Positions 1 through 64,000 of a stretch of DNA of 64,000 nt are shown here, piece after piece. Each line of letters begins with the position of its first letter. Within the stretch, counting starts at the first letter, position 1. Below the pieces are notes generated by a model. The model was not told the DNA's origin, searched no databases, and saw only the letters and a list, made by a program, of their open reading frames with translations. The position numbers and the translations under genes are program-made. This DNA is from Vreelandella massiliensis. Its GTDB lineage: Bacteria; Pseudomonadota; Gammaproteobacteria; Pseudomonadales; Halomonadaceae. Where the stretch lies: assembly GCF_900155385.1 (NCBI RefSeq), contig NZ_LT699745.1, forward strand, positions 773,720-837,719. The letters run 5' to 3'.

Positions 1-1561
1 GCAGCGTGATCAGCGATTGGCCGGTCATGGCCTCGGGCACCGGCTGATTCATAAGGGTTAACAGCGTGGGGGCGAGGTCGCAAAGGCGCCCCTCATCGAG
101 GGTGGCGTGACGCTCGCCGACGTAAATCAGCGGCACCACAAAGGTGGTGTGGGCCGTTTGCGGGGCGCCGGTGTCGGGGTTGACCATCTGCTCGGCGTTG
201 CCGTGGTCGGCGGTGATCAGGCAGGCGCCGCCGGCGCGCTCGATGGCTTCGACCACGCGACCCACGCAGGTATCGACGGTCTCGATGGCTTTTACCGCCG
301 CATCGAAATCACCGGTATGGCCGACCATATCGCCGTTGGCGTAGTTGCACACGATCAAATCAAAGGTGCCACCGTCGATCGCCTCCACCAGCTTGTCGGT
401 GATCTCAAAGGCGCTCATTTCGGGCTTTTCGTCGTAGGTGCGCACGTCTTGCGGCGAGGGCAGCAGAATACGGGTTTCCCCCTCGAACTCCGTTTCCTGC
501 CCGCCGGAGAAGAAGAACGTCACGTGAGGGTACTTCTCGGTCTCGGCGATGCGCAGTTGCGTAAGCCCGCGCTTGGCGACCACCTCACCCAGGGTGTCGC
601 TGAGATCCGATGGCGGGAACGCCGTGGGCGCGGGAATATCGGCGGCGTACTGGGTCATCATCACGATGCCGTCGCCGGCAAGCGCCGGGTGGGCGTGGCG
701 ATCAAAGCCGGTGAAGTCGGGTTCGGCAAAGGCGCGGGTGAGCTCGCGGGCGCGGTCGGCGCGGAAGTTGGCGAAAATGGCGGCGTCGCCGTCACCAATC
801 ACTACCGGCTCGCCCTGCGGGCGAATGCGGGTGGCCGAGACGAACTCATCGGTCTCGCCGCGCGCGTAAGCCTCTTGTAGCGCGGTTTGGGCATCCACCG
901 CCTCATACTCGGCGCTGCCTTGGGTTAACAGCGCATACGCCTGCTCGACGCGCTCCCAGCGGTTATCGCGGTCCAGCGCGTAGAAGCGCCCGATGATCGA
1001 CGCCACGAAGCCGTTCTCCGCGCCCACCAGTTCCGCCAGGCGGGCGTTGGCGCGCTCGATGGAAGGCAGCGCGCTTTTGGGCGGCATATCGCGGCCATCG
1101 AGAAAGGCGTGAATATAGATGTGTGTTGCGCCGCGGCGGGCGGCAAGCTCGGCGAGCGCGAGTATATGGTCTTCGTGACTGTGCACGCCGCCAGGGGAGA
1201 GAAGCCCTAGAAGATGCACCGCGCGACCATTGGCGATGGCTTCGTCAATCGGCTGCGTTAGCGTGGTGTTCGTGTCGAGCTCAACATTTTCCACCGCTTT
1301 GGTGATGCGGGTGAGGTCTTGGTAAATGATGCGCCCGGCGCCGAGGTTCATGTGGCCCACTTCAGAGTTGCCCATTTGCCCGTCCGGAAGGCCCACATGG
1401 TGGCCGTCGGTGTGGACGAACGCGTGCGGGCGCTCCGCCCAGAGCCTGTCCATGACCGGCGTGTTGGCGGCGGCCACGGCGTTGTGCTGGGTGTCGGGGT
1501 TGTGGCCGTAGCCGTCCAGGATAATCAGCGCCACCGGGCGCGGCGTGTTTGACGTGTCCAT
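1..1561 (-). CDS. gpmI: 2,3-bisphosphoglycerate-independent phosphoglycerate mutase, missing the last residues
   Basis: Cofactor-independent phosphoglycerate mutase, which interconverts 3- and 2-phosphoglycerate in glycolysis using two Mn2+ ions. The reverse strand reads N-terminal [19 protein letters not shown], then the catalytic-serine motif [17 protein letters not shown] and the loop [14 protein letters not shown], and near the C-terminus the metal-binding DHGNAEQM. About 520 codons are visible, already the family's usual length (about 510-515), so only the stop codon and perhaps a few residues lie beyond base 1. The ATG at 1561 gives the canonical N-terminus. It diverges from the rhodanese gene, the same neighbourhood as gpmM-yibN in E. 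coli. Confidence 0.96.
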
Positions 1562-1751
1562 GAAAACCTCATAATGACCGAACAGCGACGCGGGGTCGCG
1601 GCGAGCGTAAGCTTGGGGCATGATAGCGCAGGCAGCCACCGCGCGTCATGACGAGTCCTGCGCGCAACGCCGTGTGGGGTGTATACTGTGGCGCTTTCAC
1701 GGCGGCGAAGCCGCTTTCAATTTGTGCATTGACCAAGAGATTGTGCTCGCG

Positions 1752-2174
1752 ATGATCGATCAGCTGTTCGAATTCGTACAGAACCACCCGTTGCTGGTGG
1801 GCATGTTTTTGCTCGTCTTAATCGCCTGGATTATTTACGAGACGCGCAGCGCTTCCACGAGCGGCGTGACCTCGGCGCAAGCCACGCAGCTTATCAACCG
1901 CGAGGATGCGGTGGTGCTGGATGTGCGTGAGAGCAAAGACTTTAAAGCCGGGCATATTGCCGGGGCGCGTAACATCCCGCAAAGCAGCCTCGATAGCCGC
2001 ATGAACGAGTTGGAAAAGCAGAAGAGCCAGCCCATCATCGTGGTCTGCAAGCACGGCCAGAGCTCAGGGGCGGTGCAGGCGAAGCTTGCCAAAGCGGGTT
2101 TCGAGCGCGCCTTTAAGCTCAAAGGCGGCATGATGCAGTGGCAGGCTGACGGCTTGCCCGTGGTAAAAAAATAA
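1752..2174 (+). CDS. membrane-anchored rhodanese-like protein (YibN-type)
   Basis: A 140-residue protein with one N-terminal transmembrane segment (about residues 10-27, PLLVGMFLLVLIAWIIY) followed by a single rhodanese domain. Key elements are VVLDVRESKDFKAGHIAGA and the active-site loop VVCKHGQSSG with its catalytic-type cysteine. Sulfurtransfer is inferred from the family; the substrate is unknown. The start at 1752 is chosen because the longer frame from 1620 adds a non-conserved leader before the membrane anchor. The gene sits between gpmI and secB as yibN does in E. coli, but the glutaredoxin gene grxC usually found between yibN and secB there is absent. Confidence 0.88.
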   Translation: MIDQLFEFVQNHPLLVGMFLLVLIAWIIYETRSASTSGVTSAQATQLINREDAVVLDVRESKDFKAGHIAGARNIPQSSLDSRMNELEKQKSQPIIVVCKHGQSSGAVQAKLAKAGFERAFKLKGGMMQWQADGLPVVKK

Positions 2175-2242
2175 GCGCTTTGACATTAACCTAATCGAAG
2201 GCGCGCCGTACGGCGCCTTATCTTAATTTAGCAGGAGTTAAC

Positions 2243-2785
2243 ATGGCGGAAGAGAACAATACCCAGCAGGGCGGCAGCCAACCCACCAATGCGCAACAGG
2301 CCGGCGCGCAAGCGGGTGAAAAATCGCAGCTGAAATTCTCGCTGCAGCGCATTTACGTCAAAGATATCTCCTTTGAAGCGCCCAATTCGCCGAGCGTGTT
2401 TAAGCAGGCGTTCAAGCCCAAGGTGAGCCTCGACCTGAACACCTCAAGCACCAAGATTGCCGACGACCAGTACGAAGTCGTGGTCAAAGTGACCGCGCAG
2501 GTCAACGACAACGAAACCGGCACGGCCTCGTTTCTCGCCGAAGTCGAGCAGGCGGGGCTTTTCCGTATCGCCGGGATCGAAGGCGCGCAGCTGGATCAAA
2601 CCCTGGGTGCGTTCTGCCCCAACCTGCTGTTCCCTTACGCCCGCGAGTGCGTCGATAGTCTGGTCAACCGTGGCGGCTTCCCACCGCTGATGCTGGCGCC
2701 GGTCAACTTCGAGGCGATGTACGCCCAGCGTAAGCAGCGTGAAGCGCAGCAGGCGCAAGCGGCGCAAGAGGAAAACGCGCAATAA
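2243..2785 (+). CDS. secB: protein-export chaperone SecB
   Basis: SecB is a cytosolic tetrameric chaperone that keeps precursor proteins unfolded and hands them to SecA. The 180-residue product has a low-complexity Gln/Ala-rich N-terminal tail, the core starting at LKFSLQRIYVKDISFEAPNSP, and the conserved C-terminal half with CPNLLFPYARECVDSLVNRGGFPPLMLAPVNF-type sequence. The C-terminal tail is again Gln/Ala-rich. An upstream AGGAG (about 2230-2235) supports the ATG at 2243. It lies 68 bp after the rhodanese gene and just before the broken rsmE. Confidence 0.97.
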   Translation: MAEENNTQQGGSQPTNAQQAGAQAGEKSQLKFSLQRIYVKDISFEAPNSPSVFKQAFKPKVSLDLNTSSTKIADDQYEVVVKVTAQVNDNETGTASFLAEVEQAGLFRIAGIEGAQLDQTLGAFCPNLLFPYARECVDSLVNRGGFPPLMLAPVNFEAMYAQRKQREAQQAQAAQEENAQ

Positions 2786-2821
2786 ATGCAAGCGGCTGAC
2801 TGGTACGCCGTTCACGGCAAA

Positions 2822-3262
2822 ATGCCGCGCGTTTATGTGCCGGCGACCTTCGAACAGGGCGCAACCCTTACGCTGCCAGAGGGCGCGGCGCGCCATGTCA
2901 CCCGCGTGCTGCGCATGGGCGAGGGCGCGCCGCTGGTGCTGTTTGACGGCCACGGCGGTGAAGCGGGGGCGCGTATCAGCGAGGCCTCGCGCAAGGGCAC
3001 CACGGTCACGCTTGAGGCCTTATGGCCGGGCACCGGGGAGTCGCCGCTGGCGGTGCACCTGGGCCAGGCGATCTCCAAGGGCGACCGCATGGACTACGCC
3101 ATTCAGAAGGCGGTGGAACTTGGTGTGGCGGCGATCACCCCGCTCTATACCGCGCGGGGCGATGTGCGCTTGAAAGGCGAGCGCGAAGCAAAAAAGCTCG
3201 CCCACTGGCAAGGCGTGGCGGCGAGCGCCTGCGAGCAGTGCGGCCGCGCGGTGGTGCCGCCG
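2822..3262 (+). pseudogene. rsmE: rsmE, 16S rRNA m3U1498 methyltransferase, 3' end deleted
   Basis: The N-terminal about 146 residues of RsmE are intact. They begin MPRVYVPATFEQG, continue with the PUA-like domain (ARHVTRVLRMGEG, LFDGHGGE), then HLGQAISKGDRMDYAIQKAVELGVAAITPLYTAR-type sequence and ASACEQCGR. Homology stops abruptly after CGRAVVPP near 3260. The missing about 90 residues hold the SPOUT trefoil knot and its SAM pocket (the GPEGG and LGxRILRTETA motifs), so activity is not expected. The frame runs on to 3367 through unrelated DNA, which on the other strand is the 5' end of an Rpn gene. The ATG at 2822 is preferred over 2786 because it gives the family N-terminus. Confidence 0.85.
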
Positions 3263-3347
3263 CCAAAAACTCCTGAAAGTACCCTTCCAACGCCATCTTC
3301 CACGGACTGTCGTGGTCAGCGGTTCGGGAGGTATCCGTTTCGCTCAT
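3263..3347 (-). pseudogene. 5' stump of an Rpn-family nuclease/transposase-like gene
   Basis: Reading leftward from an ATG at 3347, with a good AGGAG ribosome site just upstream, the frame begins MSETDTSRTADHDSPWKMAL and continues EGYFQEFL. This is a characteristic N-terminus of the Rpn (PD-(D/E)XK nuclease, 'recombination-promoting nuclease/putative transposase') family. After 28 residues it runs straight into antisense rsmE, so only the leader survives. It appears to be the other side of one deletion that fused two formerly convergent genes. Identification rests on the distinctive N-terminus only. Confidence 0.6.
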
Positions 3348-3623
3348 GCGCACTCCTATTTCAATAGGTCGATTCTACTACGGCAGGGCTTGTCAAGCGC
3401 TATCGCCGCTCATGCTATCGGCCTGCTACGTCAAGAAAAAAGAACCCACCTAAAAAGCCCTGCCCCACGCTGCCGATTAAGGGCAGGCGTGAGGCAGGGG
3501 CATGGCCGACGATAATATGCAGCCATCCGTACTGCCTCGGTGACCATTTTGCGGGTGGTTGATTACCACATGTCTCCCGTCATTGTTTGCTACTATCGGG
3601 CCATCTTTGCATAGCGCCGGTGA

Positions 3624-3778
3624 CGCTCGTCGACATCCGCACGGCGCTGGCCGCCGTGGCGAAGGATAAACGCCAAGATATGTATCTCGCACTGGATGAG
3701 CACGAAGCCACAGCGATTAACAATGCCAAAACGCTTTATCAGCGCGTACAAGCGCTGCAAACCCGTGGAAGCGCATGA
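3624..3778 (+). pseudogene. 3' remnant of a coiled-coil gene (paralogue of the gene at 8299)
   Basis: The reading frame ending at 3778 contains KDKRQDMYLALDEHEATAIN followed by NAKTLYQRVQALQ. This is nearly the same as QDKRRDVYLSLDAHEATAVE...SAKALYQRLQAL at the end of the protein encoded at 8299-8655. Only the last about 40 codons are present; the sequence to its left (3480-3620) has no similarity I can see. It is read as a decayed partial copy, not an independent gene. Confidence 0.6.
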
Positions 3779-3816
3779 TCAGCGTGAGCGAGGAAAACCT
3801 CAGGCCGAGTGGTATC

Positions 3817-3893
3817 CGTTCATCCTGAGCCTGTCGAAGGAGGGTCTTCGACAAGCTCAGACCGAACGGAGCTTCGACAAGCTCAGCGTGAAT
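3817..3893. repeat. REP-like inverted repeat cluster
   Basis: Three copies of a motif of the form CTTCGACA(A/G)GCTCAG or its complement. The first two are in opposite orientation around GAGGGT, and a third follows. Similar units lie at 4886, 4999, 7351, 7400-7453, 8222, 15237 and 22458. Confidence 0.75.
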
Positions 3894-3911
3894 GAATGAG
3901 GCAGCGACAAA

Positions 3912-4697
3912 ATGAACATGACGAAGCGATTAGACGATGTCGAACGCATTGCCCGCGAGGCGGGCGATGCCATCATGGCGGTGTACGCGCGTGAGTTCAG
4001 CGTCGAAGAGAAGGCAGATAAAAGCCCGCTGACCGAGGCGGACAGAGCCGCGCATGAGATTATCGTCCGTGAGCTCAACGCGTTGCCCGAAGGCATTCCG
4101 GTGCTCTCCGAGGAGGATATCGACGCCTTCTCAGGCCCGGACGAGAAGGGCCGCTACTGGCTGGTGGACCCGCTCGATGGCACCAAAGAGTTCATCAAGC
4201 GCAACGATGAGTTTACCGTCAACATCGCCCTGATCGAGCAGGGCAAGCCGGTGCTTGGTGTGGTGGTGGCGCCCGCGCTGGGCACGGCGTATCTCGCTGC
4301 GGAAGGCCTGGGCGCGACAAAGGTGGATCCGTTTGGCACTCGCCATACCCTGCAAGTGGCGGGAAGACCCGAGACCACGACGCCGTGGCGTGTCGTGGGC
4401 AGCCGTTCGCACCCGAGCCCGTATCTCGCGGAGTGGCTTAACACGCTTGGCAAGCACGAGATGCTGCCCATGGGCAGCTCGCTCAAGCTCTGCGTGATCG
4501 CCGAGGGCAAGGCCGATGTCTACCCGCGCCTGGGGCCCACCTGCCTGTGGGATACCGGTGCTGCCCAAGCGGTAGTGGAGCAAGCCGGCGGCCGGGTGGA
4601 AACGCTACAAGGTGAGCCGCTTTCCTACGCCACCCCGAGCAAGAAACTCAACCCGCATTTTGTGGTATGGGGCCACAGGGACATTCATGACACCTGA
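3912..4697 (+). CDS. cysQ: 3'(2'),5'-bisphosphate nucleotidase CysQ
   Basis: Inositol-monophosphatase-superfamily enzyme that hydrolyses 3'-phosphoadenosine 5'-phosphate to AMP, protecting sulfate assimilation. At 261 residues it has the usual length. Visible motifs are EKADKSPLTEAD (about 35-46), the acidic metal site PVLSEED, the signature DPLDGTKEFI (about 85-94) with NDEFTVNIALI after it, and the C-terminal LWDTGAAQAVVEQAGG. The start at 3912 gives MNMTKRLDD; 3918 is an alternative. A short ORF overlaps its 3' end. A decayed copy of its last about 30 bp recurs at 7243-7270. It sits among repeats but looks intact. Confidence 0.95.
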   Translation: MNMTKRLDDVERIAREAGDAIMAVYAREFSVEEKADKSPLTEADRAAHEIIVRELNALPEGIPVLSEEDIDAFSGPDEKGRYWLVDPLDGTKEFIKRNDEFTVNIALIEQGKPVLGVVVAPALGTAYLAAEGLGATKVDPFGTRHTLQVAGRPETTTPWRVVGSRSHPSPYLAEWLNTLGKHEMLPMGSSLKLCVIAEGKADVYPRLGPTCLWDTGAAQAVVEQAGGRVETLQGEPLSYATPSKKLNPHFVVWGHRDIHDT

Positions 4698-4905
4698 TGA
4701 GCACCAATACGTTATCGATGAGCTGCAAGCCGTGATTGATGAGACACAGCAAACGATCGAGCGCTTTGAGCACACGGGAATGGATGCGGAGATGCCGGAG
4801 GATTACGAAAAGCTGCTCGCGATTCTGGATGACGCGGTGAAGCAGCAGCGCGAGCATACGCAAGCGATGTTGGGCGAGGATGACGCTTCGACAAGCTCAG
4901 CGTGA
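4687..4905 (+). CDS. small acidic helical protein, C-terminus built from a REP-like repeat
   Basis: A 72-residue ORF starting MTPDEHQYVIDELQAVIDE that overlaps the cysQ 3' end by 11 bp, suggesting translational coupling. The composition is acidic and predicted helical (ELQAVIDETQQTIERFEH; EDYEKLLAILDDAVKQQREHTQAML). No function recognised. The last residues, ASTSSA, are encoded by a REP-like repeat (cttcgacaagctcagcgtga), so the original 3' end was probably replaced. A degraded copy of codons about 40-72 lies at 7271-7372, which argues that this frame was once a real gene with paralogous DNA. Confidence 0.6.
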   Translation: MTPDEHQYVIDELQAVIDETQQTIERFEHTGMDAEMPEDYEKLLAILDDAVKQQREHTQAMLGEDDASTSSA

Positions 4906-5111
4906 GCGGTAGACGTGATGGATTGACCTGCCCCTCCTCAACGTCGTGGGTTATGTTGAGGTTGAGGCAACAGCGCAGAGCCACTATTGAGGGAGGGTCT
5001 TCGACAAGCTCAGCGTGAGCGGTAGACGTGATGGATTGACCTGCCCCTCCTCAACGTCGTGAGTTATGTTGAGGTTGAGGCAACAGCGCAGAGCCACTAT
5101 TGAGGGAGGCA
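4886..5111. repeat. 113-bp direct tandem repeat, two copies
   Basis: Positions 4886-4998 and 4999-5111 are the same 113 bp with about two mismatches (gtcgtGggtt versus gtcgtGagtt, and the final base). Each unit begins with the REP-like cttcgacaagctcag and ends ...gccactattgagggagg. It stands immediately upstream of the IS110 transposase remnant, so the non-REP part probably derives from the IS110 left end. Confidence 0.9.
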
Positions 5112-5115
5112 GATC

Positions 5116-5388
5116 ATGACACAGTCTAGCGTAAATCAAGCGTCTTTTGGGGAGCGCCTTAGCGGTGCCTGCGACGTCCACGCCGCGTATATAGTGCTGG
5201 ATGTGCATAAAGCCACTATCGCTGTTTCGATCGCCGAAGCGGGGCGGAAAGAGCCTGAGTTTCGTGGCGAGATTCCTAACGAGCCCAAGGCCATTGACAA
5301 GATGATTCGCCAGCTCAGCCAGCGTTTCGACGGGCAGCCGCTGTTGTTCAGTTATGAGGCTGGCCCTTGCGGCTGTAGATGTGCTTAA
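5116..5388 (+). mobile_element. truncated IS110-family transposase (N-terminal part)
   Basis: The frame starts MTQSSVNQASFGERLSG and contains AAYIVLDVHKATIAVSIAEA, the N-terminal part of the RuvC-like DEDD catalytic domain of IS110-family transposases with its first aspartate in LDVHK. Homology continues through IPNEPKAIDKMIRQLSQRF to LLFSYEAGPCG, then breaks near 5370 and reads CRCA-stop. About 85 of the expected 300-plus residues remain, so the element cannot transpose by itself. The break lies 50 bp from the mazF-like gene. Confidence 0.8.
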
Positions 5389-5418
5389 TGGCGCGCTTAC
5401 CGGCAGAGTGAATCGGCA

Positions 5419-5751
5419 TCAGCTAACCAAAGTTGCCAGCTTCGCCAGAACGTCGTCCATCACTTCTTGAGGAACGCTTTCCAGGCGCCGCCCTTGCCGC
5501 GCTTCGATATCCAGGGTTCGTAGCTGATTGCACAGCACAACGCCGGTTGTGGTCGTGCCGATACCGTCCAATGAAACGCTGAACCCTCGTGATCGAGCGA
5601 AGCCGCCGCCAGTGCTGATAGGCGCGACCAGTGGCGTACCCATTGCGAGATTGAACGCGTCCGGCGACACGATCAGTACTGGGCGCACTCCTTGCTGTTC
5701 ATGGCCCCGAGTGGGGTTGAGCGAGACGAGATAGATATTACCACGCCGCAT
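5419..5751 (-). CDS. MazF/PemK-family endoribonuclease toxin
   Basis: A 110-residue type II toxin of the MazF/PemK/ChpB family, expected to be a sequence-specific mRNA interferase. The N-terminus MRRGNIYLVSLNPTRGHEQQ with GVRPVLIVSPDAFN matches the family beta-barrel (the G-H-E-Q and RPV-L-V-S blocks). PLVAPISTGG follows, then GVVLCNQLRTLD toward the C-terminus. Its ATG (5751) overlaps the antitoxin stop by one base (TAATG), the usual translational coupling. It is expected to be co-repressed from the palindrome upstream of the antitoxin. Full length; no defect seen. Confidence 0.92.
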   Translation of the reverse strand: MRRGNIYLVSLNPTRGHEQQGVRPVLIVSPDAFNLAMGTPLVAPISTGGGFARSRGFSVSLDGIGTTTTGVVLCNQLRTLDIEARQGRRLESVPQEVMDDVLAKLATLVS

Positions 5752-6005
5752 TAAAAAAGCTCACGCCCGATAGGGCCGGAATCCAGCCACTCGCGCTCGT
5801 CGGCGGGCATCTCCGCTGTGGTGTCGCACTGAGCCAGAAGCTCCTCAAGGGAATACGTCGGTTTGGCAGGTGCCATGATCAGGCGTCCGTGCTCGATTTT
5901 GACCTCGACTTGGGAGCCTGCGTCCAGGTGTAGCTGATCAAGGAACGCACGCGGCACCGACATCATGACGGAACCGCCGACACGGCGAAGGTTGGTTGTG
6001 CTCAT
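5751..6005 (-). CDS. MazE-like AbrB-fold antitoxin
   Basis: An 84-residue antitoxin. The N-terminal swapped-hairpin DNA-binding domain is visible in LRRVGGSVMMSVPRAFLDQL and GSQVEVKIEHGRLIM. An acidic C-terminal tail (SLEELLAQCDTTAEMPADEREW) would bind and block the toxin. The start at 6005 (MSTTNLRRVGG) is chosen over 6032, as it gives the usual short N-terminus before the AbrB fold. It is first in a two-gene operon with the toxin and probably autorepresses through the inverted repeat at 6054-6075. Confidence 0.9.
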   Translation of the reverse strand: MSTTNLRRVGGSVMMSVPRAFLDQLHLDAGSQVEVKIEHGRLIMAPAKPTYSLEELLAQCDTTAEMPADEREWLDSGPIGRELF

Positions 6006-6053
6006 ACAAGCCCCCTGCGCATGGCAGCGCATTGATGCTTTGTTAAAAAATGA

Positions 6054-6075
6054 AAGTTATATGAAAGTATAACTT
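6054..6075. promoter_or_regulatory. perfect inverted repeat, probable mazEF operator
   Basis: AAGTTATA - tgaaag - TATAACTT: 8-bp arms with a 6-bp spacer, 48 bp upstream of the antitoxin start. AT-rich in a GC-rich neighbourhood and correctly placed for the autoregulatory operator of a MazE-type antitoxin. Confidence 0.7.
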
Positions 6076-6222
6076 ACTGGCTTCTGTGCGACAAGCGGTT
6101 GAGTCCTTCAAAGCCGATTTGGGTGCCCGGCCAAGCTTGGAGGGCCGCGGCGCTTCCAAGGCTGATATAGGGGTGGGAGGGCGATTTATCGTGCGATGTG
6201 TTTGGGTGGCTAGGCCAACCCC

Positions 6223-6308
6223 TCTTCTCGCAGCGCTCGTTCACGCAAAAACGCCAAGCGGCGGGTTTCTTCATCGGCGCTGAGCTCGCGGATGCGGTTC
6301 ATCGCCAT
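6223..6308 (-). pseudogene. detached internal fragment of a second Rpn-family gene
   Basis: Reading leftward from 6308 the frame gives MAMNRIRELSADEETRRLAF followed by LRERALREEGLA and a stop. It is almost the same as KRAMSRIRELSADEETRRLAFVRERALRDE inside the full Rpn gene (about 6490-6570). Its ATG overlaps the TGA of that gene. The flanking DNA lacks the rest of the gene. It is best read as a leftover of a tandem Rpn copy. Confidence 0.65.
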
Positions 6309-7165
6309 CAATGCCTCACCTCATCGCGAAGCGCCTTTACGTCGGATTCTGTTAAACCAGAGGCAGCAGCGATTTGAGCATCGTCCAACAGGTGCATCGA
6401 AATCAGTCTTCTTGCCACCTCCAGGCGTCCTTTCTCGATGCCCAGCTTTTCGCCTTCGCGCCTCGCATCATTCAAAAACGACACTTCATCCCGCAATGCT
6501 CGTTCCCGCACAAAGGCCAAGCGGCGGGTTTCTTCATCGGCGCTGAGCTCGCGGATGCGGCTCATCGCACGCTTGACGGGTTCATGGGCGACATTGGCCA
6601 TGGTGAGTTCCTCCTGCCAGTGCTTGAAGAAAGTGATCCAGGCGCGCAACGGGCCTTCCGGCAAGCCCAGGCGATCCGCCTTGTTCAGTTCGATCAGGTT
6701 CATCTGCAAAACGTTCCCCAGCGAAATATGGGGTTGGCGTTCATCGCGCATCTCGAAGCGCCAAATGGCTTGCTCGCGCTCGGCGGTGGTTTCCCTGAAC
6801 AGGTCGAAGTCCAGCAGGTGCAGGCCCACCGAGGCCCGCAGCTCTTCGTAGTCCTCCCCAGCACTAAGCTGATTGCCCAGCGTGCGAGTCAGGTAGAACA
6901 GACCTCGCTTGTGCCAGGCGCCGTAGCGACGCACCTGCACCTCGACATTGTAGCAGTGGCCGTCACCGTCACGGGCCAGCACGTCAAGGATGATGTATTT
7001 GCCGGTGAGTTCGGTTGGCTCGATGTTGGGGTTAAGAATTTCAACGGAGGCAATATCAGGCAAATCCGGGCGCAGATCGTTGATCAGATCCACCAGCAGG
7101 TCTGGAGCTTCAGCGAACAGCCGCTTGAAGACGTAATCGTTGGTGGGATCAAGTAATGCGCTCAT
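6308..7165 (-). CDS. Rpn-family recombination-promoting nuclease / PD-(D/E)XK nuclease family transposase-like protein
   Basis: A 285-residue protein starting MSALLDPTNDYVFKRLFAEA, the hallmark N-terminus of the PDDEXK transposase-like family that includes E. coli RpnA-E. The nuclease core residues are visible as the aspartate in YIILDVLARDGDG and the E-x-Q of YNVEVQVRRYGAW. The C-terminal part is a charged helical region ending in a small tail (ARRLISMHLLDDAQIAAASGL). A strong AGGAGG lies 4 bp before the ATG at 7165, favouring it over 7198. Members promote RecA-independent recombination or act as DNases; its role here is inferred. Its tail is duplicated just downstream and another Rpn stump lies at 3263. 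Confidence 0.88.
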   Translation of the reverse strand: MSALLDPTNDYVFKRLFAEAPDLLVDLINDLRPDLPDIASVEILNPNIEPTELTGKYIILDVLARDGDGHCYNVEVQVRRYGAWHKRGLFYLTRTLGNQLSAGEDYEELRASVGLHLLDFDLFRETTAEREQAIWRFEMRDERQPHISLGNVLQMNLIELNKADRLGLPEGPLRAWITFFKHWQEELTMANVAHEPVKRAMSRIRELSADEETRRLAFVRERALRDEVSFLNDARREGEKLGIEKGRLEVARRLISMHLLDDAQIAAASGLTESDVKALRDEVRH

Positions 7166-7242
7166 GCAACCTCCTGCGTATTGTTTCCATTTTACCACGG
7201 CAGTAGCTGCAAGGCGCTCGCTATGCCATACCTAGAGAGAAA

Positions 7243-7372
7243 TGAAACCCGCATTTTGTGGTGTGGGGGCACGAGAAGCTGCTCGCGATTCTGGATGTTG
7301 CGCTGAAGCAGCAGCGTGAGCATACGCGGGTGATGTTGGGTGAGGATGACGCTTCGACAAGCTCAGCGTGAG
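7243..7372 (+). pseudogene. collapsed duplicate of the cysQ 3' end plus the adjacent small ORF
   Basis: Bases 7243-7270 (acccgcattttgtggtgtgg...) match the last codons of cysQ near 4650-4676. They are followed directly by 7271-7372, matching 4806-4908 of the small ORF, including the terminal REP-like unit. About 130 bp between these blocks are deleted. No open frame of either gene survives. Confidence 0.75.
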
Positions 7373-7453
7373 CGGGTTCGCGCCTCGGGCTTTTCGAGGA
7401 ACGGTCATCCTGAGCCTGTCGAGGGAGGGTCTTCGACAAGCTCAGCGTGAACG
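7351..7453. repeat. REP-like repeats, three units
   Basis: One unit at 7351-7375 ends the collapsed duplicate. A pair in inverted orientation at about 7400-7453 (tcatcctgagcctgtcgag ... cttcgacaagctcagcgtgaacgg) is separated by GGAGGGT, the same layout as at 3817-3893. Confidence 0.75.
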
Positions 7454-7594
7454 GCGCCTTCATTTATATTAGAAAGTATAGATTCATTAGTTGGTCTAAC
7501 TGGCGTAGGCTATCAGCCTTGATGTACCTCAAATTGTGTTAGCGGCACCTCTGGCAGGCTGTGTTGGGTGCGGCAACAAAAATGAGAAACGGCC

Positions 7595-8203
7595 ATGGAA
7601 CCCACAACACTCCCGCTTTTAATCGCGATTTTGGCGGTTTGGGCAAGCCTTAACGGCGGCTTGGTGGTGATTTACCTGCTGGTGTCGGGTGAAACACTGG
7701 GCTTTAACCTGGGCTTGAGTAAGCGCAAGCCCCGCAAGCAAGTCGACGATGTGGCGTCAGCCCCCACGGATGACGCCCCTGTGCTGGTGGATGAAAGTGC
7801 CGGCGCCTGGGGGCTTTTTGTGATGTTTGATGACCCCACGATCGCCTCTAACGAGCGCTTGAGCATCGTGCTCTCGTCCGCCGGGGCGGTGTATGAGAGC
7901 AGCAGCAAATCCTTCACCGTGGCGGGGGATTCACCCCGTAACCCCATCTATATCGCTAACGCTTACCCGCCCGGCACCTTGCCTACCTTCAACCAGGATA
8001 ACGGCCATTTCCCCGTGAAGGGTGTCAGTGTGAAGATGCTAAAAAAGAGCAAAAGCGCCACGCCCAATAAGCTTCAACTGGTACGCTTGGTGAATTTGGC
8101 AAAAGAGCTTTCCCGCATCGGCGGTAAGGTAGTCGATGCGGAGAAGCACCCCGTGACGGCTAGCGGTTTTCAGGCGGTTATCGACGGCAAGGCGAAGGTG
8201 TAG
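7595..8203 (+). CDS. single-pass membrane protein with a ZipA C-terminal-like domain
   Basis: A 202-residue protein with one N-terminal transmembrane helix (residues about 7-30, PLLIAILAVWASLNGGLVVI). A basic patch SKRKPRKQ follows, then a Pro/Asp-rich linker to about residue 65 and a globular C-terminal domain. That domain (FVMFDDPTIASNERLSIVLS, FTVAG...NPIYIANAYPPGTLP, FPVKGVSVKMLKKS, LVRLVNLAKELSRIGGKVVD) follows the order of the ZipA FtsZ-binding fold. The match is remote and by eye, so the function is inference. Usual ZipA neighbours (ligA, smc) are absent, so this would be a paralogue or a protein reusing the fold. It lies between repeat clusters. Confidence 0.5.
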   Translation: MEPTTLPLLIAILAVWASLNGGLVVIYLLVSGETLGFNLGLSKRKPRKQVDDVASAPTDDAPVLVDESAGAWGLFVMFDDPTIASNERLSIVLSSAGAVYESSSKSFTVAGDSPRNPIYIANAYPPGTLPTFNQDNGHFPVKGVSVKMLKKSKSATPNKLQLVRLVNLAKELSRIGGKVVDAEKHPVTASGFQAVIDGKAKV

Positions 8204-8221
8204 GGGGAAGTAGAGCGCCAC

Positions 8222-8245
8222 ACTTCGACAGGCTCAGTGTGAACG
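8222..8245. repeat. REP-like repeat, single unit
   Basis: cttcgacaggctcagtgtgaac, one unit of the dispersed repeat, lies between the ZipA-like gene and the coiled-coil gene. Confidence 0.65.
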
Positions 8246-8298
8246 AGCTGTGCTATATTCGTTCGCGTTAATACTTTTATGCCGTTTCTGGGGGAGTT

Positions 8299-8655
8299 GT
8301 GAAGCAAGCGTCCGCGAGCATTTCCGCTTATGAGGTGATCTATGACCTCATCCCTAAGCTGAACACCATGAAAAAAGAAGTCAATACCACACTAAAGGTG
8401 ACGGTGGAAACGAGCAAAACGGCGGCGCAGAAGGCGCGATATGAGTCGCTGCAAAAGGAGTTTGAGCTGGAGCTGATGATGATCCGCTTGAATTTGGAGC
8501 ATCTACTCAACCGCTATGAGAATGAGCTTGAGGCGGTGACGCAAGATAAGCGCCGCGACGTTTACCTGTCTCTGGACGCGCATGAGGCCACGGCGGTTGA
8601 AAGCGCTAAAGCGCTGTACCAACGCTTGCAAGCGTTAACCCAGGCGGAGCGATAA
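8299..8655 (+). CDS. small coiled-coil protein of unknown function
   Basis: A 118-residue, highly charged and probably all-helical protein. It starts at GTG 8299 (MKQASASISAYEVIYDLIPK) behind a GGGGGAG ribosome site. Long heptad-like stretches run from about residue 20 to 80 (LNTMKKEVNTTLKVTVETSK; YESLQKEFELELMMIRLNLE), followed by the conserved end block RRDVYLSLDAHEATAVESAK and ALYQRLQAL. No family recognised. A second, truncated copy of the end block lies at 3624-3778, so it belongs to a small local gene family tied to the repeat-rich region. Confidence 0.6.
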   Translation: MKQASASISAYEVIYDLIPKLNTMKKEVNTTLKVTVETSKTAAQKARYESLQKEFELELMMIRLNLEHLLNRYENELEAVTQDKRRDVYLSLDAHEATAVESAKALYQRLQALTQAER

Positions 8656-8710
8656 GTGGATAGTAGGTATCGAGCGTTACACTTTGATACATGAAAAGCG
8701 GCACTTAGGG

Positions 8711-8737
8711 TCAAGTTCGCAATCAATAAGCCGAGAG
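8711..8737 (+). promoter_or_regulatory. sigma-28 (FliA)-like promoter for the first fliD
   Basis: TCAAGTTC - 11 bp - GCCGAGAG matches the FliA consensus TAAAGTTT-N11-GCCGATAA at 6/8 and 6/8 with exact spacing. It lies 118 bp upstream of the fliD start at 8855. Confidence 0.55.
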
Positions 8738-8854
8738 GCTAAGGTATTAGGCAATTCAATAAGGCGCATGAGCGTCGAACACATATCAGTGTGGCGCGCC
8801 AGTAAGTAACACGCGTGCGTGTAAGTACGCACTGTGAAAGAGGATGGTTTTGGT

Positions 8855-10237
8855 ATGTCGATTTCATCGCTTGGCATTGGCTCTGGGCTTGACCTTAACG
8901 GCCTTCTGGATCAGCTGCGCAGCGCGGAGCGTGAGAAACTAGCGCCTATCGAGCAGCAAATTGAGTCTGAGCAGACCAAAATTTCCGCGTATGGCCAGCT
9001 GGAGAGCGCCCTCTCGGAGTTCCAGAGTAGTGCCAGTGCGCTGGGTGACAGCTCGTTGTATGAAAGCCTCTCCGCGAGCACCAGCGGCGAGGCGGTCAGC
9101 GCGGCCGCTGATGAAACCGCGATGCCAGGGCGCTACGACATTGATGTGACGTCGCTTGCTACGCGTGGGACGCTGGCCTCAACCGGCGTTGCTGATCCGG
9201 AAGCAGCAATTTCAGGTGGTACTGATCAGCAGATGGAGTTCACTTTTGGTGATGATACAAACTCCAGCAAGAGTGTTGCCATCCCAGCAAATAGCTCTTT
9301 AGAGGAGATCCGCGATGCCATCAATGCCGACGAAAACGCGGGCGTCAACGCGACAATTATTAATGACGGCAGTGGCTCCAATGAGTTTCGTCTGGCTCTG
9401 ACGTCACGTGAAACCGGTGCGGATGCTTCGATTTCTAGTTTTGAATTTAGTGAAACTGAGCCCTTTACGCCTGATGGGGCAAATAATACCAACACTCATC
9501 AAGCAGGCACCGACGCGAGCCTGGACGTGAATGGCATCACCATTACCAGCGCCAATAACCAGGTGGAAGGTGCGGTTCAGGGCGTGACCTTGAACCTGCA
9601 GAGCGAAGGCACCGGCACGGTGTCCGTCGAGCAAGACACCCTCGCCGTGCGCGAAGCGGTGACCGGCTTTGTGGACTCCTACAATTCGCTAAAAACCACC
9701 ATCGGCGATCTAACGTCCTTTAACCAGGAGACTGGCCAAGCCGGCGAGCTAAACGGCGACAACACGGTGCGCCGGGTGGAGTCGACCTTGCGCAGCGCGT
9801 TGAGCGGGGGCGTTGCGTCGGGCGGTGATGGCTTCTCGATGCTGAGCGATATCGGCATTTCACTGGAGCTCGATGGCACGCTTTCCGTGGACGAAGGGCG
9901 TTTGGATGACGTGATCGCTAACGATCAGCAGGCGCTATCGGATTTCTTTGCCGGCGGTGAGAGCTCCACCGGCTTGGCTGAGCAAATTGATACCAGCGTC
10001 GATCAAATGCTGAGCCGTTATGGCACCGTGCAAGGCGCCATCAATGGCTCGGAAAATCGGGTGGAGTCGCTAGGTGAGCGCTACACGCGCATGGAGCAGT
10101 CCGTCGAACTCACGATCAGCCGCTACCGCGAGCAGTTTAGCCAGCTTGACGGCATGATTGCCGAGATGAACCAAACCAGCAACTACCTTAGCAACCAGTT
10201 CTCGGCGCTAGAGGCGCAGATGAACGCCGGTAGTTAA
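8855..10237 (+). CDS. fliD: flagellar hook-associated protein 2 / filament cap FliD (copy 1)
   Basis: FliD forms the oligomeric cap at the filament tip and helps flagellin fold and insert. The 460-residue product begins MSISSLGIGSGLDLNGLLDQ, the conserved FliD N-terminus. It then has coiled-coil sequence, the SLEEIRDAINADENAGV block, VNGITITS and VEGAVQGVTLNL motifs. The C-terminal coiled coil ends NRVESLGERYTRMEQSVELT and FSALEAQMNAGS. The ATG at 8855 is used; the GTG at 8834 would add seven unconserved residues. A second fliD follows in tandem, and no flagellin or fliS is nearby. A sigma-28-like site precedes it and a terminator follows. Confidence 0.93.
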   Translation: MSISSLGIGSGLDLNGLLDQLRSAEREKLAPIEQQIESEQTKISAYGQLESALSEFQSSASALGDSSLYESLSASTSGEAVSAAADETAMPGRYDIDVTSLATRGTLASTGVADPEAAISGGTDQQMEFTFGDDTNSSKSVAIPANSSLEEIRDAINADENAGVNATIINDGSGSNEFRLALTSRETGADASISSFEFSETEPFTPDGANNTNTHQAGTDASLDVNGITITSANNQVEGAVQGVTLNLQSEGTGTVSVEQDTLAVREAVTGFVDSYNSLKTTIGDLTSFNQETGQAGELNGDNTVRRVESTLRSALSGGVASGGDGFSMLSDIGISLELDGTLSVDEGRLDDVIANDQQALSDFFAGGESSTGLAEQIDTSVDQMLSRYGTVQGAINGSENRVESLGERYTRMEQSVELTISRYREQFSQLDGMIAEMNQTSNYLSNQFSALEAQMNAGS

Positions 10238-10271
10238 CCCGCTGATGGTTTAATCCCGCGCTGATAGTAAC

Positions 10272-10297
10272 AAAAGCCCGCTTAACGCGGGCTTTTT
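10272..10297 (+). terminator. Rho-independent terminator after fliD copy 1
   Basis: AAAGCCCGC-ttaac-GCGGGCTTTTT: GC-rich stem with a T run, 35 bp after the fliD stop. Confidence 0.85.
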
Positions 10298-10346
10298 GCT
10301 GGCTAGCCGTTCGCCCTGACACAACGAGCTGATACACTTAAAGAAC

Positions 10347-10374
10347 AAAAAGGCGCTAAAGGAAGCGCCTTTTT
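10347..10374 (+). terminator. second hairpin terminator between the two fliD genes
   Basis: AAAAAGGCGCT-aaagga-AGCGCCTTTTT is a near-symmetric stem with A and T runs, so it could act in both directions. Its loop and right arm overlap the sigma-28-like site listed next. Confidence 0.75.
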
Positions 10375-10383
10375 AGTCGATAA
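10357..10383 (+). promoter_or_regulatory. sigma-28 (FliA)-like promoter for the second fliD
   Basis: TAAAGGAA - 11 bp - GTCGATAA: the -10 matches GCCGATAA at 7/8, the -35 matches TAAAGTTT at 5/8, and the spacing is exact. It overlaps the terminator hairpin and lies 103 bp before the second fliD. A perfect 14-bp palindrome (10408-10421, ACAGTGCGCACTGT) lies just downstream. Confidence 0.45.
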
Positions 10384-10486
10384 TAAAATCAACGACAATT
10401 CCAACCGACAGTGCGCACTGTCCGCTTTTATGCAGGCGAAGCGCAATACGTGTTTGGTTTAGCCTTATTTACTGAGGATTTCCAGT

Positions 10487-11896
10487 ATGGCGACAATAAC
10501 CTCTCTCGGTATTGGCTCCGGCCTCGATCTTAACGGCCTGCTCGACCAGCTCAAGGATGCCGAGCGCGGCAAGCTTGCGCCCATCACGCGTCAGCAAGAG
10601 CAGCAGGAAGCCAAAATTTCAGCGTACGGCAAGATTCAGTCCTCCCTAGAGGGGCTGAAAGAGGCAGTCGACGGTCTCAAAGACCCCAAGCTTTTCCAGA
10701 GCCTCTCCGCTAGCGTGCGCGGCGACGAGATCACGGCTACCACGGATGCCAAGGCGCTGCCGGGCAGCTACCGCGTAGAGGTGAGCCAGCTTGCCACTAG
10801 CGGCACTCTCGCATCCAGTCAGATTGGCAATAGCAGCGAACCGCTAACGCTGGGTGGCGCGACGCAGTTAGAGCTTACCTTTAACGATAAAGAAAGTGTC
10901 ACCATTGAGATTGCTGAAGATAGCAGCCTAGAAGATATCCGTGATGCTATTAATGCCAAGAAAGACGCTGGAGTAAGTGCCAGCGTGATTTTTGACGGTA
11001 CCGGTTACCGCTTAGCGCTGAATTCTAGCGATACTGGCGATAAAGCTTCCATCCAAAGCTTTGATTTCTACGCCGGCGACGACCGTACAACCCCTATTAC
11101 CGTCAAGGATTCAGATGAGAAAGAGTTGACGAACGGCACGCCTATCAGCGGCCAAGACGCGGCGTTGAAAGTCAACGGTATCAATATTACCAGCGACACC
11201 AACCAGGTCGAAGGCGCGATCCAGGGCGTCACCTTGAACCTGGGTGATCTCGATATTGGCAAAGATGAAACGGCAAGCAGCACCGTCACGGTCGAGCGCA
11301 ATACGCTCAAAATTCGCGAAGCCGTGGGCGATTTTGTTGACGCCTTTAACGATATGAAGGACACCATCGGCTCGCTGACGAAATACTCCGGCGACCGCGA
11401 AACCGCCGGTGAGCTGGTGGGCGATAGCACGGTACGCACCATCGAAGGCCGCTTGCGTGGCGCGCTGACAGGCGGTGTGGTAGGCGGTGAGTTTTCCACG
11501 CTGAACCAGCTGGGGATTACGCTGCAGCGCGATGGCACCTTGGAAATCGACGAAGACGCGATTAGCGATCTGGCCAAAAACAGCCCCGATGCCTTGAGCG
11601 ATTTTTTTGCCGGCGTTGAGGGGGAAAACGGCTTGGCCGATACCCTGAGCAAAACCGTGGCGCAGCTGACAGGGGATAAAGGTACTCTCGGGATTGCGAT
11701 TAGCGGCGCGGAGAATCGCGTCGAGAGCTTGGGCGTGCGCTACGAGCGCATGGAGCAGAGCATCGAGCGCACGATTTCGCGCTATCGGGTACAGTTTGGT
11801 CAGCTCGACTCCATGATCGCGCAGATGAACCAAACCAGTACGTACCTGAACCAGCAGTTCGATGCCCTTGATGCGGCACTAGGCCGTAAGAAGTAA
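10487..11896 (+). CDS. fliD: flagellar hook-associated protein 2 / filament cap FliD (copy 2)
   Basis: A second full-length FliD (469 residues) starting MATITSLGIGSGLDLNGLLD. It shares with copy 1 the N-terminal block, the RDAINAKKDAGV and VNGINITSDTNQVEGAIQGV motifs, and the C-terminal block (GAENRVESLGVRYERMEQSI, QFGQLDSMIAQMNQTSTYL). The central region that forms the exposed cap domains is clearly diverged. GAGGA precedes the ATG. Expected to be exported through the flagellar type III apparatus and assembled at the filament tip. The tandem pair looks like an old duplication outside any flagellar operon. Whether the two form one mixed cap or alternate is not known. Confidence 0.92.
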   Translation: MATITSLGIGSGLDLNGLLDQLKDAERGKLAPITRQQEQQEAKISAYGKIQSSLEGLKEAVDGLKDPKLFQSLSASVRGDEITATTDAKALPGSYRVEVSQLATSGTLASSQIGNSSEPLTLGGATQLELTFNDKESVTIEIAEDSSLEDIRDAINAKKDAGVSASVIFDGTGYRLALNSSDTGDKASIQSFDFYAGDDRTTPITVKDSDEKELTNGTPISGQDAALKVNGINITSDTNQVEGAIQGVTLNLGDLDIGKDETASSTVTVERNTLKIREAVGDFVDAFNDMKDTIGSLTKYSGDRETAGELVGDSTVRTIEGRLRGALTGGVVGGEFSTLNQLGITLQRDGTLEIDEDAISDLAKNSPDALSDFFAGVEGENGLADTLSKTVAQLTGDKGTLGIAISGAENRVESLGVRYERMEQSIERTISRYRVQFGQLDSMIAQMNQTSTYLNQQFDALDAALGRKK

Positions 11897-11939
11897 TGGC
11901 GCTTTAAGGTAGATTGATAACTTCGGAAAAGGACTTCCC

Positions 11940-13340
11940 ATGCTTGATATTCTCCACCACGGTGGCGCCAGCGGTGTCACCGGGAGTTGCCACCAGCTTG
12001 TGCTTGATCGCGAGCACTCCCTGCTTATTGATTGCGGCCTCTTCCAGGGCGAAGACGCCGCGCGCGACAGTTTCGAGCAGCTCACCGTTGAGTTTGATGT
12101 CAGCCCGCTGAAGGCGCTGATCATTACCCATGTGCATATCGACCATATCGGGCGGCTGCCGTACTTGCTGGCGGCGGGCTTTAGCGGGCCGATTCTCTGC
12201 TCCATCCCGTCAGCGAGGCTGTTGCCGCTGGTGATCGAGGACGCGCTCAAAATCGGCTTTACCCGCAACGCGCGCTTGATCGAGCAGTTTCAAGCCCAGC
12301 TTGAACGCCAGTTGGTGCCGCTGCCTTACGGCCAGTGGCATACGGTGGTGGATGCGAGTGGCATGACCACCCGGGTCAAACTCAAGCGCGCCGGGCATAT
12401 TCTCGGCTCCAGCTACGTGGAAGTGTCGCACCAGGGTGCCCGTGGCGAGAAAGAGCGGGTGGTGTTCTCCGGTGATTTAGGCGCGCCCTACGCACCGCTA
12501 CTGCCGGCACCCCAATCACCCTACGGCTGCGATCAGCTGGTGCTGGAGAGCACCTACGGCGACCGGCGCCACCCCGACCGGCGTGCGCGCCGGGCAACGC
12601 TCAAGGCGGCCATCGAGCAGGCGCTGGAGAACGGCGGCACGGTGATGGTGCCGGCGTTCAGCATCGGGCGCACCCAGGAGCTGCTCTACGAGCTGGAGAC
12701 GATTATTCATCAAGCGCGCGGGCCGCAGGGTCGGCGCTGGCGGGCGCTGGAAATCATCGTCGATTCGCCCTTGGCGGCGCGTTTTACCCAGGTCTACCGC
12801 GAGCTTAAACCCTACTGGGACGCCGAGGCGCAGCGACGTCTGCGCGGTGGGCGCCATCCGTTAAGCTTTGACAACCTCTACACGGTGGAGAGCCACGCCG
12901 AGCATGAGCAGACGGTCGAGTATCTGGCGCGCAACGGGCGCCCGGCGGTGGTGATTGCCGCTAGCGGCATGTGCGCCGGCGGGCGGATCATGAACTACCT
13001 TAAGGCGATGCTGAGCGACGCACGCCATCAGGTCCTTTTTGTGGGGTACCAAGGCGCGGGCACGCCGGGGCGTGATATTCAGGCCTACGGGCCGCGCGGT
13101 GGCTGGGTCGAGATTGACGGCGAGCGGATCGATATCAAGGCCGGGGTTATCACGCTGAGCGGCTACTCTGCCCACGCGGACCAGGAAGACTTGCTCAATT
13201 TCGTCAAGCGCATGCGCCGCTGGCCGTGCCGCATCCGGCTGGTGCATGGTGAGCGGGAAGCCCGCGTGGCGCTCGCGCGGGAGCTAAAAGCGCTCTATCG
13301 GCGCAAAGGACGCGAGGTCGAGGTCATTAACGCTACGTGA
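11940..13340 (+). CDS. beta-CASP metallo-beta-lactamase-fold RNA-processing nuclease
   Basis: A 466-residue MBL-fold protein of the CPSF/Ysh1-like beta-CASP group, predicted to be an RNase. Zinc-binding motifs are LLIDCGLFQG (motif 1), THVHIDHIGRLP (HxHxDH), GHILGSSYVEV and VVFSGDLG. The beta-CASP domain has VLESTYGDRRH and VPAFSIGRTQELL, then AASGMCAGGRIMNYLK, and the RMMBL domain carries LSGYSAHADQEDLL. AAAGGA lies before the ATG at 11940. It is 43 bp behind fliD copy 2 but has no evident functional link, and a bidirectional terminator follows it. Confidence 0.92.
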   Translation: MLDILHHGGASGVTGSCHQLVLDREHSLLIDCGLFQGEDAARDSFEQLTVEFDVSPLKALIITHVHIDHIGRLPYLLAAGFSGPILCSIPSARLLPLVIEDALKIGFTRNARLIEQFQAQLERQLVPLPYGQWHTVVDASGMTTRVKLKRAGHILGSSYVEVSHQGARGEKERVVFSGDLGAPYAPLLPAPQSPYGCDQLVLESTYGDRRHPDRRARRATLKAAIEQALENGGTVMVPAFSIGRTQELLYELETIIHQARGPQGRRWRALEIIVDSPLAARFTQVYRELKPYWDAEAQRRLRGGRHPLSFDNLYTVESHAEHEQTVEYLARNGRPAVVIAASGMCAGGRIMNYLKAMLSDARHQVLFVGYQGAGTPGRDIQAYGPRGGWVEIDGERIDIKAGVITLSGYSAHADQEDLLNFVKRMRRWPCRIRLVHGEREARVALARELKALYRRKGREVEVINAT

Positions 13341-13352
13341 GCGCCCATAAAA

Positions 13353-13380
13353 ACGCCCCGCCGGTTTCCCGACGGGGCGT
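13353..13380. terminator. bidirectional terminator between the beta-CASP gene and nhaD
   Basis: ACGCCCCG - 12-base loop - CGGGGCGT with A-rich flank to the left and T-rich to the right, centred between two convergent genes. Confidence 0.75.
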
Positions 13381-13411
13381 GCAGTTTTAACGAACCAAAG
13401 CGGTTAAGCGT

Positions 13412-14890
13412 TTAGCCAAATAGCGCGAAGCTCTCCGCGTTCAGCCACATGTGGACGACGATGCTGGCCACGTAACCCACGAAAATGACCGGCGTCCAGC
13501 GCAGGTGGCCCATGAAGGTGTAGGCGCCGCGTGCTTGACCCATCACGGCCACGCCGGCGGCGGAGCCGATGGAGAGGAGGCTGCCGCCCACGCCCGCGGT
13601 GAGAGTGATCAACAACCACTGGCCGTGGGACATATCCGGCTCCATGGTGAGTACCGCGAACATCACGGGGATGTTATCTATCAGCGCGGAAACAACGCCC
13701 AGGGTAATATTCGCCGCGGTAGCGTTCCAGCCGATATAGAGTGCTTCGGAGAGCATGGCGAGGTAGCCCATAAAGCCTAGGCCGCCGACGCACATCACCA
13801 CCCCGTAGAAGAACAGCAGCGTGTCCCACTCGGCGCGCGCGACGCGGTTGAAGACGTCAAACGGCACCACGCTACCCAGCTGGGCCAGCTTCTTGTTGTC
13901 GCCACGGCGGCTGTAGCGCTCGCGCTTGCGCTCCAGCGAGCGTGGCAGGCTGCGGCGCAGGTAGTAGCCGAAGAATTGCAGGTAGCCAAGGCCGGTCATC
14001 ATGCCCAGCACTGGTGGCAGGTGCAGCAGCGTATGGCAGGCAACAGCGGTGGCGATCGTGAGCAAGAACAGGGCGATAATGCGCCGCGCGCCGCGTTTGA
14101 GCCACACGTCTTCGTAAACGCTTTCGGGCTTGGCGTCCTTGATGAAGAAGTTCATGATCACAGCCGGGATCAGGAAGTTGACCAGCGAGGGCAAAAACAG
14201 GATGAAGAACTCCTGGAACTCGACCAGGCCCGCCTGCCAGACCATCAGCGTGGTGATATCGCCGAAGGGGCTAAAGGCGCCGCCGGCGTTGGCGGCCACG
14301 ACGATATTGATACACGCCATGTTGATAAAGCGCTTATCGCCCTCGGCCACTTTGGTCACCACGGCACACATCAAAAGCGCCGTGGTCAGGTTATCGGCGA
14401 TCGGCGAGAGCACAAACGCCAAGCCGCCGGTGAGCCAAAACAGCTTGCGGTAGTTGAAACCTTTACGCAGCATCCACGAGCGCAGCGCGTCGAACACCTT
14501 GCGCTCGTCCATGGCGTTGATGTAGGTCATCGCCACCAGCAGGAACAGCATCAGCTCGGTGAACTCCAGAAGCGTCATGCGGAAGGCGTGTTCTGAGTCC
14601 GCCGACATGCCGTTTTGGACATACACCCAGCCGATGAGGCTCCAGATAATACCGGCGGCCACCAGGACCGGCTTCGATTTGCGCATGTGTATCTTCTCTT
14701 CGGCCATGACCAGCAGGTAGGCCAAAACGAAGATCGCGACGGCGAAAAAGCCCACGCCGGTACTGGTGAGATCCAACTCACCGGTGACGGCGAAAGCGCC
14801 AGGGCTAAAAAAGAGCAGCAGAGTTGCCAACAAAAAAAGCCAGCGGCGATGGGATCGCGGCTGGCTTGAAGGCATGTACAACTTATTCAT
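13412..14890 (-). CDS. nhaD: Na+/H+ antiporter NhaD
   Basis: Inner-membrane sodium/proton antiporter of the NhaD family (ion transporter superfamily), typical of halophilic and alkaliphilic bacteria. The 492-residue product has an N-terminal hydrophobic segment (WLFLLATLLLFFSPGAFA, possibly a cleaved signal) and then about 12 membrane helices. Conserved stretches include LAFVLSPIADNLTTALLMCA, VAANAGGAFSPFGDITTLMV, VVSALIDNIPVMFAVLTMEP and GGSLLSIGSAAGVAVMGQA. The ATG at 14890 has AAGGA upstream; a longer TTG start at 14914 is less likely. It is monocistronic and convergent with the beta-CASP gene. Confidence 0.95.
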   Translation of the reverse strand: MNKLYMPSSQPRSHRRWLFLLATLLLFFSPGAFAVTGELDLTSTGVGFFAVAIFVLAYLLVMAEEKIHMRKSKPVLVAAGIIWSLIGWVYVQNGMSADSEHAFRMTLLEFTELMLFLLVAMTYINAMDERKVFDALRSWMLRKGFNYRKLFWLTGGLAFVLSPIADNLTTALLMCAVVTKVAEGDKRFINMACINIVVAANAGGAFSPFGDITTLMVWQAGLVEFQEFFILFLPSLVNFLIPAVIMNFFIKDAKPESVYEDVWLKRGARRIIALFLLTIATAVACHTLLHLPPVLGMMTGLGYLQFFGYYLRRSLPRSLERKRERYSRRGDNKKLAQLGSVVPFDVFNRVARAEWDTLLFFYGVVMCVGGLGFMGYLAMLSEALYIGWNATAANITLGVVSALIDNIPVMFAVLTMEPDMSHGQWLLITLTAGVGGSLLSIGSAAGVAVMGQARGAYTFMGHLRWTPVIFVGYVASIVVHMWLNAESFALFG

Positions 14891-15097
14891 GGCGACGTTT
14901 TTCCTTTCAGTCAAGCGTCAAAGGGAGGGTGAAAAAACGGCGTTAGTTTAGCAGTTCATACTGCAGCGCAATACGGAATAAAAACGAATGAAACCAGGTA
15001 ATGTCCGCATAATCGTGTCTTTTTTTAGGAAATTAGTCGTTTGTGCAATGGTATCTCAGCGGATATTGCGTTCCTTATTGGTGACAATTTGCCGCGC

Positions 15098-15124
15098 TTC
15101 AGTTTTACGCCTATCCGCCGATAG
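15098..15124 (+). promoter_or_regulatory. sigma-28 (FliA)-like promoter upstream of the GGDEF-EAL gene
   Basis: TTCAGTTT - 11 bp - GCCGATAG matches the FliA consensus at 6/8 and 7/8 with exact spacing, in an intergenic region about 195 bp before the start at 15318. The rest of the 14891-15317 gap shows no gene; it holds one REP-like unit at 15237-15260. Confidence 0.6.
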
Positions 15125-15236
15125 TATGTTGTAGGTCATGCATTCGTATTCAGCCATTGCCCCAGGTCTCTGCGCTGGTTTGACTGCTAGCGTACATTCG
15201 CAGCACTATTAAAGCGTTTTAGTCTCATCGTTTACC

Positions 15237-15260
15237 CTTCGACAAGCTCAGGGCGAACGG
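15237..15260. repeat. REP-like repeat, single unit
   Basis: cttcgacaagctcagggcgaacgg, the dispersed repeat, 58 bp upstream of the GGDEF-EAL gene. Confidence 0.7.
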
Positions 15261-15317
15261 CAGTTAACAATACATTGCGTCTTTTACGCCCTTTATTTTG
15301 GGAGTCACCTATTTTTC

Positions 15318-17180
15318 ATGTGGCCAACTGTTTCGCTTAATCGCCCGCTGGTGTGGGTCGCACTCGTGGCCCTGCCCGCTTGTGTCTGGATTCCCGATGC
15401 GCTGCTGCGTTTGGTGGCCGCGCTCTTTGTCGTGCTGGGGATATGGGATGCCTGGCGCATGGTGCGCCAGCAGCGGCTGGCCATGCAGCTCTCGCAGGAT
15501 GCGCTGAGCTTAACCGGCGATGCCGTGGTGGTGAGCGATGCGGAGAACCGCGTGATCGCGGTAAACCCGGCCTTTACCGAAATCACCGGCTACGAGAGCC
15601 ATGAAATGGTCGGGTTTAAGCTCGAAACCCTGGCCGCGCCGCGCCACGATAAAGCCTTTTACCAATCCTTTTGGAATACCTTGAAAAGCACCGGGCGCTG
15701 GGAAGGTGAGATGTGGAACCGGCGCAAGCACGGCGATGAGTACCCCGAGTGGTTGAAAGTGCGCGCGGTCACCAATAAGCGCGGCGAGATTACCCATTTC
15801 ATCAGCCTGTTTACCGATATCTCCGCGCAAAAGGCCCGCGAGCAGGATTTACGCCGCATCGGCTATGAAGATCCTCTAACCGGCCTGCCCAACCGCCGGC
15901 GGCTGCACGATTTGATGGCTTCGCGCGTGCGCCACCTGCGCGCGGGTGAGAGCCTCGATCTGGCCCTGGTGGATATCGACGGCCTGAAAACCATCAACGA
16001 CGGCTTGGGCGTCGAGCAGGGCGACCGTTTGCTGGCGCGCTTTGCGCAGCGTCTGGCGAGTTACGCCGCCGGCGGCGTCGTGGGGCGGCTAGGGGGCGAT
16101 GAGTTCTTGGTCATTCGCACCACCACCTTTGATGATCATGACAAGTGGATAGAGGGCCTGCGTGATCACATGAGTAGCCCGTTTGAAATTGGCGAGCAGT
16201 CGCTGCGCCTGGGGCTCACCGTGGGCAGCTGCCGTGCGCCCGAAGATGGCAGCGACTCCGGCGTGCTGTTCCAGCGTTTGGAGTCGGCGCTGTATAGCGC
16301 CAAGCGCCTCGGGCGTAACCACAGCCTGCGCTTTCGTCCGGCGCTGGATAAGCAGGATAACCCGCAGCTCGCGCTGGTCAGCGACCTGCGCGCGGCGCTG
16401 GTCTCCGGGGATCAACTGGAGCTGCACTATCAGACCCAGCACCACCCAGGCTCGGGGGAGCTCACCGGGATGGAGGCGCTGCTGCGTTGGCGCCACCCCC
16501 GCGATGGCATGATCTCGCCCGGCGAGTTTATTCCCCTGGCGGAGCGCCACGGCCTGATGGCGGAGCTGGGCACCTGGGTGATCGAGAAAGCCTGCGCTCA
16601 GCAAGCGCACTGGCAAAATAGCGCCATGCCCAAGGTCACGATCTGGATCAATATCTCCGCGCTGCAGCTCTTTCAGGGGGATCTGGAGAGCCAGCTGTCG
16701 GGCTGTTTGAAGCGCTACCGCTTGCGCCCGTCGCAAATCGGCCTGGAGCTTACCGAGTCGGTGCTGTTGGATGAGCGCGCCGGCGATATGGGCCCGAGGC
16801 TGAAAGCGCTGCGCGATCAAGGCTTCCCGATTGCGATCGACGATTTTGGCACCGGCTACTCGTCGCTCGGTTATCTCAAGCGTCTGCCGGTGGATAAGGT
16901 CAAGCTGGATCGCGCCTTTATCCGCGAGCTGCCCGAAAGCCAAGCCGACTCGGCGATTGTGAAAGCCGTGCTCGCCATGGCCGAAGGGATGGGCCTGGAC
17001 GTGGTCGCCGAGGGGGTCGAGACCAAGGCGCAGTGTCAGTTTCTGGTCGAGGCGGGCTGCGGTATCGTGCAGGGGTTCTACTTTGCCCGCCCGCTGCCGG
17101 TGCCGGAGCTGGAGTCGCAATGGCTGCGTGACGCCTCAGGGCGCGCCGAGGCGTCAATGGCGCAGCCTGCGTCTTCGTAG
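15318..17180 (+). CDS. membrane PAS-GGDEF-EAL cyclic-di-GMP protein
   Basis: A 620-residue protein. N-terminal hydrophobic helices (about 10-50: VWVALVALPACVWI, LLRLVAALFVVLGIWDAW) precede a PAS domain (about 65-180, AVVVSDAENRVIAVNPAFTE and ITGYE). Next are a GGDEF domain with intact RLGGDEF (about 257-263) opening at DPLTGLPNRR, and an EAL domain with intact MEALLRWRH (about 385) and the DDFGTGYSSLGYLKRLPVD loop. Both catalytic signatures look complete, so it could make, degrade or switch c-di-GMP; which activity dominates cannot be told from sequence. The start follows a ggagt ribosome site. A FliA-like promoter upstream suggests a motility link. Confidence 0.93.
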   Translation: MWPTVSLNRPLVWVALVALPACVWIPDALLRLVAALFVVLGIWDAWRMVRQQRLAMQLSQDALSLTGDAVVVSDAENRVIAVNPAFTEITGYESHEMVGFKLETLAAPRHDKAFYQSFWNTLKSTGRWEGEMWNRRKHGDEYPEWLKVRAVTNKRGEITHFISLFTDISAQKAREQDLRRIGYEDPLTGLPNRRRLHDLMASRVRHLRAGESLDLALVDIDGLKTINDGLGVEQGDRLLARFAQRLASYAAGGVVGRLGGDEFLVIRTTTFDDHDKWIEGLRDHMSSPFEIGEQSLRLGLTVGSCRAPEDGSDSGVLFQRLESALYSAKRLGRNHSLRFRPALDKQDNPQLALVSDLRAALVSGDQLELHYQTQHHPGSGELTGMEALLRWRHPRDGMISPGEFIPLAERHGLMAELGTWVIEKACAQQAHWQNSAMPKVTIWINISALQLFQGDLESQLSGCLKRYRLRPSQIGLELTESVLLDERAGDMGPRLKALRDQGFPIAIDDFGTGYSSLGYLKRLPVDKVKLDRAFIRELPESQADSAIVKAVLAMAEGMGLDVVAEGVETKAQCQFLVEAGCGIVQGFYFARPLPVPELESQWLRDASGRAEASMAQPASS

Positions 17181-17183
17181 TCT

Positions 17184-17699
17184 TTACAGCTTCTCCACCC
17201 AGCGCGGATAGTAGCGCGCCATCAGTACGCAGAGGGCGCCCCAGAAGACGGCCTGCGCGGGCAGCAGCCAGGGCGCCAGCTCAACCCCGGCGAGCGTCGC
17301 GCCGCCGTAATAGGAGAGCGGGGCGCTGGTGGCACCGCCCAATAGCGCAAGCCACGGGTAGCGCCACAGCCAGCGCAGCGAGTGCAGAATCAAGGTGGCG
17401 AAAAGCGGCCACAGCATCCACAGCCATAGCGGCATCACCCCGAAAACCCGCGTATGGCCGCTGAAATCAAACCCGCCGAGCAGGCTTAAGCCACCGTCTA
17501 CAAGAAACCCCAGTAGCGCAAAGCCCAACAGCAAACGCCACTCCCCCGGCACCGCCATCGCGCGTAAGTGCCAGGCAATCAGGGCGCTGCCACCGGCCAG
17601 CGCCAGCCAAGAGCCGCCCAGTACACACAGAAACCAGCCCGCTTGAAAGCGCAGGACGTTGGCGAGCAACGCCTGCCAGGAAGGAAGGGCTGCCGCCAT
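17184..17699 (-). CDS. DUF2878 family integral membrane protein
   Basis: A 171-residue hydrophobic protein with about five membrane helices (WFLCVLGGSWLALAGGSALI, LLLGFALLGFLVDGGLSLLG, MPLWLWMLWPLFATLILHS and others). It matches the DUF2878 type that recurs beside Cfa/DUF1365/FAD-oxidoreductase clusters in gammaproteobacteria. The ATG at 17699 overlaps the TGA of the upstream methyltransferase gene (TGATG), so it is the last cistron of the operon. Biochemical role unknown. The longer frame from 17816 overlaps the Cfa gene and is not used. Confidence 0.82.
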   Translation of the reverse strand: MAAALPSWQALLANVLRFQAGWFLCVLGGSWLALAGGSALIAWHLRAMAVPGEWRLLLGFALLGFLVDGGLSLLGGFDFSGHTRVFGVMPLWLWMLWPLFATLILHSLRWLWRYPWLALLGGATSAPLSYYGGATLAGVELAPWLLPAQAVFWGALCVLMARYYPRWVEKL

Positions 17700-19021
17700 C
17701 ACAGCGCTCCCGTGAGCGGCACCGGTTTGGCCTGGGGCTTGGCCAGCAGTAAATGGCAGGTACCGATGGAGCGCTCCAAAAAACCGCCTTCGCAGTAGCA
17801 CAGGTAGTAGCGCCACATGCGAATGAAACGCTCGTCGTAGCCCAGGTTGTGCACCGCCTCCAGGCTGGCTTCAAAGCGGTGGCGCCACTCACGCAGGGTA
17901 CGCGCGTAGTGCTGGCCGATTTCGTCGAGCGCGACCATGTTGAGCGACGTTTTACGCGTCAGGCTTGAGAGAATGGCGTGGTGGGAAGGCAGAAAGCCGC
18001 CGGGAAAAATATAGCGCTTGATGAAGTCCATCTCGCGCTTGGCCGTTTCAAAGCGCTGGTCGCGGATAGTGATGGCCTGCAGCATGGCTTGGCCATCCTC
18101 GGCAAGCAGGCTGTCGATTTTGGCCAGATACGTATCCAGGTACTGATGGCCCACGGCTTCGATCATCTCCACCGAGATCACCCGGTCGTAGGTGCCGGCG
18201 AGGTCGCGGTAATCCTGTTTGAGCAGGGTGATCTGCTGCTCCAACCCCTCCTCTTTGATACGCGCGGCGGTGTGGGCGTGCTGCTCCTCCGAGATGGTGG
18301 TGGTGGTGACGCGGCAGCCGCGGGTCTTGGCGGCGTGAATGGCAAGCCCGCCCCAGCCGGTGCCGATCTCCAGCAAGTGATGCTCGGGGCGAACGTCGAG
18401 TTTCTCCAGCATCAGGTCGAGCTTGTAGGTGGAGGCCTCTTCCAGGCTCGCGTCCGGGTAAGGGAACACGGCGCTGGAGTACATCCAGTGCTCGCGATCG
18501 AGAAAGGTCGAGAACAGCTCGTTGCCGATGTCGTAGTGCGCGGAGATATTGCGCTTGGCGCCTTCGACGCTATTGCGCTGGAAGCGGTAGGCGGTGTTGA
18601 GCAGCCAGCGAGTAAAGCGCGCGCTGCCGGTTTCCAGTTTGCCGTTGACCTGCTCCAGATTGGCGGCGAACAGGCGCACCAGGGCGACCAGATCGTCGGC
18701 GTCCCAGTCGTGATCCATGTACGACTCCGCCGCGCCCACGGTGCCGCCGAAGGCGAGGCGCTTCCAGGCACGCGGATGACGGATCACCACCGTGACTTGC
18801 AGCGGCCCGCCTTGCCCCAGGTGGTGGCTGTGGGTGCCTTCGATCAGGGTGATGCGGCCGCCCTTAAAGGCGTCGAGTTGCTTGAGCAGGCGCGGCTTTA
18901 GCCAGCGCGTTAGCCTGTCGTGGGAGGTGCAGGATACGCTCCCGGGCGTGACCTTGCTCCCCGGCGACAGCGTCGAGGTGGAGGGCGTCGTTGACGAGCG
19001 GGTGGTACGCAGGGTGGTCAT
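17699..19021 (-). CDS. cyclopropane-fatty-acyl-phospholipid synthase family SAM methyltransferase
   Basis: A 440-residue Cfa-family methyltransferase acting on unsaturated acyl chains of membrane phospholipids (family inference). It has the N-terminal lipid-binding part (SYMDHDWDADDLVALVRLF), ISAHYDIGNELFSTFLD, the SAM motif LLEIGTGWGGLAIHAA, then VISVEMIEAVGHQYLDTYL and FIKRYIFPGGFLPS. AAGGAG lies 8 bp before the ATG at 19021; the ATG at 19027, which overlaps the previous stop (ATGA), is only 2 bp from it. Clustered with DUF1365, an FAD oxidoreductase and an SDR, it may make a modified (cyclopropane or methylated/furan) fatty acid rather than act as housekeeping Cfa. Confidence 0.9.
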   Translation of the reverse strand: MTTLRTTRSSTTPSTSTLSPGSKVTPGSVSCTSHDRLTRWLKPRLLKQLDAFKGGRITLIEGTHSHHLGQGGPLQVTVVIRHPRAWKRLAFGGTVGAAESYMDHDWDADDLVALVRLFAANLEQVNGKLETGSARFTRWLLNTAYRFQRNSVEGAKRNISAHYDIGNELFSTFLDREHWMYSSAVFPYPDASLEEASTYKLDLMLEKLDVRPEHHLLEIGTGWGGLAIHAAKTRGCRVTTTTISEEQHAHTAARIKEEGLEQQITLLKQDYRDLAGTYDRVISVEMIEAVGHQYLDTYLAKIDSLLAEDGQAMLQAITIRDQRFETAKREMDFIKRYIFPGGFLPSHHAILSSLTRKTSLNMVALDEIGQHYARTLREWRHRFEASLEAVHNLGYDERFIRMWRYYLCYCEGGFLERSIGTCHLLLAKPQAKPVPLTGAL

Positions 19022-19023
19022 GA

Positions 19024-19809
19024 TCATGTCTCCTTGCGTGAAGGATGGTCATAAAGGGGAGCGCGCTTGAGCCACAGCTTGAGCGCTTCAAAATGAATGC
19101 CCGCCACGGTTTTGAGGCTTAGCCACGGTTGGCGCGCCAACGTGCGCAGTAGCACGCCGCGCGTGGCGGGGGTGGCGTCGAGTGTCAGCGTGGCGTCGAA
19201 CTGGCACTTGGGGGCATTGGGTGCGGGGTCGTTGTGCCAGTTCTCCATGTGCATCAGTAGCGTCTCGCCCGGCGTGTTGAAGCGCCACCGGTAGGTCATG
19301 TCCATGGGATTGAACGGCGAGACATGCATCGCTTTGGCAAAGGTCGCCGCGTGGCTGTGGCGCGCAGGGTCAACCGCGCAGGCGTAAGCGGTGCGCTCGC
19401 GCCAGGGCATATTGGTGACATCGCCGAGGACCGCCGCGAGCCTGTCATCGCGGTCGTAAACGTAGTAGAGCGAAATTGGGTTGAAGATCACGCCGAAGGT
19501 GCGCAGCTGCGTCAGCAGGCAGATCCGCCCTTCGGGAGCGCTGCCGAGCTGGCGTGTTAGCTCGGCGCGCACGGCCTCTTTCAAGGGCATATCGGTGGGG
19601 GCGAGGTAGTCTTCGCGGCGAAAGCGCGCCAACGCCGGGCGCCGGGCACTGAATCCCGGCACGCCGTCGAACAGCTCGGGTAATTCATCGAGATCCAGCC
19701 ACGCCATCCAGATCTGATAGCGAAAGGCGTGGTGGCGCGGCGTGAAGCGCCGGTGACGCAGCGTGCCGCGATAAATACGCGAGTTAACCTGCTCGGCCGT
19801 TGCGCTCAT
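19024..19809 (-). CDS. DUF1365 family protein
   Basis: A 261-residue protein of the DUF1365 family, unknown biochemistry but conserved next to Cfa-like methyltransferases and FAD oxidoreductases. Recognised by RIYRGTLRHRRFTPRHHAFR at the N-terminus, LTQLRTFGVIFNPISLYYVY in the middle, and AKAMHVSPFNPMDMTYRWRF. Its ATG overlaps the stop of the upstream FAD oxidoreductase (ATGA), and its own end overlaps the Cfa gene, so it is translationally coupled on both sides. A role in lipid modification is inferred from context only. Confidence 0.88.
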   Translation of the reverse strand: MSATAEQVNSRIYRGTLRHRRFTPRHHAFRYQIWMAWLDLDELPELFDGVPGFSARRPALARFRREDYLAPTDMPLKEAVRAELTRQLGSAPEGRICLLTQLRTFGVIFNPISLYYVYDRDDRLAAVLGDVTNMPWRERTAYACAVDPARHSHAATFAKAMHVSPFNPMDMTYRWRFNTPGETLLMHMENWHNDPAPNAPKCQFDATLTLDATPATRGVLLRTLARQPWLSLKTVAGIHFEALKLWLKRAPLYDHPSRKET

Positions 19810-21179
19810 CCGAGGCCGTCTCCCACGCCTGTTTCAGGCATCAGCTCATGCGCCGGCAGCGCGGGTGACATCTCGGGCGGTGTCGCGGCTTCGTCGCACC
19901 CCAGGGCGCGGGCGACGCGCAGCGCGCTCCATACCCCGTCTTCGTGAAAGCCGTTGCGCCAGTAAGCGCCGCAGAAGTGGGTGCGCCCAAAAGTGGCGGG
20001 CGCGGCGGAAATTTCGCTGTGGCGCTTTTGCGCGGCGTAGCCGTCAAGGGTGAACTGCGGATGAGCGTAGACAAAACGGCCGAGCACCTTGTCGGGGTCG
20101 ATGCTCTCGCTGTCGTTGAGCGTCACGCAGAAGGTGGTATTGGCCTCCAGGCGCTGCAGGATGTTCATGTCGTAGGTAACCGAGACGCGCTCGCCGGCGT
20201 CGCGCTGATCCAGCCGGTAGTTCCAGCTCGCCCAAGCGCGCTTGCGCCGTGGCAGCAGGCGGGTGTCGGTGTGCAGCACCACCTCGTTATCTTGATACGG
20301 CATCGCGCCGAGAATCTCGCGCTCGGCGGCCGAGGCGTCTTTGAGCATCGCCAGCGCCTGATCGCTATGGCACGCCAGCACCACTTGGTCAAAGCGCTCC
20401 TCGCCCGCTGGCGATGTCACCGTTACGCCGGTGCTGTCGCGGTGCACGGCGCTGACCGGCGCATTGAGGCGAATGCGCGAGGCGTAAGGTGCGGTCAGCG
20501 CGGGAATGTACGCCTTTGATCCGCCCACCAGCGTGTACCACTGCGGACGGTTGCTGATACTTAAAAGCCCATGGTTGCGAAAAAAGCGCACGAAAAATGT
20601 CAGCGGAAAGGCGCGCAAATCGTCAATGCTCGCCGACCAGATCGCCGCGCCCATGGGCAGCAGATAGCGGCGCTGAAACGCCTCGCCGTAGCGATTGCGG
20701 TCAAGGTACTCGCCGAGCGTCGTGCCGGCGGGCAGCCGCTCGTTGTCCAAATCCTGGGTTGCCTCGCGGTTAAAGCGCACGATGTCGCCTAGCAGGCGGT
20801 AAAAGGCCGGGTTGAGCAGGTTACGCCGCTGGGCGAACAGCGAGGTAAGGGTGTGGCCGTTGTACTCGAAATCGACCTCGGTTTCATGCACCGAAAAGCT
20901 CATCTCGGTAGGTTGTGTGGCCACCCCGAGGGTTTCCAGCAAGCGCTGAAAGTGCGGGTAGGTCCAGTCGTTAAAGACGATAAAACCGGTATCGATGGCA
21001 TACGCCTTGCCGTCCGCTTCCACGTCGATGGTTGCGGTATGGCCGCCCAAACGCTCGGCGGACTCAAACAGCGTCACCTCGTGCTGCGCCGACAGGTACC
21101 ACGCGGCGGCCATGCCACTGATGCCGCTGCCGATCACGGCGATGCGCTGCGAGGCGTGAAGTGGAGCGGGTTGCGTCAT
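19806..21179 (-). CDS. FAD-dependent amine-oxidase/desaturase-like oxidoreductase
   Basis: A 457-residue flavoprotein with an N-terminal Rossmann FAD motif, RIAVIGSGISGMAAAWYLSA (about 12-31), ending in an acidic strand before RLGGHTATI. IDTGFIVFNDWTYPHFQRLL and the C-terminal FAD-contacting block THFCGAYWRNGFHEDGVWSA also match the family often annotated 'NAD/FAD-binding protein' or amine oxidase in Cfa/DUF1365 clusters. AAGGAG precedes the ATG. It lies 11 bp behind the SDR gene and overlaps the DUF1365 gene by 4 bp. Acyl-chain oxidation or desaturation is inference. Confidence 0.88.
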   Translation of the reverse strand: MTQPAPLHASQRIAVIGSGISGMAAAWYLSAQHEVTLFESAERLGGHTATIDVEADGKAYAIDTGFIVFNDWTYPHFQRLLETLGVATQPTEMSFSVHETEVDFEYNGHTLTSLFAQRRNLLNPAFYRLLGDIVRFNREATQDLDNERLPAGTTLGEYLDRNRYGEAFQRRYLLPMGAAIWSASIDDLRAFPLTFFVRFFRNHGLLSISNRPQWYTLVGGSKAYIPALTAPYASRIRLNAPVSAVHRDSTGVTVTSPAGEERFDQVVLACHSDQALAMLKDASAAEREILGAMPYQDNEVVLHTDTRLLPRRKRAWASWNYRLDQRDAGERVSVTYDMNILQRLEANTTFCVTLNDSESIDPDKVLGRFVYAHPQFTLDGYAAQKRHSEISAAPATFGRTHFCGAYWRNGFHEDGVWSALRVARALGCDEAATPPEMSPALPAHELMPETGVGDGLG

Positions 21180-21190
21180 GCGTGCTCTCC

Positions 21191-21961
21191 TTACGAGCGG
21201 ACCATGCGCAGGCCGATGGCGCGGCGCAGCCGGGGGGGCAAAATACCCATGAATTTGACCAGGTAGGTAAAGCGGCGCGGAAAGTGAATATCCAGCCGGC
21301 CTTTGGCCAAGCCGTTGAGGATAGCGTTGGCGGCGTGCTCGACGCTGACACGCATGGGCATGGGGAAATCGTTGCGCTCGGTGAGCGGCGTTTTCACAAA
21401 CCCAGGATGAATCAGGCTAACGTCGATGCCTTCCGGGTGCAGGTCAAGGCGCAGCGATTCCAGAAAGTAGCTCACCGCCGCCTTGGAGGCGCCGTACGCT
21501 TCGGCGCGGGGCAGCGGCAGGTACGCCGAGGCGCTGGAAGTGGCGGCAAGCCGCGCGGGGCGCCCTTCCTTACGTGCGGCGCGCAGCAGCGGCAAGGCGG
21601 CCTCCACGCCGTAGAGCGTGCCGTAAAGGTTGGGAGTGAGCACCCGCTCGATCAACGCCATGTCGAAATCGGGCATGTCCACGTACTCGCAGGTGCCGGC
21701 GTTGAGCAGCACCAAATCCAGCGCGCCGAGGCGCTCGCGAATCGTCTCGCCGGCGGCGAGCACGGCGTCGCGATCGGTAATGTCCACGGGAAGCGCAATG
21801 GCGTTGTCGCGCTTGGCGCACAGGGCGTCGAGTTTGTCTTCGCTGCGCGCGCTGAGCACGACCTGGTGACCCTCGGCGAGAAGCTGTTGCGCCACTGCTT
21901 CGCCGATGCCGGAGGTGGCCCCGGTCAACCAAATGCGCTGCGGCGTTTGCCATCGACTCAT
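21191..21961 (-). CDS. short-chain dehydrogenase/reductase
   Basis: A 256-residue classical SDR. The NAD(P)-binding glycine motif TGATSGIGEAVA is at about 14-25, LNAG at about 87, the catalytic serine in ATSSASAYLPLP, and the catalytic Tyr/Lys pair in EAYGASKAAVSYFLESLRLD. A hydrophobic, basic C-terminal tail (FTYLVKFMGILPPRLRRAI) may associate with the membrane. AGGAG precedes the ATG at 21961. It lies in the same operon as the FAD oxidoreductase and Cfa-like gene; the substrate is unknown and could be a fatty-acid derivative. Confidence 0.92.
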   Translation of the reverse strand: MSRWQTPQRIWLTGATSGIGEAVAQQLLAEGHQVVLSARSEDKLDALCAKRDNAIALPVDITDRDAVLAAGETIRERLGALDLVLLNAGTCEYVDMPDFDMALIERVLTPNLYGTLYGVEAALPLLRAARKEGRPARLAATSSASAYLPLPRAEAYGASKAAVSYFLESLRLDLHPEGIDVSLIHPGFVKTPLTERNDFPMPMRVSVEHAANAILNGLAKGRLDIHFPRRFTYLVKFMGILPPRLRRAIGLRMVRS

Positions 21962-22003
21962 GTGACTCTCCTGTAATTGACCTGCCCTGTGATTTACCTG
22001 CCG

Positions 22004-22435
22004 TTAATGGATGCGCCGTTTTAACAGGCGAATCACGCGGCCCAGCAGTGGGACGTGCTCGTAGAGCATGGCGCCGGCGTCGAAGTAGTCGCGGTGGTGC
22101 GCGACGCGGCCATCGTCGGCGAAGGTGAGGTGCGTGCATCCCTCGACGTCGATTACCCTGCCGCGCTTTAGTGACGGATGCGCGAAGTGCATGGTCCAAG
22201 TCACGAACGCCTTGTCATCCTGGCGCAGTGTCTGATGATAGCGAAAGCGGCACTCGGTCACGTTTTCATACATGGCGGCAAAGTAGCGCTCCAGCGCGTC
22301 TCGCCCTTCAATGCGGTGCAGCGGGTCGCAAAAAACGATGTCTTCAGTATATACCTCGTATAGCTTTTTTGTACAGGTACTGTCTAGTTTGTTAAAAAAA
22401 GCGCAGAAGTCGTCGAGCGCCGTGTCGTAAGACAT
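22004..22435 (-). CDS. NTF2-like (SnoaL-type) family protein
   Basis: A 143-residue protein of the nuclear transport factor 2-like fold. It starts MSYDTALDDFCAFFNKLDST and contains LYEVYTEDIVFCDPLHRIEG, RDALERYFAAMYENV and GCTHLTFADDGRVAHHRDYF, the cone-shaped fold's typical elements. AAGGAG is 6 bp before the ATG. Members are small enzymes or binding proteins; no function can be assigned. It sits between the photolyase and the SDR, with a REP-like unit at 22458-22483 in the 55-bp gap upstream. Confidence 0.85.
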   Translation of the reverse strand: MSYDTALDDFCAFFNKLDSTCTKKLYEVYTEDIVFCDPLHRIEGRDALERYFAAMYENVTECRFRYHQTLRQDDKAFVTWTMHFAHPSLKRGRVIDVEGCTHLTFADDGRVAHHRDYFDAGAMLYEHVPLLGRVIRLLKRRIH

Positions 22436-22457
22436 ACCGGTCTCCTTGAGGCTGACC

Positions 22458-22483
22458 CGTTCACCCCGAGCCTGTCGAAGGAC
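22458..22483. repeat. REP-like repeat, single unit
   Basis: cgttcaccccgagcctgtcgaaggac, the dispersed repeat, within the gap between photolyase and the NTF2-like gene. Confidence 0.6.
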
Positions 22484-22490
22484 AAAACAC

Positions 22491-23900
22491 CTACTTCAGC
22501 GCTTTAAATGCCTCTAACGCACGCTGGCGGGCCGCTTTATGCTCGACAATCGGGGCCGGGTAGTCGAGCCGCGTGAGCAAGTCGCGCGGTGGCGCATGGC
22601 GCGCTTTTGCCGGCAGCTCGGCAAGCTCGGGCAGCCAGCGGGCGATAAAGTCACCGTCCGGGTCGAAGCGGGTGGATTGGGTGGTCGGATTGAAGATGCG
22701 AAAGTAGGGCGCGGCGTCGGTGCCGGTGGAGGCTGCCCACTGCCAGCCGCCGTTGTTGGCGCAGAATTCGCCGTCGATCAGATGGCGCAGAAAGAAGGCC
22801 TCGCCTCGGCGCCAATCGATGAGTAAGTGCTTGCTCAAGAACATCGCCGTGACCATGCGCAAGCGGTTGTGCATCCACCCGGTGGCGACGAGCTGGCGCA
22901 TGGCGGCATCAACAATCGGGTAGCCGGTACGCCCGTCGCACCAGGCGTGAAAGCTGGTGTCGTCATCGCGCCATTCAAGCGCGCGGGTATGGTCCTGAAA
23001 CGGCTGATGCCGGCACACCTTGGGAAAGCCCACGGCCACATGCTGGTAGAACTCGCGCCAGATAAGCTCGTTGACCCAGGCGGTTAGCCCGGCGTCGCCG
23101 TCCGCTAGGTGGCCGCCGTTTTCGCTCATCACCGCCTGCAGGCACTGGCGGTGCGAGATCATCCCTAGCGCTAGGTAGGGCGAAAGCTCACTCGTGCCGC
23201 GCACGGCAGGGAAGTCGCGCTGCGCCTGATAATGGCGCGCTCGAAAGCGGAGAAATCGCGCCAAATGATCCGCGGCGGCATGTTCACCCGCCGGCCACTG
23301 GCGGCCATCCACGGCGGTGTCATCAAGCCCCGGGAGCGTCGGGAGCGCGTCGCTTTGGATATCGAGCGGGGTTTGCGGCGTGGGCGTGTCGCGCAGCGCA
23401 AGCTGCTCGGGCGCAACGTTTTTATGCCACGCCTTGGCGAAGGGGGTAAAGACCCCGTAGTAGTCGCCTTTGCCAGTGAGAAGCGTGCCCGGGGCAAACG
23501 CCACGGCGTCGTGGTAGCCGTGGGCGGCGATACTGGCGTGATGAAAGGCGTCAAACACCGCCCGGTCGCGGCGCTGCTCGTTAAGCGGGTACTCGTAGTT
23601 AAGGTGAAGCGCTGAGATATCGTGCTCGCGAGCAATGTCCAAAAGCGCCTGCGGGGCGTTGTCGAAGGTATCGACGTCGCGGTGGAGCAGCGGGATATTG
23701 AGCCCGGCCAGCGCCTCTTTTAGCGCGGCGACCCCACGGGCGTAGAAATCGAGCTTGTTGGCGCCGTGGCCGTGGGCTTGCCACTGTTCGAGGCTGCGCA
23801 AAAACACCGCAACCACCGGCCCTTTCGCTGCCGCCGCTGCGAGGGCGCTGTTATCGTCGATGCGTAAGTCGCTACGAAACCAGACCAGCTGCCTTGCCAT
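22491..23900 (-). CDS. phrB: deoxyribodipyrimidine (CPD) photolyase
   Basis: Light-driven repair of cyclobutane pyrimidine dimers with FADH-. The 469-residue protein has the N-terminal antenna domain (MARQLVWFRSDLRIDDNSAL) and the C-terminal FAD domain. Typical class I motifs are WVNELIWREFYQHV, WCDGRTGYPIVDAAMRQL, TGWMHNRLRMVTAMFLSKHL, DGEFCANNGGWQWAASTGTDAA and PYFRIFNP. GGAGG precedes the ATG at 23900, and the gene starts 26 bp after the MerR/LitR-type regulator, so the two are co-transcribed. This is the classical companion of LitR-type regulators. Confidence 0.96.
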   Translation of the reverse strand: MARQLVWFRSDLRIDDNSALAAAAAKGPVVAVFLRSLEQWQAHGHGANKLDFYARGVAALKEALAGLNIPLLHRDVDTFDNAPQALLDIAREHDISALHLNYEYPLNEQRRDRAVFDAFHHASIAAHGYHDAVAFAPGTLLTGKGDYYGVFTPFAKAWHKNVAPEQLALRDTPTPQTPLDIQSDALPTLPGLDDTAVDGRQWPAGEHAAADHLARFLRFRARHYQAQRDFPAVRGTSELSPYLALGMISHRQCLQAVMSENGGHLADGDAGLTAWVNELIWREFYQHVAVGFPKVCRHQPFQDHTRALEWRDDDTSFHAWCDGRTGYPIVDAAMRQLVATGWMHNRLRMVTAMFLSKHLLIDWRRGEAFFLRHLIDGEFCANNGGWQWAASTGTDAAPYFRIFNPTTQSTRFDPDGDFIARWLPELAELPAKARHAPPRDLLTRLDYPAPIVEHKAARQRALEAFKALK

Positions 23901-23926
23901 GCTGCCTCCATTGACGAAGGTGAGAA

Positions 23927-24847
23927 CTACAGCACGCCCGACTCGCGCAACAGCGGCCGTAGGCGCGAGATCGCTTGAGGTAAGTCGGCGCCGAGTAGGT
24001 GCACCTCGTCATCGCTGAAATCCTGCTCGCGCAGGCGGGCCACTTCCCCGCATACGCCAAGCGGTACGTTGAGGTTTTTCGCCGCCTCGGGCAGAGCGTC
24101 GCGAATGTAGCTATCGCTCTCCTTTTGGCCGCTGGCCAGCAGCACCATCGAGGAGTGCAGGCGCGCCACGGCTTGGGGAAGGTCTTCAAGCGGAAGATTT
24201 TGATCCAAAAGCTGCACGCGGTAGCCCTGCTCGCTTGCCATCAGCGCCGCCATTAAAATCCACAGCGGGCCAGGGTCGTCGGGCATCACGTTGAGCAGAA
24301 TCAGCGGCCCGCGTGTGGCTTGGTTGGCGTAGTGCAGGCGGATGCCGATCTGACTGCGCAAGAACGCTTCCAAGGTACGCCGCACCAAGGCATCGGGTTC
24401 GCGCTCCCACTGCGCTTCCAGACTGAGGATCACCGGCTGCCACAGCTCGTTAATCGCCACGCTCATGGGGTAGAGCGAAAGGCTTTGGTAATACAGCGAC
24501 TCAAGCTTGGCTAGGTTCAGCGCTTCGATGGTGGTCTGCAGCTGCTGGCGCTGGCTCTCCCAGTCGCCGCTGACAGGCGCCGGCGCTTCCACCTTCTCCG
24601 GCTGGTCGAGCAGATCCCCCACCTGGCTGACCGGCACGCCGCGATTAAGCCACTGCAGGATACGCTCCACCCGGGTGATGTCGTCTTGCGCGTAGAGGCG
24701 ATGCCCTTTCGGCGTGCGCTGGGGTCGAATGAGGCCGTAGCGTCGCTCCCAGGCGCGCAGGGTGACCGAGTTCACACCCGTTAAGCGGGAAACCTCCCGG
24801 ATGGGATAAAGCGGAGTATCGGGTGGGTGGGTCGCCTTGTTGCTCAT
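23927..24847 (-). CDS. MerR-family LitR/CarH-like regulator lacking the cobalamin ligand
   Basis: A 306-residue regulator. The MerR helix-turn-helix spans about residues 14-80 (PIREVSRLTGVNSVTLRAWE, RTPKGHRLYAQDDITRVERI). A four-helix bundle follows (LYPMSVAINELWQPVILSLE), then a Rossmann-like B12-binding-type domain (LLNVMPDDPGPLWILMAALM, GYRVQLLDQNLPLEDLPQAV). In light-sensing CarH/LitR the bundle carries W-x9-EH and the Rossmann domain ExHxxG. Here these read W-x9-RT and DDPGPLW, so the axial histidine and its partners are gone. It therefore resembles the B12-independent class II LitR/PplR group. The start at 24847 (MSNKATH) is preferred over 24925, which would overlap the promoter. Confidence 0.85.
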   Translation of the reverse strand: MSNKATHPPDTPLYPIREVSRLTGVNSVTLRAWERRYGLIRPQRTPKGHRLYAQDDITRVERILQWLNRGVPVSQVGDLLDQPEKVEAPAPVSGDWESQRQQLQTTIEALNLAKLESLYYQSLSLYPMSVAINELWQPVILSLEAQWEREPDALVRRTLEAFLRSQIGIRLHYANQATRGPLILLNVMPDDPGPLWILMAALMASEQGYRVQLLDQNLPLEDLPQAVARLHSSMVLLASGQKESDSYIRDALPEAAKNLNVPLGVCGEVARLREQDFSDDEVHLLGADLPQAISRLRPLLRESGVL

Positions 24848-24930
24848 GGGCGCGAATGCCTCTTGATTGTCGTAACCGCGAATAAATAGTTGTCGTAACG
24901 CTACCCGCGCCAGGGGGAATTTCAACGCGT

Positions 24931-24974
24931 ATTATACACGTCCTCTTTGTACAACTTGTAGCCGCTGGGTACAA
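24931..24974 (-). promoter_or_regulatory. promoter of the regulator-photolyase operon with TTGTACAA boxes
   Basis: On the minus strand a perfect TATAAT (24936-24931) lies 83 bp upstream of the regulator start. A perfect palindrome TTGTACAA (24947-24954) lies upstream of it, about where a -35 would be. A second copy, GGGTACAA (24967-24974, 6/8), is exactly 20 bp away. No good -35 hexamer is present. TGTACA-type boxes are the kind of site described for LitR/CarH regulators, so autoregulation is likely (inference). Confidence 0.6.
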
Positions 24975-25013
24975 CCACTCAGCGCGGTTAAGCCGCTGCG
25001 GCCCTGTTCTCGA

Positions 25014-26057
25014 TCAATTTTGCCCGCTAAGCGCTTGGGCAAGCTGGTGCCCCGAAAGCCAGGCGTCTTCAACGCGGCCACCGCGTAGGCTATCGCCGCA
25101 AAGCGAAAGTCCGTCGTGGCCAATCGCAAACCCCTCTTCTGGCATGTCGGCGTTTTCAGCGGGTTGCGAGTAGCGCCAGCGGTGGGCGCCCATGTCGACA
25201 ATCTTGGGCCATCTCAGCGGCGCGGGGTAGAGGCTTCTCAGGGCGTCAAAGAGCTTCTGCGCGACGGCATCGCTCTCCTCTTCCAGATGTTCCTCGCTCC
25301 AGTCGAGTTGCGCGATGAGGCTGACGCTTTCGGGCGCGTCCTCGCGCCCGGGCTTGGTATGGTTGCGCGAGATAAGCCGCAGGGCTGGGTGCTGGGCGCG
25401 CGCCATCTGCCACTCGCTGGCCTCGCCGGGAAGCGCCGGAAGGGGGGCGTCAAACACCACCCAGCCGGCCCAGCAGCTGCGCTGGGGCAGGCGCTGGCAG
25501 AGCGAAAACAGGCGGTTATCCCACTCTTGTACCAGCTTGGCGGCTTGTGGCGGCGGCGCGCTGATGACGACGTGTGTATAAGGGCCAAATACCTCGTCGG
25601 TGGCGCTTTTAAGCTGCCAGCCGTCTGTCGTTGGGTTAAGCGTGGTAATCCGAGTTTGGGTATGCAGGGCGGCACCTTGGCTTTCGAGCGACTCGGCCAA
25701 GTGGCGGGTGATCGCGCTCATGCGCGGCGCGCCGACAAAGCGGTTTTGCCCATCGTGATGCACCTGCCAGCCACTTGGGCTAGCCTGATAAAGGCAGTTT
25801 GGCCACTTTGCGACGCAGCCGGCATCGCGCCAGCGCTCGACCTCAGCGGCGAAATCGGCGTGGCGCACGGTGAATGCCTGAGCGCCGAGATCCAAGGTCG
25901 CCTTAGGCCGACGCTTGCTGGACATGCGCCCGCCCGGGCCGCGCGCTTTATCAAATAGCGTAACGCTTTGGCCTGCGTTGCTAAGCCGCTTGGCACAGGC
26001 GAGCCCGGCGATACCGGCGCCAATCACGGCGATGCGAGAAGAGGGGTGAGCTGCCAT
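25014..26057 (-). CDS. NAD(P)/FAD-dependent oxidoreductase (renalase-like)
   Basis: A 347-residue flavoprotein with the N-terminal dinucleotide motif RIAVIGAGIAGLACAKRLSN and KARGPGGRMSSKR. FAD-contacting residues near the C-terminus lie in GFAIGHDGLSLCGDSLRGGR and VEDAWLSGHQLAQAL. This is the renalase-like 'NAD/FAD-dependent oxidoreductase' that recurs beside photolyase genes in gammaproteobacteria. AGAGGA lies 8 bp before the ATG at 26057, which is why the 26081 start is rejected. It diverges from the epimerase gene; the 128-bp gap has two imperfect TGTACA-like boxes (26094-26101, 26116-26123). Substrate unknown. Confidence 0.87.
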   Translation of the reverse strand: MAAHPSSRIAVIGAGIAGLACAKRLSNAGQSVTLFDKARGPGGRMSSKRRPKATLDLGAQAFTVRHADFAAEVERWRDAGCVAKWPNCLYQASPSGWQVHHDGQNRFVGAPRMSAITRHLAESLESQGAALHTQTRITTLNPTTDGWQLKSATDEVFGPYTHVVISAPPPQAAKLVQEWDNRLFSLCQRLPQRSCWAGWVVFDAPLPALPGEASEWQMARAQHPALRLISRNHTKPGREDAPESVSLIAQLDWSEEHLEEESDAVAQKLFDALRSLYPAPLRWPKIVDMGAHRWRYSQPAENADMPEEGFAIGHDGLSLCGDSLRGGRVEDAWLSGHQLAQALSGQN

Positions 26058-26184
26058 CACGAGCATCCTCTGAAAAAGCAAAACGTTTTTTCATCGTACC
26101 AGATAGGTATAAATTTTGTGCAATACTGGTGGCTACATTTCGTCATTTACCGCGCCTAAAAGCCGCGTGGGCAAGGAGTTTTAA

Positions 26185-27090
26185 ATGCGTGTACTCATCA
26201 CCGGTGGTAGTGGGTTTGTGGGGCAACGGCTGTGCGAGCGCTTAGTCGCCGAGGGGCACGAGCCGCAAGTGGTATCGCGCTCGCCCAAGCAGGCGCGCCG
26301 CCACCTGCCCCAAGAGTGCGACGTGCGCGAAAGCGCCCAGGCCTTTGTCGATTCACCGCCCGAGGCGCTGGTGAATCTCGCCGGCGAATCGATCGCCGCC
26401 AAGCGCTGGAATGAGGCGCAAAAAAAGGAGCTGGTCGAGTCGCGCCTAAAGGTGACGCAGCAGCTCGTCACCCTTTGCGAACGCTTAAAAGAGAACGGCC
26501 AGCCGCTGCCGAAGGCCATGGTGTCCGCCTCGGCCATGGGCTACTACGGCGATCAGGGCGATAAAAAAGTCACCGAAGAGACGCCGCCCAACGATGAGTT
26601 TGTCCACCGCCTGTGTGCCCAATGGGAGGCGGCGGCCAAAGAGGTCGAGGAGTACGGCGTGCGCTTGGCGATTGTGCGCATTGGCCTGGTGCTGGATGCC
26701 GGCGGCGGGACCCTGCAAAAAATGCTGCCGCCGTTCAAGCTCGGCCTGGGCGGGCGGTTTGGCGACGGCACGCAGTTCATGCCGTGGATTCACCGCGATG
26801 ATTTGGTGGAGGCGATCCTGTTTCTCCTCAAGGATGACAGCCTAAGCGGGCCGTTCAACGCCAGCGCTCCCAACCCGGTCACCAACGCGGAGTTCGCCCA
26901 AACGCTTGCCAAAACGCTCCATCGCCCGGCGATATTTCCCGCGCCCGCGTTCGTGCTCAAAATCGCCCTGGGGGAGATGGCGCGGCTGCTGCTCACCGGC
27001 GCCGATATGCGGCCCAAGCGCCTGGAAGAGGCGGGGTTTACTTTTCAATACCCCACGCTCGACAAGGCGCTGGACGCGATTCTGCGTTAG
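26185..27090 (+). CDS. TIGR01777-type (DUF1731) NAD-dependent epimerase/dehydratase
   Basis: A 301-residue extended-SDR protein (YfcH-like). The Rossmann motif MRVLITGGSGFVGQRLCERL is at the N-terminus, and VNLAGESIAAKRWNEAQKKE, the family signature, follows. The active-site segment is VSASAMGYYGDQGD. PWIHRDDLVEAILFLL comes next, and the C-terminal DUF1731 part has VLKIALGEMARLLLTGADMR. It is preceded by AAGGAG. Divergent from the renalase-like gene and close to photolyase, as in several gammaproteobacteria. Substrate unknown. Confidence 0.92.
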   Translation: MRVLITGGSGFVGQRLCERLVAEGHEPQVVSRSPKQARRHLPQECDVRESAQAFVDSPPEALVNLAGESIAAKRWNEAQKKELVESRLKVTQQLVTLCERLKENGQPLPKAMVSASAMGYYGDQGDKKVTEETPPNDEFVHRLCAQWEAAAKEVEEYGVRLAIVRIGLVLDAGGGTLQKMLPPFKLGLGGRFGDGTQFMPWIHRDDLVEAILFLLKDDSLSGPFNASAPNPVTNAEFAQTLAKTLHRPAIFPAPAFVLKIALGEMARLLLTGADMRPKRLEEAGFTFQYPTLDKALDAILR

Positions 27091-30032
27091 CGCTCGGCAT
27101 CGACGGTGATTACCACCCGCACTGCGTCTAGGCGCAAGCGGGTGTTTTCGATCGCATCGCTTAGCGCGGCGCGCTCCTCTTTTAGCGCCTGGATCTCCGC
27201 GTCGCGCACCGCCGGGTTGTGCTCGGCCAGCGCCGTCAAGCGGGCAAGCTCGCTATCCAGCTGGGCGCGCATGCGGGTTTCCGCGGCCTCGATAATGCTG
27301 GGTAGCTCGCGCTCGGCCTCTCCCTCGCCCTGGGTTAAAAGCTCGCGCAGCTGCTCGTGGCGGCTTTTGATCAAATCTCGCGCCAACGACTTGTTCACTT
27401 TCTGCACGTTCTTGGAGAGCCCGGTAAAGGAGATTTTGTCGGTCAGGTTGGCGCCTGACTCATCAAGCAGCACGCGCACCGCCGTGGGCGGCAGAAAGCG
27501 ATTAAGGTGCAGCCGCTTGGGCGCTGGGCAGTGGGTGCGAAACACCAGTTCCGCCATCAGCCGCCCGCTGGCAATCGCCGGGTGGCGCAGCAGCGCCAGC
27601 GCCGTGTTGCCCATGGTGCCGTCGATAATCCGCCCCATCATTTCGCGCAGCAGCGGGTGCTCCCAGGAGAGCCGCTGAATGTCGTCGCGCGCCAGCGCTA
27701 CATCGCGGCGGTAGGTGGCGGAGAAGCCTTCTTCACCTTTCGCCAACCCCGGCAGGCCGTCGAGCATTTGCTGGCTGGGGGAGAGCAGCATCACGTGGCC
27801 GCCGAGCTCCTGGCTCTCCACGCCGAAGATATCCAGCGCGCGCTCGACAAAGCGCGGCAGCGCCTTGTCGTCGTCCAATTCGCGTACCGCATCGATCACC
27901 GCTTGCGCCCGCGCGGGGCGGCAGGCGTTGAGTTCGAGCAGGCGATTGCGCCCGGCGTCGCGCTCGGCGAGCCTGGCCGTGAACATCTCACGGGTCTCCT
28001 CGACGATCTCGTCAAGCATCTCGTCGTCGAGTAGCGCATCGGCCAGGGCGTCGCCAAAGGCGTCGAACAGGTCGCTGCCCACGCCGTGAGGGGCGCTGAA
28101 CGCGTCCATGCCGTCGTGGTACCAGCGCAATAGACGCTCACCCGGGCTGCCCTCAAAGGTGGGCACGTGAATCTCGATGGCGTGCTGCTGGCCGATACGG
28201 TCGAGGCGGCCGATGCGCTGCTCAAGCTGATCCGGGTGCTGGGGCAGGTCGAACATCACCAGGTGGCGGCAGAACTGAAAATTACGCCCCTCGGAGCCGA
28301 TTTCCGAGCATACCAGCACTTGGCAGCCCTCTTCTTCGTCGGCAAAGGCCGCCGCGGCGCGGTCGCGCTCGATCAGCGAGAGGTCTTCGTGGAACACCGG
28401 GGCGTGGTAGCCGCCGAGCACGCGCAGGCCTTCGGCGATGCCCTCGGCGGTTTCGCGGTGGTGGGCGATCACCAGGACCTTATCGTTGGCAAAGCCGCTT
28501 TCGCTATCGTCGCTGAGTGTCTCCAACAGCCAGTTGATGCGCGGGTCGATGTGCCACCACTGCTCGGCGTTGAGCGGGTCGTTGGAGAGCTCGCGGTACA
28601 TGGCGTCCGGGTAGATCAGCACATCCGGGTGATCCATGCCGGTTTCGATCAGAAGCTCATCGAGGTAGTCCTCGTCGCGCTCCAAACGGCGCAGCACGCG
28701 GCGATAGGCGGAAGGCAGCGCCAGCGGCACGGGGTGATAGCGCCGCTCGGGGAAGCCGCCCACGTGGCGGCGGCTGTTGCGAAACATCACTCGCCCGGTG
28801 CCGTGGCGGTCGAGCAGGGCGTCGCGCAGCTGCGTGCGGGCGGCGTCGTGCTGTGCTTCGCTGGCTTCGGGGTTGGTCAGCGTTTCGAGCAGCGCTTGGC
28901 TGTCGCGGTCGTCGGCCACGGCGTCGACCTTGGCGCGGGCACGGGTATCGCCGGGCAAGGCGTCCAGTGCCTCGATGGCGCTGGCCACTTCGACGTAGTG
29001 GCGCTCCTCCTCCTTAAAGCGCGCGAGGTCGTGGTAGCGCTCGGGGTCGAGCAGGCGCAGGCGGGCGAAGTGGCTTTCCAGCCCCATCTGCTCCGGGGTC
29101 GCGGTGAGCAGCAGCAGTCCGTCGATATCGGCGGAGAGGCGCTCCACGCAGCGGTAACCGGGGCCGCTGCCCTCTTCGTGCCAGTCGAGGTGGTGGGCTT
29201 CATCAACAATAAGCAGATCAAAGTGGCTCGCCAGCGCCTGCTCCTGGCGCGCGGGGTTGGAAAATAGCCAATCTTGGCTGGCGAGTATCAGCTGGCTGCT
29301 CTCGAACGGGTTGGCGCTGCCGTGGGCCTGGCTCTGGCTCTCATCGAGCAGCGTGACGTTAAGCGAGAAGCGGCGCAGCAGTTCCACTAGCCACTGGTGG
29401 GTGAGGCTATCGGGCACTAGAATCAGCGCGCGCTCGACGCGCCCCACGAGCAGCAGACGGTGAAGAATCAGCCCCGCCTCGATGGTCTTGCCCAGGCCAA
29501 CCTCGTCGGCGAGTAGCACGCGTGGGGCGTGGCGGCCGGCGACCTCATCGGCGATATAGAGCTGATGCGGGATCAGATCGATGCGCGGCCCGGAAAAGCC
29601 CAGCGCGCTGTGCTGCTCGATGCGCTGATGGTGGTGCAGGGTGCGAAAGCGCAGGTCGAACCAGTCGTTGCGGTCGACCTGACCGGTCAGCAGGCGGTCG
29701 CGGGCCTGGTCGAACTGCATGGTATCGGCGAGCTTGGCTTCGGGCAGCTCGCGCAGCTCACCGCTGGCGTCCTGGCCGATATAGGTGATCAGCCCGCCCT
29801 GCTCTTTGCTGTCATCGACAAGCATCCGCCATCCATCGGCAGAGATAATCTGGTCACCGCTGCCAAACTGCACACGGGTTAGCGGCGCCTGGCGGGTATT
29901 GTAGGTACGGGTTTCCTGGCTGGCACTGAACAGAATTGTCACGCTGCGGGCGTCGCAGTTAAGCACGGTGCCAAGCCCAAGCTCAGCTTCGCCGTCGCTG
30001 ATCCAGCGCTGGCCGGGAGAGAAATCGCTCAT
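27087..30032 (-). CDS. rapA: RNA polymerase-associated ATPase RapA (HepA)
   Basis: Swi2/Snf2-type ATPase that binds RNA polymerase and helps recycle it after termination. The 981-residue size fits the family (about 968 in E. coli). The Tudor-like N-terminal domain starts FSPGQRWISDGEAELGLGTV. Helicase motif I is LLADEVGLGKTIEAGLILHR and motif II is LLIVDEAHHLDW. Motif III lies in LLLLTATPEQMGLESHFARL, and the C-terminal helicase lobe has VCSEIGSEGRNFQFC and RIGRLDRIGQQHAIEIHVP. It is convergent with the epimerase gene, overlapping its 3' end by 4 bp. Intact. Confidence 0.97.
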   Translation of the reverse strand: MSDFSPGQRWISDGEAELGLGTVLNCDARSVTILFSASQETRTYNTRQAPLTRVQFGSGDQIISADGWRMLVDDSKEQGGLITYIGQDASGELRELPEAKLADTMQFDQARDRLLTGQVDRNDWFDLRFRTLHHHQRIEQHSALGFSGPRIDLIPHQLYIADEVAGRHAPRVLLADEVGLGKTIEAGLILHRLLLVGRVERALILVPDSLTHQWLVELLRRFSLNVTLLDESQSQAHGSANPFESSQLILASQDWLFSNPARQEQALASHFDLLIVDEAHHLDWHEEGSGPGYRCVERLSADIDGLLLLTATPEQMGLESHFARLRLLDPERYHDLARFKEEERHYVEVASAIEALDALPGDTRARAKVDAVADDRDSQALLETLTNPEASEAQHDAARTQLRDALLDRHGTGRVMFRNSRRHVGGFPERRYHPVPLALPSAYRRVLRRLERDEDYLDELLIETGMDHPDVLIYPDAMYRELSNDPLNAEQWWHIDPRINWLLETLSDDSESGFANDKVLVIAHHRETAEGIAEGLRVLGGYHAPVFHEDLSLIERDRAAAAFADEEEGCQVLVCSEIGSEGRNFQFCRHLVMFDLPQHPDQLEQRIGRLDRIGQQHAIEIHVPTFEGSPGERLLRWYHDGMDAFSAPHGVGSDLFDAFGDALADALLDDEMLDEIVEETREMFTARLAERDAGRNRLLELNACRPARAQAVIDAVRELDDDKALPRFVERALDIFGVESQELGGHVMLLSPSQQMLDGLPGLAKGEEGFSATYRRDVALARDDIQRLSWEHPLLREMMGRIIDGTMGNTALALLRHPAIASGRLMAELVFRTHCPAPKRLHLNRFLPPTAVRVLLDESGANLTDKISFTGLSKNVQKVNKSLARDLIKSRHEQLRELLTQGEGEAERELPSIIEAAETRMRAQLDSELARLTALAEHNPAVRDAEIQALKEERAALSDAIENTRLRLDAVRVVITVDAER

Positions 30033-30169
30033 GGTGCCTCAAAGTGTGCTGAGTAAGGATGCTAGAAACGGGTCAACAACCGCCGGATGGGTGGCCGGCG
30101 GCTAATGGGGCGGGGGATTCTAACGCAAAGGGGGAGCAGGATTAAGCGCTAGTCGCGTTAATCTGAGGT

Positions 30170-30970
30170 TCACGGGTTAAGCCACTGATCCAGCTGCGCG
30201 CGGGTGAGCTCGCCGACGTGCTGGGAAAGCGCGCGGCCGTTGCCGTCAAACAGAACCGTGGTGGGCAAGCCGGGGGCGTCGAAGGCCACCATCAGCTGCT
30301 GATTTGGGTCGCGTAGCGCGTAGCGGAAATCGAGGCCTTGTTCGTCGAGGTAGCGGGCGATGGGGAGGAGGTCTTCGCCCTGATTGGCGACTACCACGGT
30401 GACCCCCTGACGCTCGGCGGCCTCCGCCAGCAGCGGCATTTCGCGCAGACACGGCGGGCACCAGGTGGCCCACAGATTGACGATGATCTTGCCCTGGCCG
30501 TCGGCCAGGTCGGGCAGCGCCACGGCGTTGCCGTCGAGATCTTCCAGTTTAATGTCGGGCAGCGCCGCGACGCTGCCGCCGCCAAGTGGCGCAAGGGTTA
30601 CCAGCACCAGCCAAAGGCTAGAGGCGCCGATGAGCAGCGCCATCGCACCGCCCATGGCGATCAGCCGCTCGCGCAGCGCCCAGGCGCTCCAGATCAGCCC
30701 GGCGAGCATTCCCCAGAGGCCGTGATACCCTGGCTGCCAGAGTTTGATGGCGTCTAGCGGCGCGGCGGCGTAGCTCTCAACGTAGAGAGCGATATACCCC
30801 ACGCGGGCGCCTACTAGCCAGGCGATCATCAGCCCGGTGACCCAGCGCTGGCGCAGTGATTGGGGCAAGCCGAGTAAATAGCGCGCGGCGATGATCAGCA
30901 ACAGCGCGCAGGCAAAGGCGTAAAGGCGCGGAAGCGAAAGCAGCAAAGGGCCTAGAGCGATAGCATTCAT
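30170..30970 (-). CDS. Lgt-like membrane half fused to a TlpA-type thioredoxin domain
   Basis: A 266-residue protein. Residues about 1-130 form several membrane helices resembling the N-terminal half of prolipoprotein diacylglyceryl transferase: IALGPLLLSLPRLYAFACAL; IAWLVGARVGYIALYVESY (like GARLGYVLFY in Lgt); LWQPGYHGLWGMLAGLI (like the GGMSFHGG region). The Lgt C-terminal half with its essential arginines is missing. Residues about 135-266 are a periplasmic TlpA/ResA-type thioredoxin domain with the active site NLWATWCPPCLREMPLL and the cis-proline loop GLPTTVLFD. Thiol-disulfide exchange outside the inner membrane is expected. The partner is unknown. Confidence 0.83.
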   Translation of the reverse strand: MNAIALGPLLLSLPRLYAFACALLLIIAARYLLGLPQSLRQRWVTGLMIAWLVGARVGYIALYVESYAAAPLDAIKLWQPGYHGLWGMLAGLIWSAWALRERLIAMGGAMALLIGASSLWLVLVTLAPLGGGSVAALPDIKLEDLDGNAVALPDLADGQGKIIVNLWATWCPPCLREMPLLAEAAERQGVTVVVANQGEDLLPIARYLDEQGLDFRYALRDPNQQLMVAFDAPGLPTTVLFDGNGRALSQHVGELTRAQLDQWLNP

Positions 30971-31080
30971 GGTGTTCTCAATACATAGTTGCCCTGCATT
31001 GTTATTACACTAGGGCGACCGGGTTAGCACGCCTTCGTTGGACAAACCCTATCACGCATTTACCCACATTCGGAGAGATT

Positions 31081-31317
31081 ATGCCTCAGCCCACTTTTGA
31101 TCCGTTACGGGCGCTGGCGATTGGCTCGCAAGCGCTAGGCTTGACCGTGATCATCACCCTAGAAACCGTGCTCGACGATGCCGCGCGGCCCTGGCAGGGC
31201 GTTACGCTGGCGGCGATGGTGACGGCGGCGCTGGGGATTGCGCTAGTGCGGCTCTACCAGCGCAACAAGGCGCGCAAACGCTGGGCTGCACGCATTGAGG
31301 ATGAGGAGCAGAAATGA
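31081..31317 (+). CDS. small two-helix membrane protein upstream of the DASS transporter
   Basis: A 78-residue protein with two hydrophobic stretches (ALAIGSQALGLTVIITLETV; GVTLAAMVTAALGIALVRLY) and a basic then acidic tail (QRNKARKRWAARIEDEEQK). GGAGAG precedes the ATG. Its stop overlaps the start of the next gene by 4 bp (ATGA), so the two are probably coupled. Not a family I recognise. It could be an accessory subunit of the transporter, by location only. Confidence 0.65.
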   Translation: MPQPTFDPLRALAIGSQALGLTVIITLETVLDDAARPWQGVTLAAMVTAALGIALVRLYQRNKARKRWAARIEDEEQK

Positions 31318-32777
31318 TGGATGTCGCACGGACAAAAGTGACGCTAGGGCTCTTTCTGGGGCCGCTATTGGCGCTGCTGCTGTCATGGGTGGAGGCGCCC
31401 GCCGATATGCCTCCCGTGGCGTGGAGCGTGGTTGCGCTCACCGCGTGGATGGCGGTGTGGTGGATTCTGGAGCCGGTGCCGATGGCGGTCACGGCGCTGC
31501 TGCCGGTGGCGCTGCTGCCGCTGTTGGGCGTGGGGGATATCAGCGCGGCGGCCGAGTCTTATGCTAACCCGTTGATTTTTCTCTTTCTGGGCGGCTTCAT
31601 GCTCGCCGAGGCGATCCAGCGCTGGAACTTACACCGGCGTATCGCCCTCGGCGTGCTGTCGGTGGCGGGCAAGCGCCCCGACCATCTGGTGGCAGGCTTT
31701 ATGGCGGCCACGGCGTTTTTGAGCATGTGGGTGAGCAATACCGCCACGGCGGCGCTGATGGTGCCGATCGGCATGTCGGTGCTGGCGCTGATGGAGCGCG
31801 ACGACGAACTCAATGCCGATCAGCAGCGTGCCCTGGCGCTCTGCATGCTGCTGGGGATCGCCCTGGCGGCCAATATTGGCGGTATGGGAACGCTGATCGG
31901 CACGCCTCCGAATGCGCTATTGGCCGGTTTTATCGGCGATAACTACGGCATCCAGATCGGGTTTGCGCAGTGGATGCTGGTGGCGATTCCGCCGGCGGCC
32001 ATCATGCTGGTCGCGGCCTGGTGGCTGTTGACGTTTACGATTTTTCCCGTGTCGCACGCGCCGCTGCACGGCATCAGCGCCATGTTGAGCCAGCAGGCGG
32101 AGGATCTGGGCGCCATGAGTGGCCCCGAAAAGCGCGTGGCGGCGGTGTTTTCCCTGGTGGCGGTAGCGTGGATTACGCGCCCGCTTCTACAAGAGTGGAC
32201 AGGGTTAACGCTAAGCGACGGCGGTATCGCCGTGATGGGGGCGCTGTTGCTGTTCGTGGTGCCGGCGCGCTGGCGCCAGCGCCAGTTCCTGCTCGACTGG
32301 GAGAGCGCGAAGAACTTGCCCTGGGGCGTGCTGCTTCTGGTGGGCGGCGGTTTGAGCCTGGGAACGGCGATCGAAAGCTCGGGGCTTGCGGGCGTGGTGG
32401 CCAATGGCCTGGCGGTGTTTGGTGCTTGGCCGAGCTGGGCGATGATTTTGATGGTGGTGGTGATCGTCATGCTAATGAGCCACGTCACCAGCAACAGCGC
32501 CACGGCCGCGGCGATTTTGCCGCTCACGGCCGCGCTGACGGTGAGCCTTGATGCCAGCCCCTTGCTGTTGGCGGTGCCAGTGGCGATGGCGGCGTCGTGC
32601 GCGTTCATGCTGCCCGTGGCCACGCCGCCCAATGCGGTGGTATTCGGCAGCGGCAAAGTCCGCGTGATGGACATGCTGCGCGCCGGGGCGGTGATGAGCG
32701 TGATCGCGGTGGTGATGATCTGTTTGGCGATGTTTGCCCTCGCGATGCCGATTTTGGGCTTTGGCTGGGCCGCCTAG
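31314..32777 (+). CDS. DASS (SLC13) family sodium-coupled anion symporter
   Basis: A 487-residue inner-membrane transporter of the divalent anion:Na+ symporter family, whose members move dicarboxylates, sulfate or similar anions. The two substrate-binding SNT motifs are visible as MWVSNTATAALMVPIG (about residue 140) and SHVTSNSATAAAILPL (about residue 395). The family signature AASCAFMLPVATPPNAVVFG is near the C-terminus, and GTLIGTPPNALLAGF lies in the middle. At least 11 hydrophobic helices can be traced. It overlaps the small membrane ORF upstream by 4 bp. The substrate cannot be told from sequence. Confidence 0.92.
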   Translation: MMDVARTKVTLGLFLGPLLALLLSWVEAPADMPPVAWSVVALTAWMAVWWILEPVPMAVTALLPVALLPLLGVGDISAAAESYANPLIFLFLGGFMLAEAIQRWNLHRRIALGVLSVAGKRPDHLVAGFMAATAFLSMWVSNTATAALMVPIGMSVLALMERDDELNADQQRALALCMLLGIALAANIGGMGTLIGTPPNALLAGFIGDNYGIQIGFAQWMLVAIPPAAIMLVAAWWLLTFTIFPVSHAPLHGISAMLSQQAEDLGAMSGPEKRVAAVFSLVAVAWITRPLLQEWTGLTLSDGGIAVMGALLLFVVPARWRQRQFLLDWESAKNLPWGVLLLVGGGLSLGTAIESSGLAGVVANGLAVFGAWPSWAMILMVVVIVMLMSHVTSNSATAAAILPLTAALTVSLDASPLLLAVPVAMAASCAFMLPVATPPNAVVFGSGKVRVMDMLRAGAVMSVIAVVMICLAMFALAMPILGFGWAA

Positions 32778-32929
32778 CGTGCGACCTGGCGCGAGCGTTA
32801 AAAGCGCCAGTTGTATTTTTTCCCATTTGGTTCCAAATTGTGACAGGGCCTTTGAATGAAGAACCTTTTAATTTAACACGCCCTAATGCTGGACATTTTA
32901 GGGACCATTTATCGGGAGTGCTAAATAAC

Positions 32930-34141
32930 ATGATCAATAAACGCATACTCGCTAGTGCCGTCGCCGCCTCAACGCTGGCGTTGACCGGGGTGGCCAACGC
33001 CGAAGTGAAAGTGGGCTTTTTGGGCGGCTTCACCGGGCCGATCGAAACCTTGACCCCGCCGGTGTATGACGCCGCGCAGCTGGCCATGCAGCATGTCAAC
33101 GAGCATGGCGGCATCCTCGGGGGCGAAGAGGTGACCATGCCCAGCGGCGACACCACCTGCTCGGACGCCTCGGCGGCCTCCAACGCCGCGGATCGCCTGG
33201 TCAACAGCGAAAATGTCACCGCAATTGTCGGCGCGCTCTGCACCGGGGCGACGATCGCCGCGGCCAATAACGCAGCGATTCCGGGCGGTGTGGTGATGGT
33301 CTCGCCGGCGTCAACCGCTCCCGCGGTCAGCGAGCTCGACGATGATGACCTGGTCTTCCGTACCGTGCCCTCCGATGCCTTCCAGGGCGAGGCGCTGGCC
33401 AAGATGCTGCTTGAAAAAGGCATCGAGGAGGTCGCGGTAACCTATGTGAACAACGACTACGGTCGCGGCCTGGCCGATGCCTTCGTGGCGACTTACGAGG
33501 CCGAAGGCGGCACCGTGGCGGAGAACCTCGCCCACGAAGACAACCGCGCCGACTACCGCGCCGAGCTTGGCACTCTGGCCGCTACCGGCGTGCCCAATTT
33601 GGTAGTGCTGGCCTATGGCGATACCTCCGGGCAGACGGTCGTTCGTCAAGCCTACGAGAGCGGCATGTTCACCCAGTACATCGGTGCCGACGGCATGGTG
33701 ATTTCGGGGCTGCTCGACGGCGTGGGGGTTGAGGTGCTCAACGACAACTTTATCGCCACGCGCCCCGGTAACCCGGACTCCCCCGGCACCCAGCGCTTTG
33801 AGGAGCTGGCCGAGGCGGGGGGTATTTCTCATGAAGCGGTCTTTGCCGGCCAAGGCTACGATGCCGCCTTCTTGCTCGCGCTTGCCATCGAGCAGAACGG
33901 CAGCGCCGAGCGTGAGGGGCTCTCCGAGGCGCTGCGTAGCGTCGCGACCGCGCCTGGCGAAGTGATTCTCCCCGGCGAGTGGGAAAAGGCGGTGGAGTTG
34001 ATCGCCGCCGGCGAGGAGATCAACTACGAAGGCGCCTCCGGCAGCCATGAATTTGACGAAAACGGCGACGTGCCGGGCATCGTCGAAGAGATGGCGGTGG
34101 AAGACGGCGAGTTTGTCAGCAAAGGCTTCCTCGACCAGTAA
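32930..34141 (+). CDS. LIV-type ABC transporter periplasmic substrate-binding protein
   Basis: A 403-residue periplasmic binding protein, type I fold. A signal peptide (MINKRILASAVAASTLALTG, cleavage near VANA) is followed by EVKVGFLGGFTGPIETL, VNEHGGILGGEEVTMPSGD, AIVGALCTGATIAAANNAAI and VYSPAST-type sequence. VTYVNNDYGRGLADAFVATY and GQGYDAAFLLALAIEQ come further on. GGGAG precedes the ATG at 32930; the upstream extension to 32597 lies inside the DASS gene and is not used. It is convergent with the permease/ATPase genes at 34213-38112 and very probably serves them. Ligand (branched-chain amino acid or related) not determinable. Confidence 0.92.
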   Translation: MINKRILASAVAASTLALTGVANAEVKVGFLGGFTGPIETLTPPVYDAAQLAMQHVNEHGGILGGEEVTMPSGDTTCSDASAASNAADRLVNSENVTAIVGALCTGATIAAANNAAIPGGVVMVSPASTAPAVSELDDDDLVFRTVPSDAFQGEALAKMLLEKGIEEVAVTYVNNDYGRGLADAFVATYEAEGGTVAENLAHEDNRADYRAELGTLAATGVPNLVVLAYGDTSGQTVVRQAYESGMFTQYIGADGMVISGLLDGVGVEVLNDNFIATRPGNPDSPGTQRFEELAEAGGISHEAVFAGQGYDAAFLLALAIEQNGSAEREGLSEALRSVATAPGEVILPGEWEKAVELIAAGEEINYEGASGSHEFDENGDVPGIVEEMAVEDGEFVSKGFLDQ

Positions 34142-34157
34142 GCGCGCCTCGCGCATT

Positions 34158-34194
34158 AAAAAAGCCCCGGCGGAGAAATCTGCCGGGGCTTTTT
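34158..34194. terminator. bidirectional terminator between the binding-protein and permease genes
   Basis: AAAAGCCCCGGC - 10-base loop - GCCGGGGCTTTTT, with A and T runs on both sides, between convergent genes. Confidence 0.9.
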
Positions 34195-34212
34195 GCGTAA
34201 GGCTTGGAGAGC

Positions 34213-35523
34213 TTAATCGTGGTAACGAATTTTCTCGGGCAGTAGCCCTTTGGGGGCAAAGCGCAGCACCAGCGTGATCAAAAGCCCGATCACAAACACC
34301 CGGGCCTGTAGCGCGCGGCTATCCAGGTTGGTGGGCGCGTCCCAGCCGAAGCTGCCCTCGCCGAAGGCCACGGCCAGCTCCAGCACGGCAAGCGCCAACG
34401 GCTCCGACATCACCCAGATCAGGTAGACCGCAACGGCGCCAAAAATCGTGCCCAGGTTGTTGCCCGGCCCGCCCAGGATCACCATCACCAGCACCAGAAA
34501 GGTGTGATTGAGCGGCATATAGCCTTGCGGGTCGAAGATGCCGTTAAAGCTGCCCAGGGCCGCGCCGCCGATGCCCATCAAGATGCAGCCGAGGACAAAA
34601 ATCTCCAAGCGGCGCTTGTTGATATCCTTCCCCATGGCCGCGGCGGCGGTCTCGTTATCGCGAATCGCGCGGATCATCCGGCCCCAAGGGGCGTGGTAGG
34701 CGCGGTGCAGCAGGAAAAATATCACCGCGATCATCACCACCGTCACCGAGAGATAGAGCGCGCGGGCGAGGGTGAAGCCGACTTCTCCCGGCCCTGGCAC
34801 CGGCCAGGGCAGCGGCGAGACGGTGGCGGTGCCGCGGGTCAGCCAGTCGGCGTTTTTGAGTACCGCCTTGATGATCTCGGCGATGCCCAGGGTGGCGATG
34901 GCCAGGTAGTCGCTGCGAAGCCCTAGGCACACGCCGCCGATAAAGTAGCCCACCACGCCGGCCACCGCCCCGCCGACAATCCAGCCCAGCCACGGCGGTA
35001 GACCCAGGCCGCCGATATAACCAAACTGCGACTCGATCTGTTCGGTCACCGCGCCCAGCTGGCTGGAGACAAGCAGGTACACCACCAGCGCGGCCAGCAC
35101 CGCGAGCACGGTGCGCAGGCGCTTAGGCACACCCAAACGGTGCAGACGGCTGGCGCCGACCACCGCAGCAATACCGACGGCCGCGATAAGCAGCACCTGG
35201 CCCAGCTCGCCGGCCAGAGGGCTTGACCAAAACTCAGCATTGACCGGCATGCTGAACGCCATGGCGCAGTAGCCCCCCAAGGCCACAAAGCCCATGACCC
35301 CGGCATTGAACTGCCCCGCGTAGCCCCACTGAATGGTAAGGCCGAGGGCGAGAATGGCGTAGCAGGCCGCCTCGACCAGCATTCGCGTGCTGTAGGCCGC
35401 GCCCATCAAGGCGTAGATGCTCAGAATCGCGACGAGCAGGGCGCCGAAGAGTACCACCTCGCGCAGCGGAAAAGCCGAGGGCGCGGCGACCAAATCGTCG
35501 CGCTGTTTGTCTTGTGTACGCAT
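34213..35523 (-). CDS. livM: LIV-type ABC transporter permease (LivM-like)
   Basis: A 436-residue inner-membrane permease of the branched-chain amino acid ABC group. About ten helices, with LGLTIQWGYAGQFNAGVMGF (the usual N-terminal signature), LGLRSDYLAIATLGIAEIIK, the EAA-like cytoplasmic loop GRMIRAIRDNETAAAAMGKD, and MVILGGPGNNLGTIFGAV. An N-terminal hydrophilic lead of about 20 residues is present. Its ATG overlaps the stop of the LivH-like gene by one base (TGATG). Substrate specificity unknown. Confidence 0.93.
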   Translation of the reverse strand: MRTQDKQRDDLVAAPSAFPLREVVLFGALLVAILSIYALMGAAYSTRMLVEAACYAILALGLTIQWGYAGQFNAGVMGFVALGGYCAMAFSMPVNAEFWSSPLAGELGQVLLIAAVGIAAVVGASRLHRLGVPKRLRTVLAVLAALVVYLLVSSQLGAVTEQIESQFGYIGGLGLPPWLGWIVGGAVAGVVGYFIGGVCLGLRSDYLAIATLGIAEIIKAVLKNADWLTRGTATVSPLPWPVPGPGEVGFTLARALYLSVTVVMIAVIFFLLHRAYHAPWGRMIRAIRDNETAAAAMGKDINKRRLEIFVLGCILMGIGGAALGSFNGIFDPQGYMPLNHTFLVLVMVILGGPGNNLGTIFGAVAVYLIWVMSEPLALAVLELAVAFGEGSFGWDAPTNLDSRALQARVFVIGLLITLVLRFAPKGLLPEKIRYHD

Positions 35524-36527
35524 CAGATCACCTTACCCTTGAACAGCCCGGTCGGGCGCCACACCAGAATGGCGACAAGAAGGAAAAACGGCACCACGAT
35601 TTTGTACTCGGTGCTGACGAAGGCGAGATTGGTGGGCAGCTCCAGCCACGAAGGGAAGCTATCGCGGAAGGGGCGTAGAAGAATGTTCCAGTTGAACACC
35701 GCTAGCGTCTCGGCGAAGCCGACCACGAAACCGCCGGCAATCGCCCCGTAAGGGTGCCCCACGCCGCCGACGATCGCCGCGGCGAAGATCGGCAGCAGCA
35801 AGAAGAAACTCAAGTCCGGCTTGAAGGTGACATCCAGCGATAATAATGTGCCCGCGATGGCGGCAAGCCCGCCGGCGATGACCCAGGTCACGGCGACAAT
35901 CAGGTGAGTATTGATGCCCGAGGCCTGAGCTAGCTCAGGATTATCCGACATCGCCCGCATCGCCTTGCCCAGCCGCGAACGGTTTAAGAACAGATGTAGG
36001 GCAATCACGGTCACCAGGGTAATCACAAAAAGGTAGACCTGGGGCTCGGTGACCACAATCGGCATACGCACGCCGTCAAACGGCAGCGCTAGGCGGAAAA
36101 TCTCTTTGCGGTCATCGACGTAGAGGCTTTGCCCGCTGGTACCGGAAAACAGGCGAATCAAGCCTTGCAGCATCAGCGTCACGCCCAGCGAGCCGATCAC
36201 CAGCACAATGGGTTTGACGCCGTGGCTGCGCAGCGGCTTGTAGAAGAGCCGGTCGATCCCTACGGCCAGCCCTGCGGTGAGCAGCATCGCCAGCGGCAGC
36301 ATGACAAGCGCGGTGGGCACGCCGATGGCGGCGCCGGCGGCGGGAAAGGCGGTGGTCAAGAGCAGCACCATAAAGGCACCGAAGGTCATCATATCGGCGT
36401 GGGCAAAATGGGCGAAGCGCATAATGCTGAAGATCAGCGTCACGCCCACCGCGCCGATGGCGTAGATGGAGCCGGTCACACTGCCGGCGACCACCACGTT
36501 GTTAATAAAAAAGACCAGTTCGTTCAC
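35523..36527 (-). CDS. livH: LIV-type ABC transporter permease (LivH-like)
   Basis: A 334-residue permease with about eight helices. Family markers are VTGSIYAIGAVGVTLIFSIM and RFAHFAHADMMTFGAFMVLL at the N-terminus, the EAA-like loop SRLGKAMRAMSDNPELAQAS and AAIVGGVGHPYGAIAGGFVV. It pairs with the LivM-like permease, which overlaps it, and with two ATPases encoded just upstream. Order on the minus strand is LivG, LivF, LivH, LivM. Confidence 0.93.
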   Translation of the reverse strand: MNELVFFINNVVVAGSVTGSIYAIGAVGVTLIFSIMRFAHFAHADMMTFGAFMVLLLTTAFPAAGAAIGVPTALVMLPLAMLLTAGLAVGIDRLFYKPLRSHGVKPIVLVIGSLGVTLMLQGLIRLFSGTSGQSLYVDDRKEIFRLALPFDGVRMPIVVTEPQVYLFVITLVTVIALHLFLNRSRLGKAMRAMSDNPELAQASGINTHLIVAVTWVIAGGLAAIAGTLLSLDVTFKPDLSFFLLLPIFAAAIVGGVGHPYGAIAGGFVVGFAETLAVFNWNILLRPFRDSFPSWLELPTNLAFVSTEYKIVVPFFLLVAILVWRPTGLFKGKVI

Positions 36528-36557
36528 GGCATGATTCTCCAGTACGGGCTCCGGGGG

Positions 36558-37262
36558 CTACCCACCGAGGAAGCTCTTGGCGACATCTGGGTCGGCCAGC
36601 AGGGCTTGCCCGGTATCGGTGAAGCGGTTTTGGCCGGCCGCGAGGACAAAGCCCTTATCCGCGATTGCCAAGGCCTGCTTGGCGTTCTGTTCGACCATCA
36701 AGATGCCCACGCCGGCGGCGTTGATCTCTTTCACCCGCGCGAAAATGTCGTTCATATATAGCGGCGAAAGCCCGGCGGTCGGCTCGTCGAGCAGCAACAG
36801 GCTGGGTTCGGCCATCAGCGCGCGCCCCATGGCGACCATCTGGCGTTGCCCCCCTGAAAGCTCGCCGGCGGGCTGGCGGCGTTTGTCATATAGCGGCGGG
36901 AAGAACTCATACACCTGGGCGAGCATGCGCTTGACGTTGTGCGGCTTGAGAAACGCCCCCATCTCTAGGTTTTCTTGCACCGAGAGGCTCGGGAAGACGT
37001 TTTTCTCCTGGGGAATAAACCCCATGCCGCGCTGCACCAGCTTGTTGGGCGGCAGGTTGTGGATGGGCTCGCCCAGCAGCAGGATCTCGCCCTGGTTGAC
37101 ATTCAGCAGGCCAAAAATGGCTTTCAGCATGGTCGATTTACCGGCGCCGTTGGGGCCAACAATCACCCCCACTTCATCCGCTTCCAGCGTCATGTTGACC
37201 CCGTTGAGGATGTTCATGCCGCCGTAACCGCCGTACACGTCGCGTGCTTCAAGTAAAGGCAT
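36558..37262 (-). CDS. livF: LIV-type ABC transporter ATPase (LivF-like)
   Basis: A 234-residue cytoplasmic ATPase: Walker A GPNGAGKSTMLKAIFGLL, Q-loop MGFIPQEKNVFPSLSVQEN, signature LSGGQRQMVAMGRALM and Walker B LLLLDEPTAGLSP. EQNAKQALAIADKGFVL near the C-terminus is typical for LivF. The gene lies 30 bp from the LivH-like permease and 79 bp from the LivG-like ATPase, same operon. Confidence 0.94.
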   Translation of the reverse strand: MPLLEARDVYGGYGGMNILNGVNMTLEADEVGVIVGPNGAGKSTMLKAIFGLLNVNQGEILLLGEPIHNLPPNKLVQRGMGFIPQEKNVFPSLSVQENLEMGAFLKPHNVKRMLAQVYEFFPPLYDKRRQPAGELSGGQRQMVAMGRALMAEPSLLLLDEPTAGLSPLYMNDIFARVKEINAAGVGILMVEQNAKQALAIADKGFVLAAGQNRFTDTGQALLADPDVAKSFLGG

Positions 37263-37341
37263 GGTCGTGATGTCTCAAAGTGGTATCTCAGAATGTTTTT
37301 AGCGTTGTTGTGTGCTCGCGCTGTCGCCACGCGCTTTAACG

Positions 37342-38112
37342 TCAGGCCGCGCTGCCGCCGAAGTACGCTTCGATCACCTCGGGGTTATTCTGCACCGCCT
37401 CGATGGTGTCCTCCATCATCACGCTGCCTTGGGCCAGCACGATCACCGGGTCGCACAGCCGCGCGATCATCTCCATGTCGTGCTCGATGACCAGGAAGGT
37501 GTAGCCCATCTCCTGGTTCAGCCGCTCGATATTACCGATCAAGTCGCCAAGCAGGGTGCGGTTAACCCCGGCGGCGATCTCATCGAGCAGCACCACCTTG
37601 GCGTCGGTCATCATGGTGCGGCCAAGCTCAAGAAGCTTTTTCTGGCCGCCGGAGAGGTTGCCGGCAAGCTCGTTGCGCACGTGCGAAAGACCGATGAAGT
37701 CGATGACCTCCCGTGCCCGGCGGCGCACCTCGCCCTCGTGCTCGCGCACCTGCCCAGGCTTCAACCAGGTGTTAAACAGGCTTTCGCCGGGCTGGTGGGG
37801 GGGCACCATCATTAGGTTTTCCAGCGCACTCATGTGGCCAAACTCATGGGCGATCTGAAACGTGCGCAACAGCCCCTTATGAAAGCGCGCGTTTGCACTC
37901 AGTGCGGTGATGTCCTCGCCGTTGAGCAACACGCGGCCGCTATCGGGGGTCAGGGCGCCTGCGATCACGTTGAACAGGGTCGATTTCCCCGCCCCGTTGG
38001 GGCCGATCATCCCGGTGACCGAGCCCTTGGCCACCTGGATAGAGCAGTCATTGATCACCTGCAGGCCGCCAAATGCCTTGTTAACCCGCTGCACCTCGAT
38101 GATGGGTGTCAT
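37342..38112 (-). CDS. livG: LIV-type ABC transporter ATPase (LivG-like)
   Basis: A 256-residue ATPase: Walker A GPNGAGKSTLFNVIAGAL, Q-loop region RTFQIAHEFGHMSALENLMM, signature NLSGGQKKLLELGRTMM, Walker B KVVLLDEIAAGVN and switch histidine FLVIEHDMEMIARL. The helical insertion after the Q-loop is the LivG-type one. First gene of the LivGFHM set on this strand; the NSS transporter gene lies 56 bp further upstream on the same strand and may share the transcript. Confidence 0.94.
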   Translation of the reverse strand: MTPIIEVQRVNKAFGGLQVINDCSIQVAKGSVTGMIGPNGAGKSTLFNVIAGALTPDSGRVLLNGEDITALSANARFHKGLLRTFQIAHEFGHMSALENLMMVPPHQPGESLFNTWLKPGQVREHEGEVRRRAREVIDFIGLSHVRNELAGNLSGGQKKLLELGRTMMTDAKVVLLDEIAAGVNRTLLGDLIGNIERLNQEMGYTFLVIEHDMEMIARLCDPVIVLAQGSVMMEDTIEAVQNNPEVIEAYFGGSAA

Positions 38113-38168
38113 GAAGCGACCTCGTTGGGTAGTGGATGATTGTGGTAGTCGATCATTTTGGTGGTCGA

Positions 38169-39614
38169 TTATTGTTGTTGGGCGTTATTGACCAGAAAGG
38201 TACGCCCGGCGGCAAAGGCGCCGACGATCACTAGCGCGCCGATGGCCGGAATCCAGTAGCCCTCAACCTGCGGCAGGGTGCGCAGGAACACAAACGCCAC
38301 GGCCGCCGGGGCGATAAAGCGCACCAAGAAGCGCCACACGGCAAACCAGGTGTCATGGCCACCGAGCTCTTTGGCGACCTCGCTTTGCGTTAGCGCCCAG
38401 CCGGCAAACAGCGCAATCAATAACCCACCGAGCGGCATAAAGATATTGGTCAAAAGCTCAATAAACTCAAACGCGCTGCGGCCAAAGAGGGTGTGGAAAA
38501 TAGTGCCTTCCGCCCAGAGGTTGAAGCTCACCACGGTTAAAAGCCCCAGCGCCCAGCTCGCGATGACCATCAGGGCGACCGACTGCGGGCGGGTGAGATC
38601 AAAGCGCTCGACCAAAAACGCGGCGACCGGCTCAATCAGCGAGATCGATGAGCTAAGCGCGGCACCTAGTACCAGGATAAAGAACACCCCGCCGACCAGC
38701 GCGCCGAACGGCATCTCAGCGAACGCCAGCGGTATGGTGACAAACATCAGCCCCGGTCCTTGGCCGGTTTCGAGGCCGGCGCCAAAGACCAGCGCAAAAA
38801 TTGCCAGGCCGGCGACCAAGGCTACGGCGGTATCCACAAACGCCACTGCAAGCGCTGTGCGGGTGAGCGAGGCCGTGCTCGACATGTAAGCGCCGTACGC
38901 CATGATCGCGCCCATCCCCAAGCTCAGGGTGAAGAACGACTGCCCCATGGCTTGTAGCCAGCCTTCTAGGCTCAGATCGGCAAGGTTAAACGTGAACAAA
39001 AAGCGGGCAGCGGCGCCGATATCGCCATTGACCGCGCTGTAGCCGAGCACCACCAGCAAAATAATAAACAGCGCCGGCATAATGATGCGCAGGCCGCCTT
39101 CGATGCCCTTGTGAATCCCCATGCCCACGATCAGCGCGGAGAGGGCGATAAAGAGAGTGTGGTAGAGCGTCATCAGCCCCGGCGAGGCGAGCAGGCTGTT
39201 AAAGCCCGCCCCGATGGTCTCGGCATCGGCGCCGATCAACGAGCCGGTGAGCATCTGCCAGGTGTAGTGCAGCGACCAGCCGGCGACCACCGAATAAAAG
39301 CTCAAAATCAGAAACGCGGAGGCGGCACCCAGCCAGCCGATGGTCTCCCAACCGCGTGAGGTGTTATGGGTTTTGGTTAGGTGACGCATGCCCATGATCG
39401 GGCTTTGACGGCTGGTGCGGCCGAGCATGATTTCCGCGATTAAAATGGGGATGCCCACGGCGAAAATGGTCAGCGCGTAAACCAGAATGAAAGCGCCGCC
39501 ACCATTTTCGCCGGTGAGATAGGGAAAGCGCCAAAGGTTCCCCAGCCCCACGGCGGAGCCTACCGCCGCGAGCAAAAAGGTACCTTTGTGTGTCCAGACG
39601 TTGTGACCGCTCAT
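38169..39614 (-). CDS. neurotransmitter:sodium symporter (NSS/SNF) family transporter
   Basis: A 481-residue Na+-dependent transporter of the LeuT group, usually importing amino acids. The N-terminal signature WTHKGTFLLAAVGSAVGLGN LWRFPY (helix 1, sodium and substrate site) is present. NGGGAFILVYALTIFAVGIP and FFTLSLGMGAIMAYGAYMSS (helix 6 unwound region) follow, then GAALSSSISLIEPVAAFLVE (helix 8 sodium site). About 11-12 helices. The start at 39614 (MSGHNVWTHKG) places helix 1 correctly; the 39689 start adds an odd leader. Its place just before the LIV operon suggests a shared amino-acid-uptake theme. Confidence 0.93.
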   Translation of the reverse strand: MSGHNVWTHKGTFLLAAVGSAVGLGNLWRFPYLTGENGGGAFILVYALTIFAVGIPILIAEIMLGRTSRQSPIMGMRHLTKTHNTSRGWETIGWLGAASAFLILSFYSVVAGWSLHYTWQMLTGSLIGADAETIGAGFNSLLASPGLMTLYHTLFIALSALIVGMGIHKGIEGGLRIIMPALFIILLVVLGYSAVNGDIGAAARFLFTFNLADLSLEGWLQAMGQSFFTLSLGMGAIMAYGAYMSSTASLTRTALAVAFVDTAVALVAGLAIFALVFGAGLETGQGPGLMFVTIPLAFAEMPFGALVGGVFFILVLGAALSSSISLIEPVAAFLVERFDLTRPQSVALMVIASWALGLLTVVSFNLWAEGTIFHTLFGRSAFEFIELLTNIFMPLGGLLIALFAGWALTQSEVAKELGGHDTWFAVWRFLVRFIAPAAVAFVFLRTLPQVEGYWIPAIGALVIVGAFAAGRTFLVNNAQQQ

Positions 39615-39772
39615 GGGGAGTGTCCGTGTTATATCCGTTGAAGGTGATGTTGGGTAGCGGCATTTTTCATACTCGCGTTTAACGCCCAACTTTGCGTGAT
39701 TAAAGCGTTGGGTGCCAGCCGTCTAGCGTTGGCCGTATTAACGGGCAAGCGCGTTAGGCAAAGGCGATACCC

Positions 39773-39799
39773 AAAAAAGCCCGCTGTGTCAGCGGGCTT
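39773..39799 (-). terminator. Rho-independent terminator after typA
   Basis: On the minus strand AAGCCCGCT-gacac-AGCGGGCTTTTTTGG, 23 bp beyond the typA stop. Confidence 0.85.
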
Positions 39800-39821
39800 G
39801 GTGCGTGGTGCGGTGCGAGCG

Positions 39822-41648
39822 TTACTTTTTATTGGCGCGCTTACGCTCGTTCTCTTTGAGCAGCTTCTTACGCAGGCGGATGTGGTTGGGCGTCACTTCC
39901 ACCAGCTCATCGGAGTCGAGGAACTCGATGGCCTGCTCCAGGGTGAACTTGATCGGCGGCGTGAGCACGATGTTTTCATCGTTGCCCGAGGCGCGCATGT
40001 TGTCGAGCTTCTTGCCCTTGGTGGGGTTGACCACGAGATCGTTGGCGCGGCTGTGGATACCGATCAGCATGCCTTCGTAGACTTCGGTGCCGTGATCGAC
40101 GATCAGCTTGCCGCGCTCTTGCAGGGTGTAGAGGGCGTAGGCCAGCGCCTTGCCATCCACCATCGAGACCATGACGCCGTTACGGCGCTCGATGGCCGCG
40201 TCGGGCTTGAGCGCGCCGTAGTGGTCAAAGCGGCTGGTCAAAATGCCGGTGCCGGAGGTCAGGGTTAAAAACTGACCGCGAAAGCCAATCAAGCCCCGCG
40301 CGGGGATAATGAAGTCCAAGCGTACCCGGCCTTTGCCGTCCGGGTTCATGTTGGTCATTTCGCCCTTGCGATAGCCCAGCTCCTCCATAATGGCGCCCTG
40401 GTGCTGCTCTTCGCAGTCGATGATCACCTCTTCGTACGGCTCTTGCTTCTCGCCGTCGATCTCTCTGATGATCACTTCCGGGCGGCCGACGGCAAGCTCA
40501 AAGCCTTCGCGGCGCATGGTTTCGATCAAAACCGACAGGTGCAGCTCGCCGCGGCCGGAGACTTTGAACTTCTCCGGGGTTTCGCCCTGCTCGACGCGCA
40601 GCGCCACGTTGTGGATCAGCTCTTGTTCCAGGCGATCTTTGATGTTGCGGCTGGTGACGAACTTGCCGTCTTTGCCCGCGAACGGCGAGTCGTTGACCTG
40701 GAACGTCATCGACACCGTGGGCTCATCGACGGTCAGCGGCGTTAGCGCTTCGACGTGGTTGACATCGCATAGCGTATCGGAGATGGCCAAGTCCTCGATG
40801 CCGGTGATGCAGACGATATCGCCGGCGGTGGCTTCATCGGTCTGCACCCGCTCCAGGCCCATGTGGGTCATCACCTGACCAATTTTGCCGCGACGCGTGT
40901 TGCCCTCTTTGGTCACCACGGTGATTTGCTGGTTGGGCTTAACGCTGCCGCGGGTAATGCGGCCAAGGCCGATAACGCCGACGTAGCTGTTGTAATCCAG
41001 CGCGGAAATCTGCATCTGGAAAGGCCCGTCGATCTCAACTTTAGGCGGCTCGACGATATCGACGATGGACTGGAACATCGGCGTCATGTCGTCGGCGAGC
41101 TCTTCGGGCTCTGGGCCGGCGATGCCGTTAAGCGCCGAGCAGTAGATGATCGGGAAGTCGAGCTGGTCATCGGACGCCCCGAGGTTATCGAACAGATCAA
41201 AGATCTGGTCAATCACCCAGTCCGGACGCGCGCCGGGACGGTCGATCTTGTTGACCACCACGATCGGCTTCAAGCCACGGTCAAAGGCTTTCTGTGTGAC
41301 AAAGCGGGTTTGAGGCATCGGGCCATCAACGGCGTCCACCAGCAGCAGTACTGAGTCCACCATGGACATCACGCGCTCGACTTCGCCGCCGAAATCGGCG
41401 TGCCCCGGCGTATCGACGATATTGATGTGGTAGTCGGTGCCGTTGGGGGCTTGCCACTTAATCGCGGTGTTTTTGGCCAGGATGGTAATCCCGCGCTCTT
41501 TCTCCTGGTCGTTGGAGTCCATGACACGCTCTTGCCCTTCGGCTTTGCGGTCTAGGGTGCCTGACTGACTCAGAAGTTTGTCGACGAGGGTGGTTTTACC
41601 GTGGTCAACGTGGGCGATAATGGCAATGTTGCGAAGATTCTCGATCAC
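39822..41648 (-). CDS. typA: ribosome-associated GTPase BipA/TypA
   Basis: Translational GTPase that acts in 50S assembly and stress or low-temperature growth. The 608-residue length fits. G1 is [15 protein letters not shown], the switch I region is [13 protein letters not shown]3 is [15 protein letters not shown] and G4 is [17 protein letters not shown]-like domains follow, with [20 protein letters not shown], and the BipA-specific C-terminal domain has [20 protein letters not shown]. The C-terminus is basic ([17 protein letters not shown]). It is divergent from birA and followed by its own terminator. Confidence 0.97.
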
Positions 41649-41791
41649 GACGCGATCCTGCTAAAAAAATAGGGCGGCATTATAGGGTCTGGGAGCGGTC
41701 GACTGCCAGCGTTGTGTTGATTATGTTCGGTTTGTTTTCGCCCTGTGAACGCTTCCGGTAAGATGTGGCTTTTCCCAGGTGGGGCAGAATA

Positions 41792-42775
41792 ATGACCATC
41801 GGCAATCTGATGCGTTTACTAAGCGATGGTGAGGTGCACTCCGGCGAGCAGCTAGGCGAGGCACTGGGTATCTCCCGCGCGGCCGTTTGGAAGCAGCTAA
41901 AAAAGCTAGAGGCGCTAGGGGTCGAGATGGAGGCGGTCAAGGGCCACGGCTACCGTCTCGTACAGCGACTAGAGCCGCTTGAGGGCGCGAAAGTGGTTGC
42001 CCACCTTCCGGCAAGCGCGCGCCACCACTTGGCGCGGCTTTTTATTGAAGACCAGCTGCCCTCAAGCAATGAGTATCTGCGTCAGCGTTTTCAGCAAGGC
42101 GCCGGCCACGGCGAGGTGTGCCTGGTCGAGCTGCAAACGGCCGGCCGCGGGCGCCGCGGGCGTACCTGGACCACGCCTTGGGGGCAGAGCTTGATGCTCT
42201 CCGTCGGCTGGCGTTTTGAAAGCGGGGTGGTGGCGCTTGAGGGGTTAAGCCTTGCCGTGGGCGTGGTGGTGGCGCAAGCGCTGGAGCGTTGCGACGCAGC
42301 GCCCAAGCTCAAATGGCCCAACGACGTGCTGCTCGAAAACCGCGACGGCGAGCTCTCCAAGCTTGCGGGTATCTTGGTGGAAGTGACCGGCGATGCCGCG
42401 GGGCCGTGCGAAGTGGTGATCGGCATGGGGATGAACCTCTGGCTGCCCGAGGCGATGCGCGCAGCGATTGGGCAGCCGGTCGCCGCCCTGGCGGACGTCT
42501 GCCCGCACGTTGAACGCAACCGATTGGCGGCCGATGTCATCGCTGGGCTTTTGGATATGCTCGCTACCTTTGAAGCGCGCGGCTTTAGCGCCTGGCAGGC
42601 AGCATGGAATCAGCGGCACGCCTTTGAGGGGGAGCCCGTCTACGTCCTTCAAGGTAATGAGAAGTACGAGGCCACGGCTGGCGAAGTGGATGCCAGCGGT
42701 AACCTCTGGGTGACGCAAGCAGGACATTCTCGGCGCCTTGCCGGTGGCGAGATCAGCATACGCAGGCGCTTATGA
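41792..42775 (+). CDS. birA: biotin-[acetyl-CoA-carboxylase] ligase / biotin repressor BirA
   Basis: Attaches biotin to the carboxyl carrier protein and, through its N-terminal winged helix, represses biotin genes. The 327-residue protein has the HTH domain (MTIGNLMRLLSDGEVHSGEQ; ISRAAVWKQLKKLEALGVEM), so it is the bifunctional type. The ligase domain carries the biotinyl-AMP loop AGRGRRGRTWTTPWG, KLKWPNDVLLE, KLAGILVEV and GMGMNLW. The C-terminal SH3-like domain ends GEISIRRRL. The start at 41792 has AGGTGGGG upstream. It overlaps coaX by 4 bp. Confidence 0.95.
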   Translation: MTIGNLMRLLSDGEVHSGEQLGEALGISRAAVWKQLKKLEALGVEMEAVKGHGYRLVQRLEPLEGAKVVAHLPASARHHLARLFIEDQLPSSNEYLRQRFQQGAGHGEVCLVELQTAGRGRRGRTWTTPWGQSLMLSVGWRFESGVVALEGLSLAVGVVVAQALERCDAAPKLKWPNDVLLENRDGELSKLAGILVEVTGDAAGPCEVVIGMGMNLWLPEAMRAAIGQPVAALADVCPHVERNRLAADVIAGLLDMLATFEARGFSAWQAAWNQRHAFEGEPVYVLQGNEKYEATAGEVDASGNLWVTQAGHSRRLAGGEISIRRRL

Positions 42776-43611
42776 TTCTGGATCTGGATATTGGTAACAC
42801 GCTCTCCAAGTGGCGCCTCAAGGAGACGCAAAGCAGTGAAATCCGTTCGCGCGGTGCCGTGTGGACGCGTGAGGAGTGGCGCCCGGGCGCGGATATTCCC
42901 GATCTGGATGTCGTGGAGTCGGTGCGCATCTCGAGTGTCGCGCGGGCGGCGGTGCTGGATGAGACGGTCGCTTTGTTGCGCCGGCAGGTGCCGCATGTCT
43001 TCGTTGCCCGTTCGACGCGGGAGGCGCTCGGCGTGGTGAACGGCTATGACGAGCCCGGGCGCCTAGGGGTCGACCGCTGGATGGGCGCGCTGGCGGGGTA
43101 TCAGCTGGCCGGCGGTTGCTGCGCGGTGGACTGCGGTAGCGCCATCACGGTGGATTTCGTCCTCCCGGGGGGTAACCACTTAGGCGGCTATATCATTCCT
43201 GGCTTGCGCTTGATGAAAGAGAGCTTGAAGCTCGGCACCCGTAACGTGGCCATTGACCCTGAAAGCGAGGCCGAAGAACTCCTGGAGCCGGGACGGCGTA
43301 CCGTCGAAGCCGTCAATCACGGCATCTATATGGCAGCGGTGAGTGCGATCAACCGTGTCTACAGTGAAGTGTGCGACCAGCAAGGCGTGGCGCTGCCGAT
43401 GCTGCTCACCGGCGGCGATGCCCGGGTGATATCCCGAGGTGTGCAGGTGCCGCACGCGGTATGGCCCGATATGGTGTACGGCGGGCTGGAGGCGTGTTTT
43501 CCCTTAACGCTTGCCGAGCGGGCAGGGAGAATGTCGGGTGCGCCCAGCGTGCCCGAGCCCGTGGCATTAGAAAAAATACGCGCGGGGCTTGCATTCTCCA
43601 TGCTGCTTTGA
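42772..43611 (+). CDS. coaX: type III pantothenate kinase
   Basis: First step of CoA synthesis, phosphorylation of pantothenate, by the CoaX (ASKHA) type that needs a monovalent cation. The 279-residue protein starts MILDLDIGNTLSKWRLKET (phosphate-1 motif DIGNT). It has GRLGVDRWMGALAGYQLAGG, the phosphate-2 motif VDCGSAITVDFV, and GGYIIPGLRLMKESLKLGTR. LLTGGDARVISR forms the nucleotide-binding part. The ATG overlaps the birA stop (ATGA), so the pair is translationally coupled. Confidence 0.94.
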   Translation: MILDLDIGNTLSKWRLKETQSSEIRSRGAVWTREEWRPGADIPDLDVVESVRISSVARAAVLDETVALLRRQVPHVFVARSTREALGVVNGYDEPGRLGVDRWMGALAGYQLAGGCCAVDCGSAITVDFVLPGGNHLGGYIIPGLRLMKESLKLGTRNVAIDPESEAEELLEPGRRTVEAVNHGIYMAAVSAINRVYSEVCDQQGVALPMLLTGGDARVISRGVQVPHAVWPDMVYGGLEACFPLTLAERAGRMSGAPSVPEPVALEKIRAGLAFSMLL

Positions 43612-43700
43612 CAGAATGCAGCGCGTTCCAGGGCGGAAAGGCAGGCGAGCCTGTCGACAAGTTGATGATTTATATTGCTTAACGCAAACGCAATCTTCAC

Positions 43701-43728
43701 TTGACACTGCTTTGGAGGCTGGCATAAT
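43701..43728 (+). promoter_or_regulatory. sigma-70 promoter of the tRNA-Tyr/Gly/Thr unit
   Basis: TTGACA (43701-43706), 16-bp spacer, CATAAT (43723-43728), 14 bp before the tRNA-Tyr gene. Confidence 0.8.
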
Positions 43729-43741
43729 GTGCCGCCACAGA

Positions 43742-43826
<85 letters not shown>

Positions 43827-43903
43827 GATTTGCTGACTAGCAGCCATAAGTTGCTGAGCGGGCAAGTGGGTCTGATTACTTGAAAGCTCTGCTAGCGTGT
43901 TTT

Positions 43904-43977
<74 letters not shown>

Positions 43978-44007
43978 AACAAGTTTGTGTGGTTTGTGCA
44001 GTAAGTT

Positions 44008-44082
44008 GCTCATGTAGCTCAGGGGTAGAGCACACCCTTGGTAAGGGTGAGGTCGACGGTTCAAATCCGTCCATGAGCTCCA
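44008..44082 (+). tRNA. tRNA-Thr (GGT)
   Basis: A 75-base tRNA with encoded CCA; acceptor stem GCTCATG/CATGAGC, anticodon stem ACCCT around TGGTAAG giving GGT, and T arm ACGGTTCAAATCCGT. Confidence 0.97.
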
Positions 44083-44093
44083 CATTTCAATAA

Positions 44094-44117
44094 AGGCGAG
44101 CAGAGCTCGCTTTTTTT
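44094..44117 (+). terminator. Rho-independent terminator after tRNA-Thr
   Basis: GCGAGC-aga-GCTCGC followed by seven T, 13 bp after the tRNA-Thr end. It closes the Tyr-Gly-Thr unit at the spot where many relatives continue into a tuf gene. Confidence 0.85.
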
Positions 44118-44155
44118 GTCCCTGCTTTTAAGCGGTGCTTAAAAGTGGAAAAGGG

Positions 44156-44184
44156 TTGTCAAGTAGAAGTGCTTTCGCTACTAT
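44156..44184 (+). promoter_or_regulatory. sigma-70-like promoter of tRNA-Trp / secE-nusG
   Basis: TTGTCA (44156-44161), 17-bp spacer, TACTAT (44179-44184), about 60 bp before tRNA-Trp. Confidence 0.65.
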
Positions 44185-44243
44185 GGCGCCCGCTGTTGCG
44201 TAGAGCCGGGCAGATAAAGCTAAAAAGCGGCGCAACACGATAC

Positions 44244-44319
<76 letters not shown>

Positions 44320-44389
44320 ACCTTCCCCAGGTTGGCGTGCCCTCAAAGAATTCCTTTATCGTTCGCTGCACCCTGAGGAGTCTCGTTTT

Positions 44390-44773
44390 ATGAAGCCTAG
44401 TCCTGTAAAGCATGGCGCTGAGGTGCAACCGTCGCGTCATGACGGGCTCAAGTGGGCAGCGGTCGTAGCGCTATTGGTGGTTGCTATTGTGGGTAACACC
44501 TATTTTGCCGATTTGGCCCTTTTGTATCGCGTGCTAGGCGTTGTCGTGCTGTGCATTATGGCCGGCGCGGTGGCGTTGACCACCACGAAAGGGCGTAATC
44601 TGGTTATCTTGGCGCAAGAGGCCAAAAAAGAGATTCAGCGCGTGGTCTGGCCGACACGCCCCGAGACAGTGCAGACCACGGCGATCGTGCTGGCGGCTGT
44701 TTTTGTTGTTGGTCTGGCGTTGTGGTTGATTGACACGCTTCTCAGCTGGGCGATGTCCGGCGTCATTGGTTAG
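44390..44773 (+). CDS. secE: preprotein translocase subunit SecE
   Basis: Inner-membrane subunit of SecYEG. The 127-residue protein has three transmembrane helices as in E. coli ([60 protein letters not shown]). The conserved amphipathic element [20 protein letters not shown] lies before helix 3. It is 8 bp before nusG, the standard secE-nusG pair. Confidence 0.96.
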
Positions 44774-44781
44774 GAGTTTTC

Positions 44782-45315
44782 ATGTCCAAGCGTTGGTACG
44801 TCGTACACGCCTACTCCGGTTTTGAAAAGCATGTCATGCGCTCGCTTATCGAGCGCGTGAAGATGTATGGCATGGAGGATCGCTTCGGTGAAATCCTCGT
44901 GCCGACCGAAGAAGTGGTTGAAATGCGTGACGGCAAGCGCCGCAAGAGCGAGCGCAAGTTCTATCCCGGCTACGTGCTGGTCGAGATGGAAATGGCCGAC
45001 GATACCTGGCACCTGGTTAATGAGACGCCGCGTGTTATGGGCTTTATCGGCGGTACTAAAGAGAAGCCCGCGCCGATCACGACCCGCGAGGCGGAGTCGA
45101 TTCTGCGTCGCGTCAAAGATGGCACCGATAAGCCGCGACCCAAAACCGTTTTTGAGCCGGGTCAATCCGTGCGCGTGATCGATGGGCCCTTCGCTGACTT
45201 TAACGGTGTGGTCGAAGAAGTTAACTATGAGAAGAGTCGCCTTCAGGTGAGTGTGCTGATTTTTGGTCGCGCAACGCCGGTCGAGCTTGAGTTCTCTCAG
45301 GTTGAAAAAGAGTAG
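44782..45315 (+). CDS. nusG: transcription termination/antitermination factor NusG
   Basis: Binds RNA polymerase and couples it to Rho or the ribosome. The 177-residue protein has the NGN domain ([55 protein letters not shown]). The KOW domain is [20 protein letters not shown] with [23 protein letters not shown] lies just upstream of the ATG. Confidence 0.97.
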
Positions 45316-45347
45316 TTATTTAAGATAGTTGAGAAACTGTTTTCGCG

Positions 45348-45366
45348 AGCCGGCCATGTGCCGGCT
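45348..45366 (+). promoter_or_regulatory. leader hairpin before rplK
   Basis: AGCCGGC-catgt-GCCGGCT in the 100-bp nusG-rplK gap, without a T run. It may be a leader structure of the L11 operon, perhaps including the L1 autoregulation site known in E. coli; the exact site was not resolved. Confidence 0.4.
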
Positions 45367-45415
45367 GGTTGTCACCGGGGAGCCGTAAGGCGTTAGGACC
45401 CAATTGGAGTGAATC

Positions 45416-45847
45416 ATGGCCAAGAAAGTACAGGCTTACATCAAACTGCAGGTAGCTGCAGGTAAAGCCAACCCAAGTCCGCCCGTCGGCCCCGCGCTGG
45501 GTCAGCACGGCGTGAACATCATGGAGTTCTGTAAAGCGTTTAACGCCGAGACTCAAGACATTGAGCCCGGCCTGCCGACGCCTGTTGTGATCACGGTTTA
45601 CTCGGATCGCAGCTTTACCTTCATCACCAAGACGCCGCCGGCGGCCGTGCTGCTCAAGAAGGCAGCGGGTATCAAGTCCGGTTCTGGTGAGCCGAACAAG
45701 AAGAAGGTAGGTACGGTGACCCGTGAGCAGCTTGAAGAGATCGCCAAGACCAAAGAGCCGGATCTCACGGCTGCTGATCTCGATGCCGCTGTGCGCACCA
45801 TTGCCGGTAGCGCTCGCAGCATGGGCTTAAACGTGGAGGGTCTCTGA
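45416..45847 (+). CDS. rplK: 50S ribosomal protein L11
   Basis: A 143-residue protein binding the GTPase-associated centre of 23S rRNA. N-terminus [20 protein letters not shown] with [21 protein letters not shown]-terminal RNA-binding domain ending [23 protein letters not shown] precedes the ATG; rplA follows after 2 bp. Confidence 0.98.
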
Positions 45848-45849
45848 TC

Positions 45850-46542
45850 ATGGCTAAATTGTCGAAGCGCGCGCAGCAGATTCGCGAAAAAGTCGACCCG
45901 AACAAGTCTTACTCGGTGGAAGAAGCCGTGGTGCTGCTCTCTGAGTTGTCGAAAGTCAACTTCAAAGAGTCCGTTGACGTGGCGATCAACCTTGGCGTCG
46001 ACCCGCGTAAATCCGACCAAGTAGTACGTGGCGCTACCGTTATGCCCAACGGCACCGGTAAAGACGTACGCGTGGCGGTTTTCACCCAGGGCGCTAACGC
46101 CGACGCGGCCAAAGAAGCCGGTGCTGATATCGTCGGCATGGAAGATTTGGCTGAGCAAGTCAAAAAAGGCGTAATGGACTTCGACGTTGTCGTGGCTTCT
46201 CCCGATGCCATGCGCGTTGTCGGTCAGCTGGGTCAGATTCTGGGTCCGCGCGGCCTGATGCCGAACCCGAAAGTGGGTACCGTGACGCCGGACGTCGCGA
46301 CCGCGGTGAAAAACGCCAAGGCCGGTCAGGTGCGTTTCCGTACCGACAAAAACGGCATTATCCACACTACTGTGGGTAAGGTCGACTTTGACGCCGACGC
46401 CATTAAAGGCAACCTTGACGCGCTGATCGCTGATCTGAAAAAGCTCAAGCCTAGCACGTCGAAGGGTGTTTACTTCAAGAAGATGACCCTGTCCAGCACC
46501 ATGGGGCCGGGCTTGACCATCGATCACAGCGCCTACATTTAA
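45850..46542 (+). CDS. rplA: 50S ribosomal protein L1
   Basis: A 230-residue L1-stalk protein, which in E. coli also represses its own operon. It starts [20 protein letters not shown] and contains [20 protein letters not shown], the signature [20 protein letters not shown] and [19 protein letters not shown]-type sequence. Coupled to rplK. Confidence 0.98.
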
Positions 46543-46652
46543 GGCGTGGTCGAGAAGGGCGTAGGCGCGCTATAAGCCTGCGTCTGGTCTATCAAGAACA
46601 ATTGAGCAAGAACTTTGCGGTCCCCGTACGGACAAAAAACGTCAGGGCGGGG

Positions 46653-46723
46653 CGCCGTCAAAGACCGCAGGTGTCGAGCGATTCAGCTCGACTTAATGAC
46701 AAGCGCCTGCGCAGATGGTGTTG
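46653..46723 (+). promoter_or_regulatory. ribosomal protein L10 leader (rplJL autoregulation)
   Basis: Within the 322-bp rplA-rplJ gap, CCGTCAAAGACCGCAGGT ... CTTAATGAC ... GCCTGCGCAGATGGTG follows the conserved L10 leader pattern. The outer CCGTC/GATGG and inner GCAGG/CCTGC helices bracket the kink-turn bases. L10(L7/L12)4 binding here represses translation in relatives. The rest of the gap shows no ORF. Confidence 0.8.
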
Positions 46724-46864
46724 CCGCCAGTTGGTCGATGCTTTTAGCAAGCCCGCTTTCTGGTGAGCACCATCCCCTAGGCTTCTCGGCGCAGTTTTCG
46801 GCTGAGAAGAGATGGTAACCACCGGAACCTGCCCTTAAGGTTTCGGCACGAAGGAGTGATCACT

Positions 46865-47368
46865 GTGCCACTAGCACTTGAAGGCAAGAAAGCGATTGTT
46901 GCCCAGGTCAGTGAAGCGGCTAAAGACGCTCTCTCCGTCGTAGTTGCCGACTCTCGCGGCGTTGCGGTTAGCAAGATGACCGACCTGCGCAAGCAGGCGC
47001 GTGAGAATGGTGTAGAGCTGCGTGTTGTGCGTAACACGCTGGCTCGCCGCGCTTTGGAGGGCACTCAGTGGGAGTGTCTGAACGAAAGTTTTGTGGGTCC
47101 GACACTGTTGGCCTTCTCTAACGAACATCCGGGCGCTGCTGCGCGGTTGTTCAAAGAGTTTGCCAAGGACGACAAGAATTTCGAAGTTAAAGCGCTGGCC
47201 TACGAAGGTGAGCTGATTCCGGCTGCTGACATCGACCGTCTGGCAACCCTACCGACCTACGACGAGGCAATCGCCAAGTTGATGTCGGTAATGAAAGAAG
47301 CCTCCGCTGGCAAGCTGGTTCGTACTTTGGCCGCCTTGCGCGACCAAAAGCAAGAAGAAGCGGCGTAA
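46865..47368 (+). CDS. rplJ: 50S ribosomal protein L10
   Basis: A 167-residue stalk-base protein that binds L7/L12 dimers. GTG start at 46865, 8 bp after AAGGAG; the upstream in-frame GTG at 46856 overlaps that ribosome site and is rejected. Sequence [40 protein letters not shown] and [15 protein letters not shown] are diagnostic. Confidence 0.97.
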
Positions 47369-47465
47369 ATCCGCTCACTTGTTGGCGGCTTAACGCTGCC
47401 TGATACGAGCAATGAATCCTGAGTCCTCGGGTGGCCGAGACTCCCGCAAAGTTAGGAATGAAACA

Positions 47466-47837
47466 ATGGCACTGACCAAAGACGATATCATCAACGCCGT
47501 CGCCGACATGTCCGTGATGGAAGTTGTCGAGCTGATCGAAGCGATGGAAGAGAAATTCGGTGTTTCTGCCGCAGCCGCTGTCGTGGCTGGCCCGGGTGGC
47601 GGTGAAGCCGCTGCCGAGGAAGAGCAGACCGAATTTGACCTGGTACTCACTTCTGCGGGTGACAAGAAAGTTAACGTCATCAAAGCGGTTCGTGAAATCA
47701 CCGGCCTTGGCCTGAAGGAAGCTAAGGGTGCCGTTGACGGCGCACCGGCGACCATCAAAGAAGCAATGTCCAAGGAAGACGCTGAAGCAGCGAAAACGAA
47801 GCTGGAAGAAGCAGGCGCAAGCGTCGAGCTCAAGTAA
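47466..47837 (+). CDS. rplL: 50S ribosomal protein L7/L12
   Basis: A 123-residue stalk protein recruiting translation factors. N-terminal dimerisation domain ([20 protein letters not shown]), Ala/Gly hinge ([20 protein letters not shown]) and C-terminal factor-binding domain ([40 protein letters not shown]). The start at 47466 is chosen over 47412 because it gives the canonical N-terminus. Confidence 0.97.
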
Positions 47838-47878
47838 TTTGTGGCTCGTGGCTTTACGCGCTGCGTAAGCTTCCACGG

Positions 47879-47912
47879 CTGGCGGCGGGCAACTCCCGCT
47901 GCCGGCCTTTTT
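47879..47912 (+). terminator. attenuator-like hairpin between rplL and rpoB
   Basis: GCTGGCGGCGGG-caact-CCCGCTGCCGGC followed by CTTTTTC: a 12-bp stem with two G-U pairs and a short T run. The position matches the partial terminator known between rplL and rpoB in E. coli. The rest of the 206-bp gap is the rpoB leader. Confidence 0.75.
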
Positions 47913-48043
47913 CTGTTGTAACAGATTAAAGAATTTTTGACGGCGAGCTGCCCTTTCCAGGAGCTTGCTGTCTGCGTCTGAAACGCCCGCGGGGCAGATG
48001 ACCACGCATCGGTCACCCATGGTGAACAAGCTGGGGAAAACAG

Positions 48044-51000
48044 ATGGCTTACTCATACACTGAGAAAAAACGCATCCGCAAGGATTTCGGCAAACTGCCC
48101 CAAGTAATGGATGTGCCTTATTTGCTGGCCATCCAGCTTGATTCCTACTACGACTTTCTCCAGCAAGACCGTTCGCCCGACGAGCGCCACGAGGTTGGCC
48201 TGCACGCGGCGTTCAAGTCAGTGTTCCCGATCGAGAGCTTCTCCGGTAACGCGGCGCTGGAATATGTCAGTTATCGGTTTGGCACGCCTGCCTTTGACGT
48301 TAAAGAGTGTCAGCTTCGCGGCGTGACCTACTCCGCACCGCTGCGCGTCAAAGTACGTTTGATTATCTATGATCGCGACTCGTCGAACAAAGCGATCAAA
48401 GACATCAAAGAGCAAGAAGTCTACATGGGGGAGATCCCCCTGATGACCGAGAACGGTACCTTTGTGATCAACGGTACCGAGCGCGTTATCGTGTCTCAGC
48501 TCCACCGCAGCCCCGGTGTGTTCTTCGATCATGATAAGGGCAAGAGCCACTCCTCCGGCAAGCTGCTCTACTCGGCGCGCGTGATTCCTTATCGCGGCTC
48601 CTGGCTCGACTTCGAGTTTGATCCCAAAGACAACGTCTTTGTGCGTATCGATCGCCGCCGGAAATTGCCGGCATCGGTCTTAATGCGGGCGCTCGGAATG
48701 AGCACCGAAGAGATCCTCGACGAGTTCTTCGAAACCACCGTGTTCCACATTGAGAAGTCAGGCTTCTCTGTGGAGCTTGTGCCGTCACGCCTGCGCGGCG
48801 AGACCGCGACCTTCGACATCAAGGATGGCGAGGGTAACGTGATTGCCGAAGAGGGGCGTCGCATCACCCAGAAGCATATCCGCCAGCTGGAAAAAGCCGG
48901 CATTGAGCGTCTGGAAGTGCCGATGGAGTACCTGTTCGGCAAAACGCTGGCCAAAGACCAGGTCGATACCAAGACCGGCGAGCTGATCGTTGCGTGTAAC
49001 ACCGAGATCACGCCGGAAGTGCTGGAGCGCATGGCGCAGGGCGGTATCACGCGCATTGAAACGCTCTACACCAACGATCTTGATTGCGGTTCATTCGTCT
49101 CCGATACGCTGAAGCTCGATACCACCGGTTCGCAGCTTGAAGCGCTGGTCGAAATCTATCGCATGATGCGCCCCGGCGAGCCGCCGACCAAAGAGGCCGC
49201 CGAGACGCTGTTCCACAATTTGTTCTTCACCGAAGACCGCTACGATCTTTCCAACGTCGGCCGGATGAAGTTCAACCGCCGCCTGCGCCGCGACGAAGAC
49301 ACCGGCTCCGGCGTGTTGGATCGCAAAGATATCCTCGATGTGCTGCGCGAGCTGATCAATATCCGCAACGGCTTTGGTGACGTTGACGATATCGATCACC
49401 TGGGTAACCGCCGTATTCGCTGCGTGGGCGAGATGGCCGAAAACCAGTTCCGTGTCGGCCTGGTGCGCGTTGAGCGCGCAGTCAAAGAGCGTCTCTCCAT
49501 GGCCGAAAGCGAAGGCTTGATGCCGCAGGACTTGATCAACGCCAAGCCGGTCGCGGCGGCGGTGAAAGAGTTCTTTGGCTCCAGCCAGCTCTCGCAGTTC
49601 ATGGACCAGAACAACCCGCTCTCCGAGGTGACGCACAAGCGTCGTGTCTCGGCGCTTGGCCCGGGCGGTTTGACCCGCGAGCGCGCCGGCTTTGAGGTGC
49701 GCGACGTCCACGCGACCCACTACGGTCGCCTGTGCCCGATCGAAACGCCGGAAGGCCCGAACATCGGTTTGATCAACTCGCTGGCGACCTACAGCCACAC
49801 CAACAGCTACGGCTTCCTTGAAACGCCGTACCGTAAAGTAGTGAACAGCCAGGTCACCGACGATGTGGTCCACCTCTCGGCCATTGAAGAGGGGGATTAC
49901 GTTATCGCCCAGGCCTCGGCCGCCGTCGATGAATCCAACAAGCTCTCCGACGATCTGGTACAGGTGCGCCACCGCGGTGAAACCACCTTTATGCGCCCGG
50001 AGCAGGTCACGCTGATGGACGTATCGCCGCGCCAGGTGGTCTCCGTGGCGGCCGCGCTGATTCCGTTCCTTGAGCACGATGACGCTAACCGCGCCTTGAT
50101 GGGGGCGAACATGCAGCGTCAGGCGGTACCGACGCTGCGGGCGGACAAGCCGCTCGTGGGTACCGGCATGGAGCGCTTTGTCGCGCGTGACTCCGGCGTT
50201 TGTGCCGTGGCGCGCCGTGGCGGCGTGATTGATTCGGTGGACGCGCGGCGTGTCGTAGTACGGGTGAACGAAGATGAGATCATCGGCGGTGAAGCCGGGG
50301 TCGATATCTACAACCTGACCAAGTACGTGCGCTCCAACCAGAACACCTGCATGAACCAGCGTCCCATCGTCCGCCCGGGCGACGACGTGGCGCGCGGCGA
50401 TATTCTCGCCGACGGCCCCTCGGTGGACATGGGGGATTTGGCGCTAGGGCAGAACATGCGCATCGCCTTCATGCCCTGGAACGGCTACAACTTCGAGGAC
50501 TCGATTCTGCTCTCGGAGCGTGTCGCCCAAGAAGATCGCTTCACCACGATCCATATCCAGGAGCTGACCTGTGTGTCGCGCGACACCAAGCTCGGCCCGG
50601 AAGAGATCACCTCGGACATTCCCAACGTGGGTGAGTCCGCGCTAGGGAAACTGGACGAAGCCGGTGTGGTCTATATCGGTGCCGAAGTCGGCCCGGGCGA
50701 CATCCTGGTGGGTAAGGTGACGCCCAAAGGCGAAACCCAGCTCACGCCGGAAGAGAAGCTCCTGCGCGCCATTTTCGGCGAGAAAGCGTCGGACGTGAAA
50801 GATACCTCACTGCGTGCCCCGACCGGCATGAAAGGGACCGTCATCGACGTGCAGGTCTTTACCCGCGACGGTGTCGAGAAAGACTCACGTGCGCTCTCCA
50901 TTGAGCGTATGCAGCTTGACGAGGTGCGTAAGGATTTGCAGGAGACGTACCGTATCGCCGAGGATGCCACCTTCGAGCGCTTGAAGCGCACGCTGGAAGG

Positions 51001-52120
51001 GCAGGTGGTCAACGGCGGTCCGCAGCTCAAGAAGGGCGATGTGCTCGACGAGGCGTACCTCGATGAGCTGCCGCGTCAGCAGTGGTTCAAACTGCGCATG
51101 CAGGATGAAACCTACAACGAGCTACTGGCTCAGGCCGATGAGCAGCTGGAAAACCGCCGCAAAGAGATGGACGAGCGCTTTGAAGATAAGAAGCGCAAGC
51201 TCACCCAGGGCGATGACCTGGCGCCGGGCGTGCTCAAGATCGTCAAGATCTATATGGCCGTGAAGCGTCGCATTCAGCCGGGTGACAAGATGGCCGGCCG
51301 TCACGGTAACAAAGGGGTTATCTCGGCGATCATGCCGGTCGAAGACATGCCCTTTGACGAGCAAGGCGAGTCGGTGGATGTCGTCCTCAACCCGCTGGGC
51401 GTACCGTCGCGCATGAACGTAGGGCAGGTATTGGAGACTCACCTGGGGATGGCGGCCCGCGGCTTGGGCGTCAAGATCGATGCCATGCTCCGCGACGCCC
51501 GCGAACAGCAAGTGGCAGAAATCCGCGACTTCCTGGGGGAGATCTACAACACGCCGGGTACCCGCGTGGAGGACATTAGTTCGCTGTCTGATGACGAAGT
51601 CATCGCGCTGGCGAAAAACCTCAAAGGCGGCGTGCCGATGGCGACACCGGTATTTGACGGCGCCCAAGAGCACGAAATCAAGCACCTGCTGCGTCTGGCG
51701 GATGTGCCTGATTCCGGTCAAATGACGCTTTACGACGGCCGTACCGGCGATGCCTTTGATCGCCCGGTCACCGTTGGCTACATGTACATGCTGAAGTTGA
51801 ACCACTTGGTGGACGATAAGATGCACGCCCGTTCTACCGGCTCTTACTCGCTGGTGACCCAGCAGCCGCTGGGCGGTAAGGCGCAGTTCGGTGGTCAGCG
51901 TTTCGGTGAGATGGAAGTGTGGGCGCTGGAAGCGTATGGCGCCGCCTATACACTACAAGAGATGCTTACCGTCAAATCGGACGACGTCGAAGGCCGCACC
52001 AAGATGTACAAGAACATCGTGGATGGCGACCACACTATGCAGGCAGGCATGCCGGAGTCCTTCAACGTTCTCGTGAAGGAAATCCGCTCGCTGGGCATCG
52101 ATATCGAGTTAGAGAGCTAG
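48044..52120 (+). CDS. rpoB: DNA-directed RNA polymerase subunit beta
   Basis: A 1358-residue catalytic subunit, usual length for gammaproteobacteria. The N-terminus is [20 protein letters not shown]. The rifampicin-pocket segment [20 protein letters not shown] (about residue 515-535), followed by [20 protein letters not shown], shows the sensitive-type D, H and S residues. C-terminal blocks are [20 protein letters not shown] and [20 protein letters not shown], ending LGIDIELES. rpoC follows after 10 bp. Confidence 0.99.
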
Positions 52121-52130
52121 GAGCCGTCAA

Positions 52131-56348
<4,218 letters not shown>

Positions 56349-56397
56349 CCCCGTTGGCTTCAGGATTAGGCCGTGGCGATAGAACCGTCGACACGGC

Positions 56398-56427
56398 TTG
56401 ACGATCACTGGGGCGAACCATTAGAAT
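56398..56427 (+). promoter_or_regulatory. sigma-70 promoter of the str operon (rpsL)
   Basis: TTGACG (56398-56403), 18-bp spacer, TAGAAT (56422-56427), 78 bp before the rpsL start. Confidence 0.7.
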
Positions 56428-56505
56428 GCGCAGCCTTTAACAGTGGGGCGGGTGCGCCCGCACCCATTGGAAAGGCAAGGCAACCATTGGAGTCAGCTAC
56501 AGACT

Positions 56506-56880
56506 ATGGCAACGATTAATCAGCTAGTGCGCAAGCCGCGCAAGCGCCCCGTCACCAAGAGTGACGTGCCGGCGCTGCAGGCCTGCCCGCAAAAGCGCGG
56601 CGTCTGCACCCGCGTTTACACCACTACCCCGAAGAAGCCGAACTCGGCGTTGCGTAAGGTTTGCCGTGTGCGCCTGACCAACGGCTTTGAAGTCTCTTCT
56701 TACATCGGCGGTGAAGGCCACAACCTGCAAGAGCACTCCGTCGTGTTGATTCGCGGCGGTCGTGTTAAAGACTTGCCGGGTGTGCGTTATCACACCGTTC
56801 GCGGTGCGCTGGATACCTCGGGTGTTCAGAACCGTAAGCAGGGTCGTTCTAAGTACGGTACCAAGCGTCCGAAGGCTTAA
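56506..56880 (+). CDS. rpsL: 30S ribosomal protein S12
   Basis: A 124-residue decoding-centre protein. It starts [20 protein letters not shown]. The loop [20 protein letters not shown] keeps the lysine associated with streptomycin sensitivity, as does [20 protein letters not shown]. The start at 56506 gives the canonical N-terminus. First gene of the str operon. Confidence 0.98.
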
Positions 56881-57032
56881 TTCGGTCGTCAAGGTTCGAG
56901 AGGTAGCCGCTTAAGGGCTACCAGGCAGTCAATACGAATATGATGGTCTGATAAGAGTAAGGTCGAGCGGTGCTTTTTGATCAGCGCGTGCGTCTCGGGT
57001 TTACCTGAAGGATCCTTAATTGAGGGCTTATC

Positions 57033-57503
57033 ATGCCTAGAAGAAGAGTTGTAGCGAAGCGCGAGATCCTGCCGGATCCGAAATTCGGAAGTGAGCGCCT
57101 AGCCAAGTTCATGAACCACCTGATGGTCAGCGGCAAGAAGTCCGTAGCTGAGCGCATCGTTTACGGTGCGCTGGACAAGGTTGCCGAGCGTAGTAAAGAA
57201 GAGCCGCTGGAGATCTTTGACAAGGCGCTGGAAACTATCCAGCCGATGGTCGAAGTGAAATCGCGCCGCGTCGGTGGTGCGACCTATCAGGTGCCGGTTG
57301 AAGTTCGTCCGTCTCGTCGTCAAGCGCTAGCGATGCGCTGGTTGGTTGACGCGGCGCGTCGTCGCGGTGAAAAAACGATGGTGCAGCGTCTGGCGGGTGA
57401 AATGCTGGATGCCGCTGAAGGCAAAGGCTCTGCGGTTAAGAAGCGCGAAGACGTGCACCGTATGGCAGAAGCCAACAAGGCGTTCTCTCACTATCGTTTC
57501 TAA
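57033..57503 (+). CDS. rpsG: 30S ribosomal protein S7
   Basis: A 156-residue primary 16S rRNA-binding protein. It starts [20 protein letters not shown] and contains [40 protein letters not shown] and ALRWLV-type sequence. Second gene of the str operon, 152 bp after rpsL. Confidence 0.98.
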
Positions 57504-57611
57504 GCTCGAATGTTTTTGATGTGCTGCTTGGGTGGTGGCAATGGTTTGTCACTGTAAGACCAAGCGCATATCGCAACATTTCGCGCATTGCCAACAACGG
57601 GAGTTATCACC

Positions 57612-59735
57612 GTGGCACGCAAGACTCCACTAAATCGCTACCGCAATATCGGTATCGTCGCTCACGTTGACGCGGGTAAAACCACGACAACCGAGCGCGT
57701 ATTGTTCTATACCGGCCTGTCGCACAAGGTGGGTGAAGTTCATGATGGCGCCGCCACCATGGACTGGATGGAGCAGGAGCAGGAGCGTGGTATTACCATC
57801 ACCTCTGCTGCGACCACCTGCTTCTGGCAAGGTATGAGCAAGCAGTTCGATGAGCACCGCATCAATATCATCGATACCCCAGGGCACGTTGACTTCACCA
57901 TCGAGGTCGAGCGTTCCTTGCGCGTACTCGATGGTGCTGTTGTCGTTCTGTGTGGCTCCTCCGGTGTTCAGCCGCAGACCGAAACCGTTTGGCGTCAGGC
58001 CAATAAGTACGAAGTGCCGCGCATGGTCTTCGTCAACAAGATGGACCGCACCGGTGCCGACTTCTTCATGGTCGTTGATCAGCTGAAGGAGCGCCTGGGC
58101 GCGAACGCCGTGCCGATCCAGATTAACTGGGGCACGGAAGAGGACTTTAAAGGCGTCATTGACCTGATTCAGATGAAAGCTATCTTGTGGGATGAAGATA
58201 GCCTGGGGATGAATTACGACCTGGTCGATATCCCGGCGGATCTGCAAGAGACTGCCGAGAAGTACCGCGAAGAGATGGTCGAAGCGGCTGCCGAAGCGTC
58301 TGAAGAATTGATGGACAAATACCTCGAAGAAGGTGAGTTGACCATTGATGAAATCAAGGCCGGTCTTCGCCGTCGTACGCTCGATAACGAAATCGTCCTG
58401 GTGACCTGCGGCTCCGCGTTCAAGAACAAAGGCGTTCAGGCGGTACTCGACTGTGTTATCGAGTACATGCCGTCTCCGACCGAAGTTAAAGCGATCGAAG
58501 GCGAGCTGGACGACAAAGAGGGCACGGTTGATACACGCGAAGCCGATGACAGTGCGCCTTTCGCCGCGCTGGCATTTAAAATCGCCACCGACCCGTTCGT
58601 GGGTACTTTGACCTTTATTCGCGTTTACTCGGGCGTGTTGAACTCCGGCGACGGGGTATACAACTCGGTCAAGAGCAAAAAAGAGCGTGTGGGTCGTATC
58701 GTTCAGATGCACTCCAACTCGCGCGAAGAGATCAAAGAAGTGCGTGCTGGCGACATCGCCGCCTGTATCGGTCTAAAAGATGTCACCACCGGCGACACGC
58801 TGTGTGATATCAACCACAAGATCGTGCTTGAGCGCATGGAGTTCCCGGATCCGGTCATCTCGGTTGCCGTTGAGCCGAAGTCCAAGGCCGATCAAGAGAA
58901 GATGGGCGTTGCGCTGGGCAAACTGGCTCAGGAAGATCCGTCCTTCCAGGTTAAGACCGACGAAGAGACCGGTCAGACCATCATCTCGGGTATGGGTGAG
59001 CTGCACCTCGATATCATCGTTGACCGCATGCGTCGCGAGTTCAAGGTGGAAGCCAACATCGGTAAGCCGCAGGTGGCCTACCGTGAAACCATTCGCGGCA
59101 GCGTCGAGCAGGAAGGCAAGTTCGTACGCCAGTCCGGTGGTCGCGGTCAGTACGGTCACGTCGTGTTGCGTATCGAACCGCTGACTTATGAAGAGAAAGG
59201 CGAAGGGGATGACGAAATCTTCTTCAAATTTAACTCTGAAATCGTGGGCGGCGTGGTTCCCAAGGAATACGTCCCGGCGGTAGAGAAAGGGGCTTTCGAG
59301 CAGCTGCAAAACGGTGTCATCGCGGGTTACCCGATGATCGACGTTAAGGTCACGCTGTTTGACGGTTCCTACCATGACGTGGACTCTAACGAGACCGCGT
59401 TTAAGATTGCCTCTTCTATGGCAGTCAAAGAAGGTGCCAAGAAGGCGAAAGCCGTGCTGCTGGAACCGGTGATGAAGGTCGAGGTCGTGACCCCCGAAGA
59501 GTTTATGGGTGACGTCATGGGCGACCTGAACCGTCGTCGCGGTCTGGTGCAGGGCATGGATGACTCTTCCTCCGGTAAAGTCATCCGCGCAACGGTACCG
59601 CTGGGTGAGATGTTCGGTTACGCAACCGATCTGCGCTCTCAAACCCAGGGCCGTGCGAGCTACTCCATGGAGTTCGCGAAGTACGACGAGGCGCCCTCCA
59701 GCGTCGTAGAAGCCGTCATCAACCAAAACGGTTAA
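57612..59735 (+). CDS. fusA: elongation factor G
   Basis: The translocation GTPase. GTG start at 57612 ([20 protein letters not shown]) behind GGGAG; the in-frame ATG at 57588 would add eight unconserved residues. G1 is [15 protein letters not shown], switch [16 protein letters not shown]3 [15 protein letters not shown] and G4 [13 protein letters not shown]. Domain IV has [20 protein letters not shown] and [10 protein letters not shown], and domain [20 protein letters not shown]. 707 residues, full length. Confidence 0.98.
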
Positions 59736-59764
59736 CCGTTAGCTAACGTAAAGAGGTTATAGCA

Positions 59765-60958
59765 GTGGCTAAGGAAAAATTTGAACGCTCCAAACCGCAT
59801 ATTAACGTCGGTACCATCGGTCACGTTGACCACGGTAAAACGACCCTGACTGCGGCCCTGACTCGCGTTTCTGCTGAGGTTTTCGGCGGCGACTGGCGCG
59901 AGTTCGATACCATCGATAACGCTCCTGAAGAGCGCGAGCGTGGTATCACCATCGCAACGTCCCACGTTGAGTACCAGTCAGAAGAGCGCCACTACGCGCA
60001 CGTTGACTGCCCGGGACACGCTGACTACGTCAAAAACATGATCACCGGTGCCGCCCAGATGGACGGTGCGATCCTGGTATGTTCCGCCGCTGACGGCCCG
60101 ATGCCGCAGACGCGTGAGCACATCCTGCTGTCTCGTCAGGTTGGCGTTCCGTTCATCGTTGTGTTCCTGAACAAAGCGGACATGGTCGATGACGAAGAGC
60201 TCCTCGAGCTGGTCGAAATGGAAGTACGTGAACTCCTGAGCGAGTACGACTTCCCGGGTGACGACACCCCGATCATCACCGGTTCTGCCCTGATGGCGCT
60301 GGAAGGTAAAGACGACAACGGCATGGGTACAACCGCTGTTGCTAACCTGATCAAGGCGCTGGACGAGTACATTCCGGAGCCGGAGCGTGCGATCGATCAG
60401 CCGTTCCTGATGCCGATCGAAGACGTCTTCTCTATCTCTGGTCGTGGCACCGTTGTGACCGGTCGTGTAGAGCGCGGTATCGTGAAGGCCGGTGAAGAAG
60501 TGGAAATCGTGGGTATCCGCGACACCACCAAAACCACCGTTACCGGCGTTGAAATGTTCCGTAAGCTGCTCGACGAAGGTCGTGCGGGCGAGAACGTTGG
60601 TGCACTGCTGCGCGGTACTAAGCGTGACGACGTAGAGCGTGGTCAGGTACTGGCCAAGCCGGGCACCATTACGCCGCACACCGTTTTCGAAGCGGAAGTT
60701 TACGTCCTGTCCAAAGAAGAAGGTGGTCGTCACACGCCGTTCTTCAAAGGCTATCGTCCGCAGTTCTACTTCCGTACCACTGACGTTACCGGTACGTGTG
60801 AGCTGCCGGAAGGCGTTGAGATGGTCATGCCGGGCGACAACGTGAAAATGGTTGTTACCCTGATCGCGCCGATCGCGATGGACGAAGGTCTGCGCTTCGC
60901 GATCCGTGAAGGCGGTCGTACTGTCGGTGCTGGCGTTGTCGCCAAAATCGTACAGTAA
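59765..60958 (+). CDS. tuf: elongation factor Tu
   Basis: Delivers aminoacyl-tRNA to the ribosome. A 397-residue protein with GTG start at 59765, 29 bp after fusA. G1 is [15 protein letters not shown], switch [17 protein letters not shown]3 [20 protein letters not shown] and G4 [12 protein letters not shown]-terminus [15 protein letters not shown]. This is the only tuf in the window; the copy often found between tRNA-Thr and tRNA-Trp is absent here. Confidence 0.99.
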
Positions 60959-60975
60959 GAAGATCCTTTAGGATC

Positions 60976-61002
60976 AAAGGGGGCTCTTATGAGCCCCCTT
61001 TT
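60976..61002 (+). terminator. Rho-independent terminator after tuf
   Basis: AAAGGGGGCTC-ttat-GAGCCCCCTTTT, 18 bp after the tuf stop, closing the str operon. Confidence 0.92.
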
Positions 61003-61036
61003 CTACGCATCAGCGAGACGCTTGGCTGAGAAACGT

Positions 61037-61065
61037 TTGACATGCCTCGCTGGCGTGCCTATAAT
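61037..61065 (+). promoter_or_regulatory. consensus sigma-70 promoter of the S10 operon
   Basis: Perfect TTGACA (61037-61042), 17-bp spacer, perfect TATAAT (61060-61065), 65 bp before rpsJ. The leader is too short for an E. coli-like L4-binding S10 leader. Confidence 0.92.
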
Positions 61066-61129
61066 GCGCATCCTTTGAATGCGTGGGTAGACGGCTCGCG
61101 CCGTCGACATCCATTGGAGTTTAAGGCAA

Positions 61130-61441
61130 ATGCAGAACCAGAAGATTCGCATTCGGTTGAAAGCATTCGACCACCGCCTGATCGATCAGTCCACTGCGGA
61201 GATCGTTGAAACCGCAAAGCGCACTGGTGCTCAGGTTCGTGGCCCGATCCCGCTGCCGACCAATCGCGAGCGCTACACCATACTGATTTCGCCGCACGTC
61301 AACAAAGATGCGCGTGACCAGTATGAGATTCGCACTCACAAGCGTGTGCTCGATATCGTTGAGCCCACTGAGAAAACAGTTGACGCGCTGATGAAGCTCG
61401 ATCTCGCCGCAGGCGTAGACGTGCAAATCAAGCTCGACTAA
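61130..61441 (+). CDS. rpsJ: 30S ribosomal protein S10
   Basis: A 103-residue protein, also NusE in antitermination. It starts [20 protein letters not shown] and contains [20 protein letters not shown] and [26 protein letters not shown] precedes the ATG. First gene of the S10 operon. Confidence 0.98.
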
Positions 61442-61605
61442 TCACACTAGACACTCGCGGCCCAGCGCTTTTCATCACATCGATACGCACGATACGAAAA
61501 GCAGCAGCCGCCGCGCCGTGAGGCGCCACACAATGTGCTAGTGGAATGCTCTGGAAAGGGCAGCCATAGCGGGTGATAGCCCCGTACACTATAGGAGAAC
61601 TGAGA

Positions 61606-62244
61606 ATGACTATCGGTTTGGTCGGTAAAAAGGCCGGGATGACCCGCGTCTTTACCGAAGACGGTGCATCAGTGCCCGTAACCGTTATTGAAGTTGATCC
61701 TAACCGTGTTACACGCGTTAAGTCTGTCGAGTCCGACGGCTACGCGGCGGTTCAGGTAACAACTGGCTCTCGTAAAGCGAAGCACCTCACCAAAGCGCAA
61801 GCGGGTCAGTTTGCCAAGGCGGGTGTTGAAGCTGGTCGTAAATTGATGGAGTTCCGCCTGGAAGAAGGCGAGCAAGCTCCTGAAGTTGGCGGCGAACTCA
61901 CCGTATCCCTCTTCGAAGCTGGTCAGATGATCGATGTGACCGGTACCTCTAAGGGTAAAGGTTTCCAGGGTGCTGTTAAGCGCTGGAATTTCCGTACCCA
62001 AGACAATACCCACGGTAACTCCCTGTCGCACCGCGCGCCGGGTTCCATCGGCATGTGTCAAACGCCGGGTCGCGTATTCAAAGGCAAGAAAATGGCCGGT
62101 CAGATGGGCAATGTCCGTTGCACCGTGCAGAGCCTTGAAATCGTCCGTGTCGACGCCGAGCGCAACCTGCTGCTAATCAAGGGCGCCGTTCCGGGAGCAA
62201 CCGGCAGCGACGTTATCGTTCGCAGCGCCGTGAAAGCTGGCTGA
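61606..62244 (+). CDS. rplC: 50S ribosomal protein L3
   Basis: A 212-residue protein near the peptidyl-transferase centre. It starts [20 protein letters not shown] behind AGGAG; the central extension has [20 protein letters not shown] and [20 protein letters not shown]. The start at 61606 gives the family N-terminus. A 164-bp gap without an ORF separates it from rpsJ. Confidence 0.97.
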
Positions 62245-62258
62245 AGGGGATATTACCA

Positions 62259-62864
62259 ATGAATCTGAATCTTGCTGCAGGCGCGGGTACCGTTGAAGTA
62301 GCCGACGCCACTTTTGGCAAAGAATTCAATGAGGCGCTGGTTCATCAGGTTGTCACTGCTTATTTAGCCGGTGGTCGCCAGGGAACACGCGCACAGAAAA
62401 ACCGTTCTGAAGTTCGCGGTGGCGGTAAGAAGCCGTGGCGTCAGAAGGGTACCGGTCGCGCACGCGCCGGCACTATCCGTTCTCCGCTGTGGCGCAGCGG
62501 CGGCGTTACCTTCGCGGCGCGTCCGCAAGACTACACCCAGAAGGTAAACCGCAAGATGTACCGCGCGGCGATGCGCTCCATTCTCTCTGAGCTGGTGCGC
62601 CAAGAGCGCTTGGTCGCAGTGGATGAGTTCACCGTTGAAGCGCCGAAGACCAAGCAGGTCGCTGCCAAGCTGAAAGAGTTGGATCTGGAAAAAGTACTGA
62701 TCATCACCGAAGAGGTTGATGAGAAGCTCTACTTGGCCGCGCGCAATCTTCCCCATGTCGACGTGGTGGATGTTGCAGCCGCTGATCCGGTGAGCCTGGT
62801 CGCCTTTGATAAGGTGTTGGTCACCGTCTCCGCCCTGCGTAAATTCGAGGAGAAGCTGGCATGA
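62259..62864 (+). CDS. rplD: 50S ribosomal protein L4
   Basis: A 201-residue protein with the long loop lining the exit tunnel: [20 protein letters not shown] followed by [21 protein letters not shown]-terminus [10 protein letters not shown]. Overlaps rplW by 4 bp (ATGA). Confidence 0.98.
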
Positions 62865-63157
62865 ACCAAGAACGCGTATTCAAGGTTCTGCTTGGGCCGC
62901 ACGTGACCGAAAAGGCCGCGATGGCAGCAGAGCGCAATCAGTACGTTTTCAAAGTGGCGAGCGACGCTACCAAGCCTGAGATCAAAAAAGCCGTTGAGGC
63001 GCTGTTCGGCAAGAAAGTCGACCGCGTTCAGACGCTAAACGTCAAAGGCAAGACCAAGCGTACCGCACACGGCGTTGGCATGCGTAAAGGGTATCGCAAA
63101 GCGTATGTCACCCTGGCCGCGGGCGAAACGCTCGAAGACTTCTCTGGCGCCGAATAA
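62861..63157 (+). CDS. rplW: 50S ribosomal protein L23
   Basis: A 98-residue exit-site protein, docking site for trigger factor and SRP. It starts [20 protein letters not shown] and contains [20 protein letters not shown] and [20 protein letters not shown]. Translationally coupled to rplD. Confidence 0.98.
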
Positions 63158-63174
63158 GGGCAGGAGTACGGATA

Positions 63175-64000
<826 letters not shown>

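What the first reader, a model, noticed from the sequence alone, without database searches (positions are those of the whole stretch)
8711..11896. Orphan tandem fliD pair, each behind a FliA-like promoter
Two full-length caps with conserved ends and diverged central domains sit outside any flagellar cluster. Both upstream regions have FliA-like sites with exact N11 spacing (8711, 10357). Two caps with different exposed domains could be co-assembled or alternate to change filament-tip adhesion or phage/host recognition.
Basis: partly seen in the sequence, partly recalled or inferred. Interest (0 to 1): 0.6.

Follow-up and report, generated by a model that had tools for sequence, protein, structure and literature searches.

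The report
Conserved twin flagellar cap genes
A salt-loving bacterium carries two different genes for the cap at the tip of its flagellum instead of the usual one, and many of its relatives keep the same pair, which raises the testable question of whether one flagellum is built with a mixed or an alternative tip.

Summary
The pair is real. ORFs 8855-10237 (FliD-A) and 10487-11896 (FliD-B) are full-length flagellar caps and the only fliD genes found in the genome, which has one FlhDC-type flagellar system. It is not a local oddity: 34 of 47 fliD-bearing same-genus genomes have two copies, and all 35 same-genus loci inspected are tandem, A then B, with fliC next in 28. Here and in close relatives fliC lies elsewhere. 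A and B stem from an old duplication; both are under strong purifying selection. The two FliA-like sites are near chance alone but such sites recur upstream of the orthologues, stronger before B. B has a leader block found once in each of 21 of 61 genus genomes, each time before fliD-B, and is the copy kept in 11 of 12 single-copy genomes placed. Best reading: B is the principal and A an accessory cap of the same filament. Mixed versus alternative caps is untested. fliA is split between contigs in this assembly, so FliA dependence is unproven in this strain. New variant of a known kind.

The parts
7595..8203 (+). orf202, unknown protein; relatives near fliD or fliC in some other genomes
   Evidence: No Pfam or NCBIfam match; 76% identical copy upstream of the pair in G185, more distant matches in five other fetched loci and in three more; whether it also occurs away from fliD loci was not searched
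8299..8655 (+). orf118, unknown small protein, first gene upstream of fliD-A; family partly linked to fliD/fliC
   Evidence: No Pfam match at gathering level; no similarity to FliT; genome search: all own matches lie near the pair or near fliC, but in G087 and G171 the only copy lies elsewhere
8711..8737 (+). FliA-like site upstream of fliD-A, TCAAGTTC-N11-GCCGAGAG, 12/16
   Evidence: sites of 12/16 or more upstream of 20 of 27 A copies
8855..10237 (+). fliD-A, flagellar filament cap protein, 460 aa
   Evidence: Pfam FliD_N, Flagellin_IN, FliD_C; cap fold; dN/dS 0.06 against G185
10272..10296 (+). terminator-like hairpin after fliD-A
   Evidence: -16.4 kcal/mol, z -5.5, followed by T run; not listed by the pattern scan
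10346..10375 (.). second hairpin; its loop holds the -35 half of the fliD-B FliA-like site
   Evidence: listed on the - strand; -16.1 kcal/mol
10357..10383 (+). FliA-like site upstream of fliD-B, TAAAGGAA-N11-GTCGATAA, 12/16
   Evidence: sites of 12/16 or more upstream of 27 of 27 B copies
10456..10478 (+). conserved leader block GGTTTAGCC-N-ACTGAGGA just before fliD-B, including the likely ribosome-binding site
   Evidence: once in each of 21 of 61 genus genomes, 0 for the reversed pattern; all 21 directly upstream of fliD-B; aligned
10487..11896 (+). fliD-B, flagellar filament cap protein, 469 aa
   Evidence: Pfam FliD_N, Flagellin_IN, FliD_C; cap fold; dN/dS 0.11 against G185

Best explanation
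Both genes encode working FliD filament caps for the single FlhDC/FliA-type flagellum of this Halomonas/Vreelandella-group bacterium. They are old tandem paralogues. B, which adjoins fliC in most relatives inspected, is the principal cap; A is an accessory cap, probably transcribed separately behind a weaker FliA-type promoter. Both would be made late, exported by the same flagellar secretion system and seated on the same filament through their shared terminal helices, so that tips carry B with some A, either as mixed rings or as a minority of A caps. Shown by computation: cap identity, sole copies, old conserved tandem duplication, purifying selection on both, promoter and leader asymmetry, asymmetric loss. 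Inferred: the principal/accessory roles, use on the same filament, separate transcription, and the make-up of the tip.
For: Cap domains and fold. Only two fliD, one FliS, one filament flagellin plus FlgL, one flagellar gene set. Tandem in 35 of 35 same-genus loci inspected, fliC downstream in 28. dN/dS 0.05-0.11 for both where it could be estimated. FliA-type sites of 12/16 or more before 20 of 27 A and 27 of 27 B copies against 13 of 420 random stretches; B better in 21 of 27 pairs, worse in 3, equal in 3. B-specific leader block. 11 of 12 placed single-copy genomes keep a B-type copy. Terminal parts most conserved between A and B; helices alpha1, alpha5 and alpha6 set filament compatibility in Pseudomonas FliD (PMC8533109, section 2.3 read).
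Against: No expression or phenotype data. In this very genome the two sites score the same, 12/16, and 3 of 27 pairs have the stronger site at A. Residues 46-70, part of the alpha1 helix in the models, are the least alike (28%), against a simple 'same filament contact' reading. G135 keeps only an A-type copy, so A can be the sole cap. Both copies score below the NCBIfam FliD equivalog cut-off (333 and 361.5 against 387 bits). fliA is split in this assembly. The promoter test and loss count ignore relatedness.
Confidence: 0.6

Rival explanations
1. Mixed cap (a special case of the best reading): A and B normally co-assemble into one ring, so each filament has a two-component cap.
For: Both copies kept together through the genus in most genomes; equal average divergence and correlated distances in 26 genomes, r=0.82; partners from the same genome slightly more alike than strangers in residues 46-70, 259-330 and 391-430 but not in 71-213, 331-390 or 1-45.
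Against: 13 of 47 same-genus genomes do with one copy. The excess is small (0.01-0.02) and the test ignores relatedness. Correlated distances follow from shared descent alone.
Confidence: 0.25
2. Alternative caps: cells or filaments switch between A and B tips, changing surface contact, phage or host recognition.
For: Separate upstream sites, a hairpin between the genes, and different leaders; A heads shorter and more acidic on average than B heads (181 versus 195 residues, net charge -22 versus -15).
Against: No switch element was seen in the 249-base gap; both have the same promoter type, which points to joint expression; head domains are not more diverged than D1. No adhesion or phage evidence was sought or found.
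Confidence: 0.15
3. One cap per flagellin: A serves one flagellin type and B another.
For: Many relatives have more than one flagellin, and in most the pair adjoins fliC.
Against: This genome has two caps but one filament flagellin besides FlgL. Flagellin_N match counts do not differ between 34 two-cap genomes (2-8, mean 3.6) and 13 one-cap genomes (3-7, mean 3.8; Mann-Whitney p 0.49).
Confidence: 0.05
4. Decaying relic: in this strain the pair is a leftover of a lost or failing flagellum.
For: fliC lies about 436 kb away on the contig; fliA is divided between the end of contig C4 and an interior place on C2 next to a truncated transporter-like gene.
Against: Both ORFs are intact with low dN/dS; G185 (H. 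llamarensis) and G126 (H. salicampi) also lack adjacent fliC, yet keep intact pairs and complete fliA. The two fliA parts share a 22-base end, which an assembly join would explain equally well.
Confidence: 0.08

Closest known systems
FliD (HAP2) filament cap of Escherichia coli and Salmonella
   Same: Same domains, length, cap fold and FlhDC/FliA-type genetic setting; 34-36% identical to E. coli FliD
   Different: E. coli K-12 has one fliD beside fliS-fliT; here two diverged fliD lie in tandem, apart from fliS-fliT and, in this genome, from fliC
Type A / type B FliD of Pseudomonas aeruginosa
   Same: Two diverged cap types in one bacterial group (known to me here through passages of PMC3542200, which cites Arora et al. 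2000)
   Different: There the two types are found in different strains; here both are in one genome
Two fliD genes in bacteria with two separate flagellar systems (recalled, for example polar plus lateral flagella in Vibrio and Aeromonas)
   Same: More than one fliD in a genome
   Different: Here only one FliS, one filament flagellin and one flagellar gene set were found

Membership tests
FliD filament cap family | FliD_N and FliD_C domains over the Pfam cut-off | tested here: met
   FliD-A 85.2 and 176.6 bits, FliD-B 85.3 and 171.6 bits; cut-offs 24.8 and 25.4
FliD filament cap family | NCBIfam FliD equivalog cut-off (NF005955, 387 bits) | tested here: not met
   333 and 361.5 bits over nearly the whole profile; the other FliD equivalog cut-offs were not reached either. 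These are per-subgroup cut-offs
FliD filament cap family | Cap fold: terminal helices, helical leg, beta-rich head | tested here: met
   predicted models; best solved matches are FliD chains, E 1e-34 or so
FliD filament cap family | Forms a ring at the filament tip and is needed for filament growth | not testable with these tools
   needs deletions and tip imaging
FliA (sigma-28) controlled late flagellar genes | TAAAGTTT-N11-GCCGATAA-like site upstream (consensus recalled) | tested here: met
   12/16 at both sites, near chance alone but recurrent upstream of orthologues
FliA (sigma-28) controlled late flagellar genes | A complete fliA in the same genome | tested here: inconclusive
   complete in 6 of 6 relatives; in this assembly profile positions 3-86 on contig C4 and 80-223 on C2
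FliA (sigma-28) controlled late flagellar genes | fliA-dependent transcript | not testable with these tools
   needs reporter fusions or 5'-end mapping

The most novel reading that the evidence does not exclude
The Halomonas-group flagellum carries a two-component cap: FliD-A and FliD-B assemble into one tip ring on a single filament, with B's level set separately through its own promoter and a genus-specific leader element, so that cap composition is a regulated property of the tip.
Probability: 0.25. Interest if true: 0.65.

Novelty: new variant of a known kind. Interest (0 to 1): 0.45.

Why it matters
The cap is described as a ring of one protein, FliD, in the papers whose passages I saw (PMC12221982, PMC5072837, PMC8533109). 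A bacterial group that keeps two diverged caps for one flagellar system offers a natural way to ask whether ring subunits must be identical, how cap and flagellin evolve together, and whether tip composition is regulated. No text listed by the searches describes such a pair as far as titles, listings and the passages opened show; most hits were not opened. One genome paper names a 'fliD1' among genes unique to H. salifodinae A2 (PMC12226641, passages seen).

Tried and rejected
Considered and dropped. (1) Extra copies beside a normal fliD in the main locus: no third FliD_N match in the genome. (2) One cap per flagellin: counts do not follow. (3) orf118 as a FliT-like cap chaperone: no alignment to E. 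coli FliT, profile comparison probability 0.1, only chance-level Pfam matches. I first took orf118 as strictly flagellar-linked; one search shows the link is partial. (4) A structured RNA in the fliD-B leader: RNAalifold gave 3 unvarying pairs and no covariation. (5) The head as the special site of A/B divergence: not borne out. (6) Mobile-element origin: blastn against plasmids found 2 records, a 1.83-Mb Halomonas replicon with the same fliD-fliD-fliC order and a short match in Cupriavidus. (7) The strict pattern TAAAGNNN-N10..12-GCCGATAA over the whole own genome gave one site, upstream of an ORF I could not link to flagella; neither fliD site fits that strict pattern. (8) One search had the A and B copies of G032 the wrong way round; the test was redone with that row corrected. 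(9) In one search the own fliC had no FliA-like site better than 11/16.
Full report
What is there. The window holds two adjacent ORFs on the + strand, 8855-10237 (460 aa, here fliD-A) and 10487-11896 (469 aa, fliD-B), 249 bases apart. Both carry FliD_N, the Flagellin_IN motif and FliD_C over the Pfam cut-offs. Against the NCBIfam FliD equivalog they score 333 and 361.5 bits, below its cut-off of 387. They are 52% identical over nearly their whole length. AlphaFold models (mean pLDDT 85.5 and 87.6, pTM 0.64 and 0.65) show the cap architecture, and the best solved matches are FliD chains of the Salmonella cap-filament complex. An upstream GTG at 8834 could add seven residues to FliD-A, but the conserved start is the ATG at 8855.

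The genome. The window lies in a 3.44-Mb, 23-contig genome. Its closest named relatives by FliD-A are Halomonas llamarensis, H. salicampi and Vreelandella species. FliD_N matches only these two places. Flagellin_N matches two: fliC, about 436 kb from the pair on the same contig, and a place on C9 that coincides with flgL. FliS matches once. Contig C9 carries the flg and fli clusters, fliS-fliT, flhDC, motAB, che genes, flhB and flhA. So one E. coli-type flagellar system was found and the pair is its whole cap complement. fliA is the weak point. Its first part reads off the end of the 3.5-kb contig C4; its second part lies inside C2 next to a truncated transporter-like gene (named by eye), and the two share 22 bases. 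All 6 relatives searched have a complete fliA, and in the two whose loci were read it lies between flhF and motC. An assembly error and true breakage both remain possible.

How widespread. In one search (201 genomes of the family, drawn evenly), 51 same-genus genomes are listed; 47 have FliD, 34 with two copies and 13 with one. Eight further matchless genomes of unstated genus are not listed there. In the rest of the family I count 35 of 126 FliD-bearing genomes with two. In the order outside the family, 7 of 167 FliD-bearing genomes have two. I inspected 35 same-genus loci: this window, 20 and 14. They cover 28 of the 34 two-copy genomes and 7 genomes first met; those 7 were picked because they hold the leader block, so they are not a random sample. 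All 35 are tandem in the order A-B on one strand, and in 28 fliC follows on the same strand within the stretch read. The seven without it are this genome, G185, G126, G122 and G456, and G129 and G438, where the contig ends soon after the pair. In G448 the B copy is broken into three pieces. Halomonas sp. PA16-9 also shows fliD-fliD-fliC. In two genomes of genus g20 one fliD lies beside fliC and another beside fliS and flhDC; in one g2 genome one copy lies beside fliS and flhDC and the other at a contig end.

Age and constraint. In FastTree trees of FliD proteins the B copies form one group holding members of the genus and of genera g20 and g9 (support 0.67, 0.99). The A copies form one weakly supported group with the same spread (0.41) and fall into several groups with unresolved links (0.22-0.67). 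An origin of the pair before the genus is the simplest reading; transfer between genera was not tested. Across 26 genomes the mean A and B distances are alike (0.28 each) and correlate (r=0.82). Orthologue comparisons give dN/dS of 0.05-0.11 for both; two of the 13 comparisons were saturated. Own A and B are most alike at residues 1-45 (71%) and 391-460 (66%) and least at 46-70 (28%); head and D1 are both 49%. Chimera work in Pseudomonas places filament compatibility in helices alpha1, alpha5 and alpha6 (PMC8533109, section 2.3 read). Partners from the same genome are slightly more alike than strangers at 46-70, 259-330, 391-430 and 431-460 (0, 3, 2 and 17 of 1000 permutations), but not at 1-45, 71-120, 121-213 or 331-390, with 214-258 borderline at 52. 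That test ignores relatedness and is only suggestive.

Promoters and leader. Both FliA-like sites exist with N11 spacing and score 12/16 against the recalled consensus. Alone they are near chance: five sites of 12 or more in the window against about 2.8 in Markov shuffles. Among 27 pairs (22 of the genus and PA16-9, 5 of genera g9 and g20), 27 of 27 B copies and 20 of 27 A copies have an N11 site of 12/16 or more in the 250 bases upstream, against 13 of 420 random 250-base stretches of the same loci. B is better in 21 pairs, worse in 3 (G047, G122, G185) and equal in 3, this genome among them (means 14.1 and 12.4; Wilcoxon p 1.7e-4, inflated by relatedness). The own fliC has at best an 11/16 site. 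A terminator-like hairpin follows fliD-A (10272-10296, -16.4 kcal/mol), although the pattern scan did not list it. A second hairpin (10346-10375) holds the -35 half of the B site in its loop. So A and B are probably separate transcripts. Just before fliD-B lies GGTTTAGCC-N-ACTGAGGA. The pattern occurs exactly once in each of 21 of 61 genus genomes and its reversed control in none. All 21 lie directly upstream of fliD-B, and the core TTTAGCC was not seen within 60 bases of any fliD-A start. The other 40 genomes lack the exact pattern; several carry near variants. No conserved secondary structure was found.

Which copy matters more. Of the 13 single-copy same-genus genomes, 12 were placed in the tree (G183 was not fetched): 11 keep a B-type copy and one, G135, an A-type copy. 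The losses of A cluster on the tree, so independent events are fewer, perhaps five by eye. Together with promoter strength, the leader block and adjacency to fliC this points to B as principal cap and A as accessory. Cap number does not track flagellin number: Flagellin_N matches, FlgL included, are 2-8 in 34 two-cap genomes and 3-7 in 13 one-cap genomes (Mann-Whitney p 0.49).

Neighbours. orf118 (8299-8655) and orf202 (7595-8203) lie upstream and match no known family. In a search of six genomes the orf118 family lies near fliD or fliC at every own place and at both G185 places, at one of two places in G187 and in G093, and at none in G087 and G171. The link is therefore partial. orf202 relatives were seen in some fliD loci and not sought elsewhere.

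Verdict. Whether A and B form mixed rings, alternative caps or a redundant dose cannot be settled from sequence. No text listed by the searches describes such a pair, as far as the listings and opened passages show. Passages were opened for PMC12226641, PMC13297067, PMC12221982, PMC5072837, PMC8533109 and PMC3542200, and section 2.3 of PMC8533109 was read; the other papers were seen as search listings only.

Noticed in passing
window 10456-10478: Leader block GGTTTAGCC-N-ACTGAGGA directly before fliD-B, once in each of 21 of 61 genus genomes and each time at fliD-B. No conserved structure; it could be a site for an RNA-binding protein or a small RNA.
   Followed up: partly
window 8299-8655; L011 12866-13144 and 17012-17419; window about 3641-3760: orf118: a small helical-looking protein family without Pfam match; the own copies and a fragment all lie near the fliD pair or near fliC, but in some relatives the copy lies elsewhere.
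   Followed up: partly
L013 3-299 (contig C4 end) and L124 about 6749-7161 (contig C2): fliA is split: the first part runs off C4, the second lies inside C2 beside a truncated transporter-like gene, with 22 shared bases. Assembly join or real break.
   Followed up: partly
window 6308-7198 and L011 13708-14667: A PDDEXK_2 (Rpn-type) transposase-nuclease ORF near the fliD pair, and a similar-looking ORF near fliC (by eye only); they may bear on how fliC and fliD came apart.
   Followed up: no
window 5419-6032, minus strand: PemK/MazF-type toxin gene with an overlapping small upstream ORF that may be its antitoxin (by position).
   Followed up: no
L014 7649-8798 (contig C1): The only strict match to the FliA pattern in the genome lies just upstream of a 366-aa ORF not linked to flagella so far.
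   Followed up: partly
L069 9058-14214 and L115 9522-14766: Arrays of about five tandem fliC-like genes directly after the fliD pair in genomes G165 and G139.
   Followed up: no
L097 6001-7677: A second, FliD-A-like reading frame with an extra stretch on another contig of Vreelandella azerica, besides its tandem pair.
   Followed up: no
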